DNA from: Fibrobacter sp. UWH6
GTDB lineage: Bacteria; Fibrobacterota; Fibrobacteria; Fibrobacterales; Fibrobacteraceae
DNA length: 64,000 nucleotides
Assembly (NCBI RefSeq): GCF_900142465.1
Contig: NZ_FRAX01000017.1
Location: 1-64,000 of the forward strand
Direction: 5' to 3'
Positions 1 to 64,000 of the stretch are shown in pieces. The first letter of the stretch is position 1. Each line of letters begins with the position of its first letter. The notes under the pieces were generated by a model. That model was given only the letters and a program-made list of their open reading frames with translations. It had not been told where the DNA came from and did no database searches. The position numbers were made by a program, and so were the translations under genes.

Positions 1-95
1 ATAGCAGCGGTCAGAGTGGTCTTACCGTGGTCAACGTGGCCGATGGTGCCGATGTTGCAGTGCGGCTTACTTCTGTCAAAATGTTCTTTTGCCAT
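1..95 (-). CDS. tuf: Elongation factor Tu, N-terminal fragment (cut by window edge)
   Basis: EF-Tu delivers aminoacyl-tRNA to the ribosome as a GTPase. Read on the minus strand from the ATG at 93-95, the first 31 codons give [16 protein letters not shown] followed by [15 protein letters not shown]. This is the characteristic EF-Tu start with the G1 P-loop [13 protein letters not shown] Shine-Dalgarno lies six bases upstream. The rest of the gene is outside the window. The gene diverges from the GH45 gene at 635. Confidence 0.97.
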
Positions 96-634
96 TTTTT
101 CCTCTTCTTCAGCAGAAGGTTTATCGCTTCGAAACCTAGGAACGACGCGGGTTTGCGTGAGATTCCTGTTATTCCGACAGAGCATAGGAAGCGGTACTCT
201 GCGGATTTTGTCGCGTAAATTTAGCAAATCCACAAAAAATTTCAAGGATTTTTCTTTGTTTTTTTGCAGAAAACGGCAATTTTGGCTTATCAACACCCCT
301 TTCCCGACGATCCTTTTTCGGTCTGCGTTTCCTACCGCGTACCCATCCAAAAACGCCATTTTTTTACAAATTTTTGAGGGTCATCAAACAACAGAACCCA
401 CTAAATTCAGTTTATCAACACAATAACAACATTCAATCAACAAACAAAACGTACCAGAAGCCATTATTTCTACAATTGTAAAAAGAATTTTACATATTAA
501 GAATTTACATTAGTTTACATTCCGGAAACACCTTGGGAACGTTTTCAATCACACCGAAAAAATATTTTACACCATAGACGTAAGTATATATCTATCTTTG
601 ACTTGGTTTATGGGCATCCTTAGGTAAAGAGAAT
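96..634. other. Intergenic region between tuf and the first GH45 gene
   Basis: No convincing gene is seen. The stretch becomes AT-rich after position 200 and must hold the divergent promoters of tuf and the GH45 gene. Two copies of TTATCAACA (287-295 and 412-420) lie here on the plus strand. Two more copies occur in another intergenic region at 37.1 kb. Open frames in this stretch have no ribosome binding site or recognisable protein. Confidence 0.6.
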
Positions 635-2137
635 ATGAAGAATCCTTTTTTCAAGACGATGATCAAGGCGATCCTGATCGCCGGCATGGCCATCGCGGTA
701 TGCAACTGCGGTGATGATTCCACTTCTGCAAACAACGACAACAACGGCAATGTCAACACTCCCGTTGCACTGGGCGAGCCCACCAGGCATTACAACGACA
801 ACGGCCTGGACGTCTACATCACTGAAGACGGCAGAGTCCTTGATGCCAACGGCCTGCAGGTCGGCTTTACAGACAAGGATTCCGGATCGATCATGACTAT
901 GGAAGGCGCCACCCTGGCTACCGGCGTAGACTTTAACGCCCTTCCCCTCATTCCGGCAGCAAGCGGCACCAAGCCCTCCAAGGTCCTTAACGCCGCCGGT
1001 CAGGACTACGTCATTTCTCCTGCCGTCGACAACGCCTTCGACGCCGAGGGCCACGCCCTGGGCACCGTCACTGACGCAAGCGGTGTACAGACCGGCTATT
1101 TCGTCTACATCACTGACAGCTATGGTTACATCACTACCCTGGATATGACCATCGCCCTCCAGGACATCGACCTGAACCAGTATCCGGACTACAACCCGAC
1201 GGCCGCTTCTTCTGCAAGCCAGCAGGAAACTCCGGTCCCCACCCTGTCTAGCGAAACGGTCATTCTTACCAGTTCCGACAGCCAGCAGGCCCTGTCTTCC
1301 AGCAATCAGCAGCCGGCATCTAGCGCCCAGCAGCCCAAGTCTTCCGCTAGCCAGCCTAAGTCTTCTGACAGCCAGCCCACCAGCTCCGCTGCAAAGGGCT
1401 GCCCCGAAATCAAGTACGTTTCCGGCGGCGAAAGCGGTAGCGGCCACGCCACCAGATACTGGGACTGCTGCAAGCCCAGCTGCTCCTGGAAGGAAAACGC
1501 AGGCGACCACCGCGCAAAACAGTGCAGCGTGAACAGCACCACCCTGATTACCGACCCCAGCTCCCAGAGCGTCTGCGACGGCGGTAACGCAATGACCTGC
1601 ACCAGCCAGACCGCATTTACCATCGAAGGCTGCGACAATATCGGTTTCGCCTTCGCTGCCGTGCCCGCCTTCAAGAGCGCCTGCGGCAGGTGCTTCGAGC
1701 TGACTTTCACCGGTCAGGGCAAGTACGAAACCAAGATGAACCACCAAAAGCTCCAGGGCAAGAAGCTCATCGTCATGGCCTCCAATGTCGGTGGCGACGT
1801 GTCTAACGGACAGTTCGACATCATGATCCCCGGTGGCGGCTACGGTGCATTCGACGGTTGTTCCGGCAAGATGGACTGGGGCGACATGAGAAATTCCGAA
1901 CGCTACGGCGGCCTGTTGAGCGATTGCGAAAACCAGGTGGGTTACTCCGGCAACGATAGTCAGATCTACACCAAGCGCAAGGAATGCCTGGTCGGCAAGT
2001 GCAACAGCATCTTCGCCAAGGACGAAGCCGCCAAGGAAGGCTGCCTGTTCCTGGCCAACTTCATGGAAGCTGCAGGCAACCCGACCCACACCTACAAGGA
2101 AGTGGAATGCCCCAAGGAATTGGCTGACCGCTATTAA
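635..2137 (+). CDS. GH45 endoglucanase, secreted lipoprotein (1 of 3)
   Basis: Endo-beta-1,4-glucanase of glycoside hydrolase family 45 (inverting), expected on the cell surface and acting on cellulose or other beta-glucans. The N-terminus is hydrophobic and ends in cysteines (C23/C25), suggesting a lipoprotein. Residues about 30-190 are an unassigned domain. Residues about 190-255 are a Ser/Gln/Lys linker with repeated QPKSS-like units. The catalytic domain follows. Family 45 signatures are ATRYWDCCK with D277 (the Humicola Asp10 equivalent) and GGDVSNGQFDIMIPGGG with D388 and D395 (Asp114 and Asp121 equivalents). Many cysteines suggest disulfides. A second GH45 gene follows in the same direction after a terminator, so the two are tandem paralogs but separate transcripts. 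Confidence 0.93.
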   Translation: MKNPFFKTMIKAILIAGMAIAVCNCGDDSTSANNDNNGNVNTPVALGEPTRHYNDNGLDVYITEDGRVLDANGLQVGFTDKDSGSIMTMEGATLATGVDFNALPLIPAASGTKPSKVLNAAGQDYVISPAVDNAFDAEGHALGTVTDASGVQTGYFVYITDSYGYITTLDMTIALQDIDLNQYPDYNPTAASSASQQETPVPTLSSETVILTSSDSQQALSSSNQQPASSAQQPKSSASQPKSSDSQPTSSAAKGCPEIKYVSGGESGSGHATRYWDCCKPSCSWKENAGDHRAKQCSVNSTTLITDPSSQSVCDGGNAMTCTSQTAFTIEGCDNIGFAFAAVPAFKSACGRCFELTFTGQGKYETKMNHQKLQGKKLIVMASNVGGDVSNGQFDIMIPGGGYGAFDGCSGKMDWGDMRNSERYGGLLSDCENQVGYSGNDSQIYTKRKECLVGKCNSIFAKDEAAKEGCLFLANFMEAAGNPTHTYKEVECPKELADRY

Positions 2138-2167
2138 TACCGCGTTCGACGCCATTCAGTAAATTAG

Positions 2168-2197
2168 AAGTCTCGGCCCGCAGGCCGGGGCTTTTTT
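2168..2197 (+). terminator. Rho-independent terminator of the first GH45 gene
   Basis: An 11-bp stem with G-U pairs (AAGTCTCGGCC / GGCCGGGGCTT) and a CGCA loop runs into a T6 tract at 2192-2197. It lies 30 bases after the GH45 stop codon. Confidence 0.85.
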
Positions 2198-2340
2198 CGT
2201 AACTTCATATCTTACAAAAATTTACACACGTAAACCCTTTACAGATACTATCTTTCCGCACGGATGGAATTGGAAGACTTTTATTGGTGTAAAGTCAAGT
2301 TTTCTCGTACACCTAGCATACAACCCCTACTGAGGTCGAA

Positions 2341-3945
2341 ATGAAACGTCAATTCTTGAAGTCCGTTCTGCTCATCAGCTCCGTGGCAGCACTCATGAGC
2401 TGTTCCGAAGAAGCCGTCGACGCAATCGCAAACAATATTCCCGACCAGTCTCTTGTCACTTCTAGTGCAGACGCATCTGCACCCAACGTCCTTACTGCAA
2501 CCGAGCCCTGCTTCGTGTTCAATACCGACAACCAGACTTACCTCATCAACGGTAATCTCGAAGTGAAGACCGCCGCCGGCGAAATTGTCGGTTCTTATGA
2601 CGGCGCTACCATGACCATCAAGAATCTGGCCGGCGTCACCATGTTCGAAAGCGTGGACATCAGCGCCTTGGAATACAAGGACGTTGGAGAAGTTATCCCC
2701 ACCGTTATCGCTCCCGCTTCCTCTGCTTCTAGCCTTCCTAACGAAACCGCTCCCACTTCCAGCGCTTCTCTGCAGGACAACAACCAGAACCAGACTGCTA
2801 CTTCTAGCGCTACTCAGCAGAACAACCAGAACCAGACTGCTACTTCCAGCGCCGCTCAGCAGAACAACAACCAGAACCAGACTGCTACTTCTAGCGCCGC
2901 TCAGCAGAACGACCAGCCGCAGCAGGGTTCCGACGGTACCTGCTTCGACAAGCTCTCTAATAAGTATGTGAAGCCCTACACCGAACTGGTAGGCAAGAAC
3001 GGCGAAAAGTACGCCTACAAGAACGACTGCTCCATCGATTGCTGGTGGGACGGCAGCAACAACAACTGCGCAAACATCGGTTCTGGCAACGGCTCCAACA
3101 ATAACAACAACAATAACAACCAGCAGCAGCCTCAGTCTTCTAACAGCCAGCAGCAGGCAAAGTCCTCCGCTAGCCAGCAGGCAAAGTCTTCTGCTAGCCA
3201 GCAGCCTGCATCCAGCGCTTCCAACACCAACAATGGTACAACTCCCAACTTCAAGATTGTTAGCGGCGGTAAGAGCGGTTCCGGCTACGCAACCCGTTAC
3301 TGGGATAGCTGCAAGCCTCACTGCGCATGGAAGGGCAAGGCCGGTCCGGCAAGCACCCCGACCCGCACCTGCCACGCTGATGGCTCCCTGGCTGGCGCCG
3401 ATGAAAAGTCCGCATGCGATGGCGGTACTGCAGGTACCTGCCTGAGCCAGATCCCCCAGATCATTAACGATAACCTGGCATACGCATTCGCAGCAACTCC
3501 GGGTGGCGAAGGCGACTGCGGCCGTTGCTACCTCCTGACTTTCGACGGCAATGGTCACGACCAGAACCCCGCACGTAACAAGGCTCTCGCCAACAAGAAG
3601 CTGGTGGTCATGTCCAGCAACATCGGTTACGACGTTGCCGGCGGCCAGTTCGACTTGATGATCCCGGGTGGTGGCGTCGGTGCATTCTCCGGCTGCCGCG
3701 TCATGGGACTTTCCTGCAACGGTAAGCAGTACGGTGGTCTCCTGGGCACCTGCCAGGACAAGTACAACAACAGCACCGACAAGCTCCTGGATTGCTTGAA
3801 GTCTAGCTGCAAGACTGAATACGGCAACAACACCCAGGCTTACGAAGGCTGCATGTTCATGGCAACTTGGATGAACGGCGCAGACAATCCGACCCTGAAG
3901 TACCAGGAAATCGAATGCCCGTCTGAACTTTCCGCAAGATGGTAA
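2341..3945 (+). CDS. GH45 endoglucanase, secreted lipoprotein (2 of 3)
   Basis: Second family 45 endoglucanase. The N-terminus MKRQFLKSVLL leads to the lipobox-like AALMSC, so lipidation at C21 is likely. A short N-terminal domain is followed by an Asn/Gln/Thr/Ser linker of near-identical units (QNNQNQTATSSA type, about residues 140-195). A small Cys-containing insert (about 198-240) and a second Asn/Gln/Ser linker (about 245-300) come next. The catalytic domain carries ATRYWDSCKPHC with D322 and YDVAGGQFDLMIPGGG with D431 and D438. The CC of the first paralog's RYWDCCK is SC here. The protein is probably cell-surface and active on cellulose. It is followed by its own terminator. Confidence 0.93.
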   Translation: MKRQFLKSVLLISSVAALMSCSEEAVDAIANNIPDQSLVTSSADASAPNVLTATEPCFVFNTDNQTYLINGNLEVKTAAGEIVGSYDGATMTIKNLAGVTMFESVDISALEYKDVGEVIPTVIAPASSASSLPNETAPTSSASLQDNNQNQTATSSATQQNNQNQTATSSAAQQNNNQNQTATSSAAQQNDQPQQGSDGTCFDKLSNKYVKPYTELVGKNGEKYAYKNDCSIDCWWDGSNNNCANIGSGNGSNNNNNNNNQQQPQSSNSQQQAKSSASQQAKSSASQQPASSASNTNNGTTPNFKIVSGGKSGSGYATRYWDSCKPHCAWKGKAGPASTPTRTCHADGSLAGADEKSACDGGTAGTCLSQIPQIINDNLAYAFAATPGGEGDCGRCYLLTFDGNGHDQNPARNKALANKKLVVMSSNIGYDVAGGQFDLMIPGGGVGAFSGCRVMGLSCNGKQYGGLLGTCQDKYNNSTDKLLDCLKSSCKTEYGNNTQAYEGCMFMATWMNGADNPTLKYQEIECPSELSARW

Positions 3946-3973
3946 TCTGGCGCTAAGCTGCAAGAACTTAAAG

Positions 3974-3998
3974 GCCCCGACGAATGTCGGGGCTTTTT
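3974..3998 (+). terminator. Rho-independent terminator of the second GH45 gene
   Basis: A perfect 8-bp stem GCCCCGAC / GTCGGGGC with a GAAT loop is followed by a T5 tract. Confidence 0.9.
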
Positions 3999-4061
3999 CT
4001 TTTTATAGTTTGCGGAACCTGCCAGACGTCCACCCAAAAAGAGCGGCCCGCCCATCCGAAA

Positions 4062-5156
4062 TTACTTCTTGACAATATTGTCCAGGAATTCGATAGTCAC
4101 GCTATAGGCGTGATCGCGGACTTCCTTGCGGGAAAGGTAAAGGTCGTGCAAGGCCCCTGGAATCTGCACCAGGCGCACATCCGGTCCCAGGTGGGCACCG
4201 TAATTGCGGATATCGTCTACGTTCAAGACGCCATCGCAACGGGTGTACTCATCGCTCCATTCGTCTTCGTTGACGCTACAGCCGCTGTGCATCACGAGGA
4301 TCGGCGAGACAAGATCCATCCCGGCCTTTACGATATCCTGGGCGTCACAGATGGCGGCAGACCAGCCGAAATCCACGGGGATGCTGCCCGGCACCTTCAA
4401 GGTCGTATTGTATTCCCATTCTCCCTTCATGCTCTTGAGCAGGCTTTCGCTGTAGGCGTCGCTGCTGCTGCGGGGAATCGGGATGTTCGGGAAGTAATGT
4501 CCGATAGGCGCAAGAACGGGAATGATCACATCGCGCATGAGCCAGGAGTAATTCATCTCCATGAAGGGGCTGTTCAGCACGATAGCATCGAAGTCCTTGC
4601 CCTTTTCGCGGACGTCGGCGTACACCAGAGAAATCAGGCCGCCGGTACTGTGTCCCAATAAAACCTTGGGCACATCCTTGCCGACTGCCGCCTCGATTTT
4701 CTTCCAGGCGGAATCGATTTCCGGGAAATAGCTGGTTACGTCCCTGAGCTCACCCAGCACTTCGCCCTGGCGGTAGGAACGACCGTAATTGTGCAGGTCG
4801 ATAGCGAAGAAGGCATAGCCTGCGGAATCCAGCTTTTCGGCCGTTAAAGTCTGGAAGTAATAGTCGTTAAAGCCGTGAATATAGAGCACGGCCGCCTTGG
4901 GCTTATTGACAGTTCCGTTCAGAGAATCCTGGGGAGCTGCAGTGGAATCCTGTACAACTGCGGAATCCTGGGGCGCAGACTTGCCGGACGCTCCGAATGG
5001 ATAGCTTACAAGCGTTGCGCGATACTGGTTGTTGTCTCCAGCATCGTAGAATTCGGCCGTGAACGGCTCGCCCAGAAACGGGTCCACCACGGCCTGGGCA
5101 AAGGCCATAGAAACAAGGCCCCCCATCAACGCAGATGTAAAAACAGTAAATCTCAT
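4062..5156 (-). CDS. Secreted alpha/beta hydrolase (serine lipase/esterase-like)
   Basis: 364 residues with a Sec signal peptide (MRFTVFTSALMGGLVSMAFA) and a GAGG ribosome site just before the start. Residues about 57-86 are a Ser/Asp/Gln/Pro linker with repeated QDS units. The hydrolase core begins with VLYIHGFNDYY (oxyanion region). The nucleophile elbow is GHSTGG with S170. The candidate acid lies in the LVSPILVMHSG stretch or the DD following it, and the histidine is in GALHDLYLS. The pattern fits the Hydrolase_4/monoacylglycerol-lipase-like group, so an ester-bond hydrolase in the periplasm or outside is likely. The substrate is unknown. It is convergent with the upstream GH45 gene. Confidence 0.8.
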   Translation of the reverse strand: MRFTVFTSALMGGLVSMAFAQAVVDPFLGEPFTAEFYDAGDNNQYRATLVSYPFGASGKSAPQDSAVVQDSTAAPQDSLNGTVNKPKAAVLYIHGFNDYYFQTLTAEKLDSAGYAFFAIDLHNYGRSYRQGEVLGELRDVTSYFPEIDSAWKKIEAAVGKDVPKVLLGHSTGGLISLVYADVREKGKDFDAIVLNSPFMEMNYSWLMRDVIIPVLAPIGHYFPNIPIPRSSSDAYSESLLKSMKGEWEYNTTLKVPGSIPVDFGWSAAICDAQDIVKAGMDLVSPILVMHSGCSVNEDEWSDEYTRCDGVLNVDDIRNYGAHLGPDVRLVQIPGALHDLYLSRKEVRDHAYSVTIEFLDNIVKK

Positions 5157-5346
5157 AACCTCAAAGAAATATAGTTCTTAAAGTACCTTAAAAAGCTCAA
5201 ATTTTCAAATAAAAACAGAATAAGCCGTCTTTTTTGGAATATCAAACTGGGCTGTCTATACAAGCGAATAAAGAAAACGTCTGTTTTTTTGACATTTTTT
5301 GTCAGACAAGCAATGCTAATTTTATAAAGAAAATAAGGAGGCCGTT

Positions 5347-6504
5347 ATGAACCAGCTCAAGATTATTCACGACGACATCACCCGAGTCACGGCAGACGCC
5401 ATCGTCAATTCCGCCAACCCCTTCCCTATCTGCGGTGGAAGTACCGAAGCCCTGATCTTCGATGCAGCCGGACACGACCAGCTCCTGGAAGCCCGCGAAA
5501 AGATCGGCTACCTGGACGTTTGCGATGTGGCCCACACCGATGCCTTTGACCTGAACGCCAAATACATCATCCACGTTTCGGCCCCCCGCTGGAACGACGG
5601 ACGTTCCGGCGAAAAGACCTCCCTGAAATTCTGCTACCAGAACGCCATGCGCAAGGCCCGGGAACTGGGCTGCCATTCCATCGCGTTCCCCCTGCTGTCT
5701 AGCGGCATTTACAGATTCCCTAAGGATTTGGCCCTGGACATCGCCAAGGAATCCATCGAGGAGTTCCTGCAAGGCGACGGAAAGGACTGCGACATTACCG
5801 CCACCATCGTACTCTACGACGACGAAGCGGTCAAAATTTCCGAAGCGCTGTTCGGCAAGATCCAGGAATACATCTACGCCAACTACGTCCCGGAAAATCC
5901 CCAGGAAAATTTCGAAGCACTCAAGTGCTGTTCCTTCAGTGAAGAACCGCTCGGCGACGGTCAAATGGCCGACGACAGTCAAATGGCCGACGACAGTCAA
6001 ATAATCGGCGAAAGCGAAGTCGTCGCAGAAATTTGCGACGCAGCTCCCATTCTTTCCAAGATCAGCAGCAAGTCGGATTTCGACAAGAGCATCAACGAAC
6101 TGCTGAAGGACCCGAAAAGGTTCAAGTCCTTCCGCAAGAAGATGAACGAAATCATGACCGACAGAAGCATCACCAATTCCATGCTGGCCAGGGATTCCGA
6201 CGTAGACCGCAAGGTACTTTCGAAAATCAACAACAGCGATAGCTACACCCCCTCCAAGGAAACGGCCATCGCTATCGCCATCGGCCTCAAGCTGAACTAT
6301 ATCGAGGCGGTGGAATTCCTGTCTTACGCCGGGCGGGCCCTGTCACCCTCCAGCAAGAGCGACCTGATTGTCCAATTCTTCATGGAAAACAAGGAACTGT
6401 TTTACAGGGAAAATCCCGACAGGAATCAATACAAGGTGAACACCCTCAACACGATCCTTTCAACCCATGGAGAAAATTCCCTTGGAGCCAGCCGGAGCCT
6501 CTAA
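5347..6504 (+). CDS. Macro-domain protein with C-terminal HTH-like region
   Basis: Residues 1-170 are a macro domain, the fold that binds ADP-ribose or removes it from targets. They carry VNSANPFPICGGSTEALI (ligand loop 1) and LLSSGIYRFP (loop 2). Loop 1 has STEALI where catalytic family members usually have GVDGAI, so hydrolase activity is uncertain. An acidic spacer follows with a short tandem repeat (QMADDS twice, DNA repeat at about 5958-6000). Residues about 245-370 resemble an XRE-type helix-turn-helix plus helical tail (SMLARDSDVDRKVLSKI). The start has a strong AGGAGG site. The next gene, 107 bases away, is a VWA protein. Pairing of macro and VWA genes suggests one functional unit, which is an inference. 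Confidence 0.8.
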   Translation: MNQLKIIHDDITRVTADAIVNSANPFPICGGSTEALIFDAAGHDQLLEAREKIGYLDVCDVAHTDAFDLNAKYIIHVSAPRWNDGRSGEKTSLKFCYQNAMRKARELGCHSIAFPLLSSGIYRFPKDLALDIAKESIEEFLQGDGKDCDITATIVLYDDEAVKISEALFGKIQEYIYANYVPENPQENFEALKCCSFSEEPLGDGQMADDSQMADDSQIIGESEVVAEICDAAPILSKISSKSDFDKSINELLKDPKRFKSFRKKMNEIMTDRSITNSMLARDSDVDRKVLSKINNSDSYTPSKETAIAIAIGLKLNYIEAVEFLSYAGRALSPSSKSDLIVQFFMENKELFYRENPDRNQYKVNTLNTILSTHGENSLGASRSL

Positions 6505-6511
6505 AAACGAT

Positions 6512-6533
6512 GTCGCCTGGCAGGCGACCTTTC
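6512..6533 (+). terminator. Weak terminator-like hairpin after the macro gene
   Basis: Perfect 7-bp stem GTCGCCT / AGGCGAC with a three-base loop. It is followed only by CTTTCTGTT, so it may attenuate rather than stop transcription into the VWA gene. Confidence 0.4.
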
Positions 6534-6611
6534 TGTTCCCGCAACCACCTATATTGAACGTATCAACAGAGCGATGCAATCCGGCAGTCGCAAAAAAAAG
6601 AGAGGTTCAAT

Positions 6612-7269
6612 ATGAAGCAGGGACTTACAGAAATCGTTTTTATCATGGACCGCAGCGGATCCATGAGCGGCCTTGAGACAGATACCATCGGCGGCTTCAA
6701 CGGCACCATCGAAAAGCAGAAAAAAAGAAGAAGGGGAAGCACTGGTTTCCACCATCCTCTTTGACAATGTTTCCGAGGTTCTTCACGACCGCGTTTCCTT
6801 GGACAAGATTCCGCCCATGACCAGCGAGCAGTACTGCGTTGGCGGAGGCACCGCCCTCATAGACGCCCTAGGCGACGCCATCCATCACATGGGAAACGTA
6901 CACAAGTACGCCCGGGATGAAGACCGCCCCGAAAAGACCATCTTCATCATTACCACCGACGGCTACGAGAATTCCAGCCGCAAGTATTCCGCCGAGCAAG
7001 TACGCCACATGGTAAATCGCCAGAAGGAAAAGTACGGTTGGGAATTCATTTTCCTGGGAGCCAACATCGACGCCGTGGAAACCGCCCGCACTTACGGAAT
7101 CAGCGAGGAACGGGCCGCCAACTACGTCAATGACAAGAGAGGCATCGAGATCATGTGCTGCGCCCAGAGCGCCATCATCAGCGATATCCGAAACAACATC
7201 TGCCACGAGGAACGCGGTCACTGGAAAAAGGAAATGGAACAGGATCATCAGAAGCGCAGCAAGCGTTAA
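6612..7269 (+). pseudogene. VWA-domain protein, frameshifted at an A7 run
   Basis: The start MKQGLTEIVFIMDRSGSMSG contains the MIDAS motif DxSxS of von Willebrand factor A domains, which bind a divalent metal and a protein partner. In this frame the protein ends after about 50 residues. The rest of the domain (KKEEGEALVSTILFDNV onward, with GGTAL and the TTDGYE stretch) continues in the next frame to the TAA at 7267-7269. The frames meet at seven adenines, 6720-6726. Six adenines would restore one continuous VWA protein of about 218 residues. The break is a real mutation, a sequencing or assembly error, or a slippage switch. The downstream codons look intact, so any inactivation is recent. 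Confidence 0.8.
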
Positions 7270-7298
7270 TCTGCAACGGCAGCAAGATTCCGGGGAGC

Positions 7299-7330
7299 AA
7301 AAAAGGACGGTCCGCATTTGCGAACCGCCC
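7299..7330 (-). terminator. Terminator of the small exported protein gene
   Basis: On the minus strand a GC-rich imperfect stem (GGCGGTTCGC / GCGGACCGTCC with G-U pairs, AAAT loop) is followed by T6. It sits between two convergent genes and may work in both directions. Confidence 0.65.
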
Positions 7331-7372
7331 CTTGTTCTTTAAGGAGAGTATGAATTTCTTGACCCGCGCAAA

Positions 7373-7813
7373 CTAGTTTTCGCCGTTGCGCATTTCGGTC
7401 TGTTCACGGTCAATGGTGTACGTCAGATATTCCTTGAAGTCACGGTCGATGGAAACTCCGTCAAAGTCCACATCGTCGTTTTCAAGAACGAATACTGAGG
7501 TAGGATTGTCGATCCAGGCTTCGATATTGACATCGCCAAATCCAATGGTCTTGTCACCTGCAGCTTGCGCCACATACTCGATTTTGGACTTCGGAACCCA
7601 ACCGGTGCAATCTCCCTTGACCAGGGCTTCAGTTTCTGCCTCGCGGAGTAGCGCCAGCTCAGCATTGAAACCCATGGTGCAGAGAATTTTGTCGCCACCC
7701 TTGGTCGCCATCAAATCCAGGTCACCCAATCTGGACTTTACCATCTTGGATGCGAAGGATGATGAAACCATCAGGGCAAAGGCAACGAGCAGTGTAATTT
7801 TCAGCGTCTTCAT
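7373..7813 (-). CDS. Small exported protein of unknown function
   Basis: 146 residues. I place the start at 7813 because a strong AAGGAGG site lies seven bases before that ATG and the protein then begins with a clear signal peptide (MKTLKITLLVAFALMVSSS, cleavage after FA). A longer frame reaching 7873 has no such support. The mature part (about 125 residues, acidic C-terminus, two cysteines) matches no family I can name. The minus-strand leader upstream contains a CCAAC/GTTGG hairpin. The product is periplasmic or secreted. Confidence 0.7.
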   Translation of the reverse strand: MKTLKITLLVAFALMVSSSFASKMVKSRLGDLDLMATKGGDKILCTMGFNAELALLREAETEALVKGDCTGWVPKSKIEYVAQAAGDKTIGFGDVNIEAWIDNPTSVFVLENDDVDFDGVSIDRDFKEYLTYTIDREQTEMRNGEN

Positions 7814-8068
7814 GATAAGCCTCCTTTGCGGCCCTAGAGCCTGTTCGAGAGCAGCGACCCAGCCGTCCCTCACCCAACAAAGTACAAAGTTGGCTTTTTC
7901 CAGACCAGGAAATCTAAGATTTATTTTACAAAACTTATTCCAGGTTGGAATATACCCTGTCTGCGCTTTGGCCCAGGTTTCTTAATTTCTATTTTTTATA
8001 TGGGTCTGCAATTTAGACCTGCTACCTATAAAAAAGATTTTTAGGACCCGCTTAAAAAAGGATTCATC

Positions 8069-9367
8069 ATGGGCATTGTCTTGAAGAACATCCAGGCCAT
8101 CGTTCCTGCCGGAAGCAAGGACGAAGTGAAGGAAACTTCCATCTATATCGAAGGCGACAAGATTGTTGGCATGGGCGCGGAACCCGCCGGCTTCAAGACA
8201 GACAGGGTCATTGACGGAACTGACAAGCTGGCCATTCCCGGCCTGGTAAATTGCCACACCCATTCCTACATGAGCTTCATGCGCAACGTGGCCGACGACC
8301 TTTCCTTTATGGATTGGCTGTTCGGAACCATCGATCCCATCGAGCAGAAGATGACCGACGAGGACACTTACTGGGGCGCCTGCCTGGCCATCATCGAAAT
8401 GATGAAGAGCGGCACCACCTGCTTTAACGACATGATGATGAACATCAAGCAGACTACCAGGGCCATCAAGGAATCGGGCATGCGCGCCGTCATGTGCCGC
8501 GGTCTCGTCGGCAGCGCCGAAGATGACGGCGGACGCATCCAGCAGACCTACGACGAAATGGAATTCTGCAAGGACTGCGACCGCATCACTTTCAAGTTCG
8601 GCCCCCACGCTCCCTACACCTGCACCGAGGATTATTTCCGTCGCGTGTCCGACGAAGCCAAGAAGGCGGGCATCGGCATTCATGTGCATCTTTCCGAAAG
8701 TGTTGCCGAAATCCAGGGCACCCAGGAAAAGTACGGCTACTCCCCCATCGTCATGGCCGACAAGAACGGCCTCTTTGATGTTCCCTGCATTGCAGCCCAC
8801 TGCGTTCAGGTGGACGACGCCGACATGGAAATCATGGCCCGCCGTGGCGTTTCCGTGGTGACGAATCCCGCAAGCAACATGAAGCTGGGTAACGGTTTTG
8901 CTCCCGTTCCCGAGATGATGGCCAAGGGCATCAACGTGTGCCTGGGTACCGATGGCGCCGCAAGTAACAACAGCCTGAACATGTTCCACGAAATGAGCCT
9001 GCTGGCCTTGATCCACAAGGGAACCCACAAGAGCCCCCAATGCGTCAGCGCCCGCGAAGTGTTCCGCATGGCCACCCTCAATGGCGCCAAGGCACTTTGC
9101 CTCGAAAACCAGATCGGCTCCCTGGAAGTGGGCAAGAAGGCAGACATCGCCATTCTGGACTTGAACAATCCTTCCCTGATGCCCAAGAACAACCTGATCG
9201 CGGGCCTCTCCTATTCCGCCAACGGTTCCGAAGTGGACACCGTGATTATCGACGGCAAGATCACCATGGAAGGCCGCAAGGTTCTGACTCTCGATGAAAA
9301 GCTGGTTTACCAGAAGGTGAACGAAATCATCAAGCGCATGGGCCTGGAAAACAAGGAATACGTTTAA
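8069..9367 (+). CDS. mtaD: 5-methylthioadenosine/S-adenosylhomocysteine deaminase
   Basis: Amidohydrolase-superfamily enzyme that deaminates SAH to S-inosylhomocysteine or MTA to methylthioinosine. The metal-binding HxH is NCHTHSYM (H63, H65). Further family blocks include HVHLSES, the AHCVQVDD stretch and GTDGAASNN (metal aspartate). The length of 432 residues is normal for the family. An AGGA site precedes the ATG. It lies 159 bases upstream of ahcY on the same strand, so both deal with SAH left by methyl transfer. Assignment to this subfamily rather than another cytosine/guanine-type deaminase rests on the sequence blocks plus the ahcY neighbour. Confidence 0.87.
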   Translation: MGIVLKNIQAIVPAGSKDEVKETSIYIEGDKIVGMGAEPAGFKTDRVIDGTDKLAIPGLVNCHTHSYMSFMRNVADDLSFMDWLFGTIDPIEQKMTDEDTYWGACLAIIEMMKSGTTCFNDMMMNIKQTTRAIKESGMRAVMCRGLVGSAEDDGGRIQQTYDEMEFCKDCDRITFKFGPHAPYTCTEDYFRRVSDEAKKAGIGIHVHLSESVAEIQGTQEKYGYSPIVMADKNGLFDVPCIAAHCVQVDDADMEIMARRGVSVVTNPASNMKLGNGFAPVPEMMAKGINVCLGTDGAASNNSLNMFHEMSLLALIHKGTHKSPQCVSAREVFRMATLNGAKALCLENQIGSLEVGKKADIAILDLNNPSLMPKNNLIAGLSYSANGSEVDTVIIDGKITMEGRKVLTLDEKLVYQKVNEIIKRMGLENKEYV

Positions 9368-9526
9368 GGGTTCCGTCGCGGAAACTGGCGCAATTTTTAT
9401 TTTTGCAAAAAACGGATGATAGGACAGACGACCATCCCTAAAAATTCGGCTGGACCCTCGACGAGTGCCGGGGCGAAAAACACAAACCAAATGAGGCCCC
9501 GCGGGGCATATCCAAAAGGAAAAGAT
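9368..9526 (+). promoter_or_regulatory. Structured leader between mtaD and ahcY
   Basis: This 159-base gap has several complementary arms: TTCCG/CGGAA (9371-9383), GGATG/CATCC (9415-9437), CGGC/GCCG around 9447-9470, and GGGGC (9470-9474) against GGCCCC (9495-9500) followed directly by GCGGGGC. The last segment can pair in two ways, close to the ahcY ribosome site AAAAGGAAAAG. It could be a regulatory leader responding to SAH or methionine status. I do not recognise the SAM-I or the classic SAH aptamer core, so this is only a candidate. Confidence 0.4.
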
Positions 9527-10780
9527 ATGGCAAGTGAAATCAGAGATATCAGTCTGGCCGAATCTGGCGAACGCAAGCTGGAATGGGTTCACCGCAACTG
9601 CAGCCTTCTTTCTATGCTGAAGGCTGAATTCGAAAAGACCAAGCCCTTCGCCGGAAAGAAGATCGCTCTTTCTGTCCATCTGGAAGCAAAGACCGGTTAC
9701 CTCTGCCAGGTTCTTAAGGCAGGCGGTGCGGAAATGTACGTTACCGGTTCCAATCCACTTTCTACCCAGGATGACGTGGCTGCCGCCCTCGTAAAGGAAG
9801 GCATGGAAGTGCACGCCTGGTACGATGCTACCAACGAAGAATACGAAAGCCATATCCGTCACACTCTGCAGTGCGGACCCAACATCATTATCGATGACGG
9901 TGGCGACTTGGTGAACATGGTCCACAACGAAATGCCGGAACTGATTCCCAACATCATCGGCGGCTGCGAAGAAACCACCACCGGTATCATCCGCCTGGAA
10001 GCCATGAACAAGGCTGGCAAGCTGATGTTCCCCATGGTCCGCGTGAACAATGCCGACTGCAAGCACCTCTTTGACAACCGCTACGGTACTGGTCAGTCCG
10101 TATGGGACGGCATCAACCGTACAACCAACCTGATCGTGGCTGGCAAGCAGGTTGTTGTGGCTGGCTACGGCTGGTGCGGTAAGGGTACCGCCATGCGCGC
10201 CAAGGGCCTGGGTGCCCGCGTCATCGTGACCGAAGTGGACCCGGTGAAGGCTATCGAAGCTGTCATGGACGGCTTTGACGTAATGCCCATGCGCGAAGCT
10301 GCAAAGATCGGCGACTTCTTCGTGACCGTTACCGGTTGCGACGGCGTTATCGACGCAGAAGATCTTTCTGTAATGAAGGACGGCGCCATCCTCGCCAACG
10401 CTGGTCACTTCGACTGCGAAATCGACGTAGCATGGCTGAAGAAGAACGCCGTGGAAATTCGCGAACAGCGCAAGAACATCATGGGCTACAAGCTGCCCAC
10501 CGGCCAGTGGGTATTCGTCCTTGGCGAAGGCCGCCTGGTGAACCTGGCCTGCGGTGACGGCCATCCGGCAGAAATCATGGACATGAGCTTTGCTATTCAG
10601 GCACTGTCTGCAAAGTACCTGGTGGAACACGCCGGCGAACTCACGGAAAAGATCATCGACGTTCCTCGCGAAGTGGACCAGGAAGTGGCCCGCAAGAAGC
10701 TCAAGTTCCTTGGCAAGGAAATCGACGTTCTCACCGCCGAACAGGAAAAGTACCTGCACTCCTACAACCTGGACGTGTAA
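9527..10780 (+). CDS. ahcY: Adenosylhomocysteinase
   Basis: NAD-dependent S-adenosylhomocysteine hydrolase (SAH to adenosine plus homocysteine), cytosolic, closing the methyl cycle. I start at 9527 (MASEIRDISLAESG) because AAAAGGAAAAG precedes it. An upstream in-frame ATG would translate the structured leader. The Rossmann motif is VVAGYGWCGKGTAMRAKGLG. Other family blocks are DDGGDLV, EETTTGI, the TGCDGVI stretch and NAGHFDCEID. At 417 residues it is the short form without the plant/animal insertion. It is followed by a strong terminator. Confidence 0.93.
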   Translation: MASEIRDISLAESGERKLEWVHRNCSLLSMLKAEFEKTKPFAGKKIALSVHLEAKTGYLCQVLKAGGAEMYVTGSNPLSTQDDVAAALVKEGMEVHAWYDATNEEYESHIRHTLQCGPNIIIDDGGDLVNMVHNEMPELIPNIIGGCEETTTGIIRLEAMNKAGKLMFPMVRVNNADCKHLFDNRYGTGQSVWDGINRTTNLIVAGKQVVVAGYGWCGKGTAMRAKGLGARVIVTEVDPVKAIEAVMDGFDVMPMREAAKIGDFFVTVTGCDGVIDAEDLSVMKDGAILANAGHFDCEIDVAWLKKNAVEIREQRKNIMGYKLPTGQWVFVLGEGRLVNLACGDGHPAEIMDMSFAIQALSAKYLVEHAGELTEKIIDVPREVDQEVARKKLKFLGKEIDVLTAEQEKYLHSYNLDV

Positions 10781-10822
10781 GTTCACGAATCCGACGCTTT
10801 TTATAAAGACGTTAAAGACGAG

Positions 10823-10849
10823 AAGGATGCCTTATGGGCATCCTTTTCT
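10823..10849 (+). terminator. Terminator after ahcY
   Basis: 9-bp stem AAGGATGCC / GGGCATCCTT with a TTAT loop and a following T-rich run. Confidence 0.85.
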
Positions 10850-10909
10850 TGTACAAATTGTTTTTTCTAGTTAGCATTCCCTACCAGACTTCATATTATA
10901 TTTAAAGAC

Positions 10910-11857
10910 ATGCGTAGTCTTAAATTTTTAGCAGTCCTGCCTTTCGCCGTGGCCTCGGCTTTTGCCGGTTGGGAATATTCCCTGGTCACCAATGGGGCCT
11001 ACTATGTCGAACACGAAGTCAAGACCGGAGACGAACACTTCTCCGCACCTTCGGGCCCATACGACGGACTTGAAGCCTTGACTCGCCTGGATGCCAAGTA
11101 CACCATTCCCACACCTCTCGGGGATCACTGGCTCCTGAGCGGCGCAGACGTTGAACTGTGGGGATCTCTTGAACTGTCACCGGTGACGTTGCGCCCCATG
11201 GTCGAGGTGGACTTTACGCCTGTTCCCTTCCTGGTTTTCGGTGCGGGCGCTTCTATCGGTAGCGGCTGGAATGTTCTTGGTTTTGAAGGTCTGACCAAGT
11301 ACGATTTTGAAACTCAGGACTACGAGAACCTGACTCCGTTTACCCATTACTTTTACGACTTGTGGGCATCGGCCACGTTCCAGTTTGACACGGGCGCGCT
11401 CATTGAAGGAGACTGGTCCCATGTGGTGATGGTGGCTAGCTACAAGCTTTTCTATGAAGCCATGACCGGCGTCGACGATGGAGAAATTTGGCAGTGGCAG
11501 GAATCCGCCCGCAAGGCCAATGGTTTGCAGTACAGCTTTACCGGAGTGCTTGGCTACCAGATGCCCATGACCCTGAATATGGTGGGCCTGATGCTTGAAA
11601 TGGAAGGCCACCTGGACAAGGATGACTACGGCCCCGTGGCCCAGAGTTTCGACGGAGACTTTACCACCACGGCCATTAGCGCACTAACCTCGTTCAAGCT
11701 AAGCGACAAGAACAGTTTGACGGTGCTCTACACTTTTGAACGTGAACGAAGCTACTCCCAGTTGCACGACGACGAGGACCAGGAACCCCTGCTTCACGTG
11801 ACCGGCGGCGAATGGAGTTTTTATAGAGTGGCGTTAAGCTGGAAACACAAGTTCTAA
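10910..11857 (+). CDS. Predicted outer-membrane beta-barrel protein
   Basis: 315 residues with a signal peptide (MRSLKFLAVLPFAVASAFAG). Alternating amphipathic strands rich in Trp/Tyr run through the protein, which ends in WKHKF, the aromatic C-terminus expected for Bam-dependent barrels. No named family is recognised. TATATT lies seven bases before the ATG, so the message may be almost leaderless. It is flanked by terminators, so it is monocistronic. Confidence 0.7.
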   Translation: MRSLKFLAVLPFAVASAFAGWEYSLVTNGAYYVEHEVKTGDEHFSAPSGPYDGLEALTRLDAKYTIPTPLGDHWLLSGADVELWGSLELSPVTLRPMVEVDFTPVPFLVFGAGASIGSGWNVLGFEGLTKYDFETQDYENLTPFTHYFYDLWASATFQFDTGALIEGDWSHVVMVASYKLFYEAMTGVDDGEIWQWQESARKANGLQYSFTGVLGYQMPMTLNMVGLMLEMEGHLDKDDYGPVAQSFDGDFTTTAISALTSFKLSDKNSLTVLYTFERERSYSQLHDDEDQEPLLHVTGGEWSFYRVALSWKHKF

Positions 11858-11866
11858 TTTTTTTTG

Positions 11867-11897
11867 AAGTCAGAAAAATAAATTCTGACTTTTTTTA
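11867..11897 (+). terminator. Terminator after the barrel gene
   Basis: Perfect 9-bp stem AAGTCAGAA / TTCTGACTT with a seven-base loop, followed by T6. Confidence 0.85.
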
Positions 11898-11959
11898 TTT
11901 CGTGACATAAATAAAATTCTATCTTGTTGCAGATAAAGTTTAATCTCTTGGAGGCGGAA

Positions 11960-13033
11960 ATGTACATCAACAGAATTCGCAAGGCAATCGCCGCACAACG
12001 AATCACCCAAGAGGAACTCTGCAGACGTGTAGGGTGTTCCCGCGATGCCATTGTCGATGGGATCAGCGCAGATACCGCATGCAAACTGGAATTCATGCTG
12101 GGCGACGATCTTTTTGCAGGCATCGACATCCATGTCGGCGAAAGTGAAATGTCAAAAGCCCGAAGCAAGATGGAAGCGGGATTTTGCAGCGCCGAGGCAA
12201 AGGCCTGGGCACAGAAATTCCCCGTGGCAGAACTCCGCAGACTAAATCGCATTCCCGCCCAATGCAGCAACAAGGACGGAAGCCTTGTAAAAGCCCTGCT
12301 GAAATTTTTCAACGTGGCAACCATCGAGGGCTGGAAAACCTATTACGCCAACATCCAGGATTCCGTGAACCCTCAGGCCTATTCCGCCTGGTTGCGCCTG
12401 GGTGAACTGCAGGTCAGCCGCCCCGCCGCCGAAATCGCCATCGAGAAGGAAGCCATTCTCGAGAACATGAAATTTTTGCGCCGTAATGCCCTAGGTTTGC
12501 GAAACGCCCTGCGCAAGGCCGCCATCAGTAGCATTTCGGATTGCGATGTTCAGGTTGTTCAGGTGCCGGCATTTTTGACGGCCCCCGCACCCCTTTCCGC
12601 AAGCTACTGGGTCGGCAAGCGCCCCGTCATCCAGATTCCCGCGGGCCCCATGACCGACGTACGACTTCTGCAGGGGCTGTTCCATCAGCTGTACCACATT
12701 ATGTACGGCAAGCGCAGCCTGTGCCTACAGCTGGGCCTGCAACTAAGCCAGCAACCTTCTGCAGGAATTGCGGGAACCGCGGGCGGTTCTGCAAACAGCA
12801 TCTCGGGCGACACCCTAAAATGCAGCGCCGCCGAACAGTTTGCGGAACGCCATATGCTGACCGAAGCCGAAGAATGCGAAATCATCTGCTGCGGCCACTT
12901 TGCCGAAAAGCGTTGCATCGACTATTTCGCAGGACTCTTTCATGTGCGCCCAAGCATTATCGTAGACCGCCTGCAGCAACAAAAAAAGCTGTCTAGCAGA
13001 ACATTGCTAAACAGCTATAAAGTCGCAGTTTAA
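11960..13033 (+). CDS. HTH protein with degenerate ImmA/IrrE-like peptidase motif
   Basis: The start at 11960 is set by the GGAGG five bases upstream. The N-terminal 60 residues (INRIRKAIAAQRITQEELCRRVG) resemble an XRE helix-turn-helix. The middle (WRLG-like block AYSAWLRLGELQ) and C-terminal part resemble the ImmA/IrrE metallopeptidases often fused to HigA-like antitoxins. The zinc motif expected as HExxH reads LFHQLYHIMYGK, so the catalytic glutamate is glutamine. A low-complexity GIAGTAGGSAN stretch lies after it. It is probably a DNA-binding regulator with an inactive or altered peptidase fold. No toxin gene is adjacent. The assignment of the C-terminal part is moderate. Confidence 0.6.
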   Translation: MYINRIRKAIAAQRITQEELCRRVGCSRDAIVDGISADTACKLEFMLGDDLFAGIDIHVGESEMSKARSKMEAGFCSAEAKAWAQKFPVAELRRLNRIPAQCSNKDGSLVKALLKFFNVATIEGWKTYYANIQDSVNPQAYSAWLRLGELQVSRPAAEIAIEKEAILENMKFLRRNALGLRNALRKAAISSISDCDVQVVQVPAFLTAPAPLSASYWVGKRPVIQIPAGPMTDVRLLQGLFHQLYHIMYGKRSLCLQLGLQLSQQPSAGIAGTAGGSANSISGDTLKCSAAEQFAERHMLTEAEECEIICCGHFAEKRCIDYFAGLFHVRPSIIVDRLQQQKKLSSRTLLNSYKVAV

Positions 13034-13090
13034 CGCACCCGCCGGCAACATGCCGCGCGAAGCGCGCCCGTCGCCTAAACAGCCAAACAA

Positions 13091-13735
13091 TTAATAGTTA
13101 ATGGCCAGGTAGAAACTGAAGCTTCCGAAATGGCGGCCAAAGTCAAAACCGTCCAGGAGCATGTCGTAGGCGGCACCCACTTCAAGCTGGGTCGTAGAAG
13201 TACGGAAGATGATCAAGCCCGCTTCAAGACCACCGGCAGGGCCAATGGCAAAGGCTTCAGAGAACTTGTCAAAGTGGAAGTCCATTTCGACACCCACACC
13301 TAGGCCCATGCCCACATAAGGGGAGAACACCTGGTCGGCAAAGAAATAGCGGCCGCCAATCAAGGCAGTCTCGTGCCACTGCCAATGAGTTTCATAAGAA
13401 CCGTTAGCGTTGTTCATGAACGTAATGGCACCATGAGTTGTCATTTCCCAAATACGTCCGTAATGGAATACCACGCCCTGGTCCCAGTCACGCTTGGGAT
13501 TCTTCCTGGAATCTTCCCAGTTGTGCCACACGCTAAAGCCAAGACCGAAACTTGCGAAATTGTAGGTCGGGCGCTTGGGAGCCGGCAACGGATCGTCGTC
13601 GGAATTCTTGGCCTGAGTCACTTCGGTAGCGACAGGTTCATAGGGTCCCTTGGTCACATTTTCGTCGGATGCGCCATCCTGGGCGAAAGCGATACCTGCA
13701 AGGGCGAAAGCGATAATTCCAAAAATCTTTTTCAT
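13091..13735 (-). CDS. Predicted outer-membrane beta-barrel protein
   Basis: 214 residues with a signal peptide (MKKIFGIIAFALAGIAFAQ), an acidic/Pro-rich spacer to about residue 55, then short amphipathic strands ending in FYLAINY with a terminal aromatic. It resembles small OmpA/OmpW-like 8-strand barrels in size only. It is divergent from murJ with 35 bases between starts. TATATT lies about seven bases upstream of the ATG, so a very short leader is likely. GC-rich hairpins at 13049-13075 may end its message. Confidence 0.68.
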   Translation of the reverse strand: MKKIFGIIAFALAGIAFAQDGASDENVTKGPYEPVATEVTQAKNSDDDPLPAPKRPTYNFASFGLGFSVWHNWEDSRKNPKRDWDQGVVFHYGRIWEMTTHGAITFMNNANGSYETHWQWHETALIGGRYFFADQVFSPYVGMGLGVGVEMDFHFDKFSEAFAIGPAGGLEAGLIIFRTSTTQLEVGAAYDMLLDGFDFGRHFGSFSFYLAINY

Positions 13736-13770
13736 GCATTCAAATATACAAAGTTTCTAAATTAACCTCC

Positions 13771-15354
13771 ATGAATAAAGCTGCCATTATTGTTGCTGTA
13801 AGTATGTTGCTCAGCCGCGTGCTGGGAATCTTCCGTGAAATGCTTTTGGCCCACGCCGCCGGCGTCTCCCTCGAAAAGAACGCCCTGGATCTGGCCTTCA
13901 TGATTCCCGACATCCTGAATCACGTAGTGAGCACCGGATTCCTCTCCATTATCTTCATCCCGATTTTTACAGGCTACAAGGTGGCCGGCGACGAAGAGAA
14001 AAGCTGGAAGTTCTTTAGCAACGTGCTGAACACCTTCGGCGCCATCTTGCTGGTGCTGGTGATTCCTGCATTCATCTTTATGCCGGAACTTTTGCAGCTG
14101 CTCACCACCAGCGGCGCAAGCGCAGAACTGATCGAGCGCGCCACTTACTACGGCCGCATCATTTTGCCGGGCCAGATCTTCATCTTCGTGGGAAGTATTC
14201 TGGTTGCCGTGCAGCACACCCGTAAGCAGTTCCTGATTCCTTCCCTTACCGGCCTGATTTACAACGTGGCCATTGTGGGCGGAGGCCTTGCCGGAATTCT
14301 GATGGGCCGCATGAATGGCGTCAGCTACGGTCTGGAAGGTTTCGCCTGGGGCGTTCCCGTGGGAGCCTTCATCGGATTCTTCGCATTGCAGATTTTTGGA
14401 GCCAAGCGTGGCGGCGTCAAGTACGAACTGATCATGCAGCCCACCCATCCCGATATCGTTCGCTATTTCAAGATGATGTTGCCCATGTCTCTTGGCGTAG
14501 GCTCCATGTTCGGCCTGGAATTCATCATCCGTAGTTTCGGTTCCAGTTTTGGCGGCAGCGGTATTTCTAGCCTGAACTACGCCTACCGCGTCATGTACAC
14601 CCTGGTGGCAGTCTTCGGTTTCTCCGTTTCCGTTACCAGCTACCCCGACATGGCCCGCCTTGTTAAGGAAGGTCAGATCAAGGAGCTGAACGAAAAAATC
14701 TGGAAGAGCCTCTCACGCATGTTCTGCATTTTGATTCCCGCAGTGGTTGCAGTATGGGCACTCTCCTTCCCCGCCGTGCGAATCCTCTTTGAACGCGGCG
14801 CCTTCCATCGCGAAACCACCGAAGCCATTACCGAAATTCTCCGCTGGTACTTGCCCGTAAGCTTGGGACTTTGCTTGCAGGCGGTTCTGGTGCGCAGCTT
14901 CTACGCCGCCGAACGCATGTGGTTGCCCACCCTCCTGAACACGGGAATCTTTGCCGCCACCATTCCCGCCTACATGCTATTGAGCGAACCTCTGGGAATC
15001 AAGAGCGTACCTATTATCGGAGCCACCGGCGCCATCCTGCAGGTGATTTCCATGATCTTTATGTGGGCCCGCAAGAACGGAACCGACGGCATGAGGACCG
15101 CACTTCTGAACATGTTCCGCGCCCTGGTGGCATTCGGCATCATGATCTTTGCCGCCCTTGGACTTGACCATGTGACGGGTGAATTCGTCCGCAGCACTAA
15201 CCTGATCGTGCTGGTTATCTACAGCTGTGCCGCCGGCGTTATCCTGCTGTTCGCCACCCTCTTTATCCAGAAGATCCTTGGCAGCAAGGACGCCGGAGAT
15301 ATCCTTAACGAATTGCTGGGAAAGGTCCTCCGCAAGCTCCACCTGAAAAAATAA
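13771..15354 (+). CDS. murJ: Lipid II flippase MurJ
   Basis: MurJ/MviN moves lipid-linked peptidoglycan precursor across the inner membrane. The 527-residue protein has about 14 hydrophobic helices in the MOP-superfamily pattern. It opens with the family-typical KAAIIVAVSMLLSRVLGIFRE (first 19 residues after the initiator Met) and contains LLPMSLGVGS-like and FYAAERMWLPT blocks. The length is typical. No clear Shine-Dalgarno precedes the ATG. Essential for cell-wall synthesis. Confidence 0.93.
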   Translation: MNKAAIIVAVSMLLSRVLGIFREMLLAHAAGVSLEKNALDLAFMIPDILNHVVSTGFLSIIFIPIFTGYKVAGDEEKSWKFFSNVLNTFGAILLVLVIPAFIFMPELLQLLTTSGASAELIERATYYGRIILPGQIFIFVGSILVAVQHTRKQFLIPSLTGLIYNVAIVGGGLAGILMGRMNGVSYGLEGFAWGVPVGAFIGFFALQIFGAKRGGVKYELIMQPTHPDIVRYFKMMLPMSLGVGSMFGLEFIIRSFGSSFGGSGISSLNYAYRVMYTLVAVFGFSVSVTSYPDMARLVKEGQIKELNEKIWKSLSRMFCILIPAVVAVWALSFPAVRILFERGAFHRETTEAITEILRWYLPVSLGLCLQAVLVRSFYAAERMWLPTLLNTGIFAATIPAYMLLSEPLGIKSVPIIGATGAILQVISMIFMWARKNGTDGMRTALLNMFRALVAFGIMIFAALGLDHVTGEFVRSTNLIVLVIYSCAAGVILLFATLFIQKILGSKDAGDILNELLGKVLRKLHLKK

Positions 15355-15434
15355 AAGGTCATTCCACCCTGTAATAGTTTCAGCTTTTTCTCCAGAACTC
15401 TTTTTTGTATTTTCGCATAGACACGGGGGTTTTT

Positions 15435-16580
15435 ATGCGTTTTATTAAAAGTCTAATTTTTTTGTTAGTGGTTCTTTGTTCTGCAGGGAACGCCCATGCA
15501 GGAAGTGCCGCATCCGATTTAACCAAGGGCACAGCTAAAATCCTCCTGTTTATTCCCGGGATGATGCTGGAGGAATATTTCGCAAGCCTATTTGACGGCG
15601 AAGGCCGAGTGGATTATTCCGAAGAATCAGTCTTTATTCCCTACATAAAAGTTAGCGGTATCCATCCCGACTACAAAAATTATATCGTCCAGACCTTCGG
15701 CCAGTACGTCAAGGAAGTGGGCCGTTACAAGCTCGTGGCCGCCGACAAGGAATCACCCTATGTCAAGTCCGCCTCCATGGCCATAGTCAGTAACCTCGCC
15801 AAGCGCAAGGGCTGCCCTTACATCCTGTACATCACCGTCAAGGAACAAGGCAGCGGCATGCTCCTCACCTTCGCCATGAAAGACACCGAAAACGATAACC
15901 TGGTGTGGCACGACGAATACCAGGCCATTATCCCCGAAGACATCGCTCCCATCTTGTTCCGCGTGGCAAACTCCATGGGCACCGGCAAAAAAGGAAGCAA
16001 CCCCAAAAGCTTCTACGATTCCGAATATCCCATCTACATCAGTGAATCTAACTTCCAGCCTGTTGCCGCCACCCACGAAAGCGGCGAATCCAACCTTCCC
16101 AGCAATTTCGAAAACAAGCTGAACACTTCAAGGACCACCCGCGTGGCATTCTCCTTCGGCGTAGATTATCTGATCAAGAGTCAGCATGCCGCAGGCAATA
16201 TCGGATTCTCCGCCTGGCACGACTTCACCTATTTTATGGTCGGCGCTGAAATAGACTTCAAGGGAATCATTTCCAAAGACACGAACATGATCCACCTGGG
16301 CCTAAATCTTGCCGCTCCAATCTTCATCCACGAAAACAACACGCCCTACGTAATAGCTGGCGCCGGATTATCCGGAACCAAATACACGACAACTAACTAC
16401 CGCAACGAAGAACAAGACAAGAACGACCAGGGCGCAACTTTCTCGCTGGGCGCAGGCTATCAGTTCAACCGCTACGGAACCTGGACAGTCCGCTTCGGCC
16501 TCAAATACTTCAGGAACAACTACTACACCAACGGCCACAAGCTCCAGGGAATCGGCCTCGAAACAATCATAGGTTACTGA
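15435..16580 (+). CDS. Envelope protein: N-terminal soluble domain plus C-terminal barrel-like part
   Basis: 381 residues. I start at 15435 (MRFIKSLIFLLVVLCSAG, signal peptide), eleven codons into the longest frame. Residues about 60-190 look like the small alpha/beta domain of outer-membrane-associated assembly proteins of the CsgG/LpoB type (tentative). Residues about 235-381 are alternating amphipathic strands ending in ETIIGY. The stop codon overlaps the next start as TGATG, so the two genes are translationally coupled. Function unknown. Confidence 0.65.
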   Translation: MRFIKSLIFLLVVLCSAGNAHAGSAASDLTKGTAKILLFIPGMMLEEYFASLFDGEGRVDYSEESVFIPYIKVSGIHPDYKNYIVQTFGQYVKEVGRYKLVAADKESPYVKSASMAIVSNLAKRKGCPYILYITVKEQGSGMLLTFAMKDTENDNLVWHDEYQAIIPEDIAPILFRVANSMGTGKKGSNPKSFYDSEYPIYISESNFQPVAATHESGESNLPSNFENKLNTSRTTRVAFSFGVDYLIKSQHAAGNIGFSAWHDFTYFMVGAEIDFKGIISKDTNMIHLGLNLAAPIFIHENNTPYVIAGAGLSGTKYTTTNYRNEEQDKNDQGATFSLGAGYQFNRYGTWTVRFGLKYFRNNYYTNGHKLQGIGLETIIGY

Positions 16581-17068
16581 TGACTAGGCTCGCCCACATA
16601 ATCGCCATGATGTTCCTTGCGGCTTACGCCCATGCAGGGATTTTCTCTGGTTGGCAAGAAATCTATGTGTCCGCAGACGACGGGAAAGCATACGATTTTT
16701 ACGGGAACGGGAAATTCCTCTGTTCGGGAACGCGATGCCACTACACGAACTCAAACGGAAAATGCAAAATCGAGTTCATTGCCAAAAAGGGGGAACGCAT
16801 TTACGGAATCACAGAATTTGGTGACGACTACCAATGGGAACAGCGACCATTTTTAGCCAAGGCGCTTTTTGACAATCGGGATGAGGACCGCCCCTGTACC
16901 AGCACCAGCGCCACCGTACAAATTGACCCCGTGGCACACATGCACTTCTTTATGCCACCCATCAAGACAAATACAGATTGGGCCCGCCCTGCAGAAAACA
17001 AGGAACTCCTGGTTCCCCGAAAAATGCCAAGTCGCGCCGACTGGAAAAAATCTCCCTATAAAAAGTGA
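16580..17068 (+). CDS. Exported hypothetical protein, coupled to the upstream gene
   Basis: 162 residues with a signal peptide (MTRLAHIIAMMFLAAYAHAG), five cysteines and a Lys/Pro-rich tail. Its ATG shares a base with the upstream TGA (TGATG), which implies coupled translation and a shared role in the envelope. No family is recognised. Confidence 0.65.
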   Translation: MTRLAHIIAMMFLAAYAHAGIFSGWQEIYVSADDGKAYDFYGNGKFLCSGTRCHYTNSNGKCKIEFIAKKGERIYGITEFGDDYQWEQRPFLAKALFDNRDEDRPCTSTSATVQIDPVAHMHFFMPPIKTNTDWARPAENKELLVPRKMPSRADWKKSPYKK

Positions 17069-17070
17069 CT

Positions 17071-17110
17071 AAAAAAAGACGCCTCCTCATAAGAGAAGAC
17101 GCCTTTTTTG
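17071..17110 (+). terminator. Imperfect terminator at the left edge of the defence island
   Basis: An A7 run and a GACGCC-containing arm face a second arm ending in T6, with several mismatches in the stem. The GACGCC arm appears as a direct repeat. Placement right after the stop codon supports terminator use. Confidence 0.5.
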
Positions 17111-17264
17111 GATGTGTGGAGTAATCTCCAAAGTAGCTTCATCCAAAGTAATTGAAAAGGATTTTTTCAGAAACACTATGGACAAAATGTCCAATTAAGT
17201 CAACGATGGATAAGAAAATCAGTTTTAGACTGTCCCAAGTTGCGGAAGAAAAAATCATATGAAA

Positions 17265-17696
17265 TCACTTTTTCTTCGCATCGTACTTCGCAGACGTATC
17301 TACAAGATTCATCCCGAAATCAAAATATGACTCCGGAGTCACATCGAAAACGGCTGCCAACTTGGTAGCCATTTTTCGTGAAACTGTACGACGGCCACGT
17401 TCAATTTCAGAAAGATTCTGAACAGAGATTCCCAATTTTTCGGATAGAACTTTCTGAGTCCAGCCGCGAAGTTCACGGTCAGCCTTGACAGCATCGCCAG
17501 GAGACATTTTCTCGGCAATTCCCTTAAGCACTTCTGAATTATCCAGATCAATAAATTCATCATCATCGCTAACGTCCACAGAAGGGAAAAGGCTGCGCAT
17601 GATTCCAATGACGCAATCAGGAATGTTACCTTTAATCTGGAATACAACAGGTTCCTTAGTGCCGGGCATAGGGGGCGCTTTCACGACTGCCAACAT
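17265..17696 (-). CDS. XRE-family antitoxin of a RelE-type toxin-antitoxin pair
   Basis: 143 residues with the start at 17696, preceded by GAGGTG. The first 75 residues are an acidic N-terminal region. Residues about 78-135 are an XRE/HipB helix-turn-helix (RGWTQKVLSEKLGISVQN, LSEIERGRR). The gene overlaps the toxin gene by 41 bases in another frame, giving the toxin-first order seen in HigBA-like pairs. It would neutralise the toxin and repress the shared promoter at 17935-17963. Confidence 0.82.
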   Translation of the reverse strand: MLAVVKAPPMPGTKEPVVFQIKGNIPDCVIGIMRSLFPSVDVSDDDEFIDLDNSEVLKGIAEKMSPGDAVKADRELRGWTQKVLSEKLGISVQNLSEIERGRRTVSRKMATKLAAVFDVTPESYFDFGMNLVDTSAKYDAKKK

Positions 17697-17928
17697 AATA
17701 CACCTCAATGGTTAGCGTTCCGTTTTTACAAGTCCAACAGGCCACCCATTTACGAGATAAATGGCAGTGATACTTGTCGGGTCCAAGTTTTGAATAATTC
17801 ATAAGAGCCGGCTGCTCAGGGCCCTTCTCCTTGAGTAGTTGCTTCAAACGAATAAATTTATTTTGTTCGGCTACAGGCATTTTCTGAATACATTTTTCAA
17901 CCGAACGTTTGGCGATTACAACGTACAT
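17656..17928 (-). CDS. RelE/ParE-superfamily toxin
   Basis: 90 residues. The pattern VVIAKRSVEKCIQKMP, then KLGPDKYHCHLSRKWVACW, then LTIEVYYVGSRESAPY matches small RelE/HigB-like mRNA interferases, which cut mRNA on the ribosome. The C-terminal HxxR-like and Tyr positions are compatible but the exact catalytic residues are not assigned. First gene of a two-gene operon with the overlapping XRE antitoxin. The promoter is almost on top of the ATG. Confidence 0.8.
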   Translation of the reverse strand: MYVVIAKRSVEKCIQKMPVAEQNKFIRLKQLLKEKGPEQPALMNYSKLGPDKYHCHLSRKWVACWTCKNGTLTIEVYYVGSRESAPYARH

Positions 17929-17934
17929 GAAAAC

Positions 17935-17963
17935 AATATAGCCAAAAAATGGCTACAAAGCAA
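17935..17963 (-). promoter_or_regulatory. Promoter with palindromic operator for the RelE/XRE pair
   Basis: On the minus strand TTGCTT (17958-17963), a 17-base spacer and TATATT (17935-17940) form a sigma70-like promoter. The spacer contains the inverted repeat AGCCAAAAAATGGCT (17940-17954), a likely antitoxin operator. TATATT ends seven bases before the toxin ATG, so the mRNA may be leaderless. Confidence 0.6.
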
Positions 17964-17993
17964 GATGTTTATTTACACTATAAACTTTTTGCT

Positions 17994-18203
17994 CTATGCA
18001 TGTTTCATTTCTTCCATAAACTCATTTGCATCATCAAAATGGAATATGGAAATGCCACGACTACCAAGGAACTTTATAAAATCCTCTTCAGTCATCCCCG
18101 TCAAGCGAGGACAGGTGCCGGCTCAAGCAAGCTTGGCCGTCGCGACTCTCATGCAAACAGTTGTTCTTGACACATTTATTTCATTTATGTATACTTTGAA
18201 CAT
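17994..18203 (-). pseudogene. UPF0175-family antitoxin gene with an in-frame TGA
   Basis: Translating 18203 to 17994 gives MFKVYINEINVSRTTVCM, RVATAKLA, a TGA at codon 27 (18123-18125), then AGTCPRLTGMTEEDFIKF, LGSRGISIFHFDD and a TAG stop. The second half matches the GMxxxxFIxxLGxxGIxxF pattern of UPF0175 antitoxins, and the whole frame has the right length (69 codons). The TGA falls where these proteins carry an ordinary residue. A nonsense-inactivated gene is the simplest reading. No PIN-type partner lies next to it. Confidence 0.65.
18167..18195 (+). promoter_or_regulatory. Near-consensus sigma70 promoter
   Basis: TTGACA (18167-18172), 17 bases, TATACT (18190-18195): 11 of 12 consensus positions at the ideal spacing. 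Transcription would start near 18202, immediately before the hairpin of the candidate small RNA. It lies antisense to the UPF0175 relic. Confidence 0.55.
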
Positions 18204-18266
18204 AAACAGGCCTGTAACGAAGTTGTCCCACCATAGGGGAACCAACGATGTTACGGGCCTTTTTTA
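18202..18266 (+). ncRNA. Candidate 60-65 nt structured small RNA
   Basis: An 11-bp outer stem AGGCCTGTAAC (18208-18218) / GTTACGGGCCT (18250-18260) encloses an inner stem GTTG-tCCC / GGG-acCAAC. The outer stem runs straight into T6, a full intrinsic terminator. With the promoter at 18167-18195 this makes a self-contained transcription unit. Its last 16 bases are antisense to the end of the restriction gene R2, whose stop codon is inside the stem. It could instead be only a terminator for some other plus-strand transcript. Confidence 0.42.
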
Positions 18267-19516
18267 TTTGCGGTCGTAATCACATTCGCAAACTGCTTCT
18301 GTGCAGCATTGCTCTTGCTATAATTTTGCATCACATTTTTTATATCAAGCAGGACGCCGTGAATTTTGTGGTAAGGTTTTACAAGACCTTTTGCCACATC
18401 CGTATTTTTCCAATCACTATAGGCGTAGCCTAGATATTTCATTTTAAATGGGTACAAAAAATTCTCTGCAGTTACCGCACCCGCACAGTAAGGCATCAGA
18501 AAAACGTTATAAACCGTTTTGCCAATTTTTTGTTCAGCAAATTCAGCATAGGCAAGCTGCTTGGTGATGGATTCTGATTGCGGCAACGTTCTGCCATCAA
18601 TGCCGTAAGTATAATACTTGGAATCCAGAACAAAGATTTTGTCATCCACTTTCATGATGGTATCAGGACGCATTTCAACACGACCCGCATTTTTACCATC
18701 AATAACCCAGCCGCAATTTGGATAATAATCTTCTCGATGTTCTGTTCCGAAAATGCGCTCAATCATCGCTTCCCAAACAGGAGCAAAAGAATTTACCCCA
18801 AAATAAAATTCATCGGGAATCACATTTTCGTCAGACACGTTTTTTCCGAGGTATTCCACAATCCTCAGCATATCCTGGAAAATTGCAAGTGCGCGATCAT
18901 GGAATGTTTTGGAGGCTTTCGTCATCAAGACAGAAGAAAACATCTCGTAGTCAAAATCAAGGGCGGGAGGTTCCTGGATATCAACGCCAAAAACAAAACC
19001 GATTCTTTTTGCAGCATCCCACACGCAGAATTTATGGATAAGCGAAATCAGTTCACATTCATTATTGTCCGTTTGTCGTGTAACTGGATCAAGATAGACC
19101 ACACTATCATTAACAACATCCGGCCTCAAAGTTTTTATTGTTCGATTCCAATCAACTTTGCCGTTTCCACCCTGCTTAAAGACCACCTCCTGCTCGGAGT
19201 AATAGCCATACTCCATAAAATTCCGGAGTAGGTTGACATAAGCTAGCATAGGAAAATCTGAAGACGATTTTTCAACATCCCTTCCGATAATGTTTGAATT
19301 TTCGTGAACCTCGATCAGCTCCGAATCAGAAAGCACATCAAACAACTGCATAATATCCTGGCGAAGCTCATCTTCGTCAAGTTCTGCAATAGCGTCATCA
19401 TTCTTAAAGTATCCAGCAGGAAAACAAATTTCAAGACAACCGTCATTACGGATGCCGACAAATTCATCGCCACGCAATTTCGCTTCGCAAGTGCAGTAAT
19501 CGTTTAGCTTTTGCAT
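18251..19516 (-). CDS. LlaJI-family restriction endonuclease subunit (R2)
   Basis: 421 residues. In LlaJI, R2 is the nuclease subunit that works with a McrB-like GTPase, R1. The C-terminal region carries VEMRPDTIMKVDDKIFVLD then SKYYTYG, a PD-(D/E)xK-type D...DxK core as in LlaJI/McrC nucleases. I start at the ATG 19516, eight bases after the stop of the upstream ATPase gene. A longer frame would use a TTG and overlap that gene. With R1 and the methylase upstream on the same strand this completes a restriction system. Base composition is more AT-rich than the flanks. Confidence 0.78.
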   Translation of the reverse strand: MQKLNDYCTCEAKLRGDEFVGIRNDGCLEICFPAGYFKNDDAIAELDEDELRQDIMQLFDVLSDSELIEVHENSNIIGRDVEKSSSDFPMLAYVNLLRNFMEYGYYSEQEVVFKQGGNGKVDWNRTIKTLRPDVVNDSVVYLDPVTRQTDNNECELISLIHKFCVWDAAKRIGFVFGVDIQEPPALDFDYEMFSSVLMTKASKTFHDRALAIFQDMLRIVEYLGKNVSDENVIPDEFYFGVNSFAPVWEAMIERIFGTEHREDYYPNCGWVIDGKNAGRVEMRPDTIMKVDDKIFVLDSKYYTYGIDGRTLPQSESITKQLAYAEFAEQKIGKTVYNVFLMPYCAGAVTAENFLYPFKMKYLGYAYSDWKNTDVAKGLVKPYHKIHGVLLDIKNVMQNYSKSNAAQKQFANVITTANKKGP

Positions 19517-19524
19517 TTGTGATC

Positions 19525-20889
19525 TCACAAGCAGATTGCCATATAAGGCGGAATGCAAACAGTATCATCGTCCCGAATGGCAAAATTCTTCGGATGGATT
19601 ATATAAGAAGTCTTAATACGCTTTTTGAATTTCTTCTTAAACGATTCAAGCGATGTGGTGGTGTAATTTTTTGAAGACTTGACTTCGATTGGAATGATTC
19701 TTGAACCTACCGAATCAGATTCACTAATCATAAAATCAATTTCAATATCGTTGCGATGTTTTTCCTGATTGAAATGGGTATAAAAATAAAGCTTATGTCC
19801 TTGAGATACAAGCATCTGCGCAATGACATTTTCAAAGAGCATACCCTTATTAATCGCAAGCTTTTCGTTCATGATTTCCTTGTACAAGGATTCCTTTGAA
19901 ATCTGGTTTTCGCCAAAAGCCATAGAGAACAAAAGGCCTGTATCGCCCATATAGCACTTGACTGCGGAATCGTCCGCGTTCAAGCCAAAGCCAATATTTG
20001 GATCGGAGCACTTGAAACAGTTGTTTGCAATCATGGAATTGGAAAGCCACAGGAAGGTATTCTCATAGCTATTTTCACTACCGAGTCCCCCAGCGATCTT
20101 TGAAAATACAACTCGCTTTTCGTGCTTAGACAAAAATGCAGGAATCTGTTCAAATGTCGAAAGGACTTTCCCCTTATATGAGCCCTTGATTTTTTGAACA
20201 TCCTTTTTGTAGAGTTCAATAATCTTGCGCTTTGCCTTGTCGCTATAGTCAAAGCTGTAGGTGTTTTCAAGGAATGCGACAATGGATTGTGGCATGCCCC
20301 CTATCAGAATATACTGTTTGAATAGACGCATGCACTCCTTATGGAGTGGTTCATCCAACGCCTTCTTCCTTGAAAACGCATCGCGGATAAAGTCACATAT
20401 ATTCGGCTTATCCATCGCCCAGCAAAATTCCTCAAAATCCATGGGGAACATCTGGATGGATGTTTCTTCCGAGGGGATGGTAATATCCTTGACATTTTCG
20501 TAAATGGAAATAAGAGAGCCTGTTTCAATATAATCGAACCTGCCGTCTTTCACCAACTTTTTGATGGATTGCCTTGCCTTCGGAAATCTTTGCACCTCAT
20601 CAAAAATAATCAGGGATTCCCTCGGGTAGAGATTCACGCCATAAGTATATGAAAGGATATTGAAAAATGCCGAAAGATCATTCATTTTATCAAAGGCATC
20701 TAGTACAGCCTTTTCGCAGTCATTAAAATCAATCAGAATGTAGGAACGGTATTCGTTTTTCGCGAATTCTTCTACGATGGTACTTTTTCCAATACGACGC
20801 GCGCCCTCTATAAGAAGGGCTTCTCGACCTTTGGATTCTTCCTTCCAATTCAGAAGTTCTTGATAAATCTTGCGTCTAAAAGTAATCAT
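19525..20889 (-). CDS. AAA ATPase of the AAA_14/DUF4143 type, inserted in the restriction operon
   Basis: 454 residues. Walker A is GARRIGKST (about 29-37) and Walker B LIIFDEVQ. The C-terminal part (DUF4143 region) ends with a PD-(D/E)xK-like core: DIEIDFMI followed by IPIEVKSSKNY. The biochemical role of this common bacterial family is not established. It sits between R1 and R2, with its own promoter and three operator-like repeats upstream (20912-21018). This suggests an insertion into the operon or a regulated accessory subunit. The TTGCGT -35 box overlaps one repeat. Confidence 0.8.
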   Translation of the reverse strand: MITFRRKIYQELLNWKEESKGREALLIEGARRIGKSTIVEEFAKNEYRSYILIDFNDCEKAVLDAFDKMNDLSAFFNILSYTYGVNLYPRESLIIFDEVQRFPKARQSIKKLVKDGRFDYIETGSLISIYENVKDITIPSEETSIQMFPMDFEEFCWAMDKPNICDFIRDAFSRKKALDEPLHKECMRLFKQYILIGGMPQSIVAFLENTYSFDYSDKAKRKIIELYKKDVQKIKGSYKGKVLSTFEQIPAFLSKHEKRVVFSKIAGGLGSENSYENTFLWLSNSMIANNCFKCSDPNIGFGLNADDSAVKCYMGDTGLLFSMAFGENQISKESLYKEIMNEKLAINKGMLFENVIAQMLVSQGHKLYFYTHFNQEKHRNDIEIDFMISESDSVGSRIIPIEVKSSKNYTTTSLESFKKKFKKRIKTSYIIHPKNFAIRDDDTVCIPPYMAICL

Positions 20890-20911
20890 GAGATCAGTCC
20901 CGGATGCTCAT

Positions 20912-21018
20912 AATATACTTAATAAACATAAAAAACGCAAGGTATTCTACTGCTTATTAATGTTAAAAACGCAAAGTATTTTATATCGAAATAACGGCAA
21001 AAACGCAGAGTATTTCTA
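20912..21018 (-). promoter_or_regulatory. Promoter with three 34-nt-spaced direct repeats before the first DUF4143 ATPase
   Basis: Plus-strand repeats AAAAACGCAAGGTATTCTA, AAAAACGCAAAGTATTTTA and AAAAACGCAGAGTATTTCT start at 20931, 20965 and 20999, exactly 34 bases apart. Read on the minus strand, the copy nearest the gene supplies TTGCGT as a -35 box, then a 17-base spacer and TATATT (20912-20917). Protein bound to the repeats would compete with RNA polymerase. Confidence 0.7.
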
Positions 21019-21031
21019 ATTTTTGTAGCTA

Positions 21032-22882
21032 TCACGCCCCAAAACTCTTAAACACCCCAAATTTGAGTTCATGGAATTTTGAAATCAGGGTTTCTAGCGT
21101 ATCACAACCTTCGGCAAAAATCTGAGGGCGCTTGAACTTGAAAGCATCATCCCACAAATACTTCAGGACCTTTTCGGCAAAAATCTTTTCTGGAATTTCG
21201 CCATTCACGTTGCAAACAAACCAAACGCCAAGACGCTTGTCTTCGGTACTGGAAAGGCCCTTAAGCACCTGCGTAATCTTATTGTTGGCCCATTCCCAGA
21301 ATTCGCCCCAGGAAGTTTCTGTTCCAGCAATTTTTGCATCGTGCTGATTGCGGAAAGCTTCGGTTTTAAAACCGTCAACGCTACCTTTTGCAAATTCATT
21401 GCAGACCAGTTCCATATCAAAGCGACGCTGGAACGCATTATCCAAAGTGAATACATTCTGGTCGCTAGTATTCATGGTTGCAAAAATGGAAAGGTTGGGC
21501 GGCAAACGGATTGCCGTATTCTCGGTGAAATGAAGTTTTCCATTTTCACCAAAACCCAGCCAGTTAATGTCTATCGATTTATAGGCAGAAACTTCGCCCC
21601 TTCCGTCTTCTTCAGAAAATTCTACCGGAGTGTCACAACCGTCGTGAGATTCATTTGCAAAGCTCCTGATATCGCGAATGTAGTCGTTCAAATCTTCATG
21701 ATCAATGCCATATACACTCCAACTGGGACCGTAGCCAAACTCGTCCTTTTCATCATTAGGCTTTATGCGGTCACACAGCTGGAAAACTTCGCCAAGAATT
21801 GCCGAAGCTTTCCCGCGATTGATTTCATCAATGACCAAATAAAACTCTTGGTTCGGATTCAAGTAGGCACGGCGCAAAATTTTTGCAAAAGGGCCTGCCA
21901 CAAATTCATAAGTTACGGAATGGTTCCTTATCTTTGGACGAATCTGGCCAATGAATTCTGAATTTGTATAATCCGGATGGAAGACAACGCAGACCTTGTT
22001 AAAGTCAGGGACACTCTTCAACTTTTCCTTAATCGTATTGGACTTGCCACAGCCCGGAACACCATAGTAGATGATTTGGGAGGGGGTGAAAGAGGGATTG
22101 TTTTTTTTCGGAGAATCCTCTAATTCTAATGAACAATAATCAACATCATCTAAATCAACTTTTAAAACATTTGCATCACCAATACAACCTTCATGTGAAG
22201 CAAATTCAAATGCAGCAACTCCGTTGCGAATAAGGGTATGTAATGAAGTTTTTATATCACTTGATAAAAGGCTTGCCTTTTGAACAATTTTATTAATGCT
22301 CAAATTTTTCTTAGCGATAATATGTCCATATCTGAAACCAAAAATAGGATAACCCTTAACCTTATATCTGTCATGTATTTCTTTCAAACATTCAGCAAGT
22401 TTATCTAAAAGTTGTTCAACATTTAAACCTGCAGCAAACTCATTTTCATCAACTAAAGGGAAAACTAAACTTGATGTTTTCAATGCTTCGTTTAAATGTA
22501 ATTCTTGTTCTGCTTGACGCTTTTTATCAGAATCCTCTTCAATAATTTTTTTTATTTGAACAAGTAAATCTTTAAACTTCTTTTGACTATGTATTTGCAT
22601 CTTACTTTCATAATCTGCATAAGCATAAACATACTCGTAAGACTCGAATTCATTTCTCAACGTTAAATTTATTGCATCTGGAGAGTATTTGCACGTCCCA
22701 TTATATTTTGATACAAATCCCCTTTCTGCAAATTCGCGTGCAGTTCTTCCCGGATCTCCAACCCTTGAAATTCCTAGAATGTCACAAACTTCATTTGCTT
22801 CATCACGAATAAATTCGGGCGACAACTCTTCATTCTCAAATTTTCTAAAAATACTGGAAATGATATCTTTTACACTTGCCAT
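21032..22882 (-). CDS. McrB-like AAA+ GTPase, restriction subunit R1 (LlaJI type)
   Basis: 616 residues. The N-terminal 290 residues are likely the DNA-recognition and coiled part. The C-terminal motor has Walker A YGVPGCGKS, the McrB-typical FHPDYTNSEFIGQIRP, Walker B YLVIDEINRG, and the NTSDQ...LDNAFQRRF block. In LlaJI and McrBC this subunit hydrolyses GTP to move on DNA and activate the nuclease subunit. I start at 22882, one base after the methylase stop, because GGAGGG lies just upstream inside the methylase end. Confidence 0.85.
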   Translation of the reverse strand: MASVKDIISSIFRKFENEELSPEFIRDEANEVCDILGISRVGDPGRTAREFAERGFVSKYNGTCKYSPDAINLTLRNEFESYEYVYAYADYESKMQIHSQKKFKDLLVQIKKIIEEDSDKKRQAEQELHLNEALKTSSLVFPLVDENEFAAGLNVEQLLDKLAECLKEIHDRYKVKGYPIFGFRYGHIIAKKNLSINKIVQKASLLSSDIKTSLHTLIRNGVAAFEFASHEGCIGDANVLKVDLDDVDYCSLELEDSPKKNNPSFTPSQIIYYGVPGCGKSNTIKEKLKSVPDFNKVCVVFHPDYTNSEFIGQIRPKIRNHSVTYEFVAGPFAKILRRAYLNPNQEFYLVIDEINRGKASAILGEVFQLCDRIKPNDEKDEFGYGPSWSVYGIDHEDLNDYIRDIRSFANESHDGCDTPVEFSEEDGRGEVSAYKSIDINWLGFGENGKLHFTENTAIRLPPNLSIFATMNTSDQNVFTLDNAFQRRFDMELVCNEFAKGSVDGFKTEAFRNQHDAKIAGTETSWGEFWEWANNKITQVLKGLSSTEDKRLGVWFVCNVNGEIPEKIFAEKVLKYLWDDAFKFKRPQIFAEGCDTLETLISKFHELKFGVFKSFGA

Positions 22883-22883
22883 A

Positions 22884-24026
22884 TTAGCCCTCCAGTTTTT
22901 CTGCAATCTTTTTGGAAATAGCCTTCACAACAGGAACAGCAACAGAATTTCCAAACTGGTGGTACATTTGAGTCCTCGAAACAGGAATCTTGAATTCCTG
23001 TGGATACCCCATAATGGCTTTACACTCTTTTTCTGTAAGAAGACGAAGCCCTGTTTTTCCTCCTCTTACAAAGGTTCCTGTAATTCGCTGAATCTTATGA
23101 TACGACGCACAAAGGGTCTTTACAGGAAAGTCTGATGTTGCATCAATAATTTCTGGATGACCATCATCCTTTTTGTAGATGTACGACTTCTGCAAATGTT
23201 CTGAAATTGAAGGTCCTTCCGCATCAACCTCAACAAACTGACCAATACCGATTTTCTTATCGCAAGGTTTGGGAAATTCAAAATCAGTAATTTTCAAATC
23301 CTTTCTAAAACCAACAATGTAAAGGCGCTTTCGTTCTTGGGGGACCTTGTAATCAGCACTATTTAAAACCTTAATAAAGACCTCATAATTCAATTCCTTC
23401 TTTAAGGTTTCCATAATGATTTCAAGTGTTTTTCCGTCATTATGATTTACAAGTCCAGGAACATTTTCCAACAGGAATGCCTTGGGTTGTTTAACCTTCA
23501 CGATATTCGCGATATAGAAGAACAAAGTCCCCTGAGTCTTATGTTCAAACCCTTCGCGTTTTCCTATAGAGCTAAAAGGCTGACAAGGAAAGCCTCCTGT
23601 TAGCACATCAAAATCAGGAATTGTTTTAGGATCAACTTTCGTTATATCACCGAAAGGAACGTCTGCATAATTCACAGAATATGTTTGCTTCGCAGAAGAA
23701 TCCCATTCACTCGTAAAAACGCATTCTCCGCCGTTCTCTTGCATCGCAAGTCTAAAACCACCTATACCAGCAAACAAATCGATAAAAGAAAATTTTGGAT
23801 TTCTCTTTGGAGGATACTGCGCAAAATTTTTCAGATATTCAGCCTTACTTGGAAGCTTATTTAAATCAACTCCATTTTTTCTCAGAATAGACTCGTAGTG
23901 TAAAGCTTGAGGCGATCCCTGCAGAGACAGGTAATGGCTGATTACAGCTAAATCCTCATCAAAATGAACATCTCCCAAACATGTTCTTAATTGCTTTACA
24001 AGATCGCTATTTCCTACCGTAGCCAT
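22884..24026 (-). CDS. DNA (cytosine-5-)methyltransferase of the restriction system
   Basis: 380 residues. C5-methylase motifs in order: I FIDLFAGIGGFR, IV GGFPCQPFSSIG with the catalytic Cys, VI ENVPG, VIII QERKRLYIVG, and X QFGNSVAVPV. The N-terminal 75-residue extension before motif I is unusual and may bind a partner. It protects host DNA against R1/R2. LlaJI itself uses two C5-methylases for an asymmetric site. Only one is visible here, so the site may be palindromic or the second enzyme may lie elsewhere. First gene of the M-R1-ATPase-R2 run. Confidence 0.92.
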   Translation of the reverse strand: MATVGNSDLVKQLRTCLGDVHFDEDLAVISHYLSLQGSPQALHYESILRKNGVDLNKLPSKAEYLKNFAQYPPKRNPKFSFIDLFAGIGGFRLAMQENGGECVFTSEWDSSAKQTYSVNYADVPFGDITKVDPKTIPDFDVLTGGFPCQPFSSIGKREGFEHKTQGTLFFYIANIVKVKQPKAFLLENVPGLVNHNDGKTLEIIMETLKKELNYEVFIKVLNSADYKVPQERKRLYIVGFRKDLKITDFEFPKPCDKKIGIGQFVEVDAEGPSISEHLQKSYIYKKDDGHPEIIDATSDFPVKTLCASYHKIQRITGTFVRGGKTGLRLLTEKECKAIMGYPQEFKIPVSRTQMYHQFGNSVAVPVVKAISKKIAEKLEG

Positions 24027-24041
24027 CTACTCGCTCCAATC

Positions 24042-24069
24042 AAAAAGGGTTGAACCTGAGTTCAGCCCT
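24042..24069 (-). terminator. Hairpin with T5 just upstream of the methylase start
   Basis: On the minus strand AGGGCTGAAC / GTTCAACCCT (TCAG loop) is followed by T5, sixteen bases before the methylase ATG. It reads as an intrinsic terminator pointing toward the methylase gene, so it is either the end of an upstream transcript or an attenuator of the operon. Confidence 0.65.
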
Positions 24070-24143
24070 TCGTTCGGAGCGATGTTCCTAGCCTGATTTT
24101 ACGGCAGCACTTTCCAGCATTTGATGCGGCACCTGCACAAAAC

Positions 24144-24430
24144 AAAAAGGCGAGGAGCATTGCTGCTTCTCGCCGAAAGTTGCGACATTCTACAATTCAA
24201 AAACAAAACTCGCGGACGACTCCGGCGGCACACCATAGGCGCCAAGCCAGATTTCGCCATACGCCAAAACGCCTTGGCGCAATTGCACAAAAGCGAGGTC
24301 GAGACCACTGGGTACACGACCCCCAGGGTACAATGCGCCCATGGCACTCATGGGCATCCGAGATTTGTCCTGTTCCTTGTGCGAAAAGAGTGTCGAAGTT
24401 CCTAGCCGAGAACGAGAGCAAAACTCACAT
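24144..24430 (-). ncRNA. Structured minus-strand element C in the restriction operon leader
   Basis: Stems are GCCCATG/CATGGGC (24337-24355), CTGGG/CCCAG (24308-24326) and GCGCCAAG/CTTGGCGC (24238-24279). The 3' end is a strong terminator, GGCGAG...CTCGCC with an inner AGCA/TGCT stem and T5 (24144-24174). The 5' end shares CTAGRAACTTCGACA with elements A and B but lacks their closing helix. No clear promoter is seen. It may be a diverged relative or the 3' part of a longer leader. Confidence 0.4.
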
Positions 24431-24532
24431 TGCGAGAGTCATAGAAAAACTTGCTTACAAGGTTTATTCATGACCGAGCATCAAGAGTTTCTACAAAACT
24501 CACCGAGCGCCCTTATACGGCTCGGACCAAAC

Positions 24533-24762
24533 GAAAAAAGGCGCCAGACCGAACGCATTTATCAGCTAGAGGCCTTCGACAACCTGACACAAATAAATAC
24601 GACGATCCGCGCCCAATTGCACAATCTAGCGTACATTCATCCAGAATGCACACAACGCAAAACATGGCCGTCCGGTAAACCGGGCGGCAAGCACGTCGTT
24701 TCGTCTTACTCACCGTGTCTTGAAATGTCGAAGTTTCTAGCTGTGAATAAGAGAACTCTTAT
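24533..24762 (-). ncRNA. Structured RNA element, copy A
   Basis: Predicted minus-strand transcript of about 230 nt. The 5' strand CAGCTAGA-aa-CTTCGACA (24743-24726) is perfectly complementary to TGTCGAAG-gcc-TCTAGCTG (24581-24563). A 10-bp hairpin GCCGCCCGGT/ACCGGACGGC lies at 24667-24688. The 3' end is a terminator: GGCGC/GCGCC, inside it GTATTTAT/ATAAATGC and AGGTT/GGCCT, then T6 (24534-24539). The closing helix shares bases with the innermost terminator stem, so the two folds exclude each other unless they form a pseudoknot. A one-base indel relative to copy B in the conserved core rules out a conserved protein. Confidence 0.6.
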
Positions 24763-24769
24763 GGAGATG

Positions 24770-24799
24770 AATATAGAATAAAATCACTTTTATGGTCAA
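24770..24799 (-). promoter_or_regulatory. Promoter of RNA element A
   Basis: Minus strand TTGACC (24794-24799), 18 bases, TATATT (24770-24775). The same boxes at the same spacing precede copy B. Confidence 0.6.
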
Positions 24800-24862
24800 C
24801 CAAGGCCATATTTATTTGACCCGTTTTGACCCGTTTTGACCGTACGGGGGAACACCCAAGTT

Positions 24863-26173
24863 TCAAAGTCCTTCCGAGGCTATCCACTTCAAATAGAATT
24901 CCACCAGGTAGAGCGGCACGTTGACCATCTGCTCCTGCTCGCGGTAATCCGACATGGAAAATCGGATGCCCTTTAGCTGCGCGTTTGTTTTCAGCACCGT
25001 CGAAAGGGATTTCGCCTTGAGGTTTTCTTCAGCCTTGACTTCGGTGGGGTAAACGGCTCCATGCTGAAAGACAAAATCAATTTCCGAAGTTGAATTTTCG
25101 TTCGTGTAGTAATACAGGGGCTGTCTCATGGTCGCGATGTATTGCTGGGCGACATATTGCTCGGTAAACGCCCCCTTGTATTCCGTTATCATCTTGGACT
25201 CGGCCAGAATTTCCTTGGCGGGAATGTCTGACATGGCGCCGAGAAGCCCGAGATCGTTTACAAAGAGCTTGAAGCAGCCCATGTCTTCGTAAAACTTGAC
25301 GGGCATTTCGACCTTGTTGATTCGGCAAACCTTATGGACGAGCCCCGCGTTGATGAGCCACTGGACTGCGTTTTCGTACTCCTTCGCCCTGCCGCCCTTG
25401 CGGAGCGCACCCCATATAAATTTCTTGTTCTCTTTAGCCAGTTGGCTTGGGATCGAGTTCCATACGGCGGAAACTTTCGCAAGTTCGTTGGAGGGAATGT
25501 GCTTGGAGAAATCATCCCGATAATCGTCGAGAATCCGTTTCTGGATTTCACGGACTTCAAGGATGTTCTTGCGATCCACATAAGCGAGTACCGCCTCGGG
25601 CATTCCCCCCACATAATAATACTGTCTTAAAAGTTCTATCAATTTGGTCTTCAGGACGGCATATTCGTCGAACCTGAACGCGTTTAGGTGCATCAGCAGA
25701 TTTTTTTCGCCAAGGGCATCGAGAAATTCGCTAAATGATAGCGGGCTCAGCTTGAGCCTATCCACTTTTCCTACTGGGAATCCTGAGCCGGAATGGACCT
25801 GAAGCCCGAGCAGGGAACCTGCGACAACGACATGGTATTCGGGCGCATTCTCGCAAAAATACTTTAATGCAGTCAGTCCCTCTGGCTGCTGCTGGATTTC
25901 GTCAAAGATGATAAGCGTTTTGCCTGGTTCCACGACCAGTGAAGTAATGGCGGAAACAGCTCGCAAAATCCTGTCGATGTTGAAGTCCGCGAACAGGAAC
26001 CTAGAGGAATCGTCCGTATCGCAGTTTATGTAGGCGACATTCTCGAATTCGTTCTTTCCGAATTCCTTGAGCAGCCATGTTTTGCCGACCTGCCTTGCCC
26101 CCTCCAAAATGAGGGGTTTACGGTGCGCGCTATTTTTCCATTTCAGTAGATCTTCATAAAGAAAACGCTTCAT
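24863..26173 (-). CDS. AAA ATPase of the AAA_14/DUF4143 type (second copy in the window)
   Basis: 436 residues. Walker A is GARQVGKTW and Walker B LIIFDEIQQ. The C-terminal region has NSTSEIDFVFQHGAVYPTE followed by VKAEENLK, a possible PD-(D/E)xK core. It is a distinct subfamily from the ATPase at 19525, sharing only architecture. The gene lies between RNA elements B (upstream) and A (downstream) and has three direct repeats of 32-nt period directly before its ATG. Role unknown. The position beside the restriction operon suggests the same defence locus. Confidence 0.8.
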   Translation of the reverse strand: MKRFLYEDLLKWKNSAHRKPLILEGARQVGKTWLLKEFGKNEFENVAYINCDTDDSSRFLFADFNIDRILRAVSAITSLVVEPGKTLIIFDEIQQQPEGLTALKYFCENAPEYHVVVAGSLLGLQVHSGSGFPVGKVDRLKLSPLSFSEFLDALGEKNLLMHLNAFRFDEYAVLKTKLIELLRQYYYVGGMPEAVLAYVDRKNILEVREIQKRILDDYRDDFSKHIPSNELAKVSAVWNSIPSQLAKENKKFIWGALRKGGRAKEYENAVQWLINAGLVHKVCRINKVEMPVKFYEDMGCFKLFVNDLGLLGAMSDIPAKEILAESKMITEYKGAFTEQYVAQQYIATMRQPLYYYTNENSTSEIDFVFQHGAVYPTEVKAEENLKAKSLSTVLKTNAQLKGIRFSMSDYREQEQMVNVPLYLVEFYLKWIASEGL

Positions 26174-26184
26174 ACTCTATATAT

Positions 26185-26260
26185 ACATTTTTCTTGATGA
26201 ATTTCGAGCGATATTCACATTTTTCTAGGCGTAATTTAAACACTGCGTACATTTTTCTAG
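26185..26260 (-). promoter_or_regulatory. Three 32-nt-spaced direct repeats before the second DUF4143 ATPase
   Basis: ACATTTTTCTTG, ACATTTTTCTAG and ACATTTTTCTAG start at 26185, 26217 and 26249, exactly 32 bases apart. The nearest copy abuts a TATATA at 26179-26184, just upstream of the ATG. The arrangement mirrors the 34-nt triplet of the other ATPase with a different sequence. Confidence 0.65.
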
Positions 26261-26292
26261 ACGAAACAACAATTTCCCACAAAAAAGCCATA

Positions 26293-26535
26293 GAAAAAAG
26301 GCGCGGAATCGCAGGCATTTGTCAGCTAGAGGCCTTCGACAGCCCGACACAAACAAACACGAACGACCCGCGCCCCATATTCTGGTCACCCAGCAAATGC
26401 ACATTCAAGAAATTGAAGATGCATTACGCCAAGCGATGGCGCCAAGGTTAACCTGGCGGCAGACGCGTTCGTTTCGTCTTACTCACCGTGTCTTGAAATG
26501 TCGAAGTTTCTAGCTGTGAATAAGAGAAATGCTAA
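26293..26535 (-). ncRNA. Structured RNA element, copy B (leader of the second ATPase gene)
   Basis: Same plan as copy A. CAGCTAGA-aa-CTTCGACA (26516-26499) pairs with TGTCGAAG-gcc-TCTAGCTG (26341-26323). The variable middle has an ATGCA/TGCAT plus TTCAA/TTGAA hairpin (about 26396-26423) and a GCCAGGT/ACCTTGGC hairpin (26441-26457). The terminator is GGCGCGG/CCGCGCC enclosing GTGTTTGT/ACAAATGC and GGGCT/GGCCT, then T6. Relative to A, one inner pair changes A-U to G-C and others change to G-U, keeping the helices. The terminator ends about 120 bases before the ATPase ATG. Confidence 0.6.
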
Positions 26536-26542
26536 TGACTTG

Positions 26543-26572
26543 AATATAGAACAAAATTCACATTCAAGTCAA
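26543..26572 (-). promoter_or_regulatory. Promoter of RNA element B
   Basis: Minus strand TTGACT (26567-26572), 18 bases, TATATT (26543-26548), matching the promoter of copy A in boxes and spacing. Confidence 0.6.
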
Positions 26573-26611
26573 TAGATTCGTGTTTGTTTTACGGACTTTA
26601 AAGTAACTCAA

Positions 26612-27355
26612 CTACACTCTCTCGCCTTTCAGCAAGTCGCTTTTTTCCATGAAGTCCAGCAGCTGGTGCCTGGTCGGCAATTTGGGCTTATAGACAGAGG
26701 CGAAATCGCTCTTGGCGACACTGGTGGCAAACTCCACCATTTTGGGCCCGCGGCTTGTAGTGAGCAGGATTCCCACGGGAGGGTTGTCGCCAGGCTGCAT
26801 GACCTTGTCCCGGTAATGCCTGACACAGGTTCCCAGCTGATCTAAATCGGTCTTCCGGAATTTGCCATCCTTCAGGTTCACCAGCACATGGCAATGGAGC
26901 ATACGGTTATAGAATACCCAGTCCACACTCAGGTCGGTGCCGTTCACGGGAAGCTGCCTTGCCCTGGCCTCCAGGCAAAAGCCCAGACCAAGTGAAAGAA
27001 AGAAATTCACCATGCGGTCCTGAGACTCGTAAGGCGCCACACTGTAGGACGCCCGCCTTTCGGCAGCGAAACTGCCCATGAGAAATTCCGCAGACGACTG
27101 CGCCCCCTCGGACACCATAAGGGAGCGCTGCACCGACGCAACCTGAAGTTCCACCAGCCTTTGCTGCAACCCCTTGCGCTCGGCAATCTGGGCAGAAAGC
27201 TCCGGCAGCTCCGCCTCCTTGACATAGCGGTTCCTGACCTTATCGCCCTCGCGCCACTGCAGGTAATAACGGTCCTTGCCCTGGATGACCTTCTTGGTGA
27301 TGGAACCCTTGGGCAAGAGTGCAATCCGACTTTCTATACTTTCCATTTCATTCAT
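26612..27355 (-). CDS. YhcG/DUF1016-like PD-(D/E)xK nuclease protein
   Basis: 247 residues. The N-terminal 60 residues (KGSITKKVIQGKDRYYLQW, then REGDKVRNRYV) resemble the short DUF6788-like region. From about residue 120 the protein matches the YhcG C-terminal nuclease: GTDLSVDWVFYNRMLHCHV, LVNLKDGKFRKTDLDQLG and PPVGILLTTSRG. The catalytic D...(D)LK core reads D...NLK, so one acidic residue may be replaced. Much of the usual YhcG N-terminal domain is missing, so this is a short fusion form. The start is 27355 or the ATG three codons on. It sits at the right edge of the defence island. Confidence 0.7.
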   Translation of the reverse strand: MNEMESIESRIALLPKGSITKKVIQGKDRYYLQWREGDKVRNRYVKEAELPELSAQIAERKGLQQRLVELQVASVQRSLMVSEGAQSSAEFLMGSFAAERRASYSVAPYESQDRMVNFFLSLGLGFCLEARARQLPVNGTDLSVDWVFYNRMLHCHVLVNLKDGKFRKTDLDQLGTCVRHYRDKVMQPGDNPPVGILLTTSRGPKMVEFATSVAKSDFASVYKPKLPTRHQLLDFMEKSDLLKGERV

Positions 27356-27362
27356 ATACTAC

Positions 27363-27406
27363 AATATAAACTACGTAAACTACATTGTCAAGATGTGTAG
27401 TTTATA
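27363..27406 (-). promoter_or_regulatory. Consensus promoter with overlapping operator repeats, probably leaderless
   Basis: Minus strand TTGACA (27386-27391), 17 bases, TATATT (27363-27368). The start would fall on or next to the ATG at 27355. GTAGTTTA occurs twice in tandem across the spacer and -10, and TATAAACTAC (27365-27374) has an exact inverted partner at 27397-27406, framing the -35 box. Confidence 0.65.
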
Positions 27407-27428
27407 CTGATGCATAATCACAACAAAC

Positions 27429-27454
27429 AGAAAAGCCCCGCTTACCTGCGGGGC
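27429..27454 (-). terminator. Terminator of the SGNH esterase gene
   Basis: 7-bp stem GCCCCGC / GCGGGGC with a six-base loop and a T-rich tail on both strands, so it probably works in both directions. Confidence 0.75.
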
Positions 27455-27502
27455 ATCCCATTTTTTTATAAAATGTGCAGGATTTAAATACGCAAATTTT
27501 TA

Positions 27503-28873
27503 TTACCTAACCGTAACCTTGGCGCTGTAGGAAAGTTTCTTACCGCGGATTATGACAAAGTAATTTCCTGTAGGAAGATTGCGATTTACAACCATATGTC
27601 CCATGGCATCCATGATTACCACCTGGGCAGATTCCTGGACGCCCGACACAGAGACGGTCCTTCCGACGACACTTACCTGCGGCACCTTGAAGTTCACCTT
27701 GGACGAAACGATTCCCTCTTTATCGTCCTTTTCCTGGTTAGCGTTCTCGTTGTCTGCGTCCCCAAATCCATTTTCGTACAAAGTCGCAACGGCTTCAGCC
27801 CACAGACGGTGCATGCTCTGCGCACCCTTTTCGGCGGGATGCACGCCATCGCTGGCAGAGAGTTCTTCGGGGTGCTTGGAGAAGTAATCGTAAAAATCCG
27901 GGCCCTTAGGCAGGTTGTTTGTTTCGGTCAGCTCGTCGATGGCATCGAGGTAACCCTGGTACACTTGCCACTCGGCGATGTCGGGATTGGTGGCGATCAT
28001 GCGGGCGATAATGGGCGTTACCCCGTGAGCTTTCGCCGTGTCAATGATTTCCTGCATGTTGGTCTTGAAGGTCTGAACGTTCCAGCCAGTTTTATCGCCC
28101 CAGGCGTCGTTGGTTCCCATTTCGATGGCCCAGAACTTGACATTGCCGGCATACTCGCCATAATACTTGAGGCCTTCGACCACGCCCGTGGTGTTCACGC
28201 AACCGATGCCGCCGCGGAGCATTGCAGGGTAGTAATCGGGATAGCGGGCGTGAATCAACTGAGAAAAGTTGGAGTCCACTTCTGTCTGCTTCAGGCCCAT
28301 CTGGCTGATGCTGGTGCCCATAAAGAACCAGGTGTCGTTTCCGCCATCGCTCAAGTCGTAGGCGCCAATTTCTTCCAGGTTCTTGACGGCTTCGTCGGCC
28401 ACGATCTTGAACCAGGACTTGCCTGCAAAATCTACCGCGATGCCGCGGCTCATGGCGCCACTTTCGCCAACCTGGGCCACAACTTCCCAGTCACCGTCAA
28501 CACCGTCGGTGGAATTTCCGGAGGTCAGAATCTTGAAGTTCTGCAGGCTGGATCCTTCCGTAGGAAAGTGCTGGCAGCTCGCCGCATGAACATATTCGTC
28601 GCCTACCCAGGCTTCATCGCCGCGAGTCTCCCAGGTAATAAAAATTCTGGACGGCCCCTCCCCCACATTCAGGGCCAGTTCCTTCGCCGAGGCCACCTGA
28701 TTAAAATCCAGATGACCATCAGTATAGACATCAGGTTTCCAGTTGGAATTGAGGGCACCATCTACATAAAGATTCTTGCCGATGCTCAAATTGACATTGG
28801 CCTTAATGGCAGATGCACTTACCGAAAGACCCAAAACACACGCCGCAACGGCGCCAACACCAAACATTTTCAT
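27503..28873 (-). CDS. Secreted SGNH/GDSL esterase with C-terminal sorting-like domain
   Basis: 456 residues from the ATG at 28873, chosen for GGAGTG upstream and the signal peptide MKMFGVGAVAACVLGLSVSA. Residues about 25-205 form a beta-rich, carbohydrate-binding-like domain. The SGNH hydrolase follows: block I FFMGTSISQMG (GTS in place of GDS), block III EMGTNDAW and block V SDGVHPAEKG. It is probably a carbohydrate esterase removing acetyl groups from plant polysaccharide. The last 70 residues (VIMDAMGHMVVNRNLPTGN region) resemble the beta-sandwich tail with a GxY/GNYF motif found on many Fibrobacter and Bacteroidota secreted enzymes. It lies next to the GH45 gene at 29060. Confidence 0.82.
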   Translation of the reverse strand: MKMFGVGAVAACVLGLSVSASAIKANVNLSIGKNLYVDGALNSNWKPDVYTDGHLDFNQVASAKELALNVGEGPSRIFITWETRGDEAWVGDEYVHAASCQHFPTEGSSLQNFKILTSGNSTDGVDGDWEVVAQVGESGAMSRGIAVDFAGKSWFKIVADEAVKNLEEIGAYDLSDGGNDTWFFMGTSISQMGLKQTEVDSNFSQLIHARYPDYYPAMLRGGIGCVNTTGVVEGLKYYGEYAGNVKFWAIEMGTNDAWGDKTGWNVQTFKTNMQEIIDTAKAHGVTPIIARMIATNPDIAEWQVYQGYLDAIDELTETNNLPKGPDFYDYFSKHPEELSASDGVHPAEKGAQSMHRLWAEAVATLYENGFGDADNENANQEKDDKEGIVSSKVNFKVPQVSVVGRTVSVSGVQESAQVVIMDAMGHMVVNRNLPTGNYFVIIRGKKLSYSAKVTVR

Positions 28874-29006
28874 AAACACTCCATAAGCGGCCCAAACCCA
28901 TTCTGCACCGCGACCTAAAAATAATCCCCATAATGGGGGTTCGCAAAATAATAAACCGCATACCTTATAGATCCGTTGGAACAGACGCAACAAGGAACAT
29001 CACCAA

Positions 29007-29037
29007 CGCAAAAAGGGCCTCCCGGAGGAGACCCTTT
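29007..29037 (-). terminator. Terminator of the third GH45 gene
   Basis: 11-bp stem with one G-U pair (AAAGGGTCTCC / GGAGGCCCTTT) and T5 on the minus strand. Confidence 0.8.
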
Positions 29038-29059
29038 AAACGCTAAGGAATCGAATCGA

Positions 29060-30634
29060 TTACTTCTTGCAGGCGCCCTTGGCTGCCATTTCGTCGGGGC
29101 ATTCGCAGCCCTTATCGGTGCATTCCAAAGTTTCCAGCGGATCGCCAGCCTTGTAGGTAGACCAGTCGGTGTGCCATGCGTAGTTGTTGGACTTTTCCTT
29201 ATTGATGGTAGTCATGTAATGGTCGATCAGGTACTGCGGGCATTCCACTTCTTCCCAGTTGTAGGTGGGATTGTCGGCAGCCATGAACCAGTCAGCAAAC
29301 CAGTGGCAACCGCGGAGCAGGTTGGGAAGGCCAGCATTACCGAAGGCGGCATCGCACATATCCTTCACGCAGGTCTGGTAAGATTCGAGAGTGTTGTCGT
29401 AGCCAAGCTTGCTCTGGCATTCAGTGAGGAAGCCGCCGAAGCCTGCGCCCCAGTTCACGTCTGCACCGTTCACCTGGACAGAGAGTGCGTCAAAGGCGCC
29501 CACGCCACCACCCGGAACCATCAAGTCGAACTGGCCCACTTCCACATCGTGACCAATGTTGGAAGTCATGACCACCATGTGCTTGCCCTTAAGAGCCTTG
29601 TGGGTAGCCTTGGCAGCATTGTTGGCGCTAGCATCCTTGAAGGAGCCGTTGTACTGCAAGTGGAAGCACTTACCGCAAGAAGTTGCGGAGCCGGGACCTG
29701 CCACGTATGCATAGGAAAGAGTATCGTTAACAGCGATGGGAGCCATGTCGGTGCAAGTGAACACACCCTTATCCTTGGCTTCGCCACAGGCGCTGTTGGT
29801 TCCTTCGTAACCCATCCAGTACTGCTGAACGGCGTGGCCCAAAGTAAAGGTGGGAACTTCCACGTCGTGGATGTTGCAGTTACGGGCGGTAGTCATACCG
29901 GCTTCGTAGCTTGCCTGGGTGGTGGTATCGGTCTTGCCTTCTTCACCATTGCTGATCCAGGAGCAGTGAGGCTTACAGGCGTCCCAGTAACGGGAGTTCC
30001 AACCGGTCTGGCCGTTGCTCAAGATGTCCTTGGTGTATTCTGCCGGAGGAGCGCCATAAGATTCAATAGAGGGGAAGCCATTTTCCAGGGAGGGCTTTAC
30101 AGTTTCGCTGCTGGAAATTTCTTCCTGAGTTCCACCGGGGCCGACAATGGGGGTAGATTCGGAGCTGGTGATTTCCTGAGTACCACCAGGGCCAACAATG
30201 GGAGTTGATTCAGAGCTGGTAATTTCCTGGGTGCCACCGGGGCCGACAATGGGAGTTGATTCAGAGGAGTTGGGATCAGACGGGTCCGGCGTAGAGGTTG
30301 CTTCGCACTTGTTTACCAAGTCAGCATAGCCGGCTTCCATGACCACATTGCCTTCGTTATCGTAGATGTTGATACCATCGTAGGTACCATAGGCATAGCC
30401 GTTAGCCAAGGTCACCTTGCCGACACCGTCAATTCCACGGGGATAAACCAGAAGCTTGACAGAACCCAGGTCTACTACAGAAACCTGTTCCGTAGCGACG
30501 ATACCGGAGCAAAGATCGTTAACGGGACCTGTACCCGGTCCATCGGAACTGCTGTCACTGCTACAAGCCACAAAGGCGCCAGCAACCGTCAAGGCACCAG
30601 CAGCCACTAAACTTTTATAAAAGGGATGTTTCAT
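29060..30634 (-). CDS. GH45 endoglucanase, secreted lipoprotein (3 of 3)
   Basis: 524 residues. Lipoprotein signal with GAFVACSSDSSS (lipidation at C24). An N-terminal domain of about 85 residues is followed by a linker with three nearly identical 17-residue units of SSESTPIVGPGGTQEIT type (about residues 122-175). The catalytic domain has SRYWDACKPHCSW (D218) and HDVEVGQFDLMVPGGG (D363, D370). The family position before R is Ser instead of Thr, and the GC after FD is AL here, so a conserved disulfide may be absent. A 50-residue Cys-containing tail follows the core. It is more diverged than the two tandem copies at the window start. Confidence 0.9.
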   Translation of the reverse strand: MKHPFYKSLVAAGALTVAGAFVACSSDSSSDGPGTGPVNDLCSGIVATEQVSVVDLGSVKLLVYPRGIDGVGKVTLANGYAYGTYDGINIYDNEGNVVMEAGYADLVNKCEATSTPDPSDPNSSESTPIVGPGGTQEITSSESTPIVGPGGTQEITSSESTPIVGPGGTQEEISSSETVKPSLENGFPSIESYGAPPAEYTKDILSNGQTGWNSRYWDACKPHCSWISNGEEGKTDTTTQASYEAGMTTARNCNIHDVEVPTFTLGHAVQQYWMGYEGTNSACGEAKDKGVFTCTDMAPIAVNDTLSYAYVAGPGSATSCGKCFHLQYNGSFKDASANNAAKATHKALKGKHMVVMTSNIGHDVEVGQFDLMVPGGGVGAFDALSVQVNGADVNWGAGFGGFLTECQSKLGYDNTLESYQTCVKDMCDAAFGNAGLPNLLRGCHWFADWFMAADNPTYNWEEVECPQYLIDHYMTTINKEKSNNYAWHTDWSTYKAGDPLETLECTDKGCECPDEMAAKGACKK

Positions 30635-30819
30635 AATACCTCTCTCTCATATGTGCCAAACCCAAACACGACACAATTCTACACTCGGGGGTAAAAATAT
30701 ATTCACAAAGCACATTTTCAAACAGTTGAAACCTTTTTGAAAGCTGAAAATGTTCCCGAAATGTACTCAAAATGAATTCAAATCCAATATTGGTGTAATT
30801 CAAAAAAGGCAGTGATTCA

Positions 30820-30868
30820 AAAAAGGCAGTGGATTTCGCGGATTTTCTCCGTTTTCCACCGCCTTTTA
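30820..30868 (-). terminator. Terminator, distal copy of a duplicated pair
   Basis: AAAAGGCGGTGGA / TCCACTGCCTTTT with an inner CGGA/TCCG stem, T6 on the minus strand. It is nearly the same hairpin as the purM terminator 180 bases away and would stop read-through into the GH45 promoter region. Confidence 0.7.
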
Positions 30869-30921
30869 TTTACTTTATCTAAAATAAATAGTCCCAAACG
30901 CACTTCAATTAGGGTAAAATC

Positions 30922-30944
30922 CGTCCAAATGGACGTTTTTTTTT
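30922..30944 (+). terminator. Plus-oriented hairpin with T9
   Basis: CGTCC / GGACG with an AAAT loop followed by nine T. No plus-strand gene precedes it, so either an unannotated short transcript ends here or it is fortuitous. Confidence 0.5.
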
Positions 30945-30997
30945 AAAAAAAACAGTCCGATTTCGCCCAAAAACCACCGAGATTTCATACAACATAA

Positions 30998-31046
30998 CAA
31001 AAAGGCGGTGGATTTCACGGAGTTCTCCGTTTTCCACTGCCTTTTT
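30998..31046 (-). terminator. Terminator of purM
   Basis: AAAAAGGCAGTGG / CCACCGCCTTTTT with an inner CGGAG/CTCCG stem, 36 bases after the purM stop. Confidence 0.8.
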
Positions 31047-31082
31047 CTTGTAACTCACCCTTCATTAAGGGCAAGAAGCATT

Positions 31083-32108
31083 TTAGTCCTTGAACTTGAC
31101 CTGCTTGGAGCCGGCAACAACTTCGCCGACCTGCACCCACTTTTCGCCCTTGGCTTCGAGATGAGCAACAACTTCAGCCTTGTCAGCCGGATCGATGAAG
31201 ATCAACATACCCATGCCCATGTTGAAGGTAGAGTACATTTCGTCCTTCTCCACGGAGCCTTCCTTCTGGATGAGCTTGAAGATCGGGGACGGATCCCAGG
31301 AGGTACGGTCAATGACAACGTCCACGTCATCCGGGAGGATACGGGGAATGTTACCCTGGTAGCCGGAACCAGTGATGTGAGCGAGACCCTGGATGATCTT
31401 CTTGTTGCAGAGATCGATGAGGCTGGGGTAGTAGCTGCGGTGCGGCATGGTGAGAGCTTCGCCGATGGTCATGTCGGTGCCTTCCAGCGGAGTGTCAACC
31501 TTGTAGCCGGCAACGTCGAAGAGAACCTTACGAGCGAGAGAGTAACCGTTGGTGTGGAGACCGGTGGACGGGAGACCGAGGATGATGGTACCCGGCTTGA
31601 TCTTCTTGCCGTCGATGATGTTTTCGCGTTCTACGACACCCACGATGGTACCGGAGATATCGTAGTCACCCGGACCGTAGAAGCCCGGCATTTCTGCAGT
31701 TTCGCCACCGATGAGCACGAGACCGTTTTCGCGGCAAGCCTTAGCCATACCTGCGACCAGCTGGTCCATGACACCCGGTTCGAGACGGCCGGTAGCAACG
31801 TAGTCGAGGAAGAACAGCGGACGTGCGCCCTGGACGAGAATATCGTCGCAGCAGTGGTTCACGATATCCTGACCGGGCAGAGTATGAGTGCCCATTTCGA
31901 TATCAACCTTGAGCTTGGTACCCACACCGTCAACGGAGCTGACGAGAACGGGGTCCTTCATGCCAAGGTGGTTGAGGGTGAAGAGGCCACCGAAGTTGCC
32001 AACGTCACCGAGAACGCCTTCGTTAAAGGTGGTACGGACGGACTTCTTGACTCCGACCATTGCTTCGTCTGCACGGGCCAGAGATACACCAGCGTCTGCG
32101 TAATTCAT
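31083..32108 (-). CDS. purM: Phosphoribosylformylglycinamidine cyclo-ligase
   Basis: AIR synthetase: ATP-dependent closure of FGAM to AIR, fifth step of purine synthesis, cytosolic. 341 residues, typical length. Recognised blocks are MNYADAGVSLARAD, VSSVDGVGTKLKV, MVNHC-like IVNHCCDDILVQGA, LIGGETAEMPGFY, GLPSTGLHTNGYSLAR, AHITGSGYQGNIPR and FNMGMGMLI. No other pur gene is adjacent. It is followed by a strong terminator. Confidence 0.95.
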   Translation of the reverse strand: MNYADAGVSLARADEAMVGVKKSVRTTFNEGVLGDVGNFGGLFTLNHLGMKDPVLVSSVDGVGTKLKVDIEMGTHTLPGQDIVNHCCDDILVQGARPLFFLDYVATGRLEPGVMDQLVAGMAKACRENGLVLIGGETAEMPGFYGPGDYDISGTIVGVVERENIIDGKKIKPGTIILGLPSTGLHTNGYSLARKVLFDVAGYKVDTPLEGTDMTIGEALTMPHRSYYPSLIDLCNKKIIQGLAHITGSGYQGNIPRILPDDVDVVIDRTSWDPSPIFKLIQKEGSVEKDEMYSTFNMGMGMLIFIDPADKAEVVAHLEAKGEKWVQVGEVVAGSKQVKFKD

Positions 32109-32152
32109 CTTTTTATCCTTCGCCCCATGCCGGGGCGTGTTTTGGGGTCAAC

Positions 32153-32956
32153 TTACTGACCACCGTTTTGTTTTTCATCAATATTTCTGAGAGCATCCAG
32201 GATGAGGCTAGTTGTATCAGTCATCTGGTTGATGTTTACAACTTCCGGCATCAAGTGGGTATCCAACTTGTACAAGGTTTCGTCGCCCCATGAAAGCATT
32301 TTTTCAAAGGCGTCTGGGCCTGCCAGTTTACCGCACTTGGCACAGCAAATTCGACCATCTCTAAAGGCGATAAAGCCCTTTTCGCCATTGCACTCGAAAA
32401 TCACGGTGCCAGTGACGCGGCTCTTTTCCATGGTCTGGGCAAAGTCGATAAAGGGAAGAACCTTACCGGAAGCCAACAAGGAAAGACGTTCAAATTCATC
32501 GAATGCCTTGTTCTTGGCGCGGAGTCGGTCTGCCACCACCTTGTACAAGTACACCATGATGCTGGGGTTCTTGTCCAGGAACTTCACAAACTCTTCGCGG
32601 GGAATGTGGAGCACGGTGCAGCCATCTTCGGCGGCGATCACCGTATTGCTGGTAGGTTCGTTACAAATGATGGACATTTCACCGAAGCATGCACCTGCTT
32701 CCAGGGAAGCCAGCATATTGTAATGACCGTCAGCAAGAATCTGACCGCAAATCATGGCGCGACCACTCTGCAACACGCAGAACGAATCACCGATAACGCC
32801 ACCGTTAATAATAATCTCGCCCGTATCGTATTCACGAATCTGGGCATTCAAAAGCAAATAGTCAGCACAATCGCGAGGTACCTGCTGCAAAAACGGGGTA
32901 CCCAGCTCATAATTGGCCGAAATCCAGTCACCTATACCTGTATGAGGTTTCATCAT
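32153..32956 (-). CDS. Cyclic-nucleotide-binding-domain protein with DUF4388-like tail
   Basis: 267 residues from the ATG at 32956, ten bases after the upstream stop. An alternative in-frame start at 32992 overlaps that gene. Residues about 35-160 are a cNMP-binding fold with the phosphate cassette AGACFGEMSIICNEPTSN. It lacks the Arg-Thr-Ala pair of classic cAMP receptors, so the ligand is uncertain. Residues about 175-255 resemble the DUF4388/PATAN region of signalling proteins (SRVTGTVIFECNGEKGFIA). There is no HTH. It is probably a signal adaptor. It may be cotranscribed with the binding-protein gene upstream. Confidence 0.72.
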   Translation of the reverse strand: MMKPHTGIGDWISANYELGTPFLQQVPRDCADYLLLNAQIREYDTGEIIINGGVIGDSFCVLQSGRAMICGQILADGHYNMLASLEAGACFGEMSIICNEPTSNTVIAAEDGCTVLHIPREEFVKFLDKNPSIMVYLYKVVADRLRAKNKAFDEFERLSLLASGKVLPFIDFAQTMEKSRVTGTVIFECNGEKGFIAFRDGRICCAKCGKLAGPDAFEKMLSWGDETLYKLDTHLMPEVVNINQMTDTTSLILDALRNIDEKQNGGQ

Positions 32957-32966
32957 ATTGTAAATA

Positions 32967-34256
32967 TTAGAAAATATTGCGGTACCATTCAAATGCCGGA
33001 TTCCCGGAAACGGGCTTTTTGGCGGTCGTGGAAATCAGGCTGGAGAGATTCTCCACCAATTCGTCGGGCCTTGCCACCGCACCTTCAAAGAAATCGTTTC
33101 CGCCACCGGGGCCCTTGCGCCCATCATTCTGCAAGACCTTCTTCTCCTTGAAAGCCTTGATGTAGGCGGCGCGGGGCTCCGCAGCCAGGATTTCTTCGGG
33201 AGTGCCGAACATACCGGGGTTAATCCAAATATCGACGGAGTCTGCCAGGGCCATCACATCTTCAATGGTGAGCTTCAGTTCGCGGGTAGTGTCGGACGCC
33301 CACAAGTAGCAGCCGCCTGCTTTTCTGATCAGGTCGGCAGTATAGCTACGTCCACCGGGGGCGTACCACACGCCGCCATAGCTCATGCCCGCAAGAACCC
33401 GGGGGCCCCTTGCCACAACCTTAAAACCACGCTTTTCATTTTGCCCGGAACGCACTACCTTCTGTTCTACACAGGGGTCGGCGCTTCCTGCCGGATCTCC
33501 ATAAACAAGGGAATCAGAGAAAGACTCCGAATCCTTTTTTTCGTCGGGCATTTCTACGTTAAACAGGGAACTATAAAGCTTGATCCACGCCGCCTTGGCC
33601 TCAAGGGAATTCTCCTGCCATTCGGAGGTAAGCATTACGGGTATGCCCAGCTTTTCCATACGGTCGTAATCGTCCTGGGAACCGCCTGTGACAAAGGTCA
33701 TGACCAGGTCCGGCTTTAAGGCGATGAGCTTCTCGTAATCCACATTCATGCCGTCGGGGCTTACTTCTGCGACCTGCCCTGCGGCGGCCTTTGCGTACAA
33801 AGTAGAATCCGCAATGTACTTCCCGGCACCTACCGCTATAATGCGGTCTTCCACACCGAGGCGAAGCATGTAGCCAATCTGGGCCGACGAAAGTACCGCC
33901 ACCCTCTGGAGAGGCGTCCGCAGCACCATGGCGCTAGACAGTTCCCCGGGCAAGGCGCCCCCCGCGGTAAAGGCGGCAGAATCCCGAAGCACAAAGATTT
34001 TCTCCAAGGTGTCGGCCCCCACGATGGAGCGGATAGCGGCCACCTGTTCCCCGCAGGCGGAATCCACCCACAGAAGGTTGGTCCGGGCGCGTTCATCCCC
34101 CGCCACAACCTGCCAATTTTTCTGAATGGAACTGCCGCAGTCCTGCTGAACGGCTTCAACGTTCTTCTCTTTTTTAGCAGGTTCGGACCCGCAGCCCACC
34201 ATTATCAAGGCGATCAAAATCCCCAATGCCCCGACTTTTCCACCAAAAGTCAACAT
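32967..34256 (-). CDS. Substrate-binding lipoprotein of the iron/cobalamin ABC transporter type
   Basis: 429 residues. The lipobox ALIMVGCGS gives lipidation at C22. The fold follows the helical-backbone binding proteins (BtuF/FhuD/FepB): MVLRTPLQRVAVLSS, then GVEDRIIAVGAG, DYEKLIALKPDLVM and a C-terminal lobe. It would capture a siderophore, haem or corrinoid in the periplasm. No permease or ATPase gene is next to it, so it must share a transporter encoded elsewhere. The ligand cannot be told from sequence. Confidence 0.78.
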   Translation of the reverse strand: MLTFGGKVGALGILIALIMVGCGSEPAKKEKNVEAVQQDCGSSIQKNWQVVAGDERARTNLLWVDSACGEQVAAIRSIVGADTLEKIFVLRDSAAFTAGGALPGELSSAMVLRTPLQRVAVLSSAQIGYMLRLGVEDRIIAVGAGKYIADSTLYAKAAAGQVAEVSPDGMNVDYEKLIALKPDLVMTFVTGGSQDDYDRMEKLGIPVMLTSEWQENSLEAKAAWIKLYSSLFNVEMPDEKKDSESFSDSLVYGDPAGSADPCVEQKVVRSGQNEKRGFKVVARGPRVLAGMSYGGVWYAPGGRSYTADLIRKAGGCYLWASDTTRELKLTIEDVMALADSVDIWINPGMFGTPEEILAAEPRAAYIKAFKEKKVLQNDGRKGPGGGNDFFEGAVARPDELVENLSSLISTTAKKPVSGNPAFEWYRNIF

Positions 34257-34374
34257 CTTTAATCCTCAAATTCATCGTAAATCGTTGATTTTTAACGCTT
34301 TAACAAATTTTCCACTGCAAAAATCCTCAACATAATGTATCTTATATGTCCGGAATTTATAAATGGGATCTTTT

Positions 34375-35241
34375 ATGAAGACAAAGATAACCTCTTTTTT
34401 GACTGCAGCTGTCCTTAGCGTACTCGCTCTGGCAAACTCTTCCTTCGCTGAAGCCGAATCCGGTTTCTACGACAAGGACCATATCCGCGGATTCGTATCC
34501 TTCGGCACCGATTTCCGCATCATGCACGATGACTTCCAGAGCTACGTGAACCACCTGGCCTTCGTAAAGGGCGGTCATACCGTGTCCACCGATGAAGGCG
34601 ACGTCTTCTACAGCGGTGGCAAGATGAAGTACAAAACCTTTGACGACTACTACCTGGGTCTCCACGCCATCTTCGGCGCCCAGTACAAGCAGTTCCAAAC
34701 CTGGATCGACATGAACTTCATGCCCACCCAGATTTCTGAACGTCCCAGCAATACCTACAAGGCATACGCCGAAGACGGAAGCTCCATGAAGTTCCCCCTG
34801 TACGACGTCAAGTGGTACAGCTACGGCGCCGACTGGATGTTCGGCTGGAAGCTCTTCGGCGAAAACACCTTCATCAACTTGATCCCCGCCGTCGGTTTCG
34901 GTTTCAACCTGATCAACATCCACTTCGCCTCTAACTTCGAAGTCACTGACTTGAGCGGTGGCGAAACCTACAACTTCCGTAACCGCTACTACAGCGCCAT
35001 GGCCACCACAGTCAACAGCGAACTGGAAGGCCGCCTGGAATTCGACCACCTGGCATTGGGCGTCTATGTCGGTTACCGCTTCGTACGCTACAATGAACTC
35101 AGCGTCGAAGGCAAGGAACTGGTCAACACCGAATATATCGGCGACGACACCGACAACAACGGCGACACCTTCTTCCTGGGTCTGCGCCTCACATGGATCT
35201 TCCACAGCGACTGGCAGACAAAGCAGGAAAACAAGCTTTAA
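34375..35241 (+). CDS. Predicted outer-membrane beta-barrel protein
   Basis: 288 residues from MKTKITSFLTAAVLSVLALA (signal peptide). Tyr/Trp/Phe-rich alternating strands (VKWYSYGADWMFGWKLFG, LGVYVGYRFVRYN) run to LRLTWIFHSDW near the end. No named family. The gene is convergent with, and overlaps by 53 bases, the NYN gene. Confidence 0.7.
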   Translation: MKTKITSFLTAAVLSVLALANSSFAEAESGFYDKDHIRGFVSFGTDFRIMHDDFQSYVNHLAFVKGGHTVSTDEGDVFYSGGKMKYKTFDDYYLGLHAIFGAQYKQFQTWIDMNFMPTQISERPSNTYKAYAEDGSSMKFPLYDVKWYSYGADWMFGWKLFGENTFINLIPAVGFGFNLINIHFASNFEVTDLSGGETYNFRNRYYSAMATTVNSELEGRLEFDHLALGVYVGYRFVRYNELSVEGKELVNTEYIGDDTDNNGDTFFLGLRLTWIFHSDWQTKQENKL

Positions 35242-36025
35242 TACTCTCCGGAGCTTCGCATTTCGCCCAGAGGTCATTTGGCCCCTGGGCTTTTTTCATG
35301 CCCGCCAATCCGTCATCTGCAAAACGGCCCACAGCCAGCCCGCCATCCGTCACGCAGGTCAAACCGCCACCGCCGACTGCAACATCCGGGGCGGTCCCAA
35401 CCTGGGGGCGAAAGAAGAATCCCGTAGGCGGAATATCGTTTGCAGGATCGTGGTCCAGAATCCGCTCCATGGCAACGTAGTGCGCACAGCGTAACCTGAG
35501 CCCCGTATCGGTCCTCCAGTGCACATAGCGGCTGTTCTTGGGGTAGCTAAAACTCCAGCCCAGCAGAAGCACAGGCACCCCCATTTTCTTGAGCCTATCT
35601 ACAAGGGGAACATATTGCCCCTGGGTGCTGAGCAGTACCACCGCATCCATATCGCAGTATGCGGCAAACATCTCGGCGTCCTTGATCAGCCCCAGGTTCG
35701 GCCCCATGTGGCCATCGTCTACAGGAAGGTCGCTGTAATGGACCTGATACCCCGCATTCATAAGTTCGAACTCGAACTTGAACACACCCTTGACCCCCCT
35801 GGCGTAAATGTGGGGGTTCCTCTGGGGGTGATAATAATGGGACTCCAGGGCGACAACCCGATTGGCCCTGTTGAAGTAGCGCTGGATCTGCAACTGCACC
35901 CAGAACTTGAGCCCCCGCAAATCCAGACTTGCGTGGTAGCGGTGGTGGACCCTGTAGTACTCGTTCACCTTTTTCAGGGTGTAGCCATCGAGAAAGAAGC
36001 CCACCCGCAAACAATTCCCAGTCAT
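35189..36025 (-). CDS. NYN-domain (PIN-like) nuclease protein
   Basis: 278 residues. Residues 1-195 fit the NYN/LabA-like fold: VGFFLDGYTLKKVNEY (first acidic site), VHYSDLPVDDGHMGP, then KDAEMFAAYCDMDAVVLLS and GQYVPLVDRLKKMG. These metal-dependent folds usually cut RNA. Residues about 205-278 are Gly-rich and unlike the fold. This tail is encoded across the terminator of the convergent barrel gene and into its coding end, so the C-terminus may be an extension after loss of an earlier stop. Confidence 0.75.
   Translation of the reverse strand: MTGNCLRVGFFLDGYTLKKVNEYYRVHHRYHASLDLRGLKFWVQLQIQRYFNRANRVVALESHYYHPQRNPHIYARGVKGVFKFEFELMNAGYQVHYSDLPVDDGHMGPNLGLIKDAEMFAAYCDMDAVVLLSTQGQYVPLVDRLKKMGVPVLLLGWSFSYPKNSRYVHWRTDTGLRLRCAHYVAMERILDHDPANDIPPTGFFFRPQVGTAPDVAVGGGGLTCVTDGGLAVGRFADDGLAGMKKAQGPNDLWAKCEAPESIKACFPALSASRCGRSM
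35265..35297 (+). terminator. Terminator of the barrel gene, inside the NYN coding region
   Basis: GCCCAG / CTGGGC stem with a 14-base loop and T6 at 35291-35296, 24 bases after the barrel stop codon. Confidence 0.7.
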
Positions 36026-36108
36026 AATGCCTCCTGACGGTTAATGGTTCTTTCCTATTAACACGCAGGAAAATCCGGGAGTTTTCGTTAAAAATTGTTA
36101 ACAAAATA

Positions 36109-36146
36109 AAAAATGCCGAAATTTATTCAAAATCAGCATTTTTTAC
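36109..36146 (-). terminator. Terminator of the TPR-like gene
   Basis: AAAAAATGCTGA / TCGGCATTTTTT with a long AT-rich loop, located twelve bases after the stop at 36158 in the direction of transcription. Confidence 0.7.
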
Positions 36147-36157
36147 ATCAAAATTTT

Positions 36158-37135
36158 TTAAATCAGGTCGCGTTTATTTAAGTCATCCATCAAGGATCCG
36201 GGCATCCATTTTTCAAGGGCCCTGTACTTGGGATTATCCAGCTTGGCACGCCATTCCGCCGCCTTCTCTTTTCGGCCGGCATCGTTATGAATGCGGATCA
36301 GGTTCAGCACGGAACACCAGTATCGAATGGAGGCGCCAGTACGTTCCAGATAGGCGGCAGCACTCTCTTCGTAAATCCGGGCGGCTTCATCATAACGCTT
36401 CAGGCGGTAAAGCATGTCGGCCTTGATCTGGAGCATCACGGGATTTCCCGGTGCGCGGGCCAGGCCACGTTCGGCAAGCTTCAGGCCGGTGGCGTAATCT
36501 TCCTTGTCGTAGTGCATCCAGACCAGGGGCGTAAGGAACAGGGGCCAGAAGCGGCCCGACACCTTGGAGGCGCTATCCAAAACGGAAAGGTATTCGGCAC
36601 GGTTGTCGGACTTGAAGGGAACCCAACTGAAACTCTTGTCGATATAGTAGGCGTAAATGGCAAAGAACGCGCGAGCCTCCAGTTCCTTGGAATCCTCGAA
36701 GGCCTTGGCGGCGGAGCGGGTGGTCATGGCGCCTTTTACAGAATGACCGGTCTCCCCCTGCACATAGCCGATCTCGAAACGGCGCAAGGCGTCCCACAGT
36801 CCCGAGGCTTCACACTTCTCGAGGCTACGGCCGGCATGATGGAGGGATGCGGTATCCCCCTTGTCGTCATAAATACTAATACGGACAACCCCTTCCAGAA
36901 TACAGCCCAGGCCCTTGTTCTCGGCGCGCAGTTCCTTGGCATACTTCAGGGCGTCATTATAGCGCAGGGCCATGGTGGCCTCGGTGGCCTTTTCCCACAA
37001 AGCGGCCTGCCTTGCATCCAGGGCAAGAGTCAAATCGTGTTCGTCGGCCGCAAAGGCGACAACAGAAGCCAGGGCAAGACAGAATATCAAAAGGAATCTG
37101 GAAAACATCAGGGTAAATCTAGAAAATTGCACCAC
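36158..37135 (-). CDS. Exported TPR-like repeat protein
   Basis: 325 residues with a signal sequence (an internal start MFSRFLLIFCLALASVVAFA at 37108 is equally possible). Helical pairs of TPR type occur at about residues 45-75 and 225-290 (LKLAERGLARAPGNPVML, KADMLYRLKRYDEAARIYE). Such proteins scaffold complexes in the periplasm. No partner is evident. It is monocistronic. Confidence 0.68.
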   Translation of the reverse strand: MVQFSRFTLMFSRFLLIFCLALASVVAFAADEHDLTLALDARQAALWEKATEATMALRYNDALKYAKELRAENKGLGCILEGVVRISIYDDKGDTASLHHAGRSLEKCEASGLWDALRRFEIGYVQGETGHSVKGAMTTRSAAKAFEDSKELEARAFFAIYAYYIDKSFSWVPFKSDNRAEYLSVLDSASKVSGRFWPLFLTPLVWMHYDKEDYATGLKLAERGLARAPGNPVMLQIKADMLYRLKRYDEAARIYEESAAAYLERTGASIRYWCSVLNLIRIHNDAGRKEKAAEWRAKLDNPKYRALEKWMPGSLMDDLNKRDLI

Positions 37136-37568
37136 CGGTGTTTATGGGGGATGTTGATAAGTTGTGATTTGCGACAGATTACAAACACTTTATCAACAGA
37201 AAAAGAAGACCCCGATTTTCGCTATTTCACCCCCATTTTCGAAAACATTGTCGCAGGTTCTTATTCCAGACAGGAATATTCGTCTCGACGGAACCGCATA
37301 CGGTCAAAAACAGGGTTAAAATGCCGTAATTTAATGAAAATCAACAAGTTAGACTTTTAAAAACCGGCATTTTCATATATAAAATCGGGCAAAAAACGCA
37401 AACGGTTAAACTTACTTATTATTTACGAATAAAAAAATCTGTTGTCAAAGCTCTAAAAAAAATCTATAAATAGTACAAACATTCAACAACTTTTCAACAA
37501 TTCACAAACTAATCAACATGTAGAAACATTTTTTTTTCGTTCCAGGCGATATACTTGGTGGAGGTCCC
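37136..37568. other. AT-rich intergenic region with a large inverted repeat
   Basis: TGTTGATAA (37152-37160) and TTATCAACA (37200-37208) face each other. Inside them TTGTGAT pairs with ATTACAA, giving a 57-base hairpin. A promoter for the small gene at 37569 lies at 37442-37470. No other gene is visible. Confidence 0.55.
37442..37470 (+). promoter_or_regulatory. Promoter of the 71-residue protein gene
   Basis: TTGTCA (37442-37447), 17 bases, TATAAA (37465-37470). The predicted start near 37478 leaves a leader of about 90 bases. Confidence 0.5.
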
Positions 37569-37784
37569 ATGAAGATATTCCGCAAAACATCGGCACTGTC
37601 CTTCTACTTGCTCAAGTCCGGCTTCCAGGCATTCAAGGCAAGGATCAAGGAAGAGCTGGACGCCACCGGCACCGTGAACCTGGACGACATCATCGATGAC
37701 GAAGAGCTGCGCGCCTTCTACCGCCGTGGGGAATCCCCCGCATTCGTAGCCGCAGCCCTCTGCCCCGCAGGCATCGACGACTAG
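37569..37784 (+). CDS. Small protein of unknown function (71 residues)
   Basis: A GGAGGT ribosome site lies before the ATG, and a promoter and terminator frame it, so this short gene is likely real. The first 28 residues are basic and amphipathic (MKIFRKTSALSFYLLKSGF), and the rest is acidic (NLDDIIDDEELRAFYRR) with one cysteine near the end. It has no signal peptide cleavage site and no family I recognise. It may be membrane-associated through the N-terminal helix. Confidence 0.65.
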   Translation: MKIFRKTSALSFYLLKSGFQAFKARIKEELDATGTVNLDDIIDDEELRAFYRRGESPAFVAAALCPAGIDD

Positions 37785-37811
37785 AAAGTTTATTTCTCTC
37801 CTCCTAGAAAC

Positions 37812-37851
37812 AAGAGCCCCGCAGTTTTAAACCGCGGGGACTCTTTTTTTA
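37812..37851 (+). terminator. Terminator after the small protein gene
   Basis: GAGCCCCGC / GCGGGGACTC stem (one bulged A), loop of about ten bases, T7. Confidence 0.85.
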
Positions 37852-37944
37852 AATGCAATCAGCTAGATGTCGTCGCGACCCAATATCGTCGGGACCCATA
37901 TCGTCAGGCCCCATATCGTCGGAACCGTCCGGCGGCAGCCGCAA

Positions 37945-39744
37945 TTACTTTCTGGCGGGGCAGCCTTCGACAGTTTCGAACTTGCCCTTGTTCACCGTAA
38001 CGATCTTGGTGTTGGTGTTGGCGCCACGCTTGAACTTGATGTCTCCATACACGCCCTTGAAGACGGCGGTGTTGTTGATGGAGTTGGTCAGGCTGTTGGG
38101 CTTCTTTGCGATGGTGCTGAACACGATGTTTGCAGCGTCGTAGCTGAGGCCGCTGACCTTGTCTTCGCCCGGTTCATCGCCCCAGCGTTCCTTGAAGTCA
38201 GACACGAACTTCTTGAGGTCGGAGTTGTCGCCGCCCATGTCCAGGGCCGGCACGCTGAAGTAGGAGCTGTCCACCAGACGCTTGCCCTGGATCAGCAGTT
38301 CGCGACCATACCAGCCGGAAGCGCCCAGCAGGCGACCGGAAATCTTGTTGAATGCCACCTGACCTGCCATGAGGCCTGCATCGCCGGGGTTGGTTGCGGG
38401 GATAAAGATACCCGGGATATCGAAAGTGGAGTCAGCCATGTAAGCCTTGCGTTCCTTGGCGTTGATGGCATCCAGGTCGGAAGCGCCACGGGCCAGGTTG
38501 CGGCGGCGGTTCAGCTGCTTGAAGCGGACATCGCGGAGCAGGTCAAATTCAGTCTTGTAGTCGGGGCGGCCTTCTTCGTAGTTGCGGAAGGCGACCACGT
38601 TACCACCGCGGCGTTCAACAGCCTGGGTAAAGCTCTGGCTCATGGAAGCACCGTAATCACCCAGGGGGCTAAGAACGGCGAACTCCTTGATGTTCAGGCA
38701 GTTGGTAGCGAAGTCTGCAATCTTGTGGGCCAGGTTATCCATGGTGATGTTCACCTGGAAGATATTGGGACCCATCTTGGCGATGCCGTCATCCGTTGCA
38801 GTGGGAGTCAGCATGGGGATGTTCTGGAAGTTGCTGCCCAGCCAGGCGCCGACGGTTGCAGCCGGAGCGCTCATGATGGGGCCGATCACGGCAATCACGC
38901 TATCCTGGTTGATAGCCTGCTGGGTACGGAGGAGAGCCTGAGAGGCATCGGCGCGGGTATCGGCGGTACGGATATTCACCTTACCAGCCAGGCCAGCCTG
39001 TTCGTGGGCGAGAATCACACCCTGAATGGCAGCGGCACCGAATTCGGCGAAGTCACCGGACAAGGGAGCCAGCACCAGGACGGTGGGCATGCCGGCACCG
39101 TAGCCTTCCAGGGACTCGATGCCACGCTGGGCGGTGCTCAGAAGCTTTTCGGAAATATCGGAAGAAGCGGCCACCTTCTTGTACCAGTAGCGGGCGGCGC
39201 GGTAACGCTTGACGTTCTGGCATTCACGGCCAATCTGCAGCTGCATCCAGCCGATAACATCCTTATCCACCGGATACTTTTCCAGGAGAGCCTGGAGCTG
39301 GTCAGCGTTCAAAAGGGAAGCGGCCAGAGTCTGTACTACCACGTCCTTGGTACGGGCACGGGCGGCAGGATTCTTGGAGTAGGCCAGGATGCGGAGCATG
39401 GCTTCGACACCTTCGTAAACGTTGCCCTTTTCTACCATGACAATGGCGTGGGCCAGTTCCATGCGTTCACGGTAGACCGTGTTCACATAGTATTCCAGGA
39501 ATCGGGAAGAAACCTTTTCGGCCTCGTCGCGGTTATGTTCGCGCAGGTAGCATTCGGTGAGCATGACGGTCGCCTTTTCACCGGAAGACTTGCGGAAGCT
39601 GGACTTGTAAAGCTTCTGGAGGGGGGCGATAGCCTCGGCGCACTGGCCGTTCTGAATCAGGGACTTTGCCTGGGAAATTTCATCCTGGGCGAACAGGGAG
39701 GTTGCGAGGGATGCAACCAGAACAAGGGGAAGAAGACGTTTCAT
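37945..39744 (-). CDS. Periplasmic binding-fold protein resembling PBP activators (LpoA-like)
   Basis: 599 residues from the ATG at 39744 with a signal peptide (MKRLLPLVLVASLATSLFAQ). Residues about 20-215 are helical TPR-like repeats. Residues about 220-595 are a type I periplasmic-binding fold (TVLVLAPLSGDFAEFGAA, VIAVIGPIMSAPAA, TPTATDDGI, FAVLSPLGDYG). The TPR plus binding-fold order is that of LpoA, which activates a peptidoglycan synthase from the outer membrane. Branched-chain amino-acid receptors share the second domain only. No lipobox is seen. The start is three bases from the stop of the upstream nucleotidyltransferase-like gene, so they are coupled. Confidence 0.72.
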   Translation of the reverse strand: MKRLLPLVLVASLATSLFAQDEISQAKSLIQNGQCAEAIAPLQKLYKSSFRKSSGEKATVMLTECYLREHNRDEAEKVSSRFLEYYVNTVYRERMELAHAIVMVEKGNVYEGVEAMLRILAYSKNPAARARTKDVVVQTLAASLLNADQLQALLEKYPVDKDVIGWMQLQIGRECQNVKRYRAARYWYKKVAASSDISEKLLSTAQRGIESLEGYGAGMPTVLVLAPLSGDFAEFGAAAIQGVILAHEQAGLAGKVNIRTADTRADASQALLRTQQAINQDSVIAVIGPIMSAPAATVGAWLGSNFQNIPMLTPTATDDGIAKMGPNIFQVNITMDNLAHKIADFATNCLNIKEFAVLSPLGDYGASMSQSFTQAVERRGGNVVAFRNYEEGRPDYKTEFDLLRDVRFKQLNRRRNLARGASDLDAINAKERKAYMADSTFDIPGIFIPATNPGDAGLMAGQVAFNKISGRLLGASGWYGRELLIQGKRLVDSSYFSVPALDMGGDNSDLKKFVSDFKERWGDEPGEDKVSGLSYDAANIVFSTIAKKPNSLTNSINNTAVFKGVYGDIKFKRGANTNTKIVTVNKGKFETVEGCPARK

Positions 39745-39745
39745 A

Positions 39746-40060
39746 CTAGGATTCTTCGACGGACTGAACCACGTCGTGCTCTTTCTTGATTTGTTTCTGG
39801 AGGGATTCGGGCAGCTTGGCCCAATCCATAATATCCACGCGGAAAGGCAAGCCGCTGTCGACAAAAGCCTTTTCAATGGTGGTCATGGTTTCAAAGGAAA
39901 GGGGTTTTTCGGAAATCACCACCAGTTCCAGTTCCGTATCGGGAGTAAGGTCTACTCCTGTCACACGGGCGCCATGGGCCCAGACTTCCATACCTTCAAA
40001 ATGGAGGGCAAGGATACGCTGGACCGTTTCCAAATGATTAGATTCGATGCATAAAGCCAT
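39746..40060 (-). CDS. Small nucleotidyltransferase-like protein with altered active site
   Basis: 104 residues from MALCIESNHLETVQRIL. The layout is that of minimal (MNT/KNTase) nucleotidyltransferases: the GARVTG loop, then LTPDTELELVVI where active enzymes have SDIDL, and FRVDIMDWAKL for the third acidic strand. Both catalytic Asp of the DxD pair are Glu here, so activity is doubtful. TATATT lies six to seven bases before the ATG, so the leader may be very short. The gene runs directly into the LpoA-like gene. Confidence 0.65.
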   Translation of the reverse strand: MALCIESNHLETVQRILALHFEGMEVWAHGARVTGVDLTPDTELELVVISEKPLSFETMTTIEKAFVDSGLPFRVDIMDWAKLPESLQKQIKKEHDVVQSVEES

Positions 40061-40083
40061 GGGGGGAAATATAGTTAATCCCG

Positions 40084-41265
40084 TCAGCGGTACAGGAAAT
40101 GGAGTACCCAGAGCTCCGTATCTGACCCTACGCGAACGGGAGGGCCCCAGGAATCGATACCGGAACTGACCAGCCAATGGACCCCATCCAGCATGCCAAA
40201 ACCGTATGCCAGGCGCCAAACCAGGCCAATAATCAGGTTTCCGGGGAAGAACTGCCCATCGTGAGTATGGCCGGAAAGGGCGAAATCAGGCAAAATTCCC
40301 GAATATTCGGGTTCAATACCCTTTGGCTGGTGGTCCAGCAGGATCCAAGGGCTAACTTTACGGTAAGCGCCAGAGGAGTCAGACTTGAACTGCTGCGGCA
40401 CCAAATCCGCCAGAGGTTTACGTTCGGTACCGCGGGTACGGGCCACCTGGAAATCAGTACGGCCGGTAAAGCAGACTTCGGGGACGCCAACCTTCCTAAA
40501 ACAAGCGGTAGAATCATCCATAGTGACCCAGCCGTTGCTTCGGAGCCATGCCAGCGTATTGGAACCGTTACGTTCCTGCATGGCCTCGTGATTACCGTTG
40601 ATGGCTATGGCGGCCACCTTGGCGGACTTGGCCACCTTCGCCATGAGGGGGCCATAACCCCATTCGTCCATGGTAGCGGTATTTACATCGGACAGGTCAC
40701 CGCCAAAAAGGACGAAGTCCGGCCCGATGGAATCCACCTGGGCAGCCAGGCGTTCAAGCTTTGCGGTACGGAACAGCGGAGCAAAATGTATATCGCTGAA
40801 ATAGACCGCAGTAAACGGCTTTTTGGAACCGCAGGAATCGCAGTCCGTTTTCAGGGAGACATCCTGGGTACGCACCTGGTAATCGGCATTATGGGGCACG
40901 CCCAGCCCGATAAGGATGAGGGCCAGCAGGATGCTGGCGATAAGAACGCCTCTCGTACTTTTACAAACAAAGTTAGCGCTTGATTTTTGATAACCCGACC
41001 CGGTCATTTTATGGCTGAGCCAGAAAAAACGGCCCATCAGGAAGACGTCCAGCAAAATGAACATCCAAAGGGCCTGACACATCCAGATGGTAAAGAATGT
41101 CAGGAGGATGGCGCCTACAACGCCGTCCCGCAAGGTCATGCTCAAAAAGATGCCAAGCAAAAAACCGAGAGCCAGCAGTTTCCCCCCTTTGCCGGGAAGG
41201 GTCCTGCTGATGTTCAGGTACAATACAACGATGGCAGTGAGCAAAAGTCCGAAGAAAAATATCAT
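40084..41265 (-). CDS. Membrane-anchored metallophosphoesterase
   Basis: 393 residues. Four hydrophobic helices in the first 130 residues anchor the protein. The calcineurin-like domain follows with all metal motifs: YFSDIHFA, FGGDLSD, INGNHEAM and LSGHTHDGQFFPG. The layout matches the YkuE/YaeI-like membrane phosphoesterases. The substrate is unknown and could be a lipid or nucleotide phosphate. It is divergent from the NhaC gene with under 30 bases between starts. Confidence 0.87.
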   Translation of the reverse strand: MIFFFGLLLTAIVVLYLNISRTLPGKGGKLLALGFLLGIFLSMTLRDGVVGAILLTFFTIWMCQALWMFILLDVFLMGRFFWLSHKMTGSGYQKSSANFVCKSTRGVLIASILLALILIGLGVPHNADYQVRTQDVSLKTDCDSCGSKKPFTAVYFSDIHFAPLFRTAKLERLAAQVDSIGPDFVLFGGDLSDVNTATMDEWGYGPLMAKVAKSAKVAAIAINGNHEAMQERNGSNTLAWLRSNGWVTMDDSTACFRKVGVPEVCFTGRTDFQVARTRGTERKPLADLVPQQFKSDSSGAYRKVSPWILLDHQPKGIEPEYSGILPDFALSGHTHDGQFFPGNLIIGLVWRLAYGFGMLDGVHWLVSSGIDSWGPPVRVGSDTELWVLHFLYR

Positions 41266-41292
41266 AGGGTAAAATTACATAAATTTGGCGTC

Positions 41293-42567
41293 GTGTTAAT
41301 CGCTCTCGCCATAGGATTCGTAATGCTGATGACCTACGGAAAAATCCGCAGGTTCAGCTGGCGCGCCCTCTGGAAAATGGCACTGTCGGGAATGACCGCC
41401 GTAAGGAACATCGCCATCGTCATGCTGCTGGTGGGGGCACTCACTGCGTTGTGGCGGGCCTGTGGAACGGTAGCCTTCATTGTCAATGCCGCCTCGGGAG
41501 CGCTTACGCCAGAACTTTTCCTGCCGGCGGTTTTCGTCTTGTGCGCCGCCGTCTCGGTGCTTACGGGAACATCCATCGGAACGGCCGCCACCATGGGCGT
41601 CATCTGCATGGGCGTAGGGGCCGCTTTCGGAGTCGACGAAGCCATTTGCGGCGGGGCCATTCTTGCCGGCGCCTATTTCGGTGACCGTTGCTCGCCAGTC
41701 TCTACAAGCGCCATGCTGGTGGCAGAAATTACAGGGACGAACCTCCATGAAAATATACGGGGCATGATCAAGTCCGGTTGGAAAGCCGCCTTGGCCGCCC
41801 CGGCAATTTATGGAATCCTGGGCTACGTCACAGGCACAGTTCCCTCTGACGTAAATCCATCTGACGCAAGTCTCGCGGTCGGAGCAGACAACATAACGAA
41901 ACTTCTGCAGCAGCATTACGACCTGGGCATTGTCACCCTCTTGCCAGCCGTCGCGATTCTCGTCCTTGCGGCCCTGCGGTTCAATGTAAAGATGACCATG
42001 GCCGTAAGCATCGCCATGTCCTTCGCAATTTGCATCTGGCAGCAGCAAATGACCGCGGCCGAGACTGTCAAGACAGCCTTCCTGGGATTTGACGCCCCTG
42101 CAGAAATTTCCATGATGAATGGCGGTGGCGTTTTCGGAATGGTCAAGATGATTGTAGTCGTCGCCATTTCCCTGACTTATGCGGGACTCTTCAAGGGCAT
42201 GGGAATTCTAGATAAGATGAACCGATTCGCAAGCCGTATCGCAAACCGACTTCCTCCTTGCGGTTTCGCCTCCCTTACGGCGGTTGCCTCAAGCGCCCTT
42301 TCCTGCAACCAGACTCTGGCCATCGTGCTGACCAACGAAATTTCAGGCAATGTCATTCCCGACAAAAAGGAGCGGGCCATGGCCATCGAGAATACGGCCG
42401 TCGTGATTGCACCCCTTGTTCCCTGGACGGTAGCAAGCCTGATTCCCCTGGGGACCATAGGCGCCCCTACCGCAAGCATCCTTTTTGCCTGCTACCTGTA
42501 TCTGCTCCCGATTTCAAACATCGTTTCAGAAATGCGGAGCCGAAAAAAATTCGGGGCGGTAATTTAA
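41293..42567 (+). CDS. nhaC: NhaC-family Na+/H+ antiporter
   Basis: About 424 residues with 10-12 hydrophobic helices. Blocks SVLTGTSIGTAATMGVI, GAYFGDRCSPVSTSAML, NGGGVFGMVKMI and SCNQTLAIVLTNEI are those of the NhaC superfamily. It exchanges protons for sodium across the inner membrane. The start is not certain: GTG at 41293 keeps the first helix whole, while ATG at 41322 has the better ribosome site (AGGA). I chose the former. Confidence 0.85.
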   Translation: MLIALAIGFVMLMTYGKIRRFSWRALWKMALSGMTAVRNIAIVMLLVGALTALWRACGTVAFIVNAASGALTPELFLPAVFVLCAAVSVLTGTSIGTAATMGVICMGVGAAFGVDEAICGGAILAGAYFGDRCSPVSTSAMLVAEITGTNLHENIRGMIKSGWKAALAAPAIYGILGYVTGTVPSDVNPSDASLAVGADNITKLLQQHYDLGIVTLLPAVAILVLAALRFNVKMTMAVSIAMSFAICIWQQQMTAAETVKTAFLGFDAPAEISMMNGGGVFGMVKMIVVVAISLTYAGLFKGMGILDKMNRFASRIANRLPPCGFASLTAVASSALSCNQTLAIVLTNEISGNVIPDKKERAMAIENTAVVIAPLVPWTVASLIPLGTIGAPTASILFACYLYLLPISNIVSEMRSRKKFGAVI

Positions 42568-42608
42568 TTGAATCTGCGCGGGAACTATTTTAATTGAATC
42601 TGCGCGGC

Positions 42609-43178
42609 CTACTTCCAGGCGCCGGCCAACGCCTTCGCCATAATTTCGTCTAGCAATCCGCGGCAACCTTCGTTTACGTCGCGCCAGGTCGCCTCGAAAT
42701 CACCGGTATACCAGGGGTCGGCCACATCGCCCGGGCGACTGGTCCAATCCATCAGCAGCGAAACTTTGCGGTCTTCATTAGCGGCGCCGTCAATACCACG
42801 GGCCGTTTCCTTCTCGTAGCTTTCGGCATTAATGTTCCAGCGCAAATTGCGGAGGTTATTGCGGTCCATCAGCACCACATAATCGTAGCGGTCATAATCC
42901 CGCTGATTGAACTGTCGCGCGGCATGTCCGCTGCAATCAATCCCGCGGGCATTTAACAACCGACGGGCAGGCGGATAAACCGGATTCCCGATTTCTTCGG
43001 TGCTTGTAGCGGCACTTGCAATCTGAAAATCTTTCTCAGTCAGACCTGTAGCGCGAGCGTCAGCTCGTGCGTCATTGGCTGTATTTCCAAAAAAATCCCT
43101 GACCATCTTCTTCATGACGAATTCCGCCATGGGACTACGGCATATGTTACCGTGGCACACAAAAATAATGCTAGGCAT
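42609..43178 (-). CDS. Low-molecular-weight protein-tyrosine phosphatase
   Basis: 189 residues. The P-loop CHGNICRSP (Cys nucleophile and Arg) is at the N-terminus, and the general-acid Asp is in DPWYTGDFEATW. It dephosphorylates tyrosine (or arginine) on proteins, often in exopolysaccharide or stress control. The ATG at 43178 follows GAGG. It lies 14 bases downstream of the hybrid kinase gene on the same strand, so the two may be cotranscribed. Confidence 0.9.
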   Translation of the reverse strand: MPSIIFVCHGNICRSPMAEFVMKKMVRDFFGNTANDARADARATGLTEKDFQIASAATSTEEIGNPVYPPARRLLNARGIDCSGHAARQFNQRDYDRYDYVVLMDRNNLRNLRWNINAESYEKETARGIDGAANEDRKVSLLMDWTSRPGDVADPWYTGDFEATWRDVNEGCRGLLDEIMAKALAGAWK

Positions 43179-43192
43179 CAATTCCTCAGTAT

Positions 43193-46100
43193 TTACACCT
43201 GCTTTCCAAGAACTTCCATCAGTTCCGGAACAGAGATGGGCTTGGACACATGACCATTCATGCCAGCGTCAAAGGCCTTCTGGCGGTCTTCATCAAAAGC
43301 ATTGGCAGTCACGGCCACCACAGGAATCAAGGCCTTTGCAGAGTCCGTCATCTTGCGGATAGCCCGGGTTGCCTCATAGCCATCCATATTGGGCATCTGG
43401 ATATCCATCAAGACGGCGTTATAGGTTCCTGCGGGATTCTGCCTAATCTTTTCGACGGCGGCAAGACCGTCTTCAGCCAGATCCACCTCGAATCCCAATT
43501 CCTCCAGGATGGACATTGCGATTTCCTGGTTCAGCGGATTGTCTTCTACCAGCAAGATTTTCTTGCCCTTAAAGTCAAAGGCGTTCGACTTAAAAAGTTC
43601 TTCGGTAGGATCAATTCCAAGTTCCTTCGCAGACGCATTCTTTATCACCAGGTCGCTAAACTTGAACATCACATTCACCGTGATTTTCGTTCCAACGTTC
43701 GGTGTGCTGTCAACGACAATCGTACCGCCCATCATGTCAATGATGTTCTTGGAAATGGCCATCCCCAGGCCCGTTCCCTGAATGCCGCTAACAGTTGATG
43801 TTCTTTCGCGACTAAAGGTTTCAAAGATATGATTCCTAAAGTCGGCACTCATACCGATACCCGTATCCGCAACGATAAACTGGTAGTTTGCAAAACCTTC
43901 GGGAGCGCCTCCACGTTCCACAACCGACACGACCACGCGGCCACCTGGGCGGGTAAACTTGATCGAGTTCCCCACGATATTCAGAATCACCTGTTTCAGC
44001 TTCAGGTCATCGGCAAGAACGACCTCGTTGGTAAGGGCGTCATAGAAGCTGATGCTTACACCCTTTGACTGGGCGGTATTCTGCACCATGTCCTGAATTT
44101 CGCGGATCATGGAAGGCAAGTGGACTCGGTCTTCGGAAAGTTTGACCTTGCCGCTTTCGATTCGGCTCATGTCAAGCACATTGTTGATCAGCGAAAGCAG
44201 ATGACTACTAGAGATGGAGATCTTGTTCAGGTAACTTCTAACCGCATCCGTATCCCGCACATGGATCTTCGCCAGGTTAGTAAAGCCAATGATGGCGTTC
44301 ATGGGCGTACGGATGTCGTGGCTCATGTTGTTCAGGAAGATGGTCTTGGACTGGTTGGAGCGTTCCGCCACCGCCAAGGCATTGGACAGCAATTCACGAT
44401 GTTCCCTTTCCTTTGCCATCAAGTCGTCAACGGTCTTGCATCCAAGAATGATCACATTCTTCTTCAAATTCGAGAAGTAAACCTTGGTAAAGGAGGATTG
44501 GGTATAGTGCTTCTTGTTACCCCATTCTGCGCGGTAGGTGCAAATATATTCCGACTGTTCCTTCAGATTTTCAAGAACCACATCCAGAGACGAAGCCCTT
44601 AAGACTTCTGAACGATCCTCTTCGCAAACATACTTGTTGGCAAACAATTTCCAGGCCGCGTCATAGCTTTCCTGGTAAATCCAGTCCTTTTCCTTCAGGA
44701 CCTTTCCGTCTTTCTTAATGGTTAGCGAGAATCCTCTTTCGATGTCCACCAAAATCGCATAGGGATAATCAAGGCTCAAAGCCTCACTGATTTCGACCTG
44801 AATCTGGGTCGCATGGTGAGCCTTCTTCATTCCGGAAACATAGAGCGCCAAAATCGTTATGATGACAAAGGTGATCATCGCCATCAGCAGCACGAAGAAA
44901 ATCAGATTGTCACGTATAAAGTCCGACATGCTGTAATGGCTACGGTATTCCATGTACTTATAGGCCGCATTATTCATGACATTCATATCCATGAGACTAA
45001 AGCCACGGTTCAGCAAGCTGAGCAAGGCGAAATTACCCTTGCGGACACCTACAGAATAGAAAGAACCCTTGCCTATGGGCATAAACTTGAGCTGCGAGAA
45101 CTCGGCATCGCGCATCAGGGGATTGGCCTTGAAGGTAATCAACAGGGCACTGGAAGCCTTACCATCTTGCACAGCCCTCATACACTCTTCGGCATTGTCC
45201 AGCATCAGCCATTCGCTTCCGGGGAACATTTCCCGCATGAACAGGGTCTGCTGCGGCTTGGCGATCATCGCAATCTTCTTGAAAATGGACTTGTTGTAAT
45301 CGCCCTTGAACACGACGGACATGGGAACGCTCACCAGCTCCGACGAAATCATCACATTGGACTGTTCCGCATACCACCTGTTACTGGGCAGGGGGAAAAC
45401 CACATCAACACTGCCACTCTGCAATTCCGTAATAGCCTGGCGGAAATTGACGCAGGGGACATAGCGAACCATCAGCTTGCCATCAAGATTCAACTTCTTG
45501 AGCCAGGAATCCATGATGTCCTTGAGAACGCCATTCACACGACCATCGGCGCCTCGCGTACAATAGGGCAAGTGGTCCGGAGCGTAAGCCACCTTTAAAA
45601 CATTGTGCTTTTCGAGCCATTCCTGTTCGCGGCTAGAAAGTTCCGCACTGACTGACTTGCTCCTGTAATACTTGTTTCGGAGGCTTTCTATGAAGGCGCC
45701 ATCATCGGAATTGATATGTTCAAGAGCGGTGTTCAGTTCGCGCAGCAGGCGATTCGCCCCCTTTCGCACACAGATATAGGATTTCGGGGAAGCGACGAGC
45801 ACCAGGGGCTTTACATTCATCCCGCGGTCCAAAAACTTGTCGCTCCCGGCAAAGCCATCCACCTCGCCCCTTTCCAGAGCCCTAGGCAATTCGTTCAGGT
45901 CGTTGAAATAGACATACTCCAGCTGGGCCCCCTTTTCAGCAGCCCACTTCTTGAGTCCTGTGGTCAAATTGCTGTTACGCAGGCAGCCGATCCGCTTGCC
46001 GTTAAAAGAACTGATGTCCTCTTCAGACATGGAATTGTCGCCACGTTTCGTAAAGATGAAATGGTAATCCACGTCCATGTAATAGTCAGGATATTCCATC

Positions 46101-46453
46101 TGACCTTTACGTTCATCCATCTTGGCCAGGCCGGCCATGATGTCCACTTCCCCTTTCAGGAACATGTCGAAAATGGCACCCCAATCCCCATAAATGTACT
46201 TGTACTGCCAACCGGTATAGTCGGAAACCTGCTGCAGATATTCGTAGCCATAGCCCGACTTGATAGAACTGTCGGCCATACCTTCCTGGAAATGCTTGCT
46301 GGAATAGTAACCAACAGTCACAACCTTAGCCTGATTTGTGGAAGAGGCATCAAATTCCTCTGCAAAAGTGCTGGAAACGCCCAAAACAAGGCCCAGCAGC
46401 GCAATTACACAGGTCAAAACAAAACTTCGATATTTACAGGAGCGGACAGTCAC
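43193..46453 (-). CDS. EvgS/BvgS-like hybrid sensor histidine kinase
   Basis: 1086 residues, GTG start. Signal/anchor 1-31, then two periplasmic SBP_bac_3 (Venus flytrap) domains (about 42-265 and 285-505), one membrane helix (about 525-548), a PAS-like region, the HisKA box SHDIRTPMNAI with H712, ATPase boxes NIVGNSIKFT, DTGIGM and GTGLGMAI, and a C-terminal receiver with LMDIQMPNMDGYEA (D1017). It senses a small periplasmic ligand, perhaps an amino acid or sugar acid, and phosphorylates its receiver. Unlike EvgS it lacks an HPt domain, and no response-regulator gene is adjacent. Confidence 0.9.
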   Translation of the reverse strand: MTVRSCKYRSFVLTCVIALLGLVLGVSSTFAEEFDASSTNQAKVVTVGYYSSKHFQEGMADSSIKSGYGYEYLQQVSDYTGWQYKYIYGDWGAIFDMFLKGEVDIMAGLAKMDERKGQMEYPDYYMDVDYHFIFTKRGDNSMSEEDISSFNGKRIGCLRNSNLTTGLKKWAAEKGAQLEYVYFNDLNELPRALERGEVDGFAGSDKFLDRGMNVKPLVLVASPKSYICVRKGANRLLRELNTALEHINSDDGAFIESLRNKYYRSKSVSAELSSREQEWLEKHNVLKVAYAPDHLPYCTRGADGRVNGVLKDIMDSWLKKLNLDGKLMVRYVPCVNFRQAITELQSGSVDVVFPLPSNRWYAEQSNVMISSELVSVPMSVVFKGDYNKSIFKKIAMIAKPQQTLFMREMFPGSEWLMLDNAEECMRAVQDGKASSALLITFKANPLMRDAEFSQLKFMPIGKGSFYSVGVRKGNFALLSLLNRGFSLMDMNVMNNAAYKYMEYRSHYSMSDFIRDNLIFFVLLMAMITFVIITILALYVSGMKKAHHATQIQVEISEALSLDYPYAILVDIERGFSLTIKKDGKVLKEKDWIYQESYDAAWKLFANKYVCEEDRSEVLRASSLDVVLENLKEQSEYICTYRAEWGNKKHYTQSSFTKVYFSNLKKNVIILGCKTVDDLMAKEREHRELLSNALAVAERSNQSKTIFLNNMSHDIRTPMNAIIGFTNLAKIHVRDTDAVRSYLNKISISSSHLLSLINNVLDMSRIESGKVKLSEDRVHLPSMIREIQDMVQNTAQSKGVSISFYDALTNEVVLADDLKLKQVILNIVGNSIKFTRPGGRVVVSVVERGGAPEGFANYQFIVADTGIGMSADFRNHIFETFSRERTSTVSGIQGTGLGMAISKNIIDMMGGTIVVDSTPNVGTKITVNVMFKFSDLVIKNASAKELGIDPTEELFKSNAFDFKGKKILLVEDNPLNQEIAMSILEELGFEVDLAEDGLAAVEKIRQNPAGTYNAVLMDIQMPNMDGYEATRAIRKMTDSAKALIPVVAVTANAFDEDRQKAFDAGMNGHVSKPISVPELMEVLGKQV

Positions 46454-46522
46454 ACACCAACCTTACACTAATTTTCTGTAAGTAATATATAATAAGTTTT
46501 CGTGTAAAAGCTAAGTCCGACC

Positions 46523-47026
46523 CTAAAGCTCGATGGTTTCTTCATCGCTTTTGATGAATGTCATAAGCCGTTCCAGGGTAAGGGCCGCACCCATACGGTC
46601 ATCGGGGGAAGTACCGCGACGGTCCTGGGGTTCACTGCCCTGGGAAGTTTCGCGGCAATCATGGGAAGTGCCGCGGTGTGAGTCGTCACGGAGGGAGCAT
46701 TCCCAGACCACCGCCACGCGGATCCCCATCAGGGATAGCTGATGGCGGGTCTTGATATCACGGGCCATATTATTGTCGAACTTTTCATTCCAGAAATCGG
46801 AATTGGACTTAGGGCGACTGGTAAGCTTGCAGCCATGCTGATGCCAGAAACAGCCGTTCACGAAAATGGCCACCCCGTATTTCTGCACGAAGATATCCGG
46901 CGTACCGGGCAAGTCGCGACGGTGCAGGCGATAGCGGAACCCCGCCTGAAAAAGTGCACGACGCACCTTCACCTCGGGCTTGGTATCCTCGGAATGGACC
47001 GCCCCCATCATCTGGGAACGGGTCAT
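46523..47026 (-). CDS. vsr: Very short patch repair endonuclease (Vsr)
   Basis: Vsr nicks T:G mismatches produced by deamination of 5-methylcytosine. Family blocks are MTRSQMMGAVHSEDTKPEV, FRYRLHRRDLPGTPDIF, FVNGCFWHQHGC and VWECSLRDD. The C-terminal third has an unusual Arg/Ser/Asp-rich insertion (about residues 122-148). I start at 47026 with AGGA upstream. A TTG overlapping the upstream stop at 47089 is an alternative that adds a basic leader. The only cytosine methylase in the window is 22 kb away. Confidence 0.85.
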   Translation of the reverse strand: MTRSQMMGAVHSEDTKPEVKVRRALFQAGFRYRLHRRDLPGTPDIFVQKYGVAIFVNGCFWHQHGCKLTSRPKSNSDFWNEKFDNNMARDIKTRHQLSLMGIRVAVVWECSLRDDSHRGTSHDCRETSQGSEPQDRRGTSPDDRMGAALTLERLMTFIKSDEETIEL

Positions 47027-47088
47027 GGGCTTCCTGGACTTGCGCCGCCCCTTTCGTTTGCGGTTCTCTTTGACAGCCCCAACCACTT

Positions 47089-47778
47089 TCAAACCCGCTG
47101 GTACTTGAAGTAATAGAACAGCGACCAGGCCGCCCAAAGGCAGCACAGCACCATCCCTGCATAACCCATGGTATAGACCACGTCGGCAATCTTGTCGTGT
47201 TTCAGCAGCAGCCCTGTTTCAGACAAAATAAAATTCCAGTCATGGAATCCATAAGGAGCCTCGGCTCCGGTACCGCCGCTAATCAGCATCAGGCGCATAT
47301 GCAGGGCGTCATCGATATAAGGCGCCACATCGATAAAATTCTCGAAGGCCCACCAGAGACCCACCGAAGCCCCCATCAAGTCGCGGGGCTTGATCCACAA
47401 CGCAAAGCAAAACACCAGGGGCATGATAATCTGAAAAAGGCTGCCCCCAAGGGAAGTCACCACAGGCTTTCCAAAAATGCCGAATACGATATGCCCCGTT
47501 TCATGGACAGGCAAATTCAGGCAATGCAAATATTGGGCGATGGGAGCATCGTACCCCTGCCGGAACAACTGCGCCGAAAAAAAGATCATGGCCACCAGCA
47601 GGACCACCCGCAATCCGAAAAACTGCTGACGTCCCAGAGGTCTCGGGTAAAAAAAGAACTGGGCCACTAACGGCCAGGTCTCGGGATCATCCAGGCGCAC
47701 GTGAGAAAAACGGCTGCGTTTTACCGTAACCAGTTTCAGCGGAACTTGATCTGTAGACTTTCCCTTTTCTGCTGTCAT
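47089..47778 (-). CDS. Membrane protein with HExxH metallopeptidase-like motif
   Basis: 229 residues with about five hydrophobic helices. LPVHETGHIVFG gives an HExxH motif at the end of a helix, as in M50/site-2-type membrane peptidases. The partner Asp/Asn motif may be NFIDVAPYIDDA. Function unknown. It may be an intramembrane protease or a relative without activity. The end of this gene overlaps the possible early start of vsr. Confidence 0.62.
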   Translation of the reverse strand: MTAEKGKSTDQVPLKLVTVKRSRFSHVRLDDPETWPLVAQFFFYPRPLGRQQFFGLRVVLLVAMIFFSAQLFRQGYDAPIAQYLHCLNLPVHETGHIVFGIFGKPVVTSLGGSLFQIIMPLVFCFALWIKPRDLMGASVGLWWAFENFIDVAPYIDDALHMRLMLISGGTGAEAPYGFHDWNFILSETGLLLKHDKIADVVYTMGYAGMVLCCLWAAWSLFYYFKYQRV

Positions 47779-47879
47779 ACCCTAAAGATAAACTTTTAAT
47801 GACCCGACTCCCCCATTTTATTTACCAAACATTCTAGTTTTTAAGTCAGAAAATCAAGCGCTAACTTTATGGGTTCATT

Positions 47880-49160
47880 ATGAAGGTACAGGAACGTTTT
47901 TTAAAGTACGTCAGCTTCCATACCACTTCCGATGAGAACTGCGAAAATTGTCCTAGTTCGGAACGTCAGCTTGCATTGGGCAAGTACTTGGCCCAAGAGC
48001 TGAACGACATCGGCTTGCAGCAGGTAAAGATGGACGAACACGGCTATGTGTACGGCTTGCTGCCCGCTACCGCCGGCCACGAAGATGACGACGCCATCGC
48101 CTTCATTAGCCACATGGATACCTCGCCGGACTTTAGCGGCGAAAATGTGAAGCCCCAGATTATCGAAAATTACGACGGCGGCGATGTTGTGCTGAAAGGT
48201 TCCGGCGCCGTGTTGAAAGTGGCCGACTTCCCCACCCTTAAAACTCTGAAGGGCCGCACCCTGATTACCACCGACGGCACCACATTGCTGGGCGCCGACG
48301 ACAAGGCGGGCATTGCAGAAATCGTCACCGCCATGGAAGAGCTGGTGGCTACCGACCGCCACGCCGAAAGTCGCGGCTACGAAAATCTTTCCGGCCATGG
48401 GGACATCTGGGTTTGCTTTACGCCCGACGAAGAAATCGGTCGCGGTGCGGATCTGGTTGACTTGAATTACATGAAGGCCAAGTACGGCTACACCGTTGAC
48501 GGCGGCTACGAAGGGGACATCGCCTACGAGAACTTCAATGCGGCTAGCGCAAAGTTCATTGTCCACGGCAAGAGCGTTCATCCCGGTGAAGCAAAGGACA
48601 TCATGAAGAACGCAAGCCTCATAGCTGCGGAAATCGCCATGGCGCTCCCTGCCGACGAAACGCCCGCCATGACCGAAGGCCACCAGGGTTTCTATCACCT
48701 GACAGATATGCAAGGCGACGTCAGCGAAGCCACCCTCTGCTACATCGTCCGCGATCATGACAAGAAGCGCTTTGAAGAACGTCAGGAATTTTTACGCCAA
48801 GTTGCCGCGAAGTACAATGCGAAATTCGGCGGTACCGCTTTTGCGGATGCAAGTAAGGAACGTGCCGGCGGCAGCGTCGTAGAACTGCAGCTGAAACATT
48901 CCTACAGCAACATGCTGGAAGTCATCGAGAAATGCCCCGAAGTTCTGGAACGCGCCCGTGCCGCCATTGAATCCGTTGATGTGGAGCCGGTCAGTGAACC
49001 TGTCCGCGGCGGCACCGACGGCTCCAAGCTCAGCTTTATGGGATTGCCCTGCCCCAACCTTGGAACAGGCGGCTACGGCTACCATGGTCCCTTCGAGCAC
49101 GTTTCCGTAGAAGCCATGGAAGCCGTGGTAAAAATCATCAAGAAAATCGCCTGCGGGTAA
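47880..49160 (+). CDS. pepT: Peptidase T
   Basis: 426 residues. M20B aminotripeptidase, zinc-dependent, cytosolic, taking the N-terminal residue off tripeptides. Blocks are FISHMDTSPDFSG (first metal His/Asp), GADDKAGIAEI (bridging Asp), TPDEEIGRG (catalytic Glu pair), VHGKSVHPGEAKD and RGGTDGSKLSFMGLPCPN. The length is typical and a terminator follows. Confidence 0.94.
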   Translation: MKVQERFLKYVSFHTTSDENCENCPSSERQLALGKYLAQELNDIGLQQVKMDEHGYVYGLLPATAGHEDDDAIAFISHMDTSPDFSGENVKPQIIENYDGGDVVLKGSGAVLKVADFPTLKTLKGRTLITTDGTTLLGADDKAGIAEIVTAMEELVATDRHAESRGYENLSGHGDIWVCFTPDEEIGRGADLVDLNYMKAKYGYTVDGGYEGDIAYENFNAASAKFIVHGKSVHPGEAKDIMKNASLIAAEIAMALPADETPAMTEGHQGFYHLTDMQGDVSEATLCYIVRDHDKKRFEERQEFLRQVAAKYNAKFGGTAFADASKERAGGSVVELQLKHSYSNMLEVIEKCPEVLERARAAIESVDVEPVSEPVRGGTDGSKLSFMGLPCPNLGTGGYGYHGPFEHVSVEAMEAVVKIIKKIACG

Positions 49161-49198
49161 AACAGCGGTCTAAAGGAAAGCCATAAACCTTTGCAAAA

Positions 49199-49230
49199 GA
49201 ACCTCCCCAGAGAATTCCGGGGAGGTTTAC
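49199..49230 (+). terminator. Terminator after pepT
   Basis: AACCTCCCC / GGGGAGGTT stem, nine bases in the loop region, short T tract. It also faces the convergent antitoxin gene. Confidence 0.75.
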
Positions 49231-49235
49231 TTAAA

Positions 49236-49535
49236 TCAAGCTGAAAGTTTTACAACTTTCTTCCCTTTTCGTGCTGTAAGTTCATAGCCTAAAGGGGCAA
49301 GTAATGCGGTCAATGTTTTTAGCGTTACATTAACAGGCTGCATGGCTCGCAAATTTTGAATGACTGAAGTCGAAATCCCTGAAAGACTTGACAACTTACG
49401 AACGCTGATTTTTTCCTGAGCCATTGCCTCAAGCAACAACTCAGACAAAAGGAAATTTGCGTATTCCTTGTCAAAGGCTTCCTTTTGCTTAGGATCTTCC
49501 ATCATTTTATCAAATGTTGATTTAGCCTTTGACAT
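49236..49535 (-). CDS. HigA-like XRE antitoxin
   Basis: 99 residues. The HTH (QEKISVRKLSSLSGISTSV, IQNLR) lies at about 38-75 and a short tail PLGYELTARKGKK follows, typical of small HigA antitoxins. It overlaps the toxin gene by 14 bases in another frame. Confidence 0.85.
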   Translation of the reverse strand: MSKAKSTFDKMMEDPKQKEAFDKEYANFLLSELLLEAMAQEKISVRKLSSLSGISTSVIQNLRAMQPVNVTLKTLTALLAPLGYELTARKGKKVVKLSA

Positions 49536-49908
49536 AATATACTCCAGCGATTACTCGTTTTTCGTAGTTTTCTTTTCTGCTGATTGCTTTTGATTTTTCT
49601 TCTTCCGGAAGCTTCTGACCTTTTTTACAAAAAGCATTCGTCACAATGATTTTCTTGCCTGTATAAAAGAAAGACAGAAACCTATTCGGCTGAGGTTTAA
49701 ACGCATAAATCTTATCGCCTTCATTTCTAAACTTTGTAAGATCAGAAATACGGCCAAAATCACCCATACGTTTAAAAAGCATCATTACCTTTCTTTTGCT
49801 TACATCATTCAATCCATTGAAAAAATCTAAAGCATCACTTTTTCCTTGCTCATCATAAAACCATTCGATGGTGTACGATGAACCATTGTATGCAACAATC
49901 TCTTCCAA
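49522..49908 (-). CDS. HigB/Gp49-like RelE-superfamily toxin
   Basis: 128 residues with a TTG start, supported by AAGGAG eight bases upstream. The blocks FNGLNDVSKRKVMMLFKRMG, KFRNEGDKIYAFKPQPNRFL and KKIIVTNAFCKKGQKLP match phage-derived Gp49-like (HigB) toxins that cleave mRNA on ribosomes. First gene of the pair. TTGACA lies about 35 bases before the start. Confidence 0.85.
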   Translation of the reverse strand: MEEIVAYNGSSYTIEWFYDEQGKSDALDFFNGLNDVSKRKVMMLFKRMGDFGRISDLTKFRNEGDKIYAFKPQPNRFLSFFYTGKKIIVTNAFCKKGQKLPEEEKSKAISRKENYEKRVIAGVYYVKG

Positions 49909-50308
49909 ATGTATCTCCTTTTTGATACACTGTCAAGGGTATGACATCTATATTTTATACTCACAAAATCGGCGCAAATTGAAAACACGGAATCATTGCC
50001 TGAGATTCCATTCCCTGTAATTACCATGAAATTTATTTAGGGAGCCTTTCGTTCCCAGCCCTACGCGCACAGTCAAGAGGCTTGCCTCCTCTCTCAGGTT
50101 CTGCGGAGATGCCTAATGTGGCACGCTCCCACGACTCGCGGCAGAGAATTTATGATGCCCTACGTATAGGGATTAGCAATGTGCAAAATATAATCTATGC
50201 GTAAATCATTTGCAAGACACTGTCGTTATGCAGTCAACGATGCAATTGCGAACACACTGTATTCGCAATCAGGGAATTTGTTATATTCCTAAAAAACTGT
50301 AGGCTTAA
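49909..50308. other. Intergenic region between the HigB toxin and the MORN gene
   Basis: No gene is seen. The left part holds the toxin-antitoxin promoter. The centre (50040-50180) is GC-richer and has short stems (GGGA/TCCC, GAGGC/GCCTC, CCCTA/TAGGG). A perfect inverted repeat lies at 50245-50269. Confidence 0.5.
50245..50269. promoter_or_regulatory. Operator-like inverted repeat
   Basis: ATTGCGAA (50245-50252) and TTCGCAAT (50262-50269) are exact inverted copies separated by nine bases, upstream of a TATATT (about 50282) serving the MORN gene. Confidence 0.5.
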
Positions 50309-51805
50309 ATGAAATTCATTCTTTTTCTTATTGCACTAGCCTTGATTGCTTGCTCAAATTCAGGTATTCGAAAATACCCGAATGGTCAATTAGTACAGCA
50401 GGGTTTCAGAGAAAATGGTGTGGAAGGCGTTGATAAATTTTACCCATCCGGCGCCCTTATGGAGCACAATGAATTTCATGGGGCAGACCGTAGCAACTCA
50501 ACTATCACTACCTACTACGAAAATGGTTCTATGGAATGCAAGGGTTCTTTCGCGAAGGGAATCCAACAAGGCGACTTTCTCTGCTATTTCCCATCGGGAG
50601 CATTGCACGTTTCTGTTAGTGAAGACGGTCATGTAAAGCAATTCTACGAATCAGGCATTCTACTTCAAGAATACTTTATAGAAAATGGCAAAGTGGAAGG
50701 AGACTTCATCAGCAATTATCCGGATGGTAGGTTACAATACAGATGCAAGTACAAAAATGACCACGAAATTTCCCGTGAGATTTTTTACAAAGATGGTCAG
50801 GTAAAAACCGAGTCAAAAGAAAGTAACGGCAGCAATTCGAATAATCAAAAGACAAGGCCAAATATTCATGTAAGCTACTCATTTCATTCTAATGGGATGC
50901 TGGCTCGAAAGGCAATTTTTATTGCAGGACGTTCCGTAGGAAAAGAATTCAGTTATTCACTCAATGGTAAAATAAGTGCCGAAAGGATTTTTGCCTTTAG
51001 TGTCCAACAAGGGTTTCAACGAGAATACTATCGCAATGGAAATCTTAGAAATGATTTTGTCATTTACCTTTCGGAATCAGGCAACCACTATGATACCTAC
51101 TACCATAAATTATTTGACGAAGATGGAAATCTTAAATACTACAAGGATTCCTTGACCGAAAAATTTTTCTATGAAAACGGAAACCTAAAATCGCTAAAAG
51201 ATTCCACAGGAGAATATTCATATAACGAGGATGGATCGCTAAAAAAAGAAATCGTAAATGGAATTGTACATTGGATAGACAGGGATTGGAACGATTCCTC
51301 CAAAATATGCGAATCCTGGAAAGACTCCCTGAACAACGAATACAAAGGCAAATGCACCAATGCAAAAGGCGCTATCATAAGCGAATTCTTTGAAAAAGGA
51401 AGAATCGATAACGCGACGGTACACATTCAGAAAAAAAGAATCTATTCCGATAATGGCATCCTAATTTTTAGTTCTGAAAAACAAGATAGTCTGGTAAAGG
51501 AAACAGACTTTTACGAAAGCGGTAAACTTTGGATTCAAAAGGAATACTACCTAGAAGGATACAGGCGCAAACTGATTTACTTCAAGGAATATTCCGAAGA
51601 TGAAATCACAATTCGCGATTACCAGGTTATCGAGGTAGACGGGGTGCGCAAGGCCATTTGTCACTTCAAGGACTTTGAGGGAAATGATGTTGAAGTTCCT
51701 CCACGTCGTCGTAACAGACCTTTTAGTATGCAGGACGAAGTGAATGGCTGCATTCGCAAGGAAAGACCGAAGTACGAATACGTGGAAAAGTGCGAAGTTT
51801 ATTAG
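50309..51805 (+). CDS. MORN-type repeat lipoprotein
   Basis: 498 residues. Lipoprotein signal with LALIACSNSG (C15). The body is a run of imperfect repeats of the type YYENGSMECKGSFAKGIQQG, the MORN_2/YwqK family pattern, extending to about residue 440. These repeats form elongated beta sheets, often facing the cell surface. The tail is charged with two cysteines. The role is unknown. YwqK relatives are called antitoxins in Bacillus, but that does not follow here. AT-rich relative to housekeeping genes. Confidence 0.75.
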   Translation: MKFILFLIALALIACSNSGIRKYPNGQLVQQGFRENGVEGVDKFYPSGALMEHNEFHGADRSNSTITTYYENGSMECKGSFAKGIQQGDFLCYFPSGALHVSVSEDGHVKQFYESGILLQEYFIENGKVEGDFISNYPDGRLQYRCKYKNDHEISREIFYKDGQVKTESKESNGSNSNNQKTRPNIHVSYSFHSNGMLARKAIFIAGRSVGKEFSYSLNGKISAERIFAFSVQQGFQREYYRNGNLRNDFVIYLSESGNHYDTYYHKLFDEDGNLKYYKDSLTEKFFYENGNLKSLKDSTGEYSYNEDGSLKKEIVNGIVHWIDRDWNDSSKICESWKDSLNNEYKGKCTNAKGAIISEFFEKGRIDNATVHIQKKRIYSDNGILIFSSEKQDSLVKETDFYESGKLWIQKEYYLEGYRRKLIYFKEYSEDEITIRDYQVIEVDGVRKAICHFKDFEGNDVEVPPRRRNRPFSMQDEVNGCIRKERPKYEYVEKCEVY

Positions 51806-51825
51806 GAAACATTAAAATGCAATGA

Positions 51826-51855
51826 AGCTACCGAGAAATCCTCGGTAGCTTTTTT
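51826..51855 (+). terminator. Terminator after the MORN gene
   Basis: Perfect 10-bp stem AGCTACCGAG / CTCGGTAGCT with T6. Confidence 0.9.
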
Positions 51856-51869
51856 ACATCCGATGCTAG

Positions 51870-51889
51870 ATCCTCGCCTGCGCGAGGAT
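51870..51889. repeat. REP-like palindrome
   Basis: ATCCTCGC / GCGAGGAT with a CTGC loop, followed by GACA. The GATCC...GGATGACA form resembles short palindromes scattered in many genomes. Only one copy is in this window. Confidence 0.45.
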
Positions 51890-51918
51890 GACACAACGGG
51901 GCAAGGACTTTGCGAGTA

Positions 51919-52277
51919 CTATCCCAACTGTCCGGGAAGCACTTTCTTTTCCTTGGGCGGGAACTGCTTATCGAATTCCTCCACGTCGGCTTCACTTACA
52001 AAGTAAGGCGCTGGGTCACGGTAGGAACCGCTCACTCCATCCAGAAAGCCAGGCGTCAATTCCCGAATCAGGAAATAGGGTGCGTCGCTGTCAGGATCGT
52101 CGGCGTAGCGGATACCCTTGGACGTTGCAGTGACAAAACCGCACTTGCCGTAGAACTGGATGTTACCGCACATGGCGATACATCCGGCGCCCATCTGGCG
52201 GGCACGTTCCAGGGCGTAGTCCAGCAGCATCTTGCCAAGACCCTTGTGTTGCATGTCGGGGCGAACGCTGATAGGCG
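51919..52277 (-). pseudogene. Truncated GNAT acetyltransferase gene
   Basis: This is the C-terminal 119 codons of a GNAT protein, from ISVRPDMQHKGLGKMLLDYA to KKVLPGQLG. It is closely similar to the complete gene at 55584-56297 (same strand, about 85-90 percent by eye). The homology stops abruptly near 52276, just before the acetyl-CoA loop region, where RND transporter sequence begins. It has no native start codon. Confidence 0.85.
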
Positions 52278-52903
52278 GCGTCACCGATGATTTCAGCATG
52301 GCCTACATTCATGTGGAACTGAAGGAATGGAATTCCAAGCAGCTGGACATCGATATCGATAGCGCACAAACTCTGGTTCGCAAGTATTTCCCCAAGGCAG
52401 ATGTTGGCGTAGAAGGTTACGCCGTAGAACAATCCTCCATGAACAACAAACTGGTGGAAGGTGAAATCAAATCCGTCTGCATCTCCTTCGTAGTAATTGC
52501 GCTGCTTTTGATTGCCTCCTTCATGAGCGTAAAAACTGGTCTTATCGGCATGATCCCCAACGTGGCACCCATCCTTGTGATTGGCGGCGTCATGGGCGCA
52601 TGCGCCTTCAGCATGGACATGATGACCATGATGGTGATTCCCATGGCCATCGGCATTGCGGTGGACGATACCATCCATTTCGTGAACCATTCCAAGCTCT
52701 GCTTTGAACGATGCGGCAACTACCGCGAATCCATTCTCGCCACCTTCAGAGACGTGGGCAAGAGCATGGTCAGCACCACCATCATTCTCTGCATGATGTT
52801 CCTCGCCTACATGGTCAGCCCCGTCACCATCTTTTTCAGAGTGGGCCTCATGGCAACCATCGGCCTCGTCACCGCCATGGTCGCCGACTTCACTTCAGCT
52901 TAA
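52276..52903 (+). pseudogene. Fragment of an RND/MMPL-type transporter gene
   Basis: The reading frame from the junction gives SMAYIHVELKEWNSKQLD, then a helical block (VVIALLLIASFMSV), GIAVDDTIHFVNHSK and VGLMATIGLVTAMVADFT. These are the final membrane helices of RND transporters, with the helix-4 type GIAVDD signature. Both ends are missing: the left end joins the GNAT fragment, and the right end breaks after VADFT exactly where the PIN toxin gene begins. Confidence 0.82.
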
Positions 52904-53305
52904 ATTCACAATCTCCACCATTTCTGCCGGAGTTACAATATTTGACTGTTCGGGGAAATGCTTGATGTTCCCGGTTATCAAATAGGCATCTTCGTCAGCC
53001 TTGCCCATCGTAATTTCGTAAAATACGAGATCATCCATATCGGGCAGCACCATTCCGGTCTCAAGACGATCCACATTCATTCCGAAGGTCTTGATAGACT
53101 CCAAAAGGAACTGAATGCGTGGCTCTGGAAAACGGAACTTTGAGCGCCTTAGAACCTCGCCATATTCTTCAAGAATTTCTTCGTTGTACAGCGGAACTAT
53201 CTTGCCTTCAAGCATCATACGTACAACGACAACTGTCGCGGAATCATCACGACGTGCCATCAAAGCAGAAACCAGGACATTTGTATCAAACGTCGCAAGA
53301 ATCAC
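52895..53305 (-). CDS. PIN-domain toxin
   Basis: 136 residues with a GTG start overlapping the antitoxin TGA (GTGA). PIN fold acidic residues are LATFDTNVLVSAL (D7), the E in NEEILEEYGEVL, and KADEDAYLITGN (DxD). It is a probable RNase toxin. Its last bases overlap the end of the RND fragment, which suggests the toxin-antitoxin pair landed in that gene. Confidence 0.85.
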   Translation of the reverse strand: MILATFDTNVLVSALMARRDDSATVVVVRMMLEGKIVPLYNEEILEEYGEVLRRSKFRFPEPRIQFLLESIKTFGMNVDRLETGMVLPDMDDLVFYEITMGKADEDAYLITGNIKHFPEQSNIVTPAEMVEIVNLS

Positions 53306-53604
53306 TTATACGCCTTGGCCTTGCTTCTTTCCCTGACGCACTGAATTTCAGCATTGATTTCATCCAAGGACATTTCCTGCAAGTTCCTTGCACCAGCACG
53401 CATCGCATAAAAATTTTCCAATGCCTGTGCTCTCGAGATCGACTCCTTGGATTCAATCTCAAACGGGATTTTTTTCTGGATCAAGACCTGATTCAAAAAA
53501 AGCCTAATCGCAGTGGTCATATCAAGACCAACAGACTGAAAAAATTCTTCAGCTTCCTTTTTCAAGGAAGTTTCTACACGCGTTTGAATGACTGTCGTTT
53601 CCAT
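53302..53604 (-). CDS. RelB/DinJ-family antitoxin
   Basis: 100 residues. The ribbon-helix-helix start METTVIQTRVETSLKKEAEEF and GLDMTTAIRLFLNQVLIQK are the RelB/DinJ signature. GAGGT precedes the ATG. The promoter region carries an AGTAttatattTATACT imperfect inverted repeat, a likely autoregulatory site. First gene of the pair with the PIN toxin, four-base overlap. Confidence 0.87.
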   Translation of the reverse strand: METTVIQTRVETSLKKEAEEFFQSVGLDMTTAIRLFLNQVLIQKKIPFEIESKESISRAQALENFYAMRAGARNLQEMSLDEINAEIQCVRERSKAKAYK

Positions 53605-53855
53605 CGTTTACCTCAGTATAAATATAATACTTTAGTAATACAAAAGCAATAGTTTAACACTTATTAAAATTTCACGCTTTCCAATCTACTCCATTATTAC
53701 AAAAAGACGAACAAACAATTGCGTTTTCAAAAAAAAGATTTGACCTTTATTTAATTTGACTATTGCTTGAACTTCTAATAAATTACACTTATAAAAGCAA
53801 AATATCGACTTTTTAACTGTTTACAGCTAAATTTATCCTTATGAACGGAAAGGCT

Positions 53856-54464
53856 ATGAAATCTCTCGTAATCTACATTCACGGGAAAGGCGGCAATGCT
53901 GCAGAAGATGAACATTACAAGCCTCTTTTTCCTGATTGTGAAGTCATGGGTTTTGACTACAAGGCAGAAAATCCCTGGGACGCCAAGGACGAATTTATCA
54001 AATACCTTGAATCTGTTTCCGCAGGCTATGATCAGGTCTATCTTGTCGCCAACAGCATCGGTGCATACTTTTCGATGATTTCCCTTAGTTCATCCCGAAT
54101 CACAAAAGCTTATTTCATTTCGCCCATGGTGGATATGGAAAAGCTGATTTGCGATATGATGATGTGGGCTGGCGTTTCCGAAGATGAACTTTGCGAAAAG
54201 AAAACCATCGCCACGGGCTTCGGCGAAACCCTTTCCTGGGAATACCTAAGTTACGTCCGCAATCATCCTATCCAGTGGAATGTTCCCACCAAGATTCTTT
54301 ACGGCTCCAAGGACAATCTTGTCTCCTTAGAAACCATCACCAAGTTTGCTAATAAAATCAATGCGCCTCTCACCGTCATGGAAGGCGGCGAACATTGGTT
54401 CCACACCGACGAGCAAATGGAATTCTTGGATGAATGGATAAAGCTACCGGGAAATTCTCGGTAG
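53856..54464 (+). CDS. Small alpha/beta hydrolase-like protein
   Basis: 202 residues, cytosolic. LVIYIHGKGGNAAE starts the fold, the nucleophile elbow is VANSIGAYFS (Ser in NSIG), the Asp lies in LYGSKDNLV, and the histidine is in EGGEHWFHTD. All triad positions are present. The ATG at 53856 has GGAAAGG close by. An ATG five codons earlier is possible. The substrate is unknown. The stop overlaps a CTACCG/CGGTAG hairpin without a T tract. Confidence 0.75.
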   Translation: MKSLVIYIHGKGGNAAEDEHYKPLFPDCEVMGFDYKAENPWDAKDEFIKYLESVSAGYDQVYLVANSIGAYFSMISLSSSRITKAYFISPMVDMEKLICDMMMWAGVSEDELCEKKTIATGFGETLSWEYLSYVRNHPIQWNVPTKILYGSKDNLVSLETITKFANKINAPLTVMEGGEHWFHTDEQMEFLDEWIKLPGNSR

Positions 54465-54484
54465 AATCAATTACAGTAGTTAGA

Positions 54485-55534
54485 ATGTTTTCTTATTATC
54501 TTCTTGATTTTCATGAGTTGTTCAAGTTAGAAAAAACACTCTTTTATTTAATTCCAATTCTCATTGGGTTTGCATTCGCAATTTTATATTGGCAACCGAA
54601 ATTAAAAAAAACATTTTTTAGAAAAATCTTTCTCGCTCTGTGGGCGGCCAATCTCGTCTACATCATTTATGAACTGCTCCTGAGACAAACGAGTTTTATA
54701 TCACCCTCTAGAGTAGATGCTAGACCTACGGACATTGCAATCATCGCCCTTGTTCTAGTTGCGTTTTCTATATCCTGCGTTGTAAGCTACTTCTTTAAGC
54801 CTAGAAAAATTTGGTCATGGTTATATGTAGTGCTGTTATCCATACTCTCGTATGTCGGATTCTCTTATATTTACTGGATTCATTTTCGTGAACCTGTCGC
54901 CCATATTGACGACAAAGTTCTAACAGAAACGAGCCGTTACGATTATGAAATAATTTATGAAGAAACCTTTGGTGAAGTAGTTTTTGATTCTGATGATTCA
55001 ACCCAAGAACGCTTCAATAGCCACGGCGACAATGCCTATTTTCCAAGCTACTACGCCAAGGGAGATTCCGTCTATTTTTGTTACCGTTATCGCAAATGCG
55101 ATGGAATTACCTGGCGCGTGGCACTCGAGAATAAACGGGATACGACATTTTCTATTGAAGCTACGGAAATGGAACCTTGCATACCTAAACTGATTAACAG
55201 AGAGGAGACCGCAAAAATCCAAAAGCTGAAAAAAGACATTGATCGCTACCAACAGGAATATTCTGCAAATCATTACCTTGATGGTTCTTATCTGTATTTA
55301 ACTTTAAACGATTATGGGCAGAAAAAAGTTCGAAAATTATTCTTGGGCAATCCTGACGAATCTGTTCCAAAAGCCTTGGAAATATTTCAACTTGTAAACT
55401 CCTTAAGACCAGCGGATCGTCCGCAGAAGCGCGATTTTGATGATGAATGTAGAGAACGCTCCAAGGCACTGGATGCGCTGATGGAGGAGTACGGGCAAGC
55501 TCATAGCGATCGTGGCAAATACTTAATTTATTAA
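54485..55534 (+). CDS. Membrane protein of unknown function
   Basis: 349 residues. Four hydrophobic helices occur in the first 135 residues (LIPILIGFAFAILYW, FLALWAANLVYIIYELL and two more), then a soluble domain of about 200 residues with a coiled stretch (KIQKLKKDIDRYQQEY). The start at 54485 is chosen because earlier codons overlap the hydrolase gene. No family is recognised. AT-rich. Confidence 0.62.
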   Translation: MFSYYLLDFHELFKLEKTLFYLIPILIGFAFAILYWQPKLKKTFFRKIFLALWAANLVYIIYELLLRQTSFISPSRVDARPTDIAIIALVLVAFSISCVVSYFFKPRKIWSWLYVVLLSILSYVGFSYIYWIHFREPVAHIDDKVLTETSRYDYEIIYEETFGEVVFDSDDSTQERFNSHGDNAYFPSYYAKGDSVYFCYRYRKCDGITWRVALENKRDTTFSIEATEMEPCIPKLINREETAKIQKLKKDIDRYQQEYSANHYLDGSYLYLTLNDYGQKKVRKLFLGNPDESVPKALEIFQLVNSLRPADRPQKRDFDDECRERSKALDALMEEYGQAHSDRGKYLIY

Positions 55535-55547
55535 ACGGATATAAAAA

Positions 55548-55578
55548 CCTCCCCGGGAAAAAACCGAGGAGGCTTTTT
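55548..55578 (+). terminator. Terminator between the membrane protein and GNAT genes
   Basis: CCTCCcCGG / CCGaGGAGG stem and T6. It faces the convergent GNAT gene. Confidence 0.8.
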
Positions 55579-55583
55579 TGATA

Positions 55584-56297
55584 CTACCCTAGTTGCCCGG
55601 GCAACACCTTCTTTTCCTTAGGCGGGAACTGCTTATCGAATTCCTCCACGTCTTTATCGTCGACGAAGTAGGGCGAAGGATCGCGATAACTTCCGCGGAT
55701 GCCATCCAGAAAACCAGGCGTCAACTCCCGAATCAGGAAGTAGGGCGCGTCGCCATCAGGATCGTCCGCGTAGCGGATACCCTTGGACGTTGCAACTGCA
55801 AAACCGCACTTGCCGTAGAACTGGATGTTACCGCACATGGCGATACATCCGGCACCCATTTGGCGGGCACGTTCCAGGGCATAGTCCAGCAGCATCTTGC
55901 CTAAACCCTTACGCTGCATGTCGGGTCGGACGCTGATAGGCCCGAAGGTCATCATGCGCAGGCGCTGCGGTTCCTGCGCGGTCTCCCCAGCCTGAGCGGA
56001 ACCGGCCTGCGGGTCCACCAGAATTTCGCTCCAGGCGAACATGACATGGGCGAGAATTTCGCGACCCACTGCCTCGCGACAGTTTTCACCTGCGGAAAGC
56101 CCGCAGTTCCCAGGGCCTTCCAGCACCAGGCTCAATTCGGGAATAAAGTCCGGATGGTTCCTGTAGCAATGAAGCACGTAATGTTCCGAGCATCCGGGAC
56201 GATAGACGTTCCAGAAAGCTTCACGGGTCAAGTTTTCAACAGCAGAGAAATCGGCAGGCTGTTCCTGTCGGATAGTGTATTCAGAATTAATAGACAT
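55584..56297 (-). CDS. GNAT-family N-acetyltransferase
   Basis: 237 residues. The acetyl-CoA loop is RKGLGKMLLDYALERA (Q/RxxGxG/A form). The N-terminus YTIRQEQPADFSAVENL and the end of the core, FYGKCGFAVATSKGIRY, are typical of YhbS-like GNAT proteins. An Ala/Gln-rich stretch (about residues 95-107) lengthens the middle. It acetylates an unknown amine. AGGAAATAAACA precedes the ATG. A truncated paralog lies 3.6 kb to the left in the same orientation. Confidence 0.85.
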   Translation of the reverse strand: MSINSEYTIRQEQPADFSAVENLTREAFWNVYRPGCSEHYVLHCYRNHPDFIPELSLVLEGPGNCGLSAGENCREAVGREILAHVMFAWSEILVDPQAGSAQAGETAQEPQRLRMMTFGPISVRPDMQRKGLGKMLLDYALERARQMGAGCIAMCGNIQFYGKCGFAVATSKGIRYADDPDGDAPYFLIRELTPGFLDGIRGSYRDPSPYFVDDKDVEEFDKQFPPKEKKVLPGQLG

Positions 56298-56540
56298 TGT
56301 TTATTTCCTTTTTTAGTGTGAAAGGATACGAGTCACGCCACCCGGCGCAACCCGCATTAAACAATGTCCCAGTTTTGGATTCGACCGAAGCCGAAATTAT
56401 GGATTAAGAACATCCAACTCCGTAATAAAGGTTCGGTTATAATATACTCATTTTTCAAGGGAGTGGTCACAATCCTGCCGTAATTTCTACATTGTCCATA
56501 AACACAATCGGCGACTTCCAAGGCGCCACGAGAGGCTTTT

Positions 56541-56786
56541 ATGCAGACTAAGGAATTCAAGACCAGCGGCACCTGCGCCCAGCTCATCACTTTCGACTAC
56601 GAAAACGGCAAGATGTACAACCTCAACTTCATGGGTGGCTGCAACGGCAACCTGAAAGCCATCGGCAAGCTCTGCGAAGGCAAGGACATGAAGGAAATCG
56701 CCGACATCCTGGAAGGCAACACCTGCAACGGAAAATCCACTTCCTGCGCCGACCAGCTGGCCAAGGCCATCCGGGAAGTACTTTAA
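56541..56786 (+). CDS. TSCPD-domain protein, TIGR03905 family
   Basis: 81 residues. The family pattern TSGTCAQLITF at the start, FMGGCNGNLKAIG in the middle and GKSTSCADQL near the end (TSCxD) match this small conserved family. The cysteines suggest metal or cofactor binding, and the domain also occurs at the end of adenosylcobalamin-dependent ribonucleotide reductases. The function of the stand-alone form is not established. A GAGAGG site precedes the ATG. Confidence 0.88.
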   Translation: MQTKEFKTSGTCAQLITFDYENGKMYNLNFMGGCNGNLKAIGKLCEGKDMKEIADILEGNTCNGKSTSCADQLAKAIREVL

Positions 56787-56885
56787 TCTATCCCGGAGTC
56801 GCGCAAGCCACGCGCGCCCTTATTTTTAATTATATTTGACTTCCCGCGACAATAGCCCCGACAAAAGCCGGACTGTGGGAAAACT

Positions 56886-56965
56886 GCGAGAGTGGCGGAA
56901 TTGGCAGACGCGCCAGACTTAGGATCTGGTACCTCGGTGTGTGGGTTCGACTCCCACCCCTCGCA
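56886..56965 (+). tRNA. tRNA-Leu (UAG anticodon)
   Basis: 80 nt. Acceptor GCGAGAG / CCCTCGC (one A-C mismatch at pair 6), D arm GCG...CGC, anticodon arm CCAGA-CTTAGGA-TCTGG with TAG, short class II variable arm (ACC/GGT), T arm GTGGG-TTCGACT-CCCAC, discriminator A. CCA is not encoded. Confidence 0.95.
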
Positions 56966-57026
56966 TAAAAAAGACCTCGTAGCTCGCGCTGCGGGGTCTT
57001 TTTTTTGGGGGTTAGGAGGAATCCGT

Positions 57027-58310
57027 CTATACGTAGAACTTTCCACTGCAGGCCAGCAGACCCAACATGTAGAGAAGTCCGTCGTAGTAACGCCAGGTAC
57101 CCGTAGGAACTTCCAGGTTCCACAGGTCTTCGGCAAAAGGCTTGATCAGCGGATCGCCTTCGGGCAGCGCAATAGTTGCAGCACCGTTCATACCGATAAG
57201 GCCACCGGTAGCCAGACGTGCTTCACGGAAGAATCCGGAGCCGTCGATGTAGGAGTCGGCCACATAGGGGCGGTGGTCATTAAAGTAATTCAGCAGGCGG
57301 CGGATTTCCGCGATTTCCCATTCACGGACTGCGGCAACATCGTCAGGCTGGGTTCCCGCGACGCCGACTGCGGCGCCATTCCCGGCAGCGGCCAGCTGGG
57401 CACGTTCCAGGTTCTTAGCGTCCAGGGCGATATTCCAGGCTACGCGCCAGGCGTCACCGCAGAAGCAGTGGCTTGCATCGTGCCAGGGAGTCTTGCGGGG
57501 AGTGCCGTCAAATTCGCTGTAGTCTGCAGCCATACCCGTTACCGGGTGGCAAGCCTTCTTCAGGTACTCAAAACTGTTGGCGGCAATCTTCTTCCAGAAA
57601 TCCACATCCTGGTCAGCGGTCACTGCGCCGTCACTTCCAGCGGAGCCAGCGACAGAACTAGAAGCGGCCCCCGCGACAGAACAAGCGACACCGGCGATAC
57701 CCTTGGCTTCAGCAACCTTGCAGGCTTCACCGTACATGCGGTAGAATGCCAGCGTGTTGTAGCTGGGGTCCGTGTAGTCATTTCCCTTCATAGGAGAGAA
57801 TCGCACAAGACCAGCCTTCCGGTCCATCATGGTGAACACTTCTTCCGTTTCCGGCTTGTAGGCCATATCGTGAAGCAGCTTCACCGCTTCCTTCAGGTAT
57901 TCATCACATCCAAAAACCTTGGCGCCATAAATCAGCGCGATCGCAAAATATTCCTCGCCATCGGGAGCGGGGCCCGTATCCATCATGGAAAAATCCTTGG
58001 TGGAAACCTGCCAGGAATAATAGCCTTCAAGGGCGCCTTCCTTGTTGCGCATGTAGCGCCTGGAGAAATTCCAGAGTCTGTCGAACAAGTCGCGCTTGCC
58101 CATGAGGGCGGCAATAGTCATGCCGTAGCTCATGCCCTCGGAACGGATGTCCGTGTGGCCGATATCTACGATGTAGGCCAGGTCATCGCCGTGGTTAAAG
58201 CACACGCGCTCATTTTCGGGATCGCCCTCGAAGAGCTGCCCAAAGGCGGTCTGAAGCTTGGCTTCAATTTCTGCGGGAGTCTTCCCGATCTGTTCAAAAA
58301 CGCTCTTCAT
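57027..58310 (-). CDS. GH8 reducing-end xylose-releasing exo-oligoxylanase
   Basis: 427 residues, no signal peptide, so cytoplasmic. The GH8 core has DIRSEGMSYGMTIAAL with the proton donor E58, then MMDTGPAPDGEEYFA, PMKGNDYTDPSYN and GMAADYSEFDG. The pattern fits Rex enzymes, which remove xylose from the reducing end of xylo-oligosaccharides. Two Ala/Gly/Ser-rich inserts (about residues 228-255 and 325-345) are not part of the family core. I start at 58310. A start at 58370 adds twenty unconvincing residues. It lies beside the secreted GH10 xylanase, a natural supplier of its substrate. Confidence 0.87.
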   Translation of the reverse strand: MKSVFEQIGKTPAEIEAKLQTAFGQLFEGDPENERVCFNHGDDLAYIVDIGHTDIRSEGMSYGMTIAALMGKRDLFDRLWNFSRRYMRNKEGALEGYYSWQVSTKDFSMMDTGPAPDGEEYFAIALIYGAKVFGCDEYLKEAVKLLHDMAYKPETEEVFTMMDRKAGLVRFSPMKGNDYTDPSYNTLAFYRMYGEACKVAEAKGIAGVACSVAGAASSSVAGSAGSDGAVTADQDVDFWKKIAANSFEYLKKACHPVTGMAADYSEFDGTPRKTPWHDASHCFCGDAWRVAWNIALDAKNLERAQLAAAGNGAAVGVAGTQPDDVAAVREWEIAEIRRLLNYFNDHRPYVADSYIDGSGFFREARLATGGLIGMNGAATIALPEGDPLIKPFAEDLWNLEVPTGTWRYYDGLLYMLGLLACSGKFYV

Positions 58311-58392
58311 AACACAACTTCCCTGAACGTCACGACGAACCTGTCCGACATCCACGACTTTTTCGTTCACCTTTTTTTAAAAGTTTGCTTTG

Positions 58393-58415
58393 TAAAACCC
58401 GGCCGAGGCCGGGTT
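58393..58415 (-). terminator. Terminator of the GH10 gene
   Basis: Perfect 9-bp stem AACCCGGCC / GGCCGGGTT with a two-base loop on the minus strand and a short T run. Confidence 0.75.
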
Positions 58416-58429
58416 CCTGCGAACCCAAA

Positions 58430-60085
58430 TTATTTCAGTTCCACTACAGCGGACTTGCCGTTTGCGGTCACCTTATACTTACCCGGATAGCCGCGGAACT
58501 TAACCACGTCACCTTCAGCCTTGAAAGTTCCGTTAGTGGTCCACACCTTGTGCCACAGGTCGTAAATCAACTTGGCGGCAGGCTTTTCACGACCATCGGA
58601 AGCGATGATACCGCCATTCTGGACCCAGTGACGGTTATCCCAGAAGCCCCACAGCAGAATGCCTTCGATGGCGGGGTGACTGAAGAAGGAGCGGAGCACG
58701 ATTTCGTAGCGGCGAGCCTGCTCGTCTTCGCCAAAATAAAGTCCCTTCTGCCAATCGCCAAAGTCAAGTTCAGTCACCTTGATGGGAAGACCAAGTTCAG
58801 CAAGGCGGTCGAGACGGGCACGGATAAAGGCAGGGTTGATGGCACGGTCACCGAAGTGGCACTGCACACCGATACCATGAACAGGAATCTTGCGGTCAAG
58901 CATACCCTTCACAAGGTCATAGAGACGTTCGGTTTCGCCGGCAGAGACAACCTGATATTCGTTGACGAACAGACGGGCGTCGGGATCAGCGCGATGAGCC
59001 CACACATGGGCGCTATCCAGAAGGTCCCAGCCGCACTTGTTAAAGAGGAACGGTTCATGGAAGGCTTCGTTCCATACGTCATATTCCTTGATGCGGCCCT
59101 TGTATTCCTTAAGGTCGCGATCGATACGGGCCTTCAGCTTTTCACCGATTTCCTTGCAGCTGCCCTTCATGCTGAAGTGCTTGTCGTAACCGTAACCCTG
59201 GATACCCCACATAAGGGTGTGGGCACGGAAGCCCCACTTGTAGGCGTCTACATAATCCAGATACTGCTTGAATTCGTCGCGGCGGATCTTGCCCTTCTTG
59301 GGTTCGTATTCCGGCCACTTGAACTGGTTTTCGGGAACGCCATACCAGAAGTACTTATTGGCAGTCTTGCGGTACCAGGTTTCGATACTGTCCTTGGAGG
59401 GATACAGCGCAAGTGCAGTTCCGAAGGGGAATGCATGACGGATCAGTTCCACCTTCACATCGGAAGCACCCTTCATGGAATCCGGCAAGGCCAAGGTGAA
59501 GTCCTTCTTGCGGAGGCTATCGATACGGGCGGCATTGTTGGCATACCAGGTGGTATCATTCATGCCTTCGGCCCTGGTAATTTCCACGTCATCCATCTGG
59601 AGCCAGCCCTTGGCCAAGCCCACATGGAAGGTAATGTTGTTCACGCCGTAACCCTTCTGGTCGGCGAGGAAGGTCATGGAATATTCCTTCCATTCGTTGG
59701 TCAGCATAAAGGAAGCGCTTTCCTTCTGACGCCAGTCGGGAGCGCCACCCTGAACGATAGCGTTAATAGGCATGTTGCCCTTGGCCTTGAAAGTCAAGGT
59801 ATAGTAGGCGGAATCGGCCAGCCACTTGGGCGGCTGAAGCTGCAGACCCCAGGACGGGTTGGGCAGATCAGTCACTTCAAGGCGGACACCTTCGCTGGCC
59901 ACACCGTCACCGGCGTCGGTACCGAAACCAGCTTCGCACAGCTTGCTGGTATATTTTGCAGGACCATCGGGATTATTCCAGATATACCAGCCACCGTCGC
60001 CATAGCTGCAGTCACCGTTAGTCAGCAGGCCGGCAAAGGAGGAAACGGCTGCCAGGGCGGAAATCGTCAAAAACTTCTTAAACAT
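58430..60085 (-). CDS. GH10 endo-1,4-beta-xylanase with N-terminal carbohydrate-binding domain
   Basis: 551 residues, secreted (MFKKFLTISALAAVSSFAG). Residues about 20-170 are a beta-sandwich of the CBM4/9 type. The GH10 barrel follows, with HTLMWGIQGY, acid/base E340 in YDVWNEAFHEP, HGIGVQCHFG and nucleophile E439 in IKVTELDFG, then GILLWGFWDNRHW. The last 35 residues are a short beta-rich tail. It cleaves xylan outside the cell by retention. A long AT-rich leader lies upstream. Confidence 0.94.
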   Translation of the reverse strand: MFKKFLTISALAAVSSFAGLLTNGDCSYGDGGWYIWNNPDGPAKYTSKLCEAGFGTDAGDGVASEGVRLEVTDLPNPSWGLQLQPPKWLADSAYYTLTFKAKGNMPINAIVQGGAPDWRQKESASFMLTNEWKEYSMTFLADQKGYGVNNITFHVGLAKGWLQMDDVEITRAEGMNDTTWYANNAARIDSLRKKDFTLALPDSMKGASDVKVELIRHAFPFGTALALYPSKDSIETWYRKTANKYFWYGVPENQFKWPEYEPKKGKIRRDEFKQYLDYVDAYKWGFRAHTLMWGIQGYGYDKHFSMKGSCKEIGEKLKARIDRDLKEYKGRIKEYDVWNEAFHEPFLFNKCGWDLLDSAHVWAHRADPDARLFVNEYQVVSAGETERLYDLVKGMLDRKIPVHGIGVQCHFGDRAINPAFIRARLDRLAELGLPIKVTELDFGDWQKGLYFGEDEQARRYEIVLRSFFSHPAIEGILLWGFWDNRHWVQNGGIIASDGREKPAAKLIYDLWHKVWTTNGTFKAEGDVVKFRGYPGKYKVTANGKSAVVELK

Positions 60086-60264
60086 GTCCTATTCCAGAAT
60101 TAAAGTTCGGGGGCTTACAAATCCAACTTGTACAGCCCGGTTGTACCTTTACAAAGATAACTTGTTTTATAAAAGTACAATAGGGGAACAGAAATAAAAA
60201 CAAGAACAGTGTAATAAGTGTTTTCTTGAGAAAACATCCCCCCTTTTTCTAAATTTGCCGCGCT

Positions 60265-61206
60265 ATGAAGAACGGTTCCCGTCAAAATCATTTAAACCTG
60301 AACGCACACCTCTGCATGTTCGGTGCCGCCGCCATCTGGGGGCTGATGGCGCCCATCGGCAAGGAAGCCATGACCCACGGCATTACAGGACTAGACATGG
60401 TGTTCTTCAGGGTGGCAGGCGCCGCCATCAGTTTCTGGATTGCCTCGCTGGTGCAAAGAGTCATCTTTCCCGCAGTCGAAGCAGCGCAGCCCAAGCCGCC
60501 TAAAAAGGACATACTCAAGTTTGCCGGCGCAGGATTTTTCGCCATCGTCTGTAACCAGTGCTGCTTTACGGTAGGCCTTTCCATTACCTCCCCCATCAAC
60601 GCCTCCATTGTGGCCACAAGCCTCCCCATCTTCGCGCTGATCTCGTCGGCGGTTTTTCTGCGGGAACGGATCACCCTCATGAAAGTCCTTGGAATCGGGC
60701 TAGGCCTATCTGGCGCCCTGATGCTCGTTCTCGGAAGTGCCACCGCAAATAACGCCAAGGCCGGAAACATCCTGGGAGACCTTCTCTGTATGACATCCCA
60801 GTGCAGCTTCGCCATTTACCTGGGACTCTTCAAGAATCTCATCAGTAAGTACAACGTAATCACCTGCATGAAGTGGATGTTTACCTTCTCCGCCTTCATG
60901 GTAGCACCCCTCACCCTTGGCGGCGTCGCGAAAATCCCCTTCCCAGAAATCTCCGCCATTACCTGGGCCGAATCCGCCTTCGTAGTTTTCGGCGGCACCT
61001 TCATCGCCTACCTGCTCATGGCAAGAGCGCAAAAAATATTGCAGCCCACCGTGGTGGCCATGTATAATTACGTACAACCTACTACGTCCACTGTCGTTTC
61101 AGTCCTCATGGGAATCGGAATCTTTGGACTGAGCCAGGCAGCCGCCATCGCCTTGATTATTGCTGGCGTCTATACCGTAAACAGGGCAAAAGCAAGCAAC
61201 AGCTAG
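60265..61206 (+). CDS. EamA/DMT-family transporter
   Basis: 313 residues, ten hydrophobic helices in two EamA repeats (AAAIWGLMAPIGKEAM at the start of the first, LLCMTSQCSFAIYLGLFK at the second). It is a drug/metabolite exporter of the inner membrane with unknown substrate. It diverges from the GH10 gene. Confidence 0.88.
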   Translation: MKNGSRQNHLNLNAHLCMFGAAAIWGLMAPIGKEAMTHGITGLDMVFFRVAGAAISFWIASLVQRVIFPAVEAAQPKPPKKDILKFAGAGFFAIVCNQCCFTVGLSITSPINASIVATSLPIFALISSAVFLRERITLMKVLGIGLGLSGALMLVLGSATANNAKAGNILGDLLCMTSQCSFAIYLGLFKNLISKYNVITCMKWMFTFSAFMVAPLTLGGVAKIPFPEISAITWAESAFVVFGGTFIAYLLMARAQKILQPTVVAMYNYVQPTTSTVVSVLMGIGIFGLSQAAAIALIIAGVYTVNRAKASNS

Positions 61207-61244
61207 GACACCTTCGCGAAAAAATGCAAAATGAGGCCAAGATG

Positions 61245-61461
61245 GGCTCCATTTTTCCTGTAAGCTTAACTTTGGAGTCCATAATTTTAGTTTATACGAA
61301 ATATGCTTGCTATTATGGTAAATAATTTGGGCTCCAAAAGGATAAAAAGCCACATATGGAGTCCAAACATCTTAACGAGAAGGCAAAAAGAAAACATTTT
61401 ACGATTAATTTATATGTATAAATAGGCTCCAAATTGCTTTTAAAAAAAATTTTGGAGTCCA
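61245..61461. repeat. Three paired GGCTCCA / TGGAGTCCA sites
   Basis: GGCTCCA at 61245, 61330 and 61425 is each followed 28-29 bases later by TGGAGTCCA (61273, 61357, 61453). Each pair can form a hairpin with one bulge. All six sites are near-palindromes. The region (61207-61560) is AT-rich and shows no gene. Confidence 0.65.
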
Positions 61462-61499
61462 TTTTTAAGAAAAAGTAGCGGGAAAGTCGCCCATGGCAC

Positions 61500-61532
61500 A
61501 AAAAAAGCCCGCGGATTCTAAACCGCGAGCCT
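61500..61532 (-). terminator. Terminator of tmk
   Basis: AGGCTCGCGG / CCGCGGGCT stem (G-U pair) with T6 on the minus strand. Confidence 0.8.
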
Positions 61533-61560
61533 AAAAATTCTTGCTGCAAATTTGAACAAA

Positions 61561-62190
61561 CTAAAGTCTTGCCTTCACCAGCTTCAGCAAGTCCGCAAAG
61601 ACTTCATCAGGTGTACGGGCCGCATCAATCGCTGAAACGCAATCACTATAATCGCGGGCGGCAGCCAGATAACCCTGACGTACACGTTCAAAGAAGTCAG
61701 CCTTCTCGCTTTCAAGGCGGTCGGGAGCCTCGCCACGTTTTGCAGTGCGGGCACGGCTGGCTTCAACAGTCAAGTCCAGCACCACCGTCAATTCCGGGAA
61801 GCATCCGCCGCAGGTCAGTTCCGTCAGACGCTGCACCTTGTCGGCACCAAGCCCGCGGGCATAACCCTGGTAAGCAAAAGTGCTCCACGCAAAGCGATCC
61901 GCAATCACCACCTTGCCTGCATCCAGAGCAGGCTTGATAATTTCTGCGATCACCTGGGCGCGGGCGGCATTATACAGCAACAGCTCGGTATCGTCTGCCA
62001 TGATTCCCTTGAAGGCAGGGTCCAGCAGAAGTTCGCGAATGCGTTCTGAAATCTTGGCGCCACCAGGTTCACGCAGGCGCACCACCTGATAGCCTTCAGA
62101 TTCGAGGGCGGCCACCAGCAAGTCAATCTGGGTAGACTTGCCAGAACCATCAATACCTTCCAGAGAAAAGAATCGCTTTGCTGTCTTCAT
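61561..62190 (-). CDS. tmk: Thymidylate kinase
   Basis: 209 residues from MKTAKRFFSLEGIDGSGKS. P-loop EGIDGSGKST, the DR(Y/F) motif in VIADRFAWSTFAYQGYARG, and a LID-type arginine segment ARTAKRGEAPDRLE. It converts dTMP to dTDP in the cytosol. A longer in-frame reading to 62280 would translate the palindromic spacer and is rejected. It lies downstream of secA on the same strand. Confidence 0.93.
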   Translation of the reverse strand: MKTAKRFFSLEGIDGSGKSTQIDLLVAALESEGYQVVRLREPGGAKISERIRELLLDPAFKGIMADDTELLLYNAARAQVIAEIIKPALDAGKVVIADRFAWSTFAYQGYARGLGADKVQRLTELTCGGCFPELTVVLDLTVEASRARTAKRGEAPDRLESEKADFFERVRQGYLAAARDYSDCVSAIDAARTPDEVFADLLKLVKARL

Positions 62191-62345
62191 TAGAAGTCGC
62201 TCACTTCGTTCGCTTCGAGCAATGAGGCCGTTCTTGCCTTCGGCAATCACTTTGAGGTGTGAGCAAAACAAATTATGCATCGTAGCTCAGAGGCCGAAAG
62301 CCGACCTCACACCTCAAAGCACCAAAGGTGCGACCTCACACCTGA
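62191..62345. repeat. Cluster of short palindromes between secA and tmk
   Basis: GACCTCACACCT occurs at 62303 and 62332, with an inverted copy AGGTGTGAG at 62255-62263. Small hairpins lie between: GCACC/GGTGC (62319-62331), GGC/GCC (62292-62302), TTGCC/GGCAA (62234-62246) and GCTC/GAGC (62199-62220). It resembles a REP or BIME cluster. Confidence 0.65.
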
Positions 62346-64000
62346 TTATTCTTCGCCAAGATCCTTACCGTGGCACTTCTTGTACTTGAGGCCACTACCG
62401 CACCAGCACATGTCATTGCGGCCAATCTTCGGAGCCTGAGCGGCAGCGCGACGGGCAGCAAGAACGCGGGGGTCAGTATAGGTGCGACGGACACGGGGCT
62501 GTTCAGCAGCGGCTTCCGGAGCGGCGCCAGACTGTTCAGTTGCAGCAGCCTGGGCCTGCTGTTCTTCAGAAATGGCGTTGGTTTCAGAAGAGGCAGCTTC
62601 GCCGGCAAGACCAGCGGCCTTTGCACCTTCAGCGCTGACCTGTTCACCAGATTCCGCTGCGGCACCATTGGCTTCTTCCATAGCCTTACGTTCGGCTTCC
62701 ACCTGTTCCGGAGACTTAAGCTGCAGCTGGTCCGGAGACACGGTAATCTGCTGGCCATTGGGGCCCGGAATAGTAATGCGGATATTCAAGATACGGAGGG
62801 CAGTCAAGGTCGCAATCTTTTCCATGCAGCCTTCGAACATCTTGAAGCCTTCGTTCTTGTAAACCATCAGAGGATCCTTCTGTGCGTATCCGTGGAAACG
62901 GATGGAATCCTTCAGCTGGTCCATGGCATACAAGTGTTCCTTCCAGACCTGGTCGATGGTCATGAGGAGGAAGCGGCGTTCGATCTGACGGAAATCCTGT
63001 TCCGGAATGATCTTGGTCAGCTTGTCGTAACGGGCCATGCACAGGTCAATAATTTCCTGGAGCACGACTTCGGGAGTCTTGGTGGTAGCTTCTTCCAAGG
63101 TCAGGTTGTATTCCATAGAAAGGGAGCGCTGCAGATCCACATGCAGATCTTCAAGCTTCCAGTCTTCCGGATAGCTCTTGGCGGCAATGTACTGAGAAAC
63201 CTTGATATCGCAAGCGTCTTCGATGCGGTTCTTGATTTCGGAACGGACATCTTCACCGTTCAGGATACGACGGCGCAGACCGTAAATCACCTTACGCTGT
63301 TCGTTCATCACGTTATCATAATCCAGCAAGTGCTTACGGATATCGAAGCTCTGGCCTTCCACGCGACGCTGAGCACCGCGAATAGAACGGGAAACGATGG
63401 GATGGGTAATCACTTCGTCTTCACCCACGCCAAAACGGCTCATGAGGTTCTTGACGTTATCGCCACCGAAAATACGCATCAGGTTGTCATCCAAAGACAG
63501 GAAGTACTGGCTGGAACCCGGGTCACCCTGACGGCCGGAACGACCGCGGAGCTGGTTGTCGATACGGCGGGATTCATGACGTTCAGTACCCAGCACATGC
63601 AAGCCGCCCAGTTCGGTAACACCTTCGCCCAGGGCAATGTCGGTACCACGACCAGCCATGTTGGTAGCGATAGTCACCTTGCCCTTATGACCGGCATACT
63701 GAATGATTTCAGCTTCACGGCCATGGTTCTTTGCGTTAAGCACTTCATGGGGAACGCCTTCCTTTTCCAGCAAGCCATGGAGGTGTTCAGACTTTTCGAT
63801 GGATGCGGTACCAACGAGAAGAGGCTGACCCTTGGCGTGACGTTCCTTGATTTCTGCCACGATGGCGCGCCACTTGGCATCTTCAGACTTATACACCAGG
63901 TCCTGTTCGTCCTTACGGATGCAAGGATTGTTGGTGGGAATCACCCAGGTGTTCATGTTATAGATCTTGATGAATTCCGTTGCTTCCGTTTCGGCGGTAC
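62346..64000 (-). CDS. secA: Preprotein translocase ATPase SecA, C-terminal part (cut by window edge)
   Basis: SecA drives Sec-dependent export. The visible 551 codons start inside the second nucleotide-binding domain (LLVGTASIEKSEHLHGLL, TNMAGRGTDIALGEGV, QLRGRSGRQGDPGSS) and pass through the scaffold and wing region (DYDNVMNEQRKVIYGLR) and an Ala/Glu/Gln-rich linker (about 100 residues). The protein ends in the zinc motif CWCGSGLKYKKCHG that binds SecB or ribosomes. The N-terminal part is outside the window. Confidence 0.96.
   Translation of the reverse strand, partial: TAETEATEFIKIYNMNTWVIPTNNPCIRKDEQDLVYKSEDAKWRAIVAEIKERHAKGQPLLVGTASIEKSEHLHGLLEKEGVPHEVLNAKNHGREAEIIQYAGHKGKVTIATNMAGRGTDIALGEGVTELGGLHVLGTERHESRRIDNQLRGRSGRQGDPGSSQYFLSLDDNLMRIFGGDNVKNLMSRFGVGEDEVITHPIVSRSIRGAQRRVEGQSFDIRKHLLDYDNVMNEQRKVIYGLRRRILNGEDVRSEIKNRIEDACDIKVSQYIAAKSYPEDWKLEDLHVDLQRSLSMEYNLTLEEATTKTPEVVLQEIIDLCMARYDKLTKIIPEQDFRQIERRFLLMTIDQVWKEHLYAMDQLKDSIRFHGYAQKDPLMVYKNEGFKMFEGCMEKIATLTALRILNIRITIPGPNGQQITVSPDQLQLKSPEQVEAERKAMEEANGAAAESGEQVSAEGAKAAGLAGEAASSETNAISEEQQAQAAATEQSGAAPEAAAEQPRVRRTYTDPRVLAARRAAAQAPKIGRNDMCWCGSGLKYKKCHGKDLGEE

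Follow-up and report, generated by a model that had tools for sequence, protein, structure and literature searches.

A phased direct-repeat array at the promoter of a PDC-S01 ATPase gene is a candidate protein-specific operator

MalT binds direct repeats. The MalT/STAND activators and IniR (PMC5760070) resemble the system predicted here in that an ATPase with a DNA-binding domain acts at a promoter; the ATPase domain of IniR resembles SSO1545, as does the AF2 model obtained here. These proteins, however, activate other operons and carry a separate sensor domain, whereas the sites found here are confined to the gene that encodes the ATPase, and the protein ends in a nuclease-like domain. By analogy, the logic closest to that of the present array is that of RptR, which represses an E. 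coli defence island via three direct repeats (PMC12255303). In both cases the -10 region of a defence promoter is overlapped by three direct repeats, and both share autorepression, which is a prediction here. RptR itself is small, dimeric and dedicated to regulation, and its repeats measure 9 bp with a 6-bp palindromic core, whereas the candidate binder here is the ATPase-nuclease effector itself, the units are longer and lie three turns apart, and both sequence and period vary by protein subfamily. Orc1/Cdc6 with its origin boxes and plasmid Rep with its iterons likewise combine direct repeats close to a gene with the protein that this gene encodes, of AAA+-winged-helix type for Orc1 and of winged-helix type for Rep; the arrays described below differ in having no replication context, in that one chromosome holds several of them, and in their promoter register. 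Autoregulated toxin-antitoxin operons offer a further parallel, namely a defence-related gene controlling its own promoter (again predicted here), but our locus is a single-gene unit without an antitoxin partner.

The protein in question belongs to PDC-S01, a PADLOC class of single-gene defence candidates. In the sections of PMC12988326 that treat it, PDC-S01 is ranked fourth by frequency among prokaryotic defence systems and described as an ATPase-PD-(D/E)xK fusion class whose anti-phage activity is unvalidated, validation being pending for most such candidates; the corresponding section of PMC13356809 reports that no other single defence locus is as frequent in rumen genomes. By PADLOC, these are the same proteins as those analysed here. 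The sections concerned of both papers cover prevalence, evolution and the ATPase-PD-(D/E)xK fusion and do not mention promoter arrays or regulation. We found no published description of a promoter array upstream of PDC-S01 genes, and the DUF4143 and COG1373 literature yielded no more than single mentions per paper.

In the window, the whole 64,000-nt stretch of Fibrobacter sp. UWH6 DNA that was analysed, re-reading of the sequence confirmed copies of ACATTTTTCT(T/A)G at 26185, 26217 and 26249 (+ strand, period 32/32). Their position before a start codon, as proposed by the sequence-only reading, was borne out: they closely precede the ATG of gene 24863-26173 on the minus strand. Along this gene the array reads 3 x CWAGAAAAATGT; its unit in gene direction is TCRYCWAGAAAAATGT, and the last copy abuts TATATA. 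The features of the locus are the following.

24863-26173, minus strand: AAA_14-DUF4143 ATPase, 436 aa, PDC-S01, main subfamily A (period 32/33), by Pfam, PADLOC and AF2
26178-26183, minus strand: putative -10 element TATATA, a consensus match in register with the array
26184-26200, minus strand: repeat unit 3, promoter-proximal, TCATCAAGAAAAATGTA, abutting the -10-like TATATA
26216-26232, minus strand: repeat unit 2, ACGCCTAGAAAAATGTG, by sequence match
26248-26264, minus strand: repeat unit 1, distal, TCGTCTAGAAAAATGTA, by sequence match; DNA homology to the relative L023 stops inside it

The TATATA ends ~5 nt before the ATG of 24863-26173, and the mRNA putatively has a short leader or is leaderless. 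The three repeats are not a product of chance. A control scan of 464 kb (400 kb of the genome plus the 64-kb window) returned the array at 26185 as the sole intergenic three-copy array of 32/33-nt period; two further three-copy arrays of period 33 look like in-frame coding repeats. With up to 2 mismatches allowed, the 17-nt unit has 3 matches at the locus and 10 elsewhere in the 3.9-Mb genome, against 8 for a reversed-pattern control, and the four lone genomic matches lack neighbouring copies. A structured RNA at the array was rejected, window positions 20000-28000 giving no Rfam match, and an integron cassette was rejected because the best score for integrase TIGR02249 in the genome was 78 bits against a cut-off of 265.

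A second array, previously placed at 20931, precedes another ATPase gene in the window.

19525-20889, minus strand: AAA_14-DUF4143 ATPase, 454 aa, subfamily B (period 33/34), by Pfam, PADLOC and subfamily comparison
20934-20946, minus strand: repeat unit of the second array, by sequence match
20968-20980, minus strand: the adjacent unit, offset by 34 nt
21002-21014, minus strand: a further unit, offset by another 34 nt

Both arrays thus share copy number and layout, with three copies before an ATPase gene, as had been claimed. The strict period said to be common to them proved wrong: it is 32/32 for the first and 34/34 for the second, with copies at 20934, 20968 and 21002. The second ATPase gene is embedded between LlaJI-type restriction genes; this PDC-S01 gene with its own array sits inside a LlaJI-type set at window positions 18251-24026 that consists of a LlaJI endonuclease, a McrB-like AAA_5 protein and a C5 methylase.

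PADLOC assigned both ATPases to PDC-S01 by whole-protein profile match (E 1.4e-172 for 24863-26173 and 1.3e-100 for the other). An alignment of 28 homologs revealed invariant Walker A (G25xRQxGK31) and Walker B (D91E92) residues, together with the invariant nuclease-like residues E338, E364, E378 and K380. The AF2 model of the 24863-26173 protein (pLDDT 89.5) shows an AAA domain followed by a winged-helix-like segment and then a PD-(D/E)xK-like domain; the last two map to the gene as follows.

25259-25492, minus strand: predicted winged-helix part, residues ~228-305, a candidate DNA-binding region judged from AF2 helix/strand order and from Foldseek matches to ATPase-winged-helix proteins
24956-25177, minus strand: predicted PD-(D/E)xK-like nuclease part, residues ~333-406, judged from invariant columns, fold order and the class given in PMC12988326

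The best solved Foldseek matches were the archaeal ATPases 2qen and 2fna, followed by Orc1/Cdc6 on DNA, a MalT-system structure and Avs proteins. A sequence search for solved relatives gave just one marginal, probably spurious prefoldin match, and NCBIfam assigned no family. Column mutual information and segment-wise Mantel tests placed no specificity determinants in the winged helix or elsewhere in the protein.

Within the bacterial part of a family that also has numerous archaeal members, we surveyed 46 non-redundant Fibrobacteraceae homologs and 70 genes from named genomes outside Fibrobacter; an upstream 14-nt window was scored when it matched at ≥12 of 14 positions, with all lags between 10 and 100 allowed. 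Of the 46 Fibrobacteraceae homologs, 26 have direct repeats at lag 32 or 33 (10 at 32, 16 at 33; 0.3 genes over the whole lag range 29-35 in dinucleotide shuffles), with echoes at lags 64-66 and 96/99. Outside Fibrobacter, where MAG-derived phylum labels may include contamination and isolates and plasmids are independent of those labels, lag 32/33 was seen in 59 of 70 genes (22 at lag 32, 47 at lag 33; shuffles 0.85), none of the 70 scoring at lag 31 or 34. Fourteen held-out plasmid genes with annotated starts, fetched after the survey from Bacteroidota, Bacillota, Gammaproteobacteria, Fusobacteriota, Actinomycetota and Chlamydiota, gave 11 at lag 32/33 (shuffles 0.1). Control genes of this genome matched at lag 32/33 in 3 of 302 cases, one being the window gene 24863-26173 itself, and genes neighbouring the homologs in 4 of 164; two of these four are previously unrecognised AAA_14-DUF4143 genes, one from a distant subfamily, and a third match seems to reflect the ATPase's own array, across which it was read. 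No array reached the scoring threshold in ~16% (other phyla) to 43% (Fibrobacteraceae) of genes. Among Fibrobacteraceae relatives, L026, L027-L032, L036 and L037 carry one stop codon within the matched stretch.

Spacing across homologs is not random: when the lag was left free (20-59), 86 of 92 strong-repeat genes chose 32 or 33. The strict number of three copies was not upheld, arrays holding 2 (30 genes), 3 (41), 4 (10) or 5 (5) copies. The idea of a family-wide layout survives for the main subfamily, in which the array is widespread, and fails as regards a single period, which is subfamily-specific: 32/33 in A, 33/34 in B (the 19525 type), and 23 or palindromes in C (the short GPRQSGKT type). 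The upstream regions L269-L298, which precede short (~385 aa) DUF4143 proteins, contain palindromes or three copies 23 nt apart. One short contig holds two AAA_14-DUF4143 genes (L182, 2501-3805, and its neighbour), each with a different array of its own.

Alignment of the units of 114 genes yielded a consensus of ~22 nt, about nAAAATTC[CG]nYnnRAAAA[AG]TGT, in which the 3' half is constant and the core varies. Promoter elements were taken as consensus matches, and Firmicutes had too few genes for a register test. In Fibrobacteraceae, TATATW begins at offset -1/0 from a unit end in 14 of 24 genes (p 3e-12); in Bacteroidota, TAnnTTTG does so in 13 of 26 (p 3e-10), with seven more one period downstream. 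One unit ends exactly at the -10 element in about half of the genes in which such an element was matched, and with this element locked to a unit end, array and promoter look like one structure, the repeats putatively overlapping the gene's own promoter. Some arrays run beyond the promoter towards the ATG (L125, L131, L151), and others end one period above it.

From these sequence data, we consider it probable that the repeats are an operator array of the ATPase that follows them, which would bind its own promoter and most likely repress it. Repression is favoured because polymerase would be blocked by a unit that reaches up to the -10 element. Were the ATPase instead to bind the array as an activator, or as a switch that matches expression to need, the upstream units would have their centres near -56 and -89, where activators can act, and arrays ending one period above the promoter would fit; the exact abutment on the -10 element in half of the genes is the usual place of a repressor, and arrays continuing past the promoter also speak against activation, which we judge distinctly unlikely.

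The array behaves as part of the gene. In comparison with L023, a 93% relative from another genus, the units are 42/51 identical, whereas the spacers are 23/59 identical (p 3e-6). DNA homology to L023 spans 24861-26258, exactly gene plus array, and its stop at 26258 falls inside distal unit 1, at the outer array edge; other near-identical copies have the gene and ~118 nt in common. That gene and array act as a unit common to different genera would also suit a target of the protein's nuclease, at which a mobile selfish gene would home, integrate or recognise itself and whose overlap with the promoter would be incidental, as would the nuclease-like domain and the duplicated hairpin element flanking gene and array in the window. 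A cut site, however, needs no two to five phased copies, and the exact register with the -10 element also speaks against this explanation, which we regard as very improbable.

The proposed check of whether repeat sequence varies with protein subfamily gave a positive result: repeats grow more alike as protein identity rises (Mantel rho 0.285 versus a null maximum of 0.169). Across phyla, repeat similarity is correlated with protein identity (r 0.195, p 0.008), and for the window gene against non-Fibrobacter homologs rho is 0.46 (p 3e-5). The window repeat is most similar to repeats from Treponema, another Spirochaetales, Bacteroidales and Catonella, the genes of which are also among those encoding the nearest proteins of the window ATPase. 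Such a change of the repeat with the protein suggests recognition of each gene by its own product, which probably shuts it off. Since gene and promoter move together, covariation alone is not proof of recognition; the cross-phylum signal, though significant, is modest and owes part of its size to the shared descent of gene and promoter.

No excess of trans sites was detected elsewhere in this genome or in a Catonella genome. With repeats only at the own promoter in these two genomes, the earlier proposal of an autoregulatory or target-site system is supported in its first half, autoregulation, and its second, a trans target-site system, is disfavoured. Annotated neighbours of the plasmid homologs share no partner regulator; they differ from record to record, which argues against a conserved one. 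This bears on the view that the sites serve an unlinked host regulator of defence genes rather than the ATPase, for which the three RptR-bound direct repeats over a defence-island promoter (PMC12255303) are a precedent. Every paralog, however, has its own repeat sequence, no conserved partner gene adjoins, the repeat follows the ATPase across phyla and the period follows its subfamily, so that we give this view very little credence. Least credible is an iteron- or origin-like site for replication or segregation with the ATPase as an initiator-like AAA+ protein (Orc1/Cdc6, RepA style): iterons are direct repeats at helical spacing and the AAA+-winged-helix fold resembles Orc1/Cdc6, but this genome has 13 DUF4143 genes, several with different arrays, most surveyed genes are not plasmid-borne, the array is in register with a promoter and the protein has a nuclease-like domain.

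The ATPase thus appears to be the most economical binder of the array, given the retention of units with loss of spacers, the subfamily-specific period and the missing conserved partner gene. In the self-regulation that we favour, each PDC-S01 protein (AAA_14-winged helix-DUF4143 nuclease-like) would recognise a subfamily-specific unit of ~17-22 bp, presumably through its winged helix. Several molecules would occupy neighbouring units on the same helix face, 32 or 33 bp being about three turns, and may bind cooperatively via ATPase oligomers. The bound molecules would cover the promoter, with the promoter-proximal unit extending over roughly -34 to -13, and most likely turn down transcription of their own gene, a repression that might be relieved through ATP state or phage DNA, for example. 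A further, rather unlikely elaboration is that the array, beyond its role as an operator, is a DNA scaffold: ATPase molecules would assemble along it at a fixed pitch of one unit per 32-33 bp and be kept inactive there. The nuclease would then be released, and its expression raised, when ATP is lost, invader DNA competes or the array is damaged, promoter occupancy serving as an infection sensor with an orthogonal address for each subfamily.

As a conserved, protein-specific candidate operator, the array is a first handle on the regulation and DNA recognition of PDC-S01. It supplies a defined DNA ligand for each protein and a ready binding or reporter assay, and allows members to be found and classified from promoter DNA alone. 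The at least 100 natural protein-site pairs at fixed period would also be well suited to working out how the ATPase family reads DNA.

The window contains several other elements. Two 77%-identical copies of ~250-270 nt each (24533-24784 and 26293-26557) flank the ATPase gene with its array and fold strongly into a long imperfect hairpin (DNA fold z -4.1); a degenerate third piece is found at 24391-24421. At window positions 26612-27355, a YhcG-type PDDEXK nuclease (PADLOC PDC-S02) adjoins the PDC-S01 gene, placing two defence candidates side by side. A small gene pair at 17265-17928, encoding 90 aa and 147 aa with a helix-turn-helix look, bears, as judged by translation, a likeness to HigBA-type toxin-antitoxin systems.
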